Source: a virus
IMG/VR virus record: IMGVR_UViG_3300025897_000040
Location: 1-32,807 of that record
DNA length: 32,807 bases
Reading direction: 5' to 3' (one strand)
Part shown: positions 1 to 32,807 of the stretch, in pieces
Position numbering within the stretch: the first letter of the stretch is position 1
Layout: each line of letters begins with the position of its first letter
Notes under the pieces: model-generated
Databases searched by the model: none
What the model was told of the DNA's origin: nothing
What the model saw: the letters and a program-made list of their open reading frames with translations, nothing else
Position numbers and translations under genes: made by a program

Positions 1-384
1 TTTACCGAATGCTTTTCCTGCTTCTGATATACCGAATGCACCAAGTGTCACTACAACAAATGATGTGTAGATTGTTTCTGATACCTTTAAGTCCATATCC
101 CATACTAGTGCAGTGACTAAGTCAGTCATACCAAACACTACCATTAAGAAGAAAGAAATAAACCCGATGATTGCTTTTTCATTCAAGTCATTATCATCTA
201 AAAACAAATCCATAAACTTTCGTTTAGGTGGTTCGAGACCACGTTTTGCTTTGATAGCATCTTCTTTCATCTCTTTGATGACATCTTCCTGTTCATCAAG
301 TTTCTCGATAAGTGCCATATACTTATCTAAGTCAATTTCGACCTCATTACTGGACTGGTCTTTATATTCTTTTTCGTCTGCCAT
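1..384 (-). CDS. Small two-helix membrane protein, holin-like candidate (C-terminus cut by window edge)
   Basis: Read by hand on the minus strand. The ATG is at 384, preceded by AAAGGA about 8 bases upstream, and the frame stays open for 128 codons to the left edge, so the C-terminus is missing. Residues 1-55 are acidic and lysine-rich (start MADEKEYKDQ), probably helical and cytoplasmic. Two hydrophobic segments follow, about residues 73-95 (core IIGFISFFLMVVFGM) and 103-122 (core SFVVVTLGAFGI). This charged-tail, two-helix plan fits a holin or another small inner-membrane phage protein, but I recognise no family signature, so holin is only an inference. It is the last visible gene of the leftward late unit and follows the gp51-position reading frame by 43 bases. 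The opposite-strand frame over the same bases has no coding character. Confidence 0.7.
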   Translation of the reverse strand, partial: MADEKEYKDQSSNEVEIDLDKYMALIEKLDEQEDVIKEMKEDAIKAKRGLEPPKRKFMDLFLDDNDLNEKAIIGFISFFLMVVFGMTDLVTALVWDMDLKVSETIYTSFVVVTLGAFGISEAGKAFGK

Positions 385-427
385 TGTTCTATCCTTTAAT
401 TATATTAAAAAATCACTTTGTGCATAA

Positions 428-613
428 CTAAGACTTTCTTTTTTCCTGCCTCATCTTCTCTTCTTCTAACCAGTTGAGAAGAAGTTTTACGTAAATCTCT
501 CTCTCCCAAGGTATCATTCTGTCTAACTCTGTTAATGAATACTTGTGGTGTTGCATTAACTGAAAATTAGTATTATAATAGTTTATTAAACTCTCGTGAG
601 AAAGAGATATTAA
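428..613 (-). CDS. gp51-position peptide, probably made as a -1 frameshift extension of the gp26-like protein
   Basis: This frame opens at the T8 run ending the gp26-like gene and stops at TAG (428-430). Read by -1 slippage it adds 61 residues, giving a fusion of about 295 aa. The extension contains YYNTNFQLMQHHKYSLTEL followed by DRMIPWEREIYVKLL and a charged end. No ATG, GTG or TTG occurs in this frame between the slip site and an ATG at 556-554. Starting there would discard the NYYNTNFQL part, which looks like real coding sequence. The HxYSLTEL and PWEREIYV motifs resemble, from memory, the short peptide after gp26 in marine T4-like phages, at the position of T4 gene 51 (hub assembly). Independent initiation at 556 (42 aa) remains possible because no Shine-Dalgarno sequence decides it. 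Confidence 0.72.
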   Translation of the reverse strand, partial: LISLSHESLINYYNTNFQLMQHHKYSLTELDRMIPWEREIYVKLLLNWLEEEKMRQEKRKS

Positions 614-1314
614 AAAAAACTTTGTAACCCCTTTAGTGTTGTTTCATTTACAGCACCACAAGTGTCACACTTGTATTTAACATCCTTTGCAACTGATGGA
701 AGAGATTCAAAGAACTCATTCAACCCATCTAACTGTTCTAGTGTTAAATTCTCTACAAACTCTCTCAACTCGCTGTCAGGAATTTCACTTGTGTTATAAA
801 CACTTTCTTCATCGAAGATTGTATCAATTCCTTTCATCAATAACTCTATAAGTTTCTCGTTCTCATCTGTCATCGATTCTGCTTTTGCAAGTTCGGATGT
901 ATTAGGAAACTTAAGTGTTACACCTAGTGTTTCACTAAGCATAATCTTGGAGTCTACTTCCGAGGGTTTAACAATTTCAACACTAGTCAAGTCAACTTTC
1001 GTAGTACCTGTTCCCTCACATCCTTCTTCACCACAATAAAATGATACATCAACACTCTCACCAACCGACTTTGCACGAATATTTAAAAACAAATACTCCA
1101 AGTCATATATTGGAAGTGTCATTGTATCTACTGCACCATCGGTCACTGCATTTACTAAGTTCTTAACAGCATCTAAAATTTCGTTATTATCAGAACTCTC
1201 TTTTGCAATTAAAAGATACTTCTGTTCTTTAACAAGAAACGGTCTGAATGTTACTTCTCGACCATCACTTAATCTGCACTTAAACTTAGGTGCATTTTGG
1301 ATTGGTAATCCCAT
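610..1314 (-). CDS. gp26: gp26-like baseplate/tail assembly protein
   Basis: A 234-aa protein of the T4 gp26 type. The N-terminal part carries the family-like stretch VTFRPFLVKEQKYLLIAKES (residues 21-40), followed by an alpha-helical region. Two cysteine pairs, C94/C99 and C216/C219 (KCDTCG), could bind one zinc ion, which is an inference. T4 gp26 (208 aa) is classed as a baseplate hub assembly factor; its exact place in the mature baseplate is uncertain, and a chaperone role is plausible. The start ATG at 1314 has GGAG 8 bases upstream, inside the 16-base gap after the gp54-like gene. The gene ends in a U8 run that permits a -1 shift into the next frame. This gives a short and a long product, as in lambda G/GT tail chaperones. 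Confidence 0.8.
   Translation of the reverse strand: MGLPIQNAPKFKCRLSDGREVTFRPFLVKEQKYLLIAKESSDNNEILDAVKNLVNAVTDGAVDTMTLPIYDLEYLFLNIRAKSVGESVDVSFYCGEEGCEGTGTTKVDLTSVEIVKPSEVDSKIMLSETLGVTLKFPNTSELAKAESMTDENEKLIELLMKGIDTIFDEESVYNTSEIPDSELREFVENLTLEQLDGLNEFFESLPSVAKDVKYKCDTCGAVNETTLKGLQSFF
612..619 (-). other. U8 slippery run, candidate programmed -1 frameshift site
   Basis: The last zero-frame codons of the gp26-like gene are AGT TTT TTT TAA, so a T TTT TTT heptamer lies directly before the stop. After a -1 slip the next codons are TTA ATA TCT, and the frame stays open to 428. Both slipped codons re-pair perfectly. The zero-frame stop immediately 3' of the slip site would favour pausing. Only a weak local hairpin (CTCT pairing with AGAG) is visible downstream. 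A homopolymer length error is the main alternative. Confidence 0.65.
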
Positions 1315-1330
1315 ACTTTACTCCATTATA

Positions 1331-2044
1331 TTAAGGGCCAATTATTGACCCAATTTGACTCAACCTACCGTCAAGTCTAGACAGTCTATCAAAAAAACTT
1401 GATGAACCATTTCTATCTGCAAGTTTCCCTACATCTAAAAGAATATCTAATACTCTTCTACCTCTATTTATAAGTCCACCCGATGATGTATCTGCAACAT
1501 ATTTTGTTTTAAATGACCTGAATGAAATAGTACAAGTGAATCTCATTACATCATCTCTAGTACCTGAATTTAATTCCATAGGTGCAAACGAAATAGGAAA
1601 CGCTTCCATCAATTCATATTCCATTGCTTGTTTCCCATTCATTCTCAATTGTCTTATATTGATTGTTCCAACATAATCCGATAAGTATGAAAACTTAGGA
1701 TTTGTTGATGCACCAAGACCTTCGTCTATAGCACTTGCAGCTCCACTGTAGATGGTTTCCATCCACGCATCTATTAAAATTCTATCAGTAAAGGATGAGT
1801 CACATAAGAATGTGAACTCTACATTACCTGAATCGTGATTAAGTTGGAAGGGTAGGTTTCGTGTTGGCCCATATTCTGAGAATTGGGATGTCTCTATTTG
1901 TCTTCCTGGCAAAGAACAGGATTCAACTCTAAGTCCTTCCCAGTTTAAACCGAGTTGAGGACAGAAGAAATCTGCTTCGAACCTATTAGGTCTTGCACCG
2001 TTGTCAAAACTACTTTTAAATTTTTCTATATCTAAGTTACTCAT
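1331..2044 (-). CDS. Tail-tube-fold protein, baseplate tail-tube initiator (gp54-type)
   Basis: A 237-aa protein with the signature of tail-tube-fold proteins: NRFEADFFCP near residue 21, VESCSLPGRQIETSQF and YGPTRNLPFQL (about 41-68), then VEFTFLCDSSF and a WMETIYSG segment. A late YELMEAFPISFAPMEL strand is followed by MRFTCTISFRSFKT. The order is that of the tube domain in T4 gp54/gp19, which stacks into the hollow inner tube. I favour the initiator (gp54) over the major tube protein because it sits with gp26- and gp4-like genes rather than beside a sheath gene. The residues after about 190 look like a flexible helical tail. Its ATG shares one base with the stop of the upstream gene (TAATG), with AAGGG upstream, so translation is probably coupled. 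Confidence 0.7.
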   Translation of the reverse strand: MSNLDIEKFKSSFDNGARPNRFEADFFCPQLGLNWEGLRVESCSLPGRQIETSQFSEYGPTRNLPFQLNHDSGNVEFTFLCDSSFTDRILIDAWMETIYSGAASAIDEGLGASTNPKFSYLSDYVGTINIRQLRMNGKQAMEYELMEAFPISFAPMELNSGTRDDVMRFTCTISFRSFKTKYVADTSSGGLINRGRRVLDILLDVGKLADRNGSSSFFDRLSRLDGRLSQIGSIIGP

Positions 2045-2622
2045 TAGAATTTCCCTTTGCTATCTGCATATACTGTATTGGCATTAATATTAAATTGTTG
2101 AAGAGGTAACATAGAAACCACATCCCAATGTTCGGGTAATATTCTAACTATTCGACTTTCTATATGTGTCCATAAGTATTTTTTGACACAAGGTTTACCG
2201 TATTTCAATTCTGATATCTTCATTAATAATTCATATGTTATGTTAAATTTTGCACCTTCTTCTAGTTCGTCATCATTACTAAGTTTGTACAATTCCTCTA
2301 AAAACCTTGCACGAAAACGAGGTGGTATGTAATGTAAGTTTAATCCAATACATCCTTTAAAACTTTTTTCGATAAGAATCATAACAGGAAACTTATCGTA
2401 ATACGGTAAAACATCTTTGTACTTTGCATCATACATATACATAAACATCTCACCTGTTCTCATATCAGAAGGTAAAGCAGTATCGCCTTGACTTCTAAGA
2501 ATGTCTTCTTGTTTTACTCTTATGTTTCTTAGGTTTTTTCTAAACCACTGTAAACTCTCATCAGTCTTCTCTTCAAATTCTGATGGCAATAGATTATCAT
2601 ATTGTTCAAATAAACCCGACAT
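2044..2622 (-). CDS. Conserved T4-like phage protein of unknown function, 192 aa
   Basis: I do not recognise a named function. The segment MFMYMYDAKYKDVLPYYDKF followed by PVMILIEKSFKGCIGLNLHY and IPPRFRARFLEEL (about residues 59-112) resembles conserved hypothetical proteins encoded near tail genes in T4-like phages. The length and the aromatic-rich middle suggest a compact soluble or virion-associated protein. The C-terminus (YGKPCVKKYLWTHIESRIVR, then a Q/N-rich end) is basic. A CATAAATA late-promoter box ends 8 bases before the start codon, so this gene may begin its own transcript with almost no leader. The stop codon overlaps the next ATG by one base. Its position between the unknown 274-aa gene and the gp54-type gene suggests a tail role by context only. 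Confidence 0.75.
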   Translation of the reverse strand: MSGLFEQYDNLLPSEFEEKTDESLQWFRKNLRNIRVKQEDILRSQGDTALPSDMRTGEMFMYMYDAKYKDVLPYYDKFPVMILIEKSFKGCIGLNLHYIPPRFRARFLEELYKLSNDDELEEGAKFNITYELLMKISELKYGKPCVKKYLWTHIESRIVRILPEHWDVVSMLPLQQFNINANTVYADSKGKF

Positions 2623-2629
2623 TATACTT

Positions 2630-2637
2630 TATTTATG
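2630..2637 (-). promoter_or_regulatory. Late promoter box CATAAATA (minus strand)
   Basis: The minus strand reads CATAAATA from 2637 to 2630, one mismatch from the T4 late consensus TATAAATA. It lies in the 16-base gap between the 274-aa and 192-aa genes. In T4 the box covers about -13 to -6, which places the predicted start near 2624, two bases before the ATG at 2622. Confidence 0.55.
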
Positions 2638-2638
2638 A

Positions 2639-3463
2639 TTATTTAATGTAAATTCTTAGGTTATCTGTATTAATCTCATTTATATTTGGATGAAAATCGT
2701 AAAGGGACAATAAGTCGTCTTCTTTGAGTATTGTTTTTGCTTGGATGTGAACATTACTTGTTTCATCGTCACTGAAATAGTCTTGTATGTCGGGAGAACA
2801 TTCACCTATTAGGTATGGTTTCTTACCACCAAACATATCATACACTCTCCTATTCAGATTGTAGTATTCAGGTCTATCTTCACCCACGTGGAACTCAATA
2901 ACTTTTTTATGTTCTTCATTACATATCGCAACGTGTAAGTTCAACTTCTTTTCTAAAAGTGATAAGAAGGGTGTCGACCATTCTTCAAATGATAATGCAG
3001 GTGCATCAATCATATCTTGACTATCCCAAACAATAAACTTGTGTTGCATATCTTTAAGATGAAGTAGTACTGATTCACGGAATGAGCCTGGATGTACCCA
3101 CCACTTAGGGGTTCCCTGTTTAGTATGTATGCAAGCTTGAGGTATTGAATAGAACCCATTTGTCTTTGCTTCATTGATTAAATATATAAACTTAACTGCG
3201 TGGAAGGAAAGGTTATCAGGAACATTAGACATCTTTTCTTTGAAGGTCTCTTTAGTAACTGGTTCAGTATCTAAATTGAGGAGTAACCCTTTAATATAAC
3301 TTGACCATCTTTTAGTTTGCACTAAGTCGTACTTGTTTACTGCATCATCTAGTGTTATGATTTTTGGTGGTGCGATTTTAGACATCTCTTCAAAGTCTTT
3401 TCTAAGACGAGTTATCCCCTCTTCATCTATCTCATATTCTGCTGTATTAATGTTGTATATCAT
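2639..3463 (-). CDS. Unknown 274-aa protein downstream of kdsB
   Basis: No family is recognised. The protein is soluble by appearance, with no signal peptide or membrane helix. Visible landmarks are an N-terminal helical part with RLRKDFEEMSKIAPPKIITL, a central TPKWWVHPGSFRESVLLHL segment (about residues 122-140) followed by FIVWDSQDMID, and an acidic C-terminal third with DIQDYFSDDETSN. The ATG at 3463 overlaps the end of kdsB by 17 bases and has GGAG 11 bases upstream, so it is probably co-translated with kdsB and may belong to the same envelope-sugar cassette. That is inference from context. Alternatively it is an unrelated phage gene that happens to separate the cassette from the tail genes. 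Confidence 0.7.
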   Translation of the reverse strand: MIYNINTAEYEIDEEGITRLRKDFEEMSKIAPPKIITLDDAVNKYDLVQTKRWSSYIKGLLLNLDTEPVTKETFKEKMSNVPDNLSFHAVKFIYLINEAKTNGFYSIPQACIHTKQGTPKWWVHPGSFRESVLLHLKDMQHKFIVWDSQDMIDAPALSFEEWSTPFLSLLEKKLNLHVAICNEEHKKVIEFHVGEDRPEYYNLNRRVYDMFGGKKPYLIGECSPDIQDYFSDDETSNVHIQAKTILKEDDLLSLYDFHPNINEINTDNLRIYIK

Positions 3464-4193
3464 TTAAATAATTCTCCACTGATTTTATGTCGTTAGGTGT
3501 ATCTACAGACAAACCCACATCGTTAACTTCTACCATCTTAACCTTATAACCGTTCTCTACAAATCTTAACATCTCTACCGATTCACTTCTCTCCAAATCT
3601 CTAACTGGAAGTGTAGGGAAGAGTTTTAAGAACTCTTTATCAAATGCATAAAGTCCCAATTGTTGTTTGATAGGTGTTGTATCTTTTTGATAATATGGTA
3701 TACTAAGTCGTGAATAATATAATGCATTATTGGATGAATCTGTTACTACTTTGACAACATTCTTATCGTATAATTTGTGCCACTTACCTGATTCAGATAA
3801 CTCTACATATGCATTTGTGACACTACTTAGTGTATGAGTCTCTATTAACTTATCAATTGCATCAGGGTCAATCAGGGGTTCGTCACCTTGAATGTTAACA
3901 TATACCTTTGCATCAAGTGTATCAAGTGTAAGTGCAATTCGGTCAGTTCCCGTTTTTACATCGTCATCTATCCTGATTACATTCAGGTTATTGTCATTAC
4001 AGTAGTTCTCAATTCGGTCATCATCCGTAACCACGTAGACTTCGTCTAGTTTCTTCGACATCGATGCTTGGGTATAGACTCGTTTAATCATAGGGACACC
4101 ATTAATCATTGCAAGGGGTTTACCCTCGAATCTAGTTGAACCCCAACGGGAAGGTATTAGACCGACTGTATTGATTTTGCTTTGTTCCAGCAT
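3447..4193 (-). CDS. kdsB: 3-deoxy-manno-octulosonate cytidylyltransferase (CMP-Kdo synthetase)
   Basis: KdsB couples Kdo to CTP, giving CMP-Kdo and pyrophosphate; CMP-Kdo is the activated sugar used for the lipopolysaccharide inner core in the cytoplasm. The 248-aa length matches the family. The nucleotide-binding N-terminus reads GLIPSRWGSTRFEGKPL (residues 11-27). TGTDR (81-85) matches the family SGTDR, IQGDEPLI (101-108) holds the metal-binding aspartate, and a late VDTPNDI matches the second acidic metal site. The chosen ATG at 4193 overlaps the HAD gene by 37 bases and has GAGGT just upstream. Such genes are carried by some marine T4-like phages with other sugar genes. A related sugar acid such as an amino-Kdo could be the real substrate. 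Confidence 0.92.
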   Translation of the reverse strand: MLEQSKINTVGLIPSRWGSTRFEGKPLAMINGVPMIKRVYTQASMSKKLDEVYVVTDDDRIENYCNDNNLNVIRIDDDVKTGTDRIALTLDTLDAKVYVNIQGDEPLIDPDAIDKLIETHTLSSVTNAYVELSESGKWHKLYDKNVVKVVTDSSNNALYYSRLSIPYYQKDTTPIKQQLGLYAFDKEFLKLFPTLPVRDLERSESVEMLRFVENGYKVKMVEVNDVGLSVDTPNDIKSVENYLNDIQH

Positions 4194-4735
4194 TCTACCT
4201 CACCGTATCCATATTCTGCGTGTATAAAATCCACACCTGATGCATCTGCACATTCTTTGTCTACTATCATATCTCCGACATACACTGCATCTTTCGGACT
4301 TGTATTACAATGTGCAAGAGTATATAGTAGTTGGTCGGGTGAGGGTTTACCTCTTAGACCTTCAGTAGGACAACAGATAAAATCAAACTCAACATCTAAC
4401 TTAGATAAGATGTCGTGTGTCCTATCCTTGTGTTTGGATGTGACGACTGCAAGTTTCTTTCCTTGTGACTTAAGATGTTGCAAGTGTTCTTCTACACCAT
4501 CGTAAAACTTAATCAACTTACTATTCTTTGAAGAGAACTGATTGTAGTTTCTCATCAATTCATCTTGGTCGGTAAGTATACCCATCTCAGTCAGTATGTC
4601 TTTAAAGGGTTTACCAATAAGTTTGAAGTAATCATTGAAATCTCTACCAGTGTTAAGAGAGTCGAATGATTTTCTCATATTATCTTCGGAATCAATTAAG
4701 ACTCCGTCTAAATCAAATACGTATAATGTTTTCAT
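4157..4735 (-). CDS. HAD-superfamily phosphatase paired with kdsB
   Basis: A 192-aa haloacid-dehalogenase-type hydrolase with all four motifs: DLDGVLIDSE (nucleophile D8, acid/base D10), VVTS (T99), K130 in RGKPSPD, and the metal loop VGDMIVDKECAD (D155, D159). The DGVLIDSE form and the helical stretch at about residues 16-75 indicate a C1 cap, as in phosphoglycolate or beta-phosphoglucomutase-type enzymes. KdsC, the Kdo-8-phosphate phosphatase, is cap-less. The 37-base overlap with kdsB still suggests action on the same pathway, perhaps dephosphorylating the sugar-acid phosphate before CMP activation. The start overlaps the gp4 stop (ATGA) with only a weak AAAGAA upstream, so expression is probably coupled to gp4. 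Confidence 0.85.
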   Translation of the reverse strand: MKTLYVFDLDGVLIDSEDNMRKSFDSLNTGRDFNDYFKLIGKPFKDILTEMGILTDQDELMRNYNQFSSKNSKLIKFYDGVEEHLQHLKSQGKKLAVVTSKHKDRTHDILSKLDVEFDFICCPTEGLRGKPSPDQLLYTLAHCNTSPKDAVYVGDMIVDKECADASGVDFIHAEYGYGEVECWNKAKSIQSV

Positions 4736-5178
4736 TTCTTTTTATTTGGTAATAGGTGTTCTTCTGTAAGAATCCTAAATCCATATTTCCTATCTTTACA
4801 GTACTCTTCTGCTGCTTTGAACTTTGCTTGGTTAACAGCATAGGTTGCAATCTCATTTAAGTACCTTTTTGTTTTTCGTTTCTGTTCTTTTGGTGGTAAT
4901 GTTTGTCGTTTGGGTTTAACTTCTATAATTTCACGAAGAGTTTTACCATTTGAGTTGACATACTTGATATAAAAATCAGGAAAATACCTATGTACTCTCT
5001 TATCGATGGGAGAACGATACGGTATTATGATTTCTTCGCTACCCCATTCTATGATTGATGGGTTATTATCGCAATAACTCATAAACTTTCGCTCCCATAA
5101 TGACCGATAATAGATTTTTGTTGGGTCACCTTTGTACTTTTTATAGTTCTTCGGTTTAAACTTACCACTGTATGACAT
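4732..5178 (-). CDS. gp4: Head completion nuclease (T4 gp4)
   Basis: A 148-aa protein, close to the 150 aa of T4 gp4 (gp50/65), which finishes DNA-filled heads before tail joining. Shared features are FKPKNYKKYKGDPTKIYYRS at the start, the SLWERKF and EWGSEEIIIPY segments, RYFPDFYIKY, and IIEVKPKRQ. They outline a TnsA-like PD-(D/E)xK nuclease fold with candidate catalytic residues E29, D68, E86 and K88. It is the first gene of the leftward unit, and its start codon overlaps the rightward promoter box. The leftward late promoter TATAAATA lies at 5210-5203, and a weak AAAGAG is the only ribosome-site-like sequence. Confidence 0.9.
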   Translation of the reverse strand: MSYSGKFKPKNYKKYKGDPTKIYYRSLWERKFMSYCDNNPSIIEWGSEEIIIPYRSPIDKRVHRYFPDFYIKYVNSNGKTLREIIEVKPKRQTLPPKEQKRKTKRYLNEIATYAVNQAKFKAAEEYCKDRKYGFRILTEEHLLPNKKK

Positions 5179-5183
5179 AAATA
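5176..5183 (+). promoter_or_regulatory. Late promoter box CATAAATA for the rightward unit
   Basis: CATAAATA on the plus strand, one mismatch from the T4 late consensus. It overlaps the complement of the gp4 start codon (5176-5178). The predicted start is near 5189, about 21 bases before the gp48-type ATG, and it leaves the TTTAGGA ribosome site inside the leader. Confidence 0.65.
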
Positions 5184-5202
5184 ACTGTAAACTCTTTAGG
5201 AT

Positions 5203-5210
5203 TATTTATA
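5203..5210 (-). promoter_or_regulatory. Late promoter box TATAAATA for the leftward unit
   Basis: A perfect T4-late consensus on the minus strand from 5210 to 5203. It includes the first base of the start codon of the opposing gp48-type gene. The predicted transcript start is near 5197, giving a leader of about 19 bases before the gp4 ATG at 5178. Confidence 0.75.
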
Positions 5211-6334
5211 TGTCAGTAATTGATAAAATTTTAAACAAGGTAAACAAAGCCAAATCTGCAATCAATTCCATCAAAGGAATACAAAGTAAAATTAAAAGTC
5301 TCAACTATAACTCAGTTATAGATGCTTTGGGAGAAGAAGCACGGGAAGCAAGAGATAGTCTTAACGAAAGACGACAAGATTTGGAACGACAAATACAAAA
5401 CTCATCTTCAAGTAAGGGGTTTAGTAAGAAAAGTCCAGCAACTAAGTTTGTTGACCTACAATATCCCGACCAAGATTTAGATAACTGGTTGGTGTTTACA
5501 ACTAGACCTAGAAAATCACGAGAAGGTAAAGAAGGTACAGTAAGAAGTGGTCGAAATAAAAACCTTTTATCAAGTGAAGAACAAGTTGAAATTAAATTGT
5601 ATATCCCCGATTCATTAATCTCTCAGTCTAATGTTTCATATAAATCACAAGGTATCAGTGCTGCTAAAAGAGGTGTTGCAGACATTATCAGTAAAGTAGG
5701 AAATGGTATTAAAGGTGATGCAATGGAAGCATTCGGTCAAGAATCTGTATCTGCAGTTGCAAGTGGTCTTATCAAGGGAATGGATAAACTAACAGGTGGA
5801 TTTACTAACGTATCAAGAGGTCGTGCAATCAACCCTATGCAAGAACAACTACTAGATGGTGTTGGATTTAGGTCGTTTAACTTTACATATGACTTTTATC
5901 CAAAATCTAGAAAGGAAGCAGATGCAGTTAACAGAATTATTTTTGCATTTAGAACTGCAATGCTACCTGATACATTTGCAGCAGAAGATGGAGGTGGAGT
6001 AGAAAACTTCTTTAATATGCCAAACATCTTTGATGTAGAGTTCGATGGGCCAATTGCAGAAAAGGTTGACGGATTCCTTCCTATGGTATGTGCAAAATGT
6101 GATGTTGACCATACAGGTGGTCAAAAGTTTTCAACATTCATTGACGGTCAACCAATTAAAAGTACTATAACAATGGAGTTTTTAGAAATCAAAATTCTAA
6201 CACAAGAAAATTACTTATCAATCAGTCCATTTAAAGATTCTTTATCGGACTTCAATGTTGATTATTCAAACCAAGACATTGAACAAAATAGTAGTATACT
6301 TGATGAAGTTCGTAACGATGGAACAGGAGGGTAA
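5210..6334 (+). CDS. gp48: Baseplate tail-tube cap (gp48-type)
   Basis: A 374-aa protein, near the 364 aa of T4 gp48, which sits on the hub with gp54 and nucleates the tail tube. The first 70 residues are a charged helical segment (QSKIKSLNYN, then ARDSLNERRQDLERQIQ). The core has IKLYIPDSLISQSNVSYKSQ, a small-residue-rich helix-like region (about 145-200), and then the tube-domain signature FRSFNFTYDFYPKSRKEADA, followed by AFRTAMLP and a late STITMEFLEIKIL strand. gp48 and gp54 share this fold, so the name could be exchanged with the smaller tube-fold protein at 1331-2044; order and length favour gp48 here. TTTAGGA is 8 bases before the ATG. Confidence 0.78.
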   Translation: MSVIDKILNKVNKAKSAINSIKGIQSKIKSLNYNSVIDALGEEAREARDSLNERRQDLERQIQNSSSSKGFSKKSPATKFVDLQYPDQDLDNWLVFTTRPRKSREGKEGTVRSGRNKNLLSSEEQVEIKLYIPDSLISQSNVSYKSQGISAAKRGVADIISKVGNGIKGDAMEAFGQESVSAVASGLIKGMDKLTGGFTNVSRGRAINPMQEQLLDGVGFRSFNFTYDFYPKSRKEADAVNRIIFAFRTAMLPDTFAAEDGGGVENFFNMPNIFDVEFDGPIAEKVDGFLPMVCAKCDVDHTGGQKFSTFIDGQPIKSTITMEFLEIKILTQENYLSISPFKDSLSDFNVDYSNQDIEQNSSILDEVRNDGTGG

Positions 6335-6336
6335 TT

Positions 6337-7047
6337 ATGTCACAAGAATTATTTAAAAATTTTCCGAAGATTGGTTATAAATTAGAGAATGGTAAGTTCA
6401 TTACAATTAGAGATTTCTTTAGAAAGTCTGCTATTGATGTAAAATCATTAGACAATATCATAAGTTATGAGTACTATGAACTAGAAGACGGAGAACGACC
6501 TGATATTGTTGCATCTAAAGTATACGGTAATAGTGATTTACATTGGACATTATTTCTTGTAAATGAATTTATGAACTACAATGATTGGTATAAAGATACA
6601 GAAACATTTGATGCATATATAAATGACAAATACCCAGGCCAGTTTTTAACTGTAACAAGCAACAGTAGTATTATAAGTCAAACTAATAAATTCTTATTAG
6701 GAGAAAAGGTATCATCAGAACAAGGTTCGGGTAATGTATTAATGTTACAACCTACATATAATAGACTTGGTGTAACTAGTAGTGATTGGATAACTGATGA
6801 TACTATTACAGGTCAGTCTAGTGGTAAGTCCTTTGTTATAGAAAGTGCTATTGAAATGAAAGATGGTGTTTCGTACTATAAAGATGCTGATGGATTTAAA
6901 CACAACTACTTCATCAATGGTTCTACACAAATTAGTAACTTAGAACACGAGATAGAACATAACGAGGAGAAACGAAACATCAAAATCATCAAACCAAATC
7001 TAATCACTAAGGTAGTAGATGAGTTTGAAAGATTGATGTCTAATTAA
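6337..7047 (+). CDS. gp53: Baseplate wedge subunit gp53 with an inserted beta module
   Basis: A 236-aa homologue of T4 gp53 (196 aa), the wedge protein that closes the wedge and starts wedge-hub joining. Family features are IISYEYYELEDGERPDIVAS, the KVYGNSDLHWTLFLVNEFMN segment (about residues 67-86), and the C-terminal EEKRNIKIIKPNLITKVVDE helix. Between about residues 119 and 172 it carries a beta-rich stretch starting LGEKVSSEQGSGNV and ending ITGQSSGKSFVIES. This stretch is absent, as I recall it, from T4 gp53 and resembles modules in other baseplate proteins of this phage. A strong AGGAGG site 7 bases upstream decides the start. It follows the gp48-type stop by two bases. Confidence 0.85.
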   Translation: MSQELFKNFPKIGYKLENGKFITIRDFFRKSAIDVKSLDNIISYEYYELEDGERPDIVASKVYGNSDLHWTLFLVNEFMNYNDWYKDTETFDAYINDKYPGQFLTVTSNSSIISQTNKFLLGEKVSSEQGSGNVLMLQPTYNRLGVTSSDWITDDTITGQSSGKSFVIESAIEMKDGVSYYKDADGFKHNYFINGSTQISNLEHEIEHNEEKRNIKIIKPNLITKVVDEFERLMSN

Positions 7048-7049
7048 TA

Positions 7050-8501
7050 ATGAGTCAAGTAAACCTTAGACCAGGCGAGTTTGTCATCGAAGCGATGACA
7101 CTAGTAACACCCGAAGGGGATTCTATAGCACTTGAAGACATCGTTACAAGTTTTCGTCTGTATGAAAGTATATTCAACAAGTTTGTAAGTGCTGACATAT
7201 CTCTTAGAGATGGTACTAATGTTTTAAAGAATTATAAGATTGTTGGTCAAGAATATATTAGAATTTCTGTTCGTGGTAAAGAAGGTACTGGAGATAAGTC
7301 AGATAAAAAGTTTTCGATTGATAAAACCTTTAGAGTCTATAAAGCAGTAAACAATGTAAGACTTGATGATAAGACACAAACAGTTCAGTTAAAACTTTGT
7401 GAACCAAGACTCTTCTATGTATCAAAAAGACGAATGAGTAAAACATTTAGAGGTTCGTATTCCTCAATGATACTTTCAAGTATGAAAGAGTTTGGTAATA
7501 TGAAAGATACTGAAGTTGATTTTTGGGAATCAACACTTCCTGAAAATGTGCAATTCATTTGTCCTAATTGGACAGTAAATGATTTCTTAGATTATTGTGT
7601 TAATAATGCAGACAAAGGTGTTAAAGCAGCTTGGAGGAATGGTTACTTCTTTTTCCAAACACTAAACGGTGGATTTAGATTTATGTCTATCGATGAGATG
7701 TTTGAAAGAGAGTTTCCTTTAAAATTCAACTACTATCCTAAATCTGCAAGTCTAAAATCAATGGACTTACCAATCAACTCTGAAGGTGGTCTTAACTCAA
7801 CTATTGAATATTACAACAAACCACAATTGTTTAATATCTTACGAGGGACAGAGACGGGTGCATTTTCAGCATCACTAAGAGTATACAATCCAATAAAGAA
7901 GATTGAGGAAGAACATCATTACGACCTTGCAAAAACTATGAAGAGAGGAACCCATCTTTCAGGATTCCCAATGCTTCGTTTGGATGATGAAGAGGTTATA
8001 CTGCAACCTGATATTCAAAGTGACCCTTTGGTTGCACCCCCATCAACCCCATTGGATGCTGACTTCGCACCCAATAAAGCATACAACAGTGTAGTTATCG
8101 AAGACTTTACAATGATGCATCCATACGGAGATGCAGATAACATAGAACTACCTGAAATTTTCGGTGGGAACTCTACAAAAGATGAAGCACGATTAGAGAG
8201 AAATGCATTATTAGAAATACTACAACAAAATGTAATGGTACTTAAGGTTCCATTCAGAACTGATATTACAGTAGGAACTGTTCTCGTATTAAACATACCT
8301 GAAGCAGAAGTTAAGAAGGAAGATAATGATATCAAAAACACTCTTAATGATAATAGATATCTCATTACAGATATAATGTTTGAAGGATTTCCCGAACAAA
8401 GACAGGGAGAGATTACTATAGAATGTGTTAAAGAAAGTTTTTCAGAAGACATTAAGTCTAGTAGACCTTTGGATAATGTTGGGTCAGGAGAGATTATATA
8501 A
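7050..8501 (+). CDS. gp27: Baseplate hub protein (gp27-like)
   Basis: A 483-aa protein larger than T4 gp27 (391 aa), the trimeric hub torus that holds the gp5 spike. The N-terminal domain shows the hub pattern: a beta-rich start, LEDIVTSFRLYESIFNKFVS (about residues 27-46), ADISLRDGTNVL, then a QEYIRISVRGKEG strand and a further KTFRVYKAVNNVRLDD region. The NWTVNDFLDYCVNNAD helix (about 174-189) is typical of gp27 and related gpD-type hub proteins. The gene lies between gp53 and the gp5 spike, which it should contact. The ATG follows the gp53 stop by two bases with no clear ribosome site, so translation is probably coupled. The stop overlaps the next start by one base. Confidence 0.8.
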   Translation: MSQVNLRPGEFVIEAMTLVTPEGDSIALEDIVTSFRLYESIFNKFVSADISLRDGTNVLKNYKIVGQEYIRISVRGKEGTGDKSDKKFSIDKTFRVYKAVNNVRLDDKTQTVQLKLCEPRLFYVSKRRMSKTFRGSYSSMILSSMKEFGNMKDTEVDFWESTLPENVQFICPNWTVNDFLDYCVNNADKGVKAAWRNGYFFFQTLNGGFRFMSIDEMFEREFPLKFNYYPKSASLKSMDLPINSEGGLNSTIEYYNKPQLFNILRGTETGAFSASLRVYNPIKKIEEEHHYDLAKTMKRGTHLSGFPMLRLDDEEVILQPDIQSDPLVAPPSTPLDADFAPNKAYNSVVIEDFTMMHPYGDADNIELPEIFGGNSTKDEARLERNALLEILQQNVMVLKVPFRTDITVGTVLVLNIPEAEVKKEDNDIKNTLNDNRYLITDIMFEGFPEQRQGEITIECVKESFSEDIKSSRPLDNVGSGEII

Positions 8502-9601
8502 TGCATCATTTTTATGGAATAGTTGAGGATAGACAAGACCCTCTAAAGATAGGTAGGGTTCGTGTAAGGATTCACGGTATTCATACTGCAGATAAGTCTT
8601 TGATTGGAACACCCGATTTACCTTGGGCGCAAGTATTACTACCAACCACCTCTGCAGGATTATCAGGTCTTGGATTTAATTCACACGGACTTGTAGAAGG
8701 TACAACTGTATTTGGATTCTTTAGGGATGGTAGTAAACAAGACCCAATTATCATAGGTGTTGGTACAGGTATAACAACCGATGGTTTTAAACAAGAAGTT
8801 GGTGGTACCATTTTGTCTAGAAGAGTTGATAGGGGATTCAATGACCCACGTAGACTAACTCCTACAGACTATAAAGGAACAGATGATGATGTTACACCAA
8901 CAGCAGATTCCAAAAGGTCTTGGGGTCTCAATAAAGCATTAGATACTGCACCAATCATACCCGAGTCATTAAGTATAACTTATACTGGTAGTGGTTCTAC
9001 TATCACAAATCCAACTCTAACAGAGAGTGACCTACCATATTATCCTTTGTATTTTGGAGAGTCAGACCTATCTAAGTTTGCAAGAGGTGATGGGACATAC
9101 GAACATAGAAGTATCAGTGGTATAGTTGAGAGTAAAAATATAACTGCAGTAGTAGATTCAATAAAGAACGCAGACCCAAACCTTGCAGTGTTCCCTAATT
9201 CAAAAGCAAACCCAGTTTATCCATACAACAAAGTTATGGCATCAGAGTCGGGTCATATGTTAGAGATTGATGATACACTAGATGCAGAAAGAATTGCAGT
9301 TGAACATAGGTCAGGAACATTCCACGAAATACATCCTGATGGTTCTCAGGTAACTAGAATAGTTAATAATAATTACACTGTAGTGTGTAAAGACAATGAA
9401 GTCTTTGTTGGTGGTAAAGTGAATGTCGTGGTAATGGGTAACTCTAATATTAAGACATACGGTGATGTTAAGTTAAAAGGTTATGGTAAAGGTGAGATTG
9501 ATGTTACAGGAACAATGGACATCAAATCAGGTGGGGATATGACACTCCAATCTGCAAAAACACTTAAACTAAAAGCACAAGTAATACAAGAAGGTTCATA
9601 G
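8501..9601 (+). CDS. gp5: Baseplate spike protein gp5, lacking the lysozyme domain
   Basis: A 366-aa spike protein. Residues 1 to about 100 form the OB-fold seen in T4 gp5 and VgrG/gpV (start MHHFYGIVEDRQDPLKIGRV, then WAQVLLPTTSAG and VFGFFRDGSKQDPIIIG). The C-terminal part (about 245-366) has the GHMLEIDDT and GTFHEIHPDGSQVTRI segments and then short alternating strands with glycine turns (VKLKGYG, GEIDVTG, GDMTLQS), the triple-stranded beta-helix needle. The central lysozyme domain of T4 gp5 (575 aa) is missing; a linker without lysozyme-like motifs replaces it. GGAGAGA precedes an ATG that overlaps the upstream stop. Confidence 0.9.
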   Translation: MHHFYGIVEDRQDPLKIGRVRVRIHGIHTADKSLIGTPDLPWAQVLLPTTSAGLSGLGFNSHGLVEGTTVFGFFRDGSKQDPIIIGVGTGITTDGFKQEVGGTILSRRVDRGFNDPRRLTPTDYKGTDDDVTPTADSKRSWGLNKALDTAPIIPESLSITYTGSGSTITNPTLTESDLPYYPLYFGESDLSKFARGDGTYEHRSISGIVESKNITAVVDSIKNADPNLAVFPNSKANPVYPYNKVMASESGHMLEIDDTLDAERIAVEHRSGTFHEIHPDGSQVTRIVNNNYTVVCKDNEVFVGGKVNVVVMGNSNIKTYGDVKLKGYGKGEIDVTGTMDIKSGGDMTLQSAKTLKLKAQVIQEGS

Positions 9602-11421
9602 TGACCACAAAGGATGTAGCAGAAACTTCAAAAGAGTTAAAGATTGATTTACCTCTTTCACTTCCGTGTCCAACGGATGATATCTTTAGTATACCCAAAG
9701 TAGAAGATATACTAAAACCACTCCAAGAGATTGCACAACTTCCCGATAAACTAGATGCAAAGATTGCTCTGATGAAAAAGGAGAAAGAAGAAGAGATAGT
9801 TGCACTCAACGAAAAGTTAAAGAACCCCGATTTAACTGCAGAAGAAAGAACTGCAATACTACAAGAGATAAAAACTGCAGAAGATTACATTGATAATATT
9901 CTCTTAGGAGAACTCTCTGAACAGTTTAATGAAATCAAAGAAGACATTGAAAAGTTTTTTGATACTATGGAAGGTGTTCTAAGTCCGTTTTGGAAAACGA
10001 GAGAAGGGACAGAGAAACGCAATCTACAAAAAGAACTCGAAGATGCACTAGATGAGTTATTTTCAGAATTTCATCTATTCATTCCAATTAAAATTTCAGA
10101 GTTGATAGAAAAACTTGTACCACTTAGTTTAACCATCCCTATTCTAGGTCTTCAGATAGACATCATTAAAATAGTCACTAGTCCTAATTATAGGAAGGAG
10201 ATACAAGACCAAATTGGTGGAAAGAATTTTGTAACTCAAATTATATCTAAAAGAAAACGACTTGCAAAAGTTAACGAAAGGTTAACAAAAGAAATATATG
10301 TTTTAAATGCAGAAGAGATTGATAAATTAGAGAAAGAAAAGGAACAACTAGAAAAGGATATACTTGCACTTGAAGAGAAAAGGACAAAACACATTGATAG
10401 ATTCTTCAATCTAGTTCCTGAAGCACAAAGAAAATTTGATGGAAAAATACAAGAACTCAATAACGATTTAAAAGCAAAACTTACTTGGGACTATATCAAA
10501 ACAGAGATGAAAGAATGGGTTTTAAATGCACACATAAAAGCATTCGAAAAACTTATTGATATGTTCGAAGAGATATGGGATGCATTAGGATTACCAAAAC
10601 TACCTTTCTCAAAAATTTCAGAACTTCTTTCTATGGATATATCTGCACTTCTAGAAACCCTTACAGCAGAACTAAAGAGAAGATTTCAAACTACTGCTAG
10701 TGAACTTAGAGGGAAAATTAAGGAGATTGATAAGAAGTTAGAAACTGAAACCGACCCTGCTACGATTGATAAACTGAACGAAGAGAAACGAGAACTAGAA
10801 CAAAAACTTATAGACGAGAAAGGGAAATATTTAAGACAACTGGAAGATGCTGTACTTGGATTTGAGATACCAATTATAGGAATGACTATTGAGGAGATAA
10901 TCGGTGGAAAGAATGTATCTACCAATTCTAGTTTAGAGGAAAGACTTGCAAGGTTTGAAACAAAGTTTGAAGACTTCAAACAGAACTGGATGCAGAAACT
11001 TCTTATGGCGTGGGTTAAGATAGTTGAAAAGTTTTTATCTGCTATAGGTTTGGGTAAAATCATTGATTTGTTATTGTTAACTATGTGTGACTTCTTAAAA
11101 CTGATTGGAAATCCATTTGGTGCTATGATTACTATACCCAATCTTGACGGTATACTGCAATCAACTACATATAAACCTGTAGTTCGTGTTAACACTAGTA
11201 GTAGAAGTAGGGTGGAGGGAGTAGCATCTTTTGGTGCAGATGGTGACACTGATGAGTTTCAATTGACAGGTGGAGAAGGAACTACCAAAGTATTTGTAAA
11301 TGGAGTAGAACAATCGGAAATAACTATTACAAGCAGTACTGTAAATGGAATTACAACTGATACAGTAACATTTGAAGAAAACCCCAATGAATTTGATTTA
11401 GTCTCAATAATAAAAGTCTAA
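9601..11421 (+). CDS. Large coiled-coil virion protein, candidate tape measure
   Basis: A 606-aa protein starting with GTG that overlaps the gp5 stop by one base, with AAGG 8 bases upstream. Long charged heptad-like helices dominate (about residues 55-120, 205-280 and 365-410). They are broken by hydrophobic segments, including two similar stretches, IPILGLQIDIIKIVTSPN and FEIPIIGMTIEEIIGGKN, each close to IGGKN. A third hydrophobic cluster is at about 468-510. The last 90 residues change to a beta-rich domain with TTKVFVNGVEQSEITI. The length is close to T4 gp29 (590 aa), the tail-length ruler, and the gene lies among hub genes, so a tape-measure role is plausible. I cannot show homology; another hub or structural coiled-coil protein is possible. 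Confidence 0.6.
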   Translation: MTTKDVAETSKELKIDLPLSLPCPTDDIFSIPKVEDILKPLQEIAQLPDKLDAKIALMKKEKEEEIVALNEKLKNPDLTAEERTAILQEIKTAEDYIDNILLGELSEQFNEIKEDIEKFFDTMEGVLSPFWKTREGTEKRNLQKELEDALDELFSEFHLFIPIKISELIEKLVPLSLTIPILGLQIDIIKIVTSPNYRKEIQDQIGGKNFVTQIISKRKRLAKVNERLTKEIYVLNAEEIDKLEKEKEQLEKDILALEEKRTKHIDRFFNLVPEAQRKFDGKIQELNNDLKAKLTWDYIKTEMKEWVLNAHIKAFEKLIDMFEEIWDALGLPKLPFSKISELLSMDISALLETLTAELKRRFQTTASELRGKIKEIDKKLETETDPATIDKLNEEKRELEQKLIDEKGKYLRQLEDAVLGFEIPIIGMTIEEIIGGKNVSTNSSLEERLARFETKFEDFKQNWMQKLLMAWVKIVEKFLSAIGLGKIIDLLLLTMCDFLKLIGNPFGAMITIPNLDGILQSTTYKPVVRVNTSSRSRVEGVASFGADGDTDEFQLTGGEGTTKVFVNGVEQSEITITSSTVNGITTDTVTFEENPNEFDLVSIIKV

Positions 11422-11426
11422 TGGTG

Positions 11427-11434
11427 CATAAATA
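11427..11434 (+). promoter_or_regulatory. Late promoter box CATAAATA directly before gp25
   Basis: CATAAATA with exactly five bases between it and the gp25 ATG at 11440. With T4 late spacing the transcript would start on the A of the start codon. No Shine-Dalgarno sequence lies in the 18-base gap. The sequence ATAAATAGTATTAT is repeated before gp8 at 18599. Confidence 0.6.
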
Positions 11435-11439
11435 GTATT

Positions 11440-11859
11440 ATGGTTGATTACGTAAAGACAGAAGGTAAAACAGTTGCATCTAAAACTGCATATGCTGATT
11501 TAGACCTCACCTTTAAAGCACATCCCATAACAGGTGATGTAACACTTCGTAAAGATTCAGATGCAATAAGACGGGCAGTGAGTAATATCATCCAAACTAA
11601 TAAATATGAGAGACCATTTAAACCAAATTTTGGTGGGTCTGTTAGAGATATGTTGTTTGAACTAGATACCGACAGTAAGGTAAAACGAATGAAACGTGCT
11701 TTAACAGAACAGATAGAAAATTTTGAACCACGTGTAACAGGTGTTGAAGTGGTTTTAGGTGACGTGGTAGAGAATAGAATACCTGTAACAGTTTTTTATA
11801 GAATTATTAACGGGTTAAAAACACAACAATTAGATTTCACAATACGAAGGGTTCGATAA
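11440..11859 (+). CDS. gp25: Baseplate wedge subunit gp25
   Basis: A 139-aa protein, close to T4 gp25 (132 aa), the sheath-initiating wedge core protein related to the TssE/gpW family. The N-terminal strand segment (FKAHPITGDVTLRKDSDAIR) leads into the diagnostic RAVSNIIQTNKYERPFKPNF and GGSVRDMLFELD stretch (about residues 45-76), followed by the helix with MKRALTEQIENFEPRV and the paired strands GVEVVLGDVV and TVFYRI. The YERPF sequence is the family's E-x-R/P core. No ribosome site is visible; a late promoter box ends six bases before the ATG, so a leaderless message is likely. The stop overlaps the gp6 start by one base (TAATG). Confidence 0.92.
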   Translation: MVDYVKTEGKTVASKTAYADLDLTFKAHPITGDVTLRKDSDAIRRAVSNIIQTNKYERPFKPNFGGSVRDMLFELDTDSKVKRMKRALTEQIENFEPRVTGVEVVLGDVVENRIPVTVFYRIINGLKTQQLDFTIRRVR

Positions 11860-13730
11860 TGGCAATAGACAGTTCAAAAATTAATGTATCAGATTTAGAT
11901 TTCGACAGTATCGCAGATAATTTAAAATCATATCTTCAAGGACAAGATAAGTTTAAAGATTATGACTTTGAAGGGTCAACGATGTCTGTTCTCATCGACC
12001 TTCTTGCATACTCATCACATATAAGTGCAGTGAATACTAACATTGCAGCTTCAGAGTTATTCTTAGACTCTGCACAAATGAGAAAGAACGTAGTATCTCG
12101 TGCAAAAGATTTAGGGTTTACTCCTGTAACAGAAAAATCATCAACTGCAATTGTTGATATCAATTTAAGGAATGTGAGAAATGCAGATGGTACTTCGCCA
12201 TCAACAACAGAGATGACTTTAAACAGAGGTTCAATCTTTACAACTACATACGATGGACTAACATATGAATATGTTGTGCCCAACTCAGTAAGACCTTCCC
12301 AAAACAAAACAAACTATGCATATGCAGATGTAAATTTAGTACAAGGTACTTACTTGACTGATAAGTTCGTACACGACACTCAAGTATCTAATCCAAAATA
12401 TGTATTATCAAATGCAAGAGTTGACAGGTCTCACATCACTGTGTCCATAGACTCAAATGGTAGTATTGAATCATATTCTCTCTCTACAGATATCTCAACC
12501 ATCAATACAGAATCTAGGGTTTATTACACTCAAGAAAATGATGAAGGGTTCTTAGAAATCTATTTTGGAGATGGTGTATTAGGTAAAGCACTTAAGGATG
12601 GAGATATTATTACGGTAACATATATTGTGGTAGATGAAAATCACGCTGATGGTGCAAACATCTTTACTATGCAGTCGGGTATTAATGGATACTTCGATGC
12701 AATTATCACAACTACAACTAAATCATCAGGTGGTGCAGAGAAAGAAAGTATAGAGTCCATCAAATTCAAAGCAAATAAATTTTACACTTCACAAAACAGA
12801 CTGGTAACACTGAATGACTATAAAGCAAAGGTCAGTGAGTATTACCCGAATGCAGATGCAGTTGCAGTATGGGGTGGAGAGGACAATGACCCACCTGAGT
12901 ATGGTAAGGTCTTTTTAGCAATCAAACCACAAAATTCAGATTACTTATCTGATACAGAGAAGAAAACTGTAGTAGATAAACTTAAAGCATTAAACATTCT
13001 AACAATTAGACCAACAATAGTCTCGCCCGAAATTACAAAAATTTTACTTACAACAACATTTAAATATGATGCAAAGAATACAGACTTGTCAACAGGTGAG
13101 ATGGAGAATGTTGTAACAAATTCAATACTACAATTCGATAAAGATAATCTAAAAAACTTTGATGCAGTATTCAGACATTCGAAACTATTACAATCAATCG
13201 ATGCATCTAACACTGCAATTATGTCTAATACAACTAATGTTAGATTATCAAAGAAATTAACAATAACAGAAAACGCAGAGACAGGATATATAGTCAATTA
13301 CGGTAATGCATTCTATAATCCCCATTCAGGTCATAATATGGCAGGTGGTGGTGTAGTATCATCTACTGGATTTTATGTCCAAGGTGATTCTGTAAACATT
13401 CAATATTTTGATGAAGACGGTAGTGGTAATCTAAGAAGATACACATTATCAGGTTCAACAAGAATATATCAAGATTCCGCTGCTGGTACCATAGAGTACT
13501 CTAGTGGTAAAATTACAATCAATGCCATCACATTTACATCTACTGTTAATGTTGATAGTACGATTGATTTCACTGTTGTCCCCGACAGTAACGATGTCGT
13601 TGCAACAAGGGGCAGTTTAATTGACATATCCAATAAGGATATTAAGGTTAAGGGTGAAATAGACACCATCGAAAGTGGTGAAAGTAGTGCTGGAGTTGGA
13701 TACACATCCACCTCTAGTAGTTCATATTAA
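11859..13730 (+). CDS. gp6: Baseplate wedge subunit gp6
   Basis: A 623-aa protein near T4 gp6 (660 aa), which dimerises to form the inner ring around the hub and belongs to the gpJ-like family. The N-terminal helical part carries STMSVLIDLLAYSSHISAVN then TNIAASELFLDSAQMRKNVV and RAKDLGFTPV (about residues 42-89), the best-conserved region of this family. Beta-rich middle segments include EIYFGDGVLGKALKDGDIIT. The LVTLNDYKAKVSEYYPNADA segment and a following IKP strand match the gpJ core. The C-terminus ends in a serine-rich stretch. It overlaps gp25 by one base, and AAGGG lies upstream. gp6, gp25 and gp53 would form the wedge core here. Confidence 0.92.
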   Translation: MAIDSSKINVSDLDFDSIADNLKSYLQGQDKFKDYDFEGSTMSVLIDLLAYSSHISAVNTNIAASELFLDSAQMRKNVVSRAKDLGFTPVTEKSSTAIVDINLRNVRNADGTSPSTTEMTLNRGSIFTTTYDGLTYEYVVPNSVRPSQNKTNYAYADVNLVQGTYLTDKFVHDTQVSNPKYVLSNARVDRSHITVSIDSNGSIESYSLSTDISTINTESRVYYTQENDEGFLEIYFGDGVLGKALKDGDIITVTYIVVDENHADGANIFTMQSGINGYFDAIITTTTKSSGGAEKESIESIKFKANKFYTSQNRLVTLNDYKAKVSEYYPNADAVAVWGGEDNDPPEYGKVFLAIKPQNSDYLSDTEKKTVVDKLKALNILTIRPTIVSPEITKILLTTTFKYDAKNTDLSTGEMENVVTNSILQFDKDNLKNFDAVFRHSKLLQSIDASNTAIMSNTTNVRLSKKLTITENAETGYIVNYGNAFYNPHSGHNMAGGGVVSSTGFYVQGDSVNIQYFDEDGSGNLRRYTLSGSTRIYQDSAAGTIEYSSGKITINAITFTSTVNVDSTIDFTVVPDSNDVVATRGSLIDISNKDIKVKGEIDTIESGESSAGVGYTSTSSSSY

Positions 13731-13731
13731 T

Positions 13732-13739
13732 ATGAATAA
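13732..13739 (+). promoter_or_regulatory. Weak late-promoter-like box TATGAATA
   Basis: TATGAATA is one mismatch from the T4 late consensus and lies just after the gp6 stop. The predicted transcript start (13745) would be immediately 5' of a stem-loop, giving a leader of about 68 bases for the 158-aa protein. Support is the position only. Confidence 0.35.
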
Positions 13740-13745
13740 AGTGGT

Positions 13746-13770
13746 CTAAGACAGTAGGTTCTGTGCTTAG
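13746..13770 (+). promoter_or_regulatory. Stem-loop in the leader of the 158-aa protein gene
   Basis: CTAAGACAG pairs with CTGT-G-CTTAG (nine pairs, one bulged G) around the loop TAGGTT. No T-run follows, so it is not a typical terminator. It may protect the 5' end or regulate the next gene. The leader ends with TTTTTATAGGAG, very similar to TTTTTATAGGA before the fibre gene at 31984, suggesting a shared U-rich translation-enhancing start region. Confidence 0.55.
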
Positions 13771-13812
13771 AGTAGCATTCCATTAACTTGGTTTTTATAG
13801 GAGAAAAACAAA

Positions 13813-14289
13813 ATGGCAGATAAAAAAATAAGTGCGTTATCATCAGTATCAGATAGTGATATCGGGTCAGATGATTTACTACACATTGTAGATAACCCAG
13901 GCGGTACACCTGTAAACAAGAAGATGACTATTGGTCAACTTTTTGAAAACGTACCAACTCATCTTGCAATCAATGACATCGTAACTGAATCTTCAGCTGC
14001 GACTGATTTAGCTGCAAGTTCAACAACAATTGTTGATGGTTCATCATTCACAGCAGACGTTGCCTTTACATTAGACAACGGAACAGATACAGGTCAGATT
14101 AAGTTCTTGTCTTGTTCAGGAATGGCATCATCATATGCAGCGAACATTACAGTGTCATCTTGGCACAATTCAGGTGTTTCTGCACCACAAATCGTGTTGA
14201 ATGCACAAGGTGAAGGTTGTATCTTAGTTTGGAACGGTTCCGTATGGTTACCAGTTGCAAATACAGGTGCTACAATAACTAACGCTTAA
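13813..14289 (+). CDS. Small virion structural / fibre-associated protein, 158 aa
   Basis: The N-terminus reads MADKKISALSSVSDSDIGSD and continues LLHIVDNPGGTPVNKKMTIG, a pattern common at the start of virion surface and fibre proteins of marine phages. The rest is beta-rich and Ser/Thr/Ala-rich with a conserved-looking end, GEGCILVWNGSVWLPVANTG. This suggests a small decoration, trimeric fibre or baseplate-attached protein; the exact role is unknown. The gene has an unusually long 82-base upstream gap with a stem-loop, a possible late promoter and a strong AGGAG site, consistent with high independent expression. It lies between two wedge genes. Confidence 0.72.
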   Translation: MADKKISALSSVSDSDIGSDDLLHIVDNPGGTPVNKKMTIGQLFENVPTHLAINDIVTESSAATDLAASSTTIVDGSSFTADVAFTLDNGTDTGQIKFLSCSGMASSYAANITVSSWHNSGVSAPQIVLNAQGEGCILVWNGSVWLPVANTGATITNA

Positions 14290-14307
14290 TTAATATAGAA
14301 GAACTAG

Positions 14308-17300
14308 ATGTCTCACGAAAATTTAATTGTTGATAAACTATCGCATAGATTACCATCGCTTTTACCCGATTTTGTAAAAGCAGATAGTCCTGCACTTGAA
14401 CAGTTTATAAAAGCATACTTTGAGTTTCTAGAAGCAGAAATATTAATTATCGAGTCTCCCGAAGAAATAGGAGACATTGTTTTAGAAGATGGTCAGGGTT
14501 CTATGTTATTAGAACCCTTGACTGTTGCACCGTCGCCCGATGCAACAACTTCTAAAGTTGTACAAGAGAAATCAAAACAACAAAATGGAGAACTTGTCTT
14601 AGTAAGTCCTCTCGAAGTGGGTGAATATGTTTATGGTTCTATTAGTGGAACAATCTCTGAAATAAGAGTTGTTGCTGGTAATACATTATATCTTAAAACA
14701 ATTTCAGGAAATGGTTTTGCAAAAGGCGAAACTATTACAGGTAGGGATGGTAATTTTACTGCAAAGGTAAAATCGTTTAAAGAAAACACAATCCTTGCAA
14801 ACAATCGTCTCTTAGACTATTCGGACATTGACCACACGACAGAAAGTTTCGTTGAATACTTTCAAAAAGATTTTGTACCATCATTAAACCTAAAGAATGT
14901 TAAGAACAAACGACTTGCAATTAAGAACATCGGTAAACTTTATAAAAAGAAAGGTACTGAAGAGTCTTTAAAGTTCTTAATGCGTATCCTTTATGGAGAA
15001 GATGCAGAAATTAGTTATCCATATGAACAAACAATTCAAATTTCAGAATCTAATCATAGTCAAAAAAGACGTATGGTTATTAGAATGGATAACGAAAATC
15101 TTATCCCATCAGCAACTGATAAGATTATACAATACACTACAGGGTCAGATTTTATTGAAGGAGACTCTATTGTAGAAAATGTTTACAATTTAGAATCGGA
15201 TAAAGGAATCTATTCTATTGAAATAACAGATAGTCACAAAGGAACATTTACAGAAGGTTCAGTAGTTAACTTAGTTGATAGAGATGGAGTGACTAATGTA
15301 ACTGCACGTGTATTAGGTGTAATTTCTGATATTGCATTTGGTAGTTCCTCAACGTATTTTGAAACAGACACTGGAGATAATATAGTTTTAGAAACTGTAT
15401 CTCAGCGTGAAACTGTTGGAAATGTTCTTGCGACTCAACAGGACATTGTTGTAGACAATGATACTACAGGTGGTTCATACCAAGGATTAGGAACATTTGA
15501 TAGAGGAGACATTGTTCAATTTGATAATCATAGTACACAATATCGTATTATAAAAATCGACTCTACAATATTTACAATTGAAAAACTCTCATCACCACAC
15601 GGAACTGGTTTAGAAACAGATGTTCCAAGTGGAACATTACTAAGAAAGATTAGTGAAGGATTGATTACAGAGAACAACCAAAGGGGTTCACTCTATGATG
15701 TTAGTTATAGATTAGACTTTACTGGTGGTAATAGAGATAAGGATGTTATAAATTCTCGTGGAATCTTAGATGGTGTTACATCAGGTTCTGTTGATAAAAT
15801 ATACATCGAAGACGGTGGAAGTGGATACCATAATACATTTTCTGCTGTAACCGAAGGAACAGTAGACCAAATTATTACTGAAGATGGATTTGAATTACAA
15901 TATGAAGATAATTCTTATTGCATAACAGAATATTCAGAGTCTTCAACAAAACTGATATTTGGAACTGCATTGGATAATGCAATCAGAGTAGACCAAGAAG
16001 TTTTTGGTACTAACATTAGTAGAGTTAAAGTTTCTGATATATCAGAAGATAGATTATCAATGACTGTTAGTAGTCCGCTATCTCTTACTAACAATTCAAT
16101 TTTACAAATAGGATTACCACAATTAGTTGTATTTGATAACAGAGATACGAGAGGTAGTGGTGCTAAAGCTATCATCGGTTCTGTTGGTGATGAAATTATC
16201 TTAGAGAACAAAGATGTTTATGGTCAGTTTGAGTTCACTGCAACTGCAGGACAGACTCTATTCAATGGTATTGACAACTATGGTATGAGACTCATATTCA
16301 ATGATGAAAAAGTTAAAGTTTTTGTCGATGGTATTCAATATACACAAGGTGATGTAACATACGGTTATACAAAAAAGAATGACAGAATTGTATTTAATAC
16401 TGGATTAACTGCTGGACAGAAAGTTGACATATATCAACAGTTTAATAACTTGACATATGAAGATGGAACGAGAACAAACTTAGAAACTACTGAATCCAAT
16501 ATTAGAACTATTAATATCATTGATGGTGGAACAGGTTACACCAAAATACCAAAAGTATATCCTGGCGGATACATCTACTTGAGTGATACTTCAGGATATG
16601 ATATTGGTGAACAAATAAATCAAGAAGTAGCAGAAGTTGTAACTGCAACAGGACTATTGATATCAAAAACTGCAACTAGATTGGAAATTGCAAGAAGGTC
16701 AACCGATACAGGAACTTTCCTTGCAGGTACCAGTATTGTGGGTGGTACATCTGCAACTACAAACACTTCTAGTCAAGTAAATGTTTCAAGTGGAACAGGT
16801 GCAAAACTTTTTGCATACTCTGATACAATTGGTGGTGTTGCTTCAATTAATATAGAAGAACAAGGATACAATTTTAGTGAAGATGGGTTGATTGCTTCAA
16901 CCTCACATCATCCACTTCTAATTGAAACACCGACAACAAATTTACAAACAGGTATTGCTTTAACTGGTGACACTTCAGGAACAACTGCAACAGTTGTATC
17001 ATATGATGCAGACAGACACATCTTAACCTATACCGATTTAGATGGTGATTTCCTAGACGAGGAAATAGTTTCCTTTAATACAACAGATGAGTTTAAGGTT
17101 ATAAAGAACCATAGATTTGATGGTCGTGGTAAATTTGGTGGTGAGGGTATCATTGAAGAACAACTATTGGGAGATAAGAGTACACTGGATGCATCTGCAT
17201 CTAATATTCACGATGGTAAGTTCTATCAAACACATTCATATGTTATTAAAGTTGGTGAGTCTATTAATGAATATAGGTCAGCAGTTAAAGATTTACTTCA

Positions 17301-18594
17301 TCCTGCAGGACACATCTTCTTTGGTGAAGTTGCAATTAAAAATGTTGTTATATCGGATGAATCAGCAGGTATAATTTCAGCAGATTCTTCTTTACAAAAT
17401 GTTAATATTGAAACAAGAGACGATGTAGACAATTCACTTAATGTAGATGTTCTCTATAGACCTACTATCATCATTTTCGGAGAACCTACACTTGCAGTTA
17501 TAAATCCATTCTCTAATTCATCACGAGTAATTGAATTGCACGAATTTTTACCACACGGAGATATCGTATTTGAAGATGGTGGTAAACCATTAATAGAAGA
17601 TAAAACAACAGGGTTCAAAGTAGGTGATACTAATTACTTCCGTATGGAAGACACTACTGTTGACCCATTAGCTGTCTTACAAAATGCAGGATTAGAAGAT
17701 AACACACCTACTGTAGATAACTCAGGGTCAATAATCCCATCAACAGTTTCCAACCCTGCAGGTATAGCATTGGGTGCAAGGTCAGAGTATTATGACACAT
17801 CTCATAAAAACAGACACTTCAATATCAATGTTATCAACTCGTTTGCATACACACCAGTACAAAGTTCACCAAGACTTGATGGTGCAATTACTGTATTGAA
17901 CTTGTGTCGTGCTGATGATAACAATGAAAGTCTTACACCAATCAATTCATTTGGATTAGTTCCTGAAAGACGACCTTCAGACCAAGGTAAAGTTTTCTCA
18001 GTATTCACACAAGAGGAAGAAGTTCTTGTAATGGAAGATGGTAGTAGAATTGAGATGGAAGAACATATACATCATCTAAGGTTTGAACCAAATGAACACG
18101 CAGTCGTTAAGGGTGTTAATGGTGACAGAATGTTATTAGAAGACGGTGACATTGCTCAAATGGAATCAGCAACGCAAGTTGGTGAAATTGAATACTTTGT
18201 ATCGGAAAGAACGATTGATTTATTCGATAATGAACTGTATACAGAAGACAATCATAGAATGATTATGGAAGATGGTAGTGTACTTGTACACGAACAGTCT
18301 TCTGAAAATAATATTAGTACATTTATTCCGTTAGGACATACTTTGCGTACACTAAATATTATACAAGGTCAACAGACATATGACATCTCTTATTACTTGA
18401 AAGATGAAACCGACAATGATGACCTTTTATTAGAAGATGGTAGTGGAAATTTCCTCAAAGAGGAATCAAAAACAGAAGGAATACGAATATCAGACTTTGA
18501 ATATTATTATCCAAAGATGAATATCCCCGATTATCCTCTTCACGAAAGAAAAAGAACAAATATTGGATTTAGTACTTACGTAAAGTCTGCATAA
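14308..18594 (+). CDS. Giant baseplate wedge protein (gp7-like)
   Basis: A 1428-aa protein in the position of T4 gene 7 (1032 aa) between gp6 and gp8. Residues 1-45 (LPSLLPDFVKADSPALEQF, then FEFLEAEILI) and about 170-235 (DIDHTTESFVEYFQKDFVPS, then GKLYKKKGTEESLKFLMRIL and YGEDAEISYP) match the N-terminal region of gp7-like wedge proteins in marine T4-like phages. The long remainder is beta-rich, with DGGSGYHN and DGGTGYTK motifs, two modules also found in gp53 and the DUF4815 protein, and seven EDG motifs, four of them clustered near the C-terminus. In T4, gp7 joins gp10 and gp8 to the wedge core. A weak GAAG precedes the ATG. The exact T4 equivalence is inferred from position and N-terminus. 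Confidence 0.75.
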   Translation: MSHENLIVDKLSHRLPSLLPDFVKADSPALEQFIKAYFEFLEAEILIIESPEEIGDIVLEDGQGSMLLEPLTVAPSPDATTSKVVQEKSKQQNGELVLVSPLEVGEYVYGSISGTISEIRVVAGNTLYLKTISGNGFAKGETITGRDGNFTAKVKSFKENTILANNRLLDYSDIDHTTESFVEYFQKDFVPSLNLKNVKNKRLAIKNIGKLYKKKGTEESLKFLMRILYGEDAEISYPYEQTIQISESNHSQKRRMVIRMDNENLIPSATDKIIQYTTGSDFIEGDSIVENVYNLESDKGIYSIEITDSHKGTFTEGSVVNLVDRDGVTNVTARVLGVISDIAFGSSSTYFETDTGDNIVLETVSQRETVGNVLATQQDIVVDNDTTGGSYQGLGTFDRGDIVQFDNHSTQYRIIKIDSTIFTIEKLSSPHGTGLETDVPSGTLLRKISEGLITENNQRGSLYDVSYRLDFTGGNRDKDVINSRGILDGVTSGSVDKIYIEDGGSGYHNTFSAVTEGTVDQIITEDGFELQYEDNSYCITEYSESSTKLIFGTALDNAIRVDQEVFGTNISRVKVSDISEDRLSMTVSSPLSLTNNSILQIGLPQLVVFDNRDTRGSGAKAIIGSVGDEIILENKDVYGQFEFTATAGQTLFNGIDNYGMRLIFNDEKVKVFVDGIQYTQGDVTYGYTKKNDRIVFNTGLTAGQKVDIYQQFNNLTYEDGTRTNLETTESNIRTINIIDGGTGYTKIPKVYPGGYIYLSDTSGYDIGEQINQEVAEVVTATGLLISKTATRLEIARRSTDTGTFLAGTSIVGGTSATTNTSSQVNVSSGTGAKLFAYSDTIGGVASINIEEQGYNFSEDGLIASTSHHPLLIETPTTNLQTGIALTGDTSGTTATVVSYDADRHILTYTDLDGDFLDEEIVSFNTTDEFKVIKNHRFDGRGKFGGEGIIEEQLLGDKSTLDASASNIHDGKFYQTHSYVIKVGESINEYRSAVKDLLHPAGHIFFGEVAIKNVVISDESAGIISADSSLQNVNIETRDDVDNSLNVDVLYRPTIIIFGEPTLAVINPFSNSSRVIELHEFLPHGDIVFEDGGKPLIEDKTTGFKVGDTNYFRMEDTTVDPLAVLQNAGLEDNTPTVDNSGSIIPSTVSNPAGIALGARSEYYDTSHKNRHFNINVINSFAYTPVQSSPRLDGAITVLNLCRADDNNESLTPINSFGLVPERRPSDQGKVFSVFTQEEEVLVMEDGSRIEMEEHIHHLRFEPNEHAVVKGVNGDRMLLEDGDIAQMESATQVGEIEYFVSERTIDLFDNELYTEDNHRMIMEDGSVLVHEQSSENNISTFIPLGHTLRTLNIIQGQQTYDISYYLKDETDNDDLLLEDGSGNFLKEESKTEGIRISDFEYYYPKMNIPDYPLHERKRTNIGFSTYVKSA

Positions 18595-18597
18595 GTA

Positions 18598-18605
18598 TAT
18601 AAATA
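18598..18605 (+). promoter_or_regulatory. Late promoter box TATAAATA, upstream copy before gp8
   Basis: A perfect T4 late consensus just after the gp7-like stop. The predicted start is near 18611, inside the second box, giving a leader of about 22 bases that retains the TAGGAGAT ribosome site at 18621-18628. Confidence 0.75.
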
Positions 18606-18609
18606 GTAT

Positions 18610-18617
18610 TATAAATA
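18610..18617 (+). promoter_or_regulatory. Late promoter box TATAAATA, downstream copy before gp8
   Basis: A second perfect consensus 12 bases after the first. The predicted start is near 18623, in the middle of the ribosome site, so this promoter alone would give a message with a shortened or damaged Shine-Dalgarno sequence. Confidence 0.65.
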
Positions 18618-18632
18618 TCTTAGGAGATAGAA

Positions 18633-20102
18633 ATGGCAGCAATTATAACAGAAAAGTTTCGAACACATAATGCGAAACAATTCAGAGAAGACTTTAGTGA
18701 GTCGGCTTCATCCACATACATTTTTATAGGTCGGTCTTTTGACTGGTCTGATGAAAATGCACCACCATCACCAGCAAATTCAATCGGAGAAGAGATTGAT
18801 GCATATTCAGATATGATTGCACTTAAAAAAGTTGCAAACACTGATGTATCTCACGGTCTTGTACGAAGAAACTGGGATAGTACAGGTGCAACATCATATG
18901 ACGAATATCAACATAACATTTCAACATCAAATACTGCAGTTGCTTCAGGTGCAACAAACCTATTTGATTCAAGGTTCTATGTAATAACAGATGAGTATCA
19001 CGTATACAAATGTATTAGAACTGGAAGAGATAGTTCAGGTGCCGTAGTTGCATCAACAGTTAAACCAACTGGAACAAGTCCAACTACATTAGTGTCAACT
19101 TCTGATACAGCTGCAGCTGCAGGTAGAGGATACCTTTGGAAGTATATGTACACAGTTTCTGCTTCAGAAACAATCAAATTCGTAACAAACGATTTTATAC
19201 CAGTTAAAACAATTGGTGCTCAAACAGAAGTTGATGGTGAATCTGCAATCGGGACTGCTGCTTCCGATAACGGAACTGCACAATGGGATGTTGAGAATCA
19301 AGCAATAGATGGTGCAGTGTATCACATAGAAGTTACTGCAGGTGGTTCAGGTTATAATGACGGTGATTACACTGCAGTTGCAATCTTAGGAGACGGTCAG
19401 AATGGTGAATGTACTGTTACTGTTTCAAGTAATGTTGTAAGTCACATAACAGTGACAACAAATGGTTCAGGTTATAAACGTGCTTCAGTTGATATTGATA
19501 ATATTACAGGAATTGGTTCAGGTACTAACGCTGTTGCAAATGTAATTATATCTCCTATCTATGGTCACGGTTCTAGTCCTATTGAAGAATTAGGTGGAAA
19601 CTACATTATAGTTAACTCAAGACTTGAATTTAACGAAGGTTCAGGCGATTTCCCAACAGATAATGACTTCAGAAGGATTGGACTTATCCAAGACCCATTT
19701 GCTAAAGGTACTACAACTGTATCAACTAGTGATTCATTAACTGCATATCATCAGATTACTGTTTCAGGAACTGGTAATATTAGTGTTGATGATACTATTA
19801 TGAACTCAAATTCAAATGGAAGTGGTGTTGCAGTTTCAAGAGTAGTGTCAGTTGATTCTACAAATAATATTGTTTCACATACACCTGTTGCTAATTCAGG
19901 TGGACAATATGTTGACTTTGCAAATAGTGACACTATCTATGTTGGTGGTGTGCAAGTTGCTACTACTGGTGGAAGTGCTGTAAGTACAACTCATCCTGAA
20001 GTTGAAAGATTTACAGGTAAAATTATGTACATTGAAAACAGGGGCAGGGTAACACGTGCTGCTGACCAAATTGAAGATATCAAACTGATAATCGAAATGT
20101 AA
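18633..20102 (+). CDS. gp8: Baseplate wedge subunit gp8, C-terminally extended
   Basis: A 489-aa relative of T4 gp8 (334 aa), which dimerises at the wedge and contacts gp6, gp7 and gp10. Family features are the start FRTHNAKQFREDFSESASST with YIFIGRSFDWSDENAPPSP, MIALKKVANTDVSHGLVRRN (about residues 50-70), the FYVITDEYHVYKCI strand pair, and GRGYLWKYMYTVSASETIKF (about 165-184). After about residue 215 it carries extra beta material with two GSGY repeats (GGSGYNDGDYTAVAILGDG and NGSGYKRASV) and a late NGSGVAVSRVVSVD segment. The family-like end VERFTGKIMYIENR, then RVTRAADQIEDIKLIIEM, is retained. The extension therefore looks like an insertion rather than a terminal fusion. AGGAG precedes the ATG. 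Confidence 0.9.
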   Translation: MAAIITEKFRTHNAKQFREDFSESASSTYIFIGRSFDWSDENAPPSPANSIGEEIDAYSDMIALKKVANTDVSHGLVRRNWDSTGATSYDEYQHNISTSNTAVASGATNLFDSRFYVITDEYHVYKCIRTGRDSSGAVVASTVKPTGTSPTTLVSTSDTAAAAGRGYLWKYMYTVSASETIKFVTNDFIPVKTIGAQTEVDGESAIGTAASDNGTAQWDVENQAIDGAVYHIEVTAGGSGYNDGDYTAVAILGDGQNGECTVTVSSNVVSHITVTTNGSGYKRASVDIDNITGIGSGTNAVANVIISPIYGHGSSPIEELGGNYIIVNSRLEFNEGSGDFPTDNDFRRIGLIQDPFAKGTTTVSTSDSLTAYHQITVSGTGNISVDDTIMNSNSNGSGVAVSRVVSVDSTNNIVSHTPVANSGGQYVDFANSDTIYVGGVQVATTGGSAVSTTHPEVERFTGKIMYIENRGRVTRAADQIEDIKLIIEM

Positions 20103-20107
20103 TTAAT

Positions 20108-20124
20108 GGGGTCTCTATGACCCC
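20108..20124 (+). terminator. Perfect 6-bp hairpin between gp8 and the 2255-aa gene
   Basis: GGGGTC, loop TCTAT, GACCCC: a strong GC stem in an otherwise AT-rich 37-base gap. No T-run follows, so a factor-independent terminator is unlikely by itself. It may be an RNA end protector, a processing site, or a partial attenuator between wedge expression and the giant connector. A GAGAG ribosome site for the next gene follows it. Confidence 0.45.
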
Positions 20125-20139
20125 TATAAGAGAGTTAAA

Positions 20140-23100
20140 ATGCCAGAAAAAACTGATTTAAATATATCACCGTACTTTGATGACTACTCTGAAGATAAAA
20201 ACTTTCATAAAGTTCTCTTCAGAGCAGGTAGACCACTACAAGCAAGGGAATTAACCCAGTCACAAACTATATTACAAAACCAAGTTGAGAAATTTGGAGA
20301 CCACTTCTTTAAAGAGGGGTCTATAGTACAGGGTGTTCAATCAGGCGTAGATTTAGAACTGTATTATGTAAAAGTATCCACAGAAAACCCTAATGTATTA
20401 GGCGATGCTGCAGTCGAAACCTATAGAAAATCCTTTCACGGAAAACTTATTCGTGGTAAAACAACAGGGGTTATTGGAAAGGTTATAACGTCATCAGCAG
20501 AAACAACTGATGATAAATTGACTATTTTTGTTAAGTACTTAACACAAGGTACTTTAAATGAATACACTTTCTCTGCAGATGAAGAACTAGAAGAGGTTGG
20601 TGTTGATTCAGGTGGAGCATACTCATCAGTATCTTCAAATAACAATTATTTTAAAGTACTACCAACAGCAGATACACCAATCGGAGTTGGTTCATTAGTT
20701 AAGATTGATGAAGGTGTTATATACACAAGAGGATTCTTTGTCAAAGTTGATGCTCAAGAAATCTTATTAGAAAAATATAGTTCTAGACCAAGTTATAGAG
20801 TCGGTTTAAAGATTAACGAAAAACTTATTTCAAATTCAGACGATTCTTCATTACAGGATAATGCAACAGGGTCAACAAACGAGAATGCAGCTGGTGCTGA
20901 TAGACTACAGGTCAATTTAACACTTGCTAAATTCACAATTGATACCACTACTGATTCTAATTTTATTGAGTTAGTCAGAGTTAATCAGGGTACTATTGAA
21001 CTACAGATTTCAACTCCTGTTTATAACACTATAGAAAAGACACTTGCACGAAGAACATTCGATGCAAATGGTGATTTTGTTGTAAGACAATTTACACAAT
21101 CACTAAGAGAACATTTAGATGATACAACTAACAGAGGTTTCTATACTTCTGATAATGGTGGTAAAGAAAACCAGTTCATTATGCAAGTATCGCCTGGCAA
21201 AGCATATGTCAAAGGATTTGAGATTGAAAAAACAGGAACATCAACGATTCCATTCTCAAAAGCAAGGTCAACTAAATCCCTTCTAAATGCTAAGTCACCG
21301 ATTCGTTTAGGAAACAAATTAAGAATTTTAAATACACATTCATTACCCGAAGTTAATCAGGGTATTGACAGTACAGGAATAACACCATACAAATTCTGTA
21401 AATTATGGAATTATAAAATAGATGATATGACATCTGATAATCATTCAGCAGATGGCCCTCGTGCAGAAAATCGAGACCCTGTTGCGGCTGATAATGCAGG
21501 TGGTGTTGAACACATAGGATTTGTTAGAGTAAGAGACATAGAACATAATACTGGTTCAGCAGCTGCTGGAGAGTATAATGAAGATTCAACAAAATTTGAC
21601 TTATCAGTATTTGATGTTAAGATGTTTACTAAATTAACATACTCAGCACATTCAGGTACTGCAGTTGCTGGTGATAAAGTCACTGGTAGTTCTACTGGTG
21701 CAACAGGATATGTTGCATATGACAACAATTCAAATGCACTTTATCTTCACGATGTTGTTGGTAATTTCTCAACTAATGATAATTTATCATCACTTGGTAG
21801 TGGTTCTTTTGCAACAACAGGTGGTAATCAGATTACTGCAGTAAGAAATTATAACATTGACCGTGCAAGGTCAATCACACAAGAACCGACAACAAGTTCA
21901 AATCAACATTTTAGTGCTGATATTGAAACTGCACAAATAAAAATTTTAACAGGTACCGTATCATTAGGAACTAATACTTCAGTTGCAGGTGTCGGTACAC
22001 TATTTACTACAGAATTAAAAGAGGGAGATATAATATTCAACCCTGCTGGAAGTGAAGAACTAGTAGTTTCTTCGGTCACTTCAGATATTGCTTTAACACT
22101 TGTAGGTGCATCATCTAGTGCGTACAATGGTAATGTAGAAAGAAGACGAGTAAAACTGATTGACCAAGACCAAACAGTGAATATATTCTCTTGGCCTAGA
22201 GACTATGTTAAAACACATTCTTGTGATAATGTAAAGGTAAAAAGACAAACAGTTCAGTCAATCTCTGCATCAGGTAGTGTAACTATTGCACAAACAGAAG
22301 GTACATTCGAAGACCAAAATACTGATAACTTCTCTATTGCAGTTATCGATACTTCTTCTGCATCAAGTCCAACACTTAATAACGGGGACTTATTAGACAT
22401 TCAAACATTTGAAGACACTTCACCTTCACAAAATGGTGATGGTCAGTCTTTAACATTAACTGGATTCAATGCTGTAAATGAAAATGTTAAATTAAGAATA
22501 ACATATTCTATGTTGATTAGTAATCCAGCATCAAGAACAAAAGATTTAAATCAAGGTCGTGCATTATCAATGTCAGGAGACAGAAATGCATCTTACACTG
22601 GAGTTTATGGAACATCATTTAGAGACAAAGAGTTAACACTAGGTGTTGCAGATGTTCATAAGATTCACGGAATATACGAAGGGGTTGGTGGAACACCTAC
22701 AACACCTAACGCAACACTTGGAAGTGAAAGTAAAAGCTTTACAATACACGAAACATTAGTCGGACAAACATCTAATGCTCGTGCAGTATTAATTGATTAC
22801 AATTCAAGTTCAACATCATATTGGTATATGATATCAGGAAAGTTCCAAGAGGGTGAATTTGTAGTTGGTCAGACATCAGCTGCACAAGCAACTCTAACAA
22901 CAGTATCACAAGGTTCATCAAATATAACAAACAGATACTTCTTTGACAACGGTCAAAGAGATGGATACTATGATACCTGTAAACTTGTTAGGAAACCATC
23001 AGAACCCGAACCAAATAATGAAATATTAATAGTATTTGACCATTTTTCACACGGTACTGGTGACTTCTTTGATGTAAATTCTTACAGTGTAGACTATGAA

Positions 23101-26100
23101 GACATTCCAGTTTATTCTGCAAACAAAGTAGACTTAGGTGGTCAAGAACCCGATGGTACATATGAGTTATCAGATGCATTGGACTTTAGACCAATTGTAG
23201 GTCAACTATACGATATAGATTTAACAGTAAATCCAAACATATCTTCAGTAAGTGACATTAGTACTGCAATCGAATATGCACCATTCTCATATGAAAATGG
23301 TAGACACTATTCTTCTACTAGAGATAAAGCAACTACTAGTAGTGGTTCTAATTACGATACAAATCCAAGTTTACCTGGCACACCTATTACAGGTTCAAGT
23401 CTGCAAGGGGATATTTCTTTCTATGTTGGAAGAATAGATAAACTGTTTTTACATAAATCAGGTAACTTCCAAATATCATCAGGAGAACCATCTCTTTCAC
23501 CAACTAAACCTAAATCGGTTGATGGTGCAATTGAATTATTTGAGTTGTCTATACCCGCTTTCACAAAAAAATTAAAGAACATTAAAGTTAGGTCACAAGA
23601 CCATAGACGATTTACTATGAAAGATATTGGTAAAATCAATCAAAGGGTTACTAACTTAGAAAGGGTAACATCTCTTTCATTATTAGAAAAGGATACACAA
23701 ACAAAACAGATTTTAGATGGTGACGGATTTGATAGATTTAAATCAGGATTCTTAGTAGATAACTTTAGAGGACATAGAGTTGGAGATGTAAATCATCCCG
23801 ACTATAGAAACTCTGTTGATGGTAGATTAGGAGTATTAAGACCACAATCTTATTCACAATTTTTTGATATAGGTTTGAATACAGGAAAATCTGCAAACTA
23901 TAAAAAAACTGGTAATCTAATAACACTTCCTTACGTAGAACAAACATTTGTCAATCAAGATAAAGCATCTCGTTCAATTAATGTTAACCCATATCACGTA
24001 TTTGCTTTCTTAGGAAATGTTAGTCTAACACCCGAAACAGATATTTGGAATGATAGTGAAAGACTTCCTGAAGTTAGAATTAATAGAGAAGGAAACTTCG
24101 ATGCAGTTCTATCAGACAATGCAAATGGATTGGGAACTGTATGGAATAACTGGCAGACTACTTGGGTAGGAGAACCGAATACTATTTCATCTGAAATCAC
24201 TGCAACTTCAAATGGTTCGTGGAGTGGAGACCCATCACAAGGTGGTGAATGGATTCCTGGCGTAGAAGTATCAAGAGAGATTACAGAGACACCTGAAATA
24301 CAAACAAGAACGGGTGTATCTACAAGTGTTGTTGAAGACTTTGTAGAAACACGAAACGATAGAATGGTATCTGTATCTATTATACCATTTATTCGTGCAA
24401 GAACAATTGAAATAGATGCAAATAATTTAAAACCAAATACTTGGCATTACATATACTTTGATGATATGGGTGTGCATTCATATGTTAGACCATTTAGTGC
24501 TGCATATGCACAAGATGGTTCATCAACAACACTTGGTAAAGGTGTAAAAACAGATGGTAATGGTAGACTTCGTGCTTATTTTGAACTTCCAAATTCTAAT
24601 ACACAAAGATTCCCGACAGGACAAAGAGAACTTAAGATTACATCATCAAGATATAATGAGAATAATCCATCTTCTGTGGGTACAGGTATATACCAAGCAC
24701 AAGGATTACTACAATCTAATCAAACAGAAATTGTTTCAACAAGAAATGGTAGAGTTGTTACAGAAAGAATGAATGGAGAGAGAAACTTCACAAGTAGGGG
24801 AGAAGCAGTTAACTCAACAAGTATAGACACAACTGCACCTGCTATTCCAAGTCCTCCTCCAAGTCCTCCAGTACCAATCCCTGATGTAATTGTGGTTGAT
24901 ACTCCACCTTTGCAGATACCCGACCCTATAATATTGCCGCCAGTACCTTTACCGCCGACAATTCCTGCAATATCATTTAGAGAAGATAGATTCCAACCTC
25001 TAGGGTTCATTGAAAGAATACAAATTGATAGAAGAACTACTTGGGGAGACCCACTTGCACAATCATTCTTAGTAGAATCTAGTGGTGGTGCAATGATGTC
25101 TTCAATTGACCTATTCTTTAAGACCAAAGATGATAATCTACCTGTATCCGTACAAATCAGAACAATGATAAATGGATTCCCAGGCCCAGTTGTAGTACCT
25201 TTCTCAACAGTTACTAAAAATCCTAGTGATGTAAACCTATCAGAAGATGGTTCAACATCAACTAACTTTGCATTCGAATCCCCAGTATTCTTAGAAGATG
25301 GACAAGAATATGTATTTGTGGTATACTCAAACTCAAACGAGTATGAATGTTATATATCTAGAATGGGTGAGACTGATATCGCAACAGGACAAACAATTTC
25401 AGGTCAACCTTATGCAGGTTCATTATTCTTGTCTCAGAACAACTCAACTTGGACTCCAACACAAGAAGATGACCTTAAGTTCCACTTAAAGATGTGTAGT
25501 TTTGACACTTCAGTTGCTGGATATCTTTCATTTGAAAATGATACTTTAAGTACTGCAAAATTACAAGAGAATCCAATTGAAACCGTTTCAGGTCAAACTT
25601 ATACTAAAGTGTATAACTACAATCACGGTATGTACAACACTTCATCTAATGTTGTAATCTCAGGTGTCAGTGGAGATAGACAAGGTGCAGTATTAGAAAT
25701 TGCAAATGCAGTTGATACAGGAACATTGCCATCAGATGGTTCATATGATATAGTCCACGGTGGAACAGTTGGAAGTGACAGCGTTACCATAACAACAAGT
25801 GGTACAGGAGATGTCACATCAACAGGACTTGCATTTAATATTACAGTAGAGACTATTTCAGGAACTGCAGATATAACTGCAACAAAAATTAAAAATACTG
25901 GAAGTGGTCATACTGCAGGAGATGTTATAACTTGTACAATTGGTTCTGCATTTAGTTTTACTGTTAATGTAACTACAGTTGGTGAAACACTAGGTGGTAT
26001 TCCAGTGGATTCAATTAACACAACATTCACTTCAATAGAGAGTACATTTGATATGGATTCTTTCAGAGTAGTCCCCGATATATCATCATACGACTTTGTA

Positions 26101-26907
26101 TCATCATACAGTGCAACCGAATCTACTGTAGGTGGTGGTGAGGAAGTATATTCATCACGCAATTATTATTACGATGCATTACATACAATGATTCCAAATG
26201 TTGCACCCGAAGATACTTTCGTGAGTGTTAATGCTGTTGGAACTCCAATGAACTCGCCCGAAGGTTACATTGATGGAACTGTTTATACTAAGAGAACTAG
26301 TGGTGATATCATTGCATTAAATGATAATGTATTCTTCTCATCTCCAAGTATTGTTGCATCATCAATAAATGAACAAAATGAGATGTCTAGTGATAAATCG
26401 TTTGAATGTAGACTTCAGTTGGTGTCTGCAAATAAAAATGTATCTCCAATAATTGATGTCAGTTCAGTTGGTGCATTAGCAATCTCAAATAGATTAAGTG
26501 GATTGAGTTCTACTGATACAGAAACTATCTCAATTAATACAGAATCAGAAGGTGAGAATAATGTTATGTGTTATATCACTAAGAAAGTTAACTTAAAGAC
26601 TCCTGCATCAGGAATACGAGTTACTGCTGATATATTCAGACCTGCAACAACAGACATTAAAGTGTTATATAAAATAATTAAAAATGATGAAGAGTCTGCT
26701 CTTGATGATATTGGATTTGAGTATTTTAATACAGACGGTTCGCCTAACATAACAACAGATGCAGATGCAAGAAACTTTAAAGAGTATGAATATACTGCTG
26801 ATGACTTACCCGAGTTCAGTGGATTCATAATTAAAATTGTTGGAAGGGGATATAATACATCAGTAGTACCATTAGTGTCTGCATTGAGATGTATTGCAGT
26901 TGCGTAA
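20140..26907 (+). CDS. Giant baseplate/tail-fibre connector protein with DUF4815-type N-terminus
   Basis: A 2255-aa virion protein, one of the largest in the window. The N-terminus (NISPYFDDYSEDKNFHKVLF, then RAGRPLQARELTQSQTILQN and QVEKFGDHFFKEGS) matches the DUF4815 type found in baseplate connector proteins of marine T4-like phages. The middle contains beta modules with TGSSTGATGYVAYD, VGQTSNARAVLIDY and GVGTLFTTELKEGDII. A proline-rich linker (about residues 1565-1608, PSPPPSPPVPIPD and PPVPLPPTIP) separates it from a conserved C-terminal region with WGDPLAQSFLVESSGG, VSVQIRTMINGFPG and YSNSNEYECYISRMGE. By position after gp8 it could replace T4 gp9/gp10 functions, linking wedges to fibres. 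That role is inferred; the family resemblance is clear. Confidence 0.82.
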   Translation: MPEKTDLNISPYFDDYSEDKNFHKVLFRAGRPLQARELTQSQTILQNQVEKFGDHFFKEGSIVQGVQSGVDLELYYVKVSTENPNVLGDAAVETYRKSFHGKLIRGKTTGVIGKVITSSAETTDDKLTIFVKYLTQGTLNEYTFSADEELEEVGVDSGGAYSSVSSNNNYFKVLPTADTPIGVGSLVKIDEGVIYTRGFFVKVDAQEILLEKYSSRPSYRVGLKINEKLISNSDDSSLQDNATGSTNENAAGADRLQVNLTLAKFTIDTTTDSNFIELVRVNQGTIELQISTPVYNTIEKTLARRTFDANGDFVVRQFTQSLREHLDDTTNRGFYTSDNGGKENQFIMQVSPGKAYVKGFEIEKTGTSTIPFSKARSTKSLLNAKSPIRLGNKLRILNTHSLPEVNQGIDSTGITPYKFCKLWNYKIDDMTSDNHSADGPRAENRDPVAADNAGGVEHIGFVRVRDIEHNTGSAAAGEYNEDSTKFDLSVFDVKMFTKLTYSAHSGTAVAGDKVTGSSTGATGYVAYDNNSNALYLHDVVGNFSTNDNLSSLGSGSFATTGGNQITAVRNYNIDRARSITQEPTTSSNQHFSADIETAQIKILTGTVSLGTNTSVAGVGTLFTTELKEGDIIFNPAGSEELVVSSVTSDIALTLVGASSSAYNGNVERRRVKLIDQDQTVNIFSWPRDYVKTHSCDNVKVKRQTVQSISASGSVTIAQTEGTFEDQNTDNFSIAVIDTSSASSPTLNNGDLLDIQTFEDTSPSQNGDGQSLTLTGFNAVNENVKLRITYSMLISNPASRTKDLNQGRALSMSGDRNASYTGVYGTSFRDKELTLGVADVHKIHGIYEGVGGTPTTPNATLGSESKSFTIHETLVGQTSNARAVLIDYNSSSTSYWYMISGKFQEGEFVVGQTSAAQATLTTVSQGSSNITNRYFFDNGQRDGYYDTCKLVRKPSEPEPNNEILIVFDHFSHGTGDFFDVNSYSVDYEDIPVYSANKVDLGGQEPDGTYELSDALDFRPIVGQLYDIDLTVNPNISSVSDISTAIEYAPFSYENGRHYSSTRDKATTSSGSNYDTNPSLPGTPITGSSLQGDISFYVGRIDKLFLHKSGNFQISSGEPSLSPTKPKSVDGAIELFELSIPAFTKKLKNIKVRSQDHRRFTMKDIGKINQRVTNLERVTSLSLLEKDTQTKQILDGDGFDRFKSGFLVDNFRGHRVGDVNHPDYRNSVDGRLGVLRPQSYSQFFDIGLNTGKSANYKKTGNLITLPYVEQTFVNQDKASRSINVNPYHVFAFLGNVSLTPETDIWNDSERLPEVRINREGNFDAVLSDNANGLGTVWNNWQTTWVGEPNTISSEITATSNGSWSGDPSQGGEWIPGVEVSREITETPEIQTRTGVSTSVVEDFVETRNDRMVSVSIIPFIRARTIEIDANNLKPNTWHYIYFDDMGVHSYVRPFSAAYAQDGSSTTLGKGVKTDGNGRLRAYFELPNSNTQRFPTGQRELKITSSRYNENNPSSVGTGIYQAQGLLQSNQTEIVSTRNGRVVTERMNGERNFTSRGEAVNSTSIDTTAPAIPSPPPSPPVPIPDVIVVDTPPLQIPDPIILPPVPLPPTIPAISFREDRFQPLGFIERIQIDRRTTWGDPLAQSFLVESSGGAMMSSIDLFFKTKDDNLPVSVQIRTMINGFPGPVVVPFSTVTKNPSDVNLSEDGSTSTNFAFESPVFLEDGQEYVFVVYSNSNEYECYISRMGETDIATGQTISGQPYAGSLFLSQNNSTWTPTQEDDLKFHLKMCSFDTSVAGYLSFENDTLSTAKLQENPIETVSGQTYTKVYNYNHGMYNTSSNVVISGVSGDRQGAVLEIANAVDTGTLPSDGSYDIVHGGTVGSDSVTITTSGTGDVTSTGLAFNITVETISGTADITATKIKNTGSGHTAGDVITCTIGSAFSFTVNVTTVGETLGGIPVDSINTTFTSIESTFDMDSFRVVPDISSYDFVSSYSATESTVGGGEEVYSSRNYYYDALHTMIPNVAPEDTFVSVNAVGTPMNSPEGYIDGTVYTKRTSGDIIALNDNVFFSSPSIVASSINEQNEMSSDKSFECRLQLVSANKNVSPIIDVSSVGALAISNRLSGLSSTDTETISINTESEGENNVMCYITKKVNLKTPASGIRVTADIFRPATTDIKVLYKIIKNDEESALDDIGFEYFNTDGSPNITTDADARNFKEYEYTADDLPEFSGFIIKIVGRGYNTSVVPLVSALRCIAVA

Positions 26908-27119
26908 TGGATAACTATCTAAAGGTAGAGGGTACAACAAACTTATATAGAGATGGGGACTCACAAGCAATAGTATCTACTGATATGGAACAGTGGAGAC
27001 TTGCTAAGAAACGCAAAGAAATATTTGTGAAACAAAAAAACGAGATAAATAATATAAAGGAAGAGATTGGTGAAATAAAATCTCTAATTAAAGACTTATT
27101 GGAGAAAGTAAGTGGCTAA
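26907..27119 (+). CDS. Small coiled-coil protein, 70 aa
   Basis: The start chosen is the ATG at 26907, which shares a base with the preceding stop (TAATG). An upstream in-frame ATG at 26889 would lie inside the previous gene and add an unlikely MYCSCV leader. The 70-aa product begins MDNYLKVEGTTNLYRD, and from about residue 25 becomes a lysine/glutamate-rich helix (KQKNEINNIKEEIGEIKSLI) with heptad spacing, suggesting a short trimeric or dimeric coiled coil. Small proteins of this form occur beside fibre genes in marine T4-like phages. It may be a fibre-attachment or assembly helper, which is only inference. It overlaps the next gene by 8 bases. Confidence 0.72.
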   Translation: MDNYLKVEGTTNLYRDGDSQAIVSTDMEQWRLAKKRKEIFVKQKNEINNIKEEIGEIKSLIKDLLEKVSG

Positions 27120-28314
27120 AACAGTAGACAATCATAGTACATTAGAAGACTTCAGACGTAAATACAACGACCTTGCAAATGAAGTTGGAGATAAGACTGG
27201 ATTAAGAACAGAGAACACTCAAACTGTTGTTGATGCAATTAATAGTATTGAAGATAAGACTTTCTTCTTTCAAGAATTTCAATATCTTGCAACTGCATCA
27301 CAAACTAGATTCACTGGTTTAGATGCATTTAGTAACACTTTAGAGTTCCGCCAACAGAAAATACAAGTATATAAAAATTCAGAACATCTTATCGAAGGAG
27401 ATGATTATACGATTGGTGGGTATGGAGCATTAAGTGGAAATACACATAGTATTATAGACTTAGTTGTTGCAGCTTCTCTTAATGATAAGATTACAATATA
27501 TGCATTCACTGGTTCGTATTTGGGTGTAGTTGATTCTACATCAGGTTCAGTAGGATTCTTTTCAGAGACTGCTGCAAACACTATTTACAACACAAATGAC
27601 AGCGGAATTATCTTACAAGGTGATGGTGCAAATAAAACAACAGTATTAGAATCGGGTTACAATATTCAGTTTGCTGGAACTTTATATTCTGAAGGTAATC
27701 TAACTATGGCATCATCAACTACATTGACTGTAGATGCATTAACAGATGGAACATTAACAATTGATGGTGGTTCTTTAACTGGTGCAAGTAGTATTGCATC
27801 TACTTTATTTTCAGGAAATCTTACTGGTAACGTGACTGGTAATGTCACTGGCAACCTCACTGGTAATGTCACTGGAGATGTCACTGGAGATTTAACTGGA
27901 GATGTCACTGGTACAGTTTCATCTATATCAAATCACTCAACTACTAATTTAAGTGAAGGAACCAATCAATACTTTACAAATTCAAGAGCAGATGCAAGGA
28001 TTGGACTTGCAAACTTAACAGACCTTTCTAATGTTGATATCTCATCTCCGTCAAATGGTCAAGTTCTACAATATAATACTTCCCTGTCAAAATGGGAAAA
28101 TGCAGCTGCACCCGAAACCTATAATAACTCAGATGTTGAGAACTATATAAGTGGTGGGAATGGTATTAGTTACTCTAGTGGGGTGATTAATGCAAATGTT
28201 ACTGATGGAATAGTTATTGAGAGTGATAACATACAACTGGATTATGAAACTGTAAGTTCTGCACCAAGTAGTGTTGGTTCAACTTCAACTGGACACTTAT
28301 GGTTTGTGATATGA
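27112..28314 (+). CDS. Tail-fibre-type protein with GxxT tetrapeptide repeats
   Basis: A 400-aa protein starting with GTG and overlapping the previous stop by 8 bases. The N-terminal 60 residues are helical (STLEDFRRKYNDLANEVGDK, then TENTQTVVDAINSIED) and may bind the baseplate. A beta domain follows (FRQQKIQVYKNSEHLIEGDD). Residues 235-267 consist of a four-residue repeat of the form G(N/D)(V/L)T, typical of slender trimeric fibre shafts. Downstream is a fibre-like segment with NHSTTNLSEGTNQYFTNSRA then DARIGLANLTDLSNVD, found in many marine phage fibres. The end GSTSTGHLWFVI looks like a tip or trimer closure. Its role in host contact is inferred from architecture. Confidence 0.82.
   Translation: MAKTVDNHSTLEDFRRKYNDLANEVGDKTGLRTENTQTVVDAINSIEDKTFFFQEFQYLATASQTRFTGLDAFSNTLEFRQQKIQVYKNSEHLIEGDDYTIGGYGALSGNTHSIIDLVVAASLNDKITIYAFTGSYLGVVDSTSGSVGFFSETAANTIYNTNDSGIILQGDGANKTTVLESGYNIQFAGTLYSEGNLTMASSTTLTVDALTDGTLTIDGGSLTGASSIASTLFSGNLTGNVTGNVTGNLTGNVTGDVTGDLTGDVTGTVSSISNHSTTNLSEGTNQYFTNSRADARIGLANLTDLSNVDISSPSNGQVLQYNTSLSKWENAAAPETYNNSDVENYISGGNGISYSSGVINANVTDGIVIESDNIQLDYETVSSAPSSVGSTSTGHLWFVI
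27814..27912 (+). repeat. 12-bp tandem repeat coding G(N/D)(V/L)T
   Basis: Eight tandem units of about 12 bases, consensus GGTAATGTCACT, with third-position and A/G changes. The encoded tetrapeptide repeat forms part of the fibre shaft. Several units are identical over 10 or more bases, so slippage or recombination could change shaft length. Confidence 0.85.
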
Positions 28315-28315
28315 T

Positions 28316-29545
28316 ATGTCTGAAGAAATTTATATAAACACTGGGACTACGATACAACAACCGTATCAAGGTCAATCTGTACGAAACGCACAAAACGCTG
28401 AGACAAGACAGACTACAGCACAAACACCTGCGAATGCACAAACACCGTTTACGTATCAAAATAGACAGCCTACTACATATAGAAACCCTGTAAATTCACA
28501 GGAACCTAATATTAGGAATGCACAGACTCCGTTTACATATCAAAGAACAGGTCGAGTACCATTTATATACACTCATAGAAGTCCGTTTACTTATCAGAGA
28601 ACTGGTCAAACTCCATTCACTTATCAACACCAAACGCAACAACCTTACATTGCAAACAGTCAACAACCAAACATAAGGAACGCTCAGTCTCCATACATTG
28701 CTAATAAACAGAGTCCCTACATTGCAAACTCTCAATATACAAACACTGTAAACCAACAGTCTCCTTATATTGCGAATGCACAACAACCGTATCCATATAT
28801 TGCTAATAAACAAAGTCCGTTTACATATAACCATAGAAGTCCATTTACTTATCAGAGAACTGGTCAAACACCGTTCACTTATAATAACCAACAGCCATAT
28901 CCGTTTATCACAACAGTACCATATACATATAACAGTACAGGAACAGCAACTGTTTATCCACTAGAACAAACTTGGTATCCTACAGGATTTACATTAAGAG
29001 ATACAGGTAATCTAAACCAAGCACAGGCTGGTAGGGCATACGTAAGGAAAGAAATACGTGCTGCAGTGGATACAGCAAATGACCGAATTATAATTGATGG
29101 TAAAACTGCAAAACACTATCTATCGACTGCTACAGTTACTGATTACGTGGACTATGTATCTCCTGTAGCTGATAGTTCATCCTTTTACATAAAATATTTT
29201 TATGAACCTGTTCCACAACCAGGCGGTGGTTCTACAACTGGTGCTATTATCCAAAGTTCACCCTGTAATAGTACAACACAAGACCCTTCAGATGATGGTT
29301 ATAACAATAATACTTATTATACAATTCCTGCATCAACTAATTACATATCTTTAATTTGGAGAGCAAGTGCTGATGTGCCAGGTAATGGTGGTTCTAATAA
29401 TTGTATCCTTACAACTACGGGTAGCTCTGTGACAGTTACACTTAAAGCACTTCCGACAGGGGGTGGTGTTAATTCATATATAACAACAGCAAGTTTTGGT
29501 CAAATTGAATTGTTTTCATATGCTGGTTCTGTTGCAGAAAAATAG
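28316..29545 (+). CDS. Octapeptide-repeat virion protein A
   Basis: A 409-aa protein. From about residue 35 to 205 it consists of eight-residue units with the approximate form x-Q/R-S/T/Q-P-Y/F-I/T-A/Y-N/Q, for example KQSPYIAN, AQSPYIAN and HRSPFTYQ. Ten-residue variants such as AQQPYPYIAN and RTGQTPFTYQ are scattered among them. A block with HRSPFTYQRTGQTPFTY recurs exactly 86 residues later. Regular proline and aromatic spacing suggests an extended fibrous or beta-spiral shaft. The C-terminal half is a globular beta-type domain (TWYPTGFTLRDTGN, ending FGQIELFSYAGSVAEK). No membrane segment is present. The ATG is one base after the previous stop, with no clear ribosome site, so it is probably coupled. 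A structural or adhesin role is inferred from fibre-type neighbours. Confidence 0.78.
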   Translation: MSEEIYINTGTTIQQPYQGQSVRNAQNAETRQTTAQTPANAQTPFTYQNRQPTTYRNPVNSQEPNIRNAQTPFTYQRTGRVPFIYTHRSPFTYQRTGQTPFTYQHQTQQPYIANSQQPNIRNAQSPYIANKQSPYIANSQYTNTVNQQSPYIANAQQPYPYIANKQSPFTYNHRSPFTYQRTGQTPFTYNNQQPYPFITTVPYTYNSTGTATVYPLEQTWYPTGFTLRDTGNLNQAQAGRAYVRKEIRAAVDTANDRIIIDGKTAKHYLSTATVTDYVDYVSPVADSSSFYIKYFYEPVPQPGGGSTTGAIIQSSPCNSTTQDPSDDGYNNNTYYTIPASTNYISLIWRASADVPGNGGSNNCILTTTGSSVTVTLKALPTGGGVNSYITTASFGQIELFSYAGSVAEK

Positions 29546-29554
29546 GGAGATGAT

Positions 29555-30334
29555 ATGGCAGAATTAACAAGTCTACAACAACCGTACCCTTATATATCAA
29601 CGGGTCAACAACCTGCTTCAACACAAGGTAGAACACCTTATATTGCAAATGCTCAGCAACCATATCCGTATATTGCTAATGCTCAAGAACCAAACATAAG
29701 GAATGCAAGACAACCTGTTACATATGCTAGACAAGGTCAAACACCATTTACATATCAAAACAGACAACCTAATACATATCAAGTTCAACAACCTGCTACA
29801 TATAATGTAAGACAACCCGTTATATATCAGAATAGACAACCTTTGATATATAACTATAGGTCTCCTGCTACATATGATGCAAGAACTCCTACTCCTTATA
29901 TTGCAAATGCTCAGCAACCATATCCGTATATTGCTAATGCTCAAGCAGCAGTTCAAAGAGTAGCACAACAGACATATCCATATATTGCAAATGCAAGAAA
30001 CCCCTCTACATATAATTATAGAAGTCCTTCTGTTTATCAAAACCCTGTAAATGCTCAGACTCCTTATATTGCAAACGCTAGACAACCTTCAACATATCAA
30101 CTTACATATCAAATAAGTTATACAATGAGGTCGCCATTTACTTATCAAGTATCGTATCCGACATCTAGAACAGTCGGGCCAGTTGCAAAGGTAAAGGGAG
30201 TTTATGTAAATGATAACGGTACAATTAGAAAGGTTGACCAAGTTTATGCAAATGATAGTGGAACAGTTGAAAAGATACATCAATCAGTTCCTACTGCAAG
30301 ATTTAGTAAGAATCCTTCAAACACTCAAGTATAA
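29555..30334 (+). CDS. Octapeptide-repeat virion protein B
   Basis: A 259-aa partner of the preceding gene. Residues 5 to about 200 are made of the same units (RTPYIANA, NRQPNTYQ, VQQPATYN, VRQPVIYQ, YRSPATYD). A 52-base exact direct repeat lies inside. The C-terminus differs from protein A: VKGVYVNDNGTIRKVDQVYA then NDSGTVEKIHQ. This is a twice-repeated V-x-V-N-D-x-G-T strand-turn motif of a type seen at the ends of phage fibre and adhesin proteins. Protein B therefore looks like a shaft plus a small tip, while protein A has a larger tip. GGGAGATGAT before the ATG is a good ribosome site. No function can be assigned beyond probable virion fibre. Confidence 0.78.
   Translation: MAELTSLQQPYPYISTGQQPASTQGRTPYIANAQQPYPYIANAQEPNIRNARQPVTYARQGQTPFTYQNRQPNTYQVQQPATYNVRQPVIYQNRQPLIYNYRSPATYDARTPTPYIANAQQPYPYIANAQAAVQRVAQQTYPYIANARNPSTYNYRSPSVYQNPVNAQTPYIANARQPSTYQLTYQISYTMRSPFTYQVSYPTSRTVGPVAKVKGVYVNDNGTIRKVDQVYANDSGTVEKIHQSVPTARFSKNPSNTQV
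29636..29687 (+). repeat. 52-bp direct repeat, copy 1
   Basis: Identical to 29894-29945, a spacing of 258 bases (86 codons, in frame). It encodes two repeat units of protein B (PYIANAQQPYPYIANAQ). Exact identity at the DNA level, including third positions, suggests recent duplication or gene conversion. Confidence 0.9.
29894..29945 (+). repeat. 52-bp direct repeat, copy 2
   Basis: The second copy of 29636-29687. Recombination between the copies would delete 86 codons without breaking the frame. Confidence 0.9.
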
Positions 30335-30339
30335 TTCTG

Positions 30340-30347
30340 TATAAATA
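30340..30347 (+). promoter_or_regulatory. Late promoter box TATAAATA directly before the 110-aa gene
   Basis: A perfect T4 late consensus with exactly five bases between it and the ATG at 30353, the same spacing as before gp25. The predicted start falls on the A of the start codon. No Shine-Dalgarno sequence is present in the 18-base gap. Confidence 0.65.
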
Positions 30348-30352
30348 GTTAT

Positions 30353-30685
30353 ATGGCTATACTTGCAAACATATTTATCGACCAAGGAACCGACTTCAGT
30401 ATTACAGTAGATGTAACTGATTCTGCTGGAGATGTTTTAGACCTAACAGGATATACTTCATCTGCTCAGATTAGAAAAACTTATAGTTCTTCTTCTGTTT
30501 CTGAAACTTTCACAACTTCTATATCAGCAGCTGTTGGACAAGTCACCTTATCACTTAATGATACACAAACAACTGGTTTGGAATCAGGTAGATATGTTTA
30601 TGATTTAAATGTGACAAGTACTGGTGGTATAACCACTAGAGTAGTAGAAGGTCAAGCTATTGTCACACCAGGCGTAACGAGGTAA
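30353..30685 (+). CDS. Small Ig-like beta-sandwich virion protein, 110 aa
   Basis: The 110-aa protein reads as one beta-sandwich domain: ILANIFIDQGTDFSITVDVT, DVLDLTGYTSSAQIRKTYSS, then VTLSLNDTQTTGLESGRYVY and DLNVTS, ending with GQAIVTPGVTR. This strand order resembles small domains of the BppU N-terminal / baseplate-upper-protein type that occur in fibre clusters of marine phages. It probably binds or decorates a fibre or the baseplate periphery. It starts the fibre sub-block after the octapeptide genes and has its own late promoter but no visible ribosome site. Membership of a named family is from pattern memory only. Confidence 0.72.
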   Translation: MAILANIFIDQGTDFSITVDVTDSAGDVLDLTGYTSSAQIRKTYSSSSVSETFTTSISAAVGQVTLSLNDTQTTGLESGRYVYDLNVTSTGGITTRVVEGQAIVTPGVTR

Positions 30686-30689
30686 TAAT

Positions 30690-30932
30690 ATGACAATTAA
30701 AGGAACATTAAGTAGAGTAGCAACCATAGGTGGTAGAGTCCAAGGACAAGGTAATATCCGTGCAAAACAAGTTGCAATAGGTTCAGGTGGTGGTGGAACA
30801 GATTTAACTTCAAAATCAATCAATGAACTTTCAGACGTAAACGCATCTGAAACAGATGACGGACTTTTATCATATGATGCAACAACAGATAAATGGACTA
30901 CTACAACAACTTTAGACGGCGGTACTTTTTAA
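30690..30932 (+). CDS. Short fibre-associated protein, 80 aa
   Basis: An 80-aa protein four bases after the previous gene, with GAGGT before the ATG. The N-terminal part (TIKGTLSRVATIGGRVQGQG) is basic. It is followed by a short Gly run and KSINELSDVNASETDDGLLS, then YDATTDKWTTTTTLDGG. The INELSDVN-x-DGLLSYDATTDKW pattern is a familiar motif in phage fibre proteins, where it links shaft and tip domains; here it forms most of the protein. It may be a small attachment piece or the remains of a longer fibre. Its function is not otherwise known. Confidence 0.68.
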   Translation: MTIKGTLSRVATIGGRVQGQGNIRAKQVAIGSGGGGTDLTSKSINELSDVNASETDDGLLSYDATTDKWTTTTTLDGGTF

Positions 30933-30943
30933 AATAATTTTAT

Positions 30944-31837
30944 ATGATGGGTTCGAGTGATGAGTGGTCGTCCCTACAGGAAGTAATTGTAGGAACAATA
31001 AGGGGGTTTGAAAACTATACAGCTTTTTCAGGAACCCAACACGACAATGAATTCTTACCATCCATTTATTCCGAGGTGATGGAAGGTCTACAAACATTTC
31101 AAAACCTATTAGAAAAGGAAGGTGTTACAGTCCATCGCCCTGATGGTTTTTGTTATAATGTCAGAGATTGTGCAATTGTATTGGGTGACACTATACTTGA
31201 AGTCCCAATGCAATATGAAAAGGAACAACTATATCAAAGTTCATTAACTTCAATATTTAAACAAAAGTGGTTTGATGGTATGAATTGGATATCAGCACCA
31301 AAACCAACTTGGGTAGACAATGGGTATAATGACCCTATCTTTGACGGTGCGAATATTTGTAGATTAAATGACACTTTAGTGATTGCATTAAATCACACTG
31401 CAAATGGACTTGGAAAGGATTGGTTAATACGACAGTTTCCTCATTACAATATAGAGTATACAAATCTAAATCATAACATATCTCATATCGATACAAGTAT
31501 ATCCCCTATTTCTTCCGATACAGTTCTTATAAATGCAAGTAGATATACAGAATCTACAATCCCAAACACATTTAAAGACTGGAATAAAATATGGATTGAT
31601 AAGGATGATTTAGTGGAAGAACCTTTAATGGATGGGTTAGTATCATTTGCAAGTCCTTGGATAGGTATGAATACACTTTCTCTTAATCATAATACACTAT
31701 TTGTAAATGATTGTCAAACAAAAATCATAGAAAAATTAGAACAACATAACTTCAATTGCATCCCTGTTCCACTTAAACACACTAGAGAACTTGGTGGAGG
31801 ACTACATTGTTGCACTTTAGATTTGGTTAGAGGTTAA
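30944..31837 (+). CDS. GATM-like amidinotransferase (arginine:glycine amidinotransferase family)
   Basis: A 297-aa enzyme of the amidinotransferase / arginine deiminase superfamily, most like glycine amidinotransferase, which moves the amidino group of arginine to an amine acceptor. Conserved parts are EWSSLQEVIVG (about residues 7-17), NVRDCAIVLGDTILEVPM (72-89), ISAPKPTW, FDGANICR with D134, HIDTSISPI with H181, and GGGLHCCTLDLVR with C289. D134, H181 and C289 align with the GATM triad Asp-His-Cys. The protein is shorter than human GATM (423 aa), with the N-terminal extension missing, and ends right after the catalytic loop. The acceptor amine is unknown. No ribosome site is seen before the ATG-ATG pair. 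It is a cytoplasmic auxiliary metabolic gene inside a fibre block. Confidence 0.9.
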   Translation: MMGSSDEWSSLQEVIVGTIRGFENYTAFSGTQHDNEFLPSIYSEVMEGLQTFQNLLEKEGVTVHRPDGFCYNVRDCAIVLGDTILEVPMQYEKEQLYQSSLTSIFKQKWFDGMNWISAPKPTWVDNGYNDPIFDGANICRLNDTLVIALNHTANGLGKDWLIRQFPHYNIEYTNLNHNISHIDTSISPISSDTVLINASRYTESTIPNTFKDWNKIWIDKDDLVEEPLMDGLVSFASPWIGMNTLSLNHNTLFVNDCQTKIIEKLEQHNFNCIPVPLKHTRELGGGLHCCTLDLVRG

Positions 31838-31843
31838 TGATTG

Positions 31844-31851
31844 TCTAAATA
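31844..31851 (+). promoter_or_regulatory. Late-promoter-like box TCTAAATA
   Basis: One mismatch from TATAAATA; it also contains CTAAATA, which I recall as a late element variant in marine T4-like phages. The predicted start is near 31857, giving a leader of about 127 bases that contains three stem-loops before the fibre gene at 31984. Confidence 0.45.
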
Positions 31852-31868
31852 CTAGTACAAAAATCAAG

Positions 31869-31946
31869 GTGTCAATCAGTGAGACACGACCCACATAGTG
31901 AGTGGACAGGTATATAATGTAATCACGACTCGGACAGTGAAGAGTC
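31869..31946 (+). ncRNA. Three tandem stem-loops with a shared AGTGA loop motif (structured leader)
   Basis: Stem 1: GTGTC (31869-31873) with GACAC (31883-31887), loop AATCAGTGA. Stem 2: CCAC (31891-31894) with GTGG (31902-31905), loop ATAGTGA. Stem 3: GACTC (31927-31931) with GAGTC (31942-31946), loop GGACAGTGAA. The stems differ in sequence while each loop keeps AGTGA next to the 3' strand. That looks like structure conserved with changing pairs, so the element is probably a functional RNA or protein-binding leader. It lies in the 146-base gap before the last fibre gene. I recognise no named riboswitch. Confidence 0.6.
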
Positions 31947-31983
31947 AAAAAATATAACAATTAATTTTTATAGGAAAATAAAA

Positions 31984-32807
31984 ATGGCAACAGTAATTCA
32001 AATTAAAAGAAGTACGGGTGTTTCTGCTCCAACGGTCTCTGATTTATCGGAAGGTGAATTAGCGTACGTTCAGGATAGAAGTAACTCAGGTGCTGGTGCG
32101 AAATTATACATCGAATCTGTAGATTCTGATAACACTACTCCACTCATCCAAGCGATTGGTGGTAAGTATTATACAGATATCTTAGGCGGTTCAGCTGCAA
32201 CTCCTGCTAACTTTAAAGTTGGTAATGGTGCAACTGCAGGTGCTAGTCTTCAGTTATTAGAAGATTCAGATAACGGAAGTAATTTTGTCGCATTAAAATC
32301 TCCCGATACTTTAGCAGCGGATGTGACTTTCACATTACCTGCAACGGATGGTAGTGCTAACCAAGTTCTAGGAACAGATGGTTCAGGTGCTTTATCCTTT
32401 ATATCAACAACATCTACAGTAGCAGGTGCTACTGATACAGATATCACATCCCCAGTAGCAGGACACGTACTTGTTCACGATGGTTCGGACTCTTTCGACA
32501 ACGTAGCATTAAGTGGTGATGTAACTATGACATCTGCAGGTGCAGTCACAATCGCTGCTAACGCAGTTCAAGTTGGAAATATCGACTTCTTAGTAGACGA
32601 AGACAATATGGCTTCAGACTCTGCAGTCAAAGTTCCTTCTCAGCAATCTGTAAAAGCATATGTAGATTCACAAGTAACAGCACAGGACTTAGACCTTGCT
32701 GGTGATACTGGAACTGGTGCAGTCGACTTAGACTCTCAGTCAATCACATTTACTGGTGGAACTGGTGTAACAACTTCTGTTTCAGGTCAAGCAGCGACTT
32801 TCGCTAT
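31984..32807 (+). CDS. Tail-fibre / virion surface protein (C-terminus cut by window edge)
   Basis: Read by hand: the ATG is at 31984 and the frame is open for 274 codons to the right edge. The start MATVIQIKRSTGVSAPTVSD with LSEGELAYVQDRSNSGAGAK and LYIE, then IGGKYYTDILGG, is the classic N-terminus of fibre and virion surface proteins in marine T4-like phages. Further on there are LPATDGSANQVLGTDGSGAL, a HVLVHDGSDSFDNVALSGDV segment, and VPSQQSVKAYVDSQV, all repeated fibre motifs. The product is probably a long trimeric fibre. TTTTTATAGGA lies just upstream, and a three-hairpin leader precedes it. Its codons use C-ending forms (AAC, GAC, TTC, ATC) more than neighbouring genes, consistent with high expression. 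Confidence 0.85.
   Translation, partial: MATVIQIKRSTGVSAPTVSDLSEGELAYVQDRSNSGAGAKLYIESVDSDNTTPLIQAIGGKYYTDILGGSAATPANFKVGNGATAGASLQLLEDSDNGSNFVALKSPDTLAADVTFTLPATDGSANQVLGTDGSGALSFISTTSTVAGATDTDITSPVAGHVLVHDGSDSFDNVALSGDVTMTSAGAVTIAANAVQVGNIDFLVDEDNMASDSAVKVPSQQSVKAYVDSQVTAQDLDLAGDTGTGAVDLDSQSITFTGGTGVTTSVSGQAATFA

Follow-up and report, generated by a model that had tools for sequence, protein, structure and literature searches.

A probable programmed -1 frameshift in the gp26/gp51-type tail assembly chaperone gene of an uncultivated marine T4-like virus

Vladimirov and colleagues are said to have found that frameshifting is conserved in the tail assembly chaperone (TAC) genes of several T4-like groups, T4 itself using the separate genes 26 and 51. 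The slippery heptamer of phage lambda is G GGA AAG, and E. coli dnaX carries a Shine-Dalgarno (SD)-like stimulator about 10 nt 5' of a tandem slippery heptamer. In lambda, both products of G/GT bind the tape measure, and the T domain recruits the tail-tube protein (PMC5009743). TAC genes of T4-like phages have already been identified (Vladimirov, Gautam and Davidson 2022, Virology 566:9-15, doi 10.1016/j.virol.2021.11.003, as cited in PMC12846349 and PMC10885494). The first of these two papers refers to it for -1 slippery sites of poly-T type in TAC-N genes of T4-like phages, the second for T4-like phages in which a short gene stands apart from a long fusion gene. A 2016 review still gave T4 as the exception (PMC5009743), and a table elsewhere lists the T4 proteins gp26 and gp51 as chaperones of hub assembly, gp51 being absent from the final particle (PMC3004832).

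The window, that is the whole stretch of viral DNA analysed here (32,807 nt), carries a gp26-like gene in which a programmed -1 ribosomal frameshift very probably yields the long form of the tail assembly chaperone. This reading is based on the sequence, its conservation, selection on the -1 frame, homology and gene neighbourhood. A frameshifted TAC has already been published for other T4-like phages, and the locus is a well-supported further example, not a new phenomenon.

The gp26-like gene and its -1 frame

A sequence-only reading of the window had proposed that the gp26-like gene ends in AGT TTT TTT TAA and that a -1 slip on its U8 run opens 61 more codons. Its coordinates and sequence proved correct: on the minus strand the ORF finishes with CAA AGT TTT TTT TAA, and the T8 run (612-619, minus strand) is the sole run of at least eight Ts on either strand of the 32.8-kb window. 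The -1 frame, likewise confirmed, reads TTT TTT TTA ATA TCT CTT ... to a TAG and adds 61 codons (LISLSHESLINYYNTNFQLMQHHKYSLTELDRMIPWEREIYVKLLLNWLEEEKMRQEKRKS), so that gp26 and the extension would together form a fusion of about 295 aa. No usable start had been seen between the slip and position 556, and the first ATG, GTG or TTG past the slip in this frame is indeed the ATG at 556, which itself lacks a SD sequence. The features of the locus are the following:

610..1314, minus strand: gp26-like gene, short form (TAC-N), 0-frame product of 234 aa
613..619, minus strand: slippery heptamer U UUU UUU, 0-frame codons AGU UUU UUU (in-frame U UUU UUN in 101/101 relatives)
610..612, minus strand: 0-frame stop UAA, immediately 3' of the slip heptamer, read from the sequence
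629..634, minus strand: Shine-Dalgarno-like AAGGGG (codons AAA GGG GTT), putative 5' stimulator through an anti-SD duplex
428..613, minus strand: -1-frame extension, gp51-type C-terminal domain (TAC-C), 61 codons plus stop TAG
554..556, minus strand: first ATG of the -1 frame, inside the predicted first helix of the domain, without Shine-Dalgarno
Predicted peptide across the slip in the fusion product: QSFFLISLSHES

The 0-frame product matched PF12322 (E=3.4e-56) and PHROG 150 (E=2e-59), and its AlphaFold2 model had a mean pLDDT of 90.8. No solved structure in the PDB resembled this model significantly (best Z 3.1, unrelated folds); no known TAC structure appeared among the PDB profile and fold matches of gp26, and those matches were rejected as unrelated.

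Several other genes of the window were noted in passing. At 1-384 (minus strand), a 128-aa protein with hydrophobic stretches and no confident family is encoded between the chaperone gene and a tape-measure-like gene. A PF02348 cytidylyltransferase gene (3447-4193, minus strand; sugar-CMP activation, KdsB/NeuA-like) lies beside a HAD phosphatase gene (PF13419; 4157-4735, minus strand), both sitting within the structural gene block. On the plus strand, two adjoining proteins (28316-30334) contain Gln/Pro/Tyr-rich repeats (QTPFTYQ, QQPYPYIANAQ), have no Pfam match and are possibly fibre-associated, while a 297-aa protein (30944-31837) is amidinotransferase-like by eye and has no Pfam match at E<=0.01.

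Conservation of the slip site and selection on the -1 frame

We surveyed 101 loci, 100 of them distinct, which comprised 80 metagenomic viral-contig loci (gp26 32-51% identical to that of the window) and about 20 annotated phage regions from Kyanoviridae, Straboviridae, Pootjesviridae and others. An in-frame U UUU UUN was present at the end of gp26 in all 101. Among the 100 distinct loci its last base was C in 56, U in 42, G in one and A in one, and the stop lay 0 or 3 nt past the heptamer in 97/100 relatives. Elsewhere in the same genes the motif occupied 14 of 23,400 in-frame positions. The first Phe codon of the heptamer was always UUU and the codon before it always NNU, whereas at other positions T-ending codons account for only 33-73% of the codons for those amino acids. 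These features were still universal after thinning to 36 representatives with less than 45% protein identity. Across all loci, 648 ORFs of at least 100 aa were found; a near-terminal in-frame U6 was combined with at least 40 open -1 codons in 100 of them, and every one of the 100 is gp26, which speaks against a chance combination. Outside the survey, we inspected Det7 (Ackermannviridae), which has no U run (GAG ATT TTC ATT TAA) and carries a gp51-like domain in the -1 frame after gp26 (2190-2402).

The -1 frame was open well past the slip in 98/100 distinct loci, with a median of 64 codons from the slip. The sequence-only reading had suggested that a programmed -1 frameshift joins the gp26-like gene to a gp51-position peptide, and had proposed looking among relatives for a conserved U-rich slip site and a conserved -1 frame; both are conserved, and these comparisons support its suggestion.

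The -1 frame also behaves as a coding frame. Between the slip and the NF motif, pN/pS was 0.49 in the -1 frame vs 0.91 and 1.10 in the other two (n=90), and the third codon position of the -1 frame varied most. Judged by these substitution patterns, the -1 frame is the only one in which the stretch from the slip to the first ATG evolves like protein-coding sequence, as had been suspected from the look of the residues ahead of 556. The -1 peptide matched PHROG 634 ('baseplate hub assembly catalyst', E=7e-26) and the far C-terminus of PHROG 150 (E=8e-5). In a tblastn search it matched 575 phage records, the best matches starting at residue 1-2, well ahead of the first ATG. AlphaFold2 predicted a helix at residues 2-24 of the -1 domain, then a short helix and then a long one (pLDDT 89). 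Because ATG 556 lies close to where the first helix ends, a start at this codon would remove most of that helix. Matches of the 63-aa domain model in BFVD were too weak for use, and a profile match of the domain to HIV gp41 in the PDB was set aside as chance: only a short amphipathic helix matches, probably through helix composition.

These results bear on the possibility that gp51 is a separate gene translated from an internal start (ATG 556 or another), either independently or coupled to gp26 termination. Many records annotate gp51 in this manner. In Cr30, D527 and RHph_I9 an ATG overlaps the gp26 stop, with the slip heptamer retained, and judging from these sequences reinitiation may contribute alongside the frameshift. 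S-SCSM1, moreover, seems to use the gp51 domain's own ATG: in this phage (1474-1530) the slip site is kept, but extra bases 3' of it, about 11 compared with S-SM2, end the -1 frame after FFRLES and leave the gp51 domain in another frame, behind an ATG of its own. Either the phage has switched to reinitiation or its record contains an error. Against a separate gene, the position of the first start codon after the slip is scattered over the surveyed loci, from codon 3 to codon 34, and the stretch ahead of ATG 556 is under protein-level selection and makes most of a helix. No SD pairing was found upstream of ATG 556 (best duplex +0.9 kcal/mol vs -5.9 at the gp26 start), and the U UUU UUN found in every surveyed locus, and retained in Cr30, D527 and RHph_I9 too, would be left unexplained. 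In some loci (L006, L009 and L033) a -1-frame stop stands immediately 5' of the heptamer, so that entry into the -1 frame is possible there only from the heptamer onward. Neither a conserved start codon nor a conserved ribosome site for the downstream peptide, which had been named as a reason to abandon the frameshift, was found among the relatives surveyed. On the sequence and the structure model, ATG 556 is not thought to be a true start, and a separate gp51 gene appears very unlikely.

The frame could also change before translation, if RNA polymerase slipped on the T8 run and put one more U into the mRNA. In bacteria, transcription slippage is known to occur on runs of 9 A or T (PMC5009743), and the window has eight Ts, but the run is interrupted to U UUU UUC in 56/100 loci; moreover, an in-frame tandem heptamer and an SD-like element are conserved, and transcription slippage would need neither. 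We regard it as extremely unlikely.

Lastly, homopolymer runs are prone to error and T4 gp51 is itself an in-frame long form, so that gp26 and gp51 might here form an ordinary in-frame fusion gene whose frame was broken only by faulty sequencing or assembly. This idea is refuted for practical purposes, since independent contigs and divergent relatives agree: the same frame break occurs in about 100 divergent loci whose run lengths are interrupted differently, and apart from T4 gp51 itself no in-frame gp26-gp51 fusion was seen in the surveyed set. The concern that the run might really hold seven or nine Ts was checked as well. Eight Ts recur in four other metagenome contigs (L002-L005), three of them 100% identical in gp26 and the fourth, L005, 94% identical, and a miscount is therefore unlikely.

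The upstream SD-like element and the proposed mechanism

The programmed frameshift, then, remains the reading that we develop here. Points against it are the weak downstream RNA structure described below, the exceptions S-SCSM1, Cr30, D527 and RHph_I9, the missing U run of Det7, and the failure to find a solved structure like the gp26 model. An invariant GG, with mostly A and then G or A ahead of it, is found 9 nt 5' of the heptamer; in the window this element is AAGGGG. Its duplex with the anti-SD tail of 16S rRNA was -6.8 kcal/mol in the window and -6.2 on average over the loci, vs -4.9 for synonymous shuffles. At the Glu codon of the element, relatives use GAG and GAA in a ratio of 39:18, vs 605:1729 elsewhere in the genes (OR 6.2, p=4e-11; p=6e-4 after thinning to less than 45% identity), a codon bias that points to selection on the RNA. 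We infer from the sequence that the element would stimulate slippage.

RNA structure downstream of the slip was weak in the window, where the first 30-50 nt contain a hairpin (AUCUCUUUCUCACGAGAGUUU) of -4.9 kcal/mol. Across the family it was variable, with a mean z of -0.5 to -1.2 vs synonymous shuffles, and no single structure common to the relatives was evident. On these values, a 3' pseudoknot or hairpin was rejected as the stimulator.

It is quite possible, and we propose it tentatively from sequence comparison, that a conserved SD-like element about 9 nt 5' of U UUU UUY drives the frameshift without a conserved 3' structure, in a dnaX-like arrangement common to marine and several other T4-like phages and undescribed for tail assembly chaperones. 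In the literature compared, where Vladimirov et al. 2022 is represented through papers that cite it, we found no description of an SD-like element in tail assembly chaperones; the upstream stimulator may be a new detail.

We infer slippage itself, its rate, the effect of the SD-like element and the chaperone action, and would picture them as follows. Most ribosomes would translate gp26 to the UAA and release the 234-aa short form (TAC-N). A minority, possibly held by the upstream AAGGGG paired to 16S rRNA, would slip back by one base with tRNA-Phe in the P- and A-sites on UUU UUU, then read 61 more codons to make the long form of about 295 aa (TAC-NC), whose extra domain is predicted to be alpha-helical and is homologous to the C-terminal end of T4 gp51. 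If the system works like lambda gpG/gpGT, the tape-measure protein may be coated by many copies of the short form and a few of the long one, and the extra domain of the long form may recruit tail-tube subunits or the hub.

Comparison with T4, lambda and dnaX

T4 gp26 and gp51 both matched PF12322 over about 200 N-terminal residues (8.8e-64 and 3.9e-52, respectively), and by this profile evidence they are paralogues. T4 gp51 extends further, to PHROG 150 position 280 and into PHROG 634 (1.2e-23), and in a single hhalign comparison the -1 domain aligned to T4 gp51 201-244 (probability 72%, E=3.4e-5). No slip site was found near the end of T4 gene 26. T4 thus has two genes for the short and the long form where this virus has one, because gp51 holds its extra domain in frame and gene 26 has no slip site; genes 26 and 51 are separate and divergently transcribed in T4, whereas the window reaches the homologous domain only via the frameshift. 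The earlier suggestion that gp26 and gp51 are tail chaperones is consistent with T4, whose gp26 and gp51 share the PF12322 family and whose gp51 carries the extra domain in a single frame.

In marine T4-like phages, gp26/gp51 would then no longer stand for a hub component plus a distinct assembly enzyme, but for a single gene that gives a short and a long protein. The annotation of many cyanophages and pelagiphages still lists a 'baseplate hub subunit' and a 'hub assembly catalyst', gp51 being often truncated or missing. The comparison also suggests that a frameshift and a pair of genes have been exchanged for one another in evolution, T4 having the pair.

The short-plus-long plan of lambda G/GT, which the sequence-only reading had invoked, is recognizable in the short form and its predicted -1 C-terminal extension: as in gpG/gpGT, ribosomes that slip by -1 close to the 3' end of the short-form gene would add a C-terminal domain. 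Lambda G/GT lies upstream of the tape-measure gene, and a similar layout is suggested here by gene order in a sibling contig and in Caulobacter phage Cr30. In the sibling, the 94% identical L005, gp26/51 is followed by a 128-aa gene and then by a 682-aa ORF, which is tape-measure-like by position and composition only, its sole significant PHROG match being 'tail associated lysin' (5e-8); in Cr30 an annotated tail tape measure gene lies one small gene downstream. The two systems differ in the heptamer, U UUU UUU here in place of the lambda one, and in the virus, which is a T4-like myovirus with a contractile tail.

With E. coli dnaX the window shares a tandem slippery heptamer and an upstream SD-like element, whose spacing (about 9 nt) is close to that of the dnaX stimulator. 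The dnaX heptamer is A AAA AAG, however, its protein is unrelated, and it has a 3' stem-loop where the window has only weak 3' structure. The closest likeness is to the gp26/gp51-type TACs of T4-like phages, which have the same short/long plan; compared with those published, the present locus comes from an uncultivated marine virus, has the U UUU UUU-UAA version of the slip site and may add the SD-like element.
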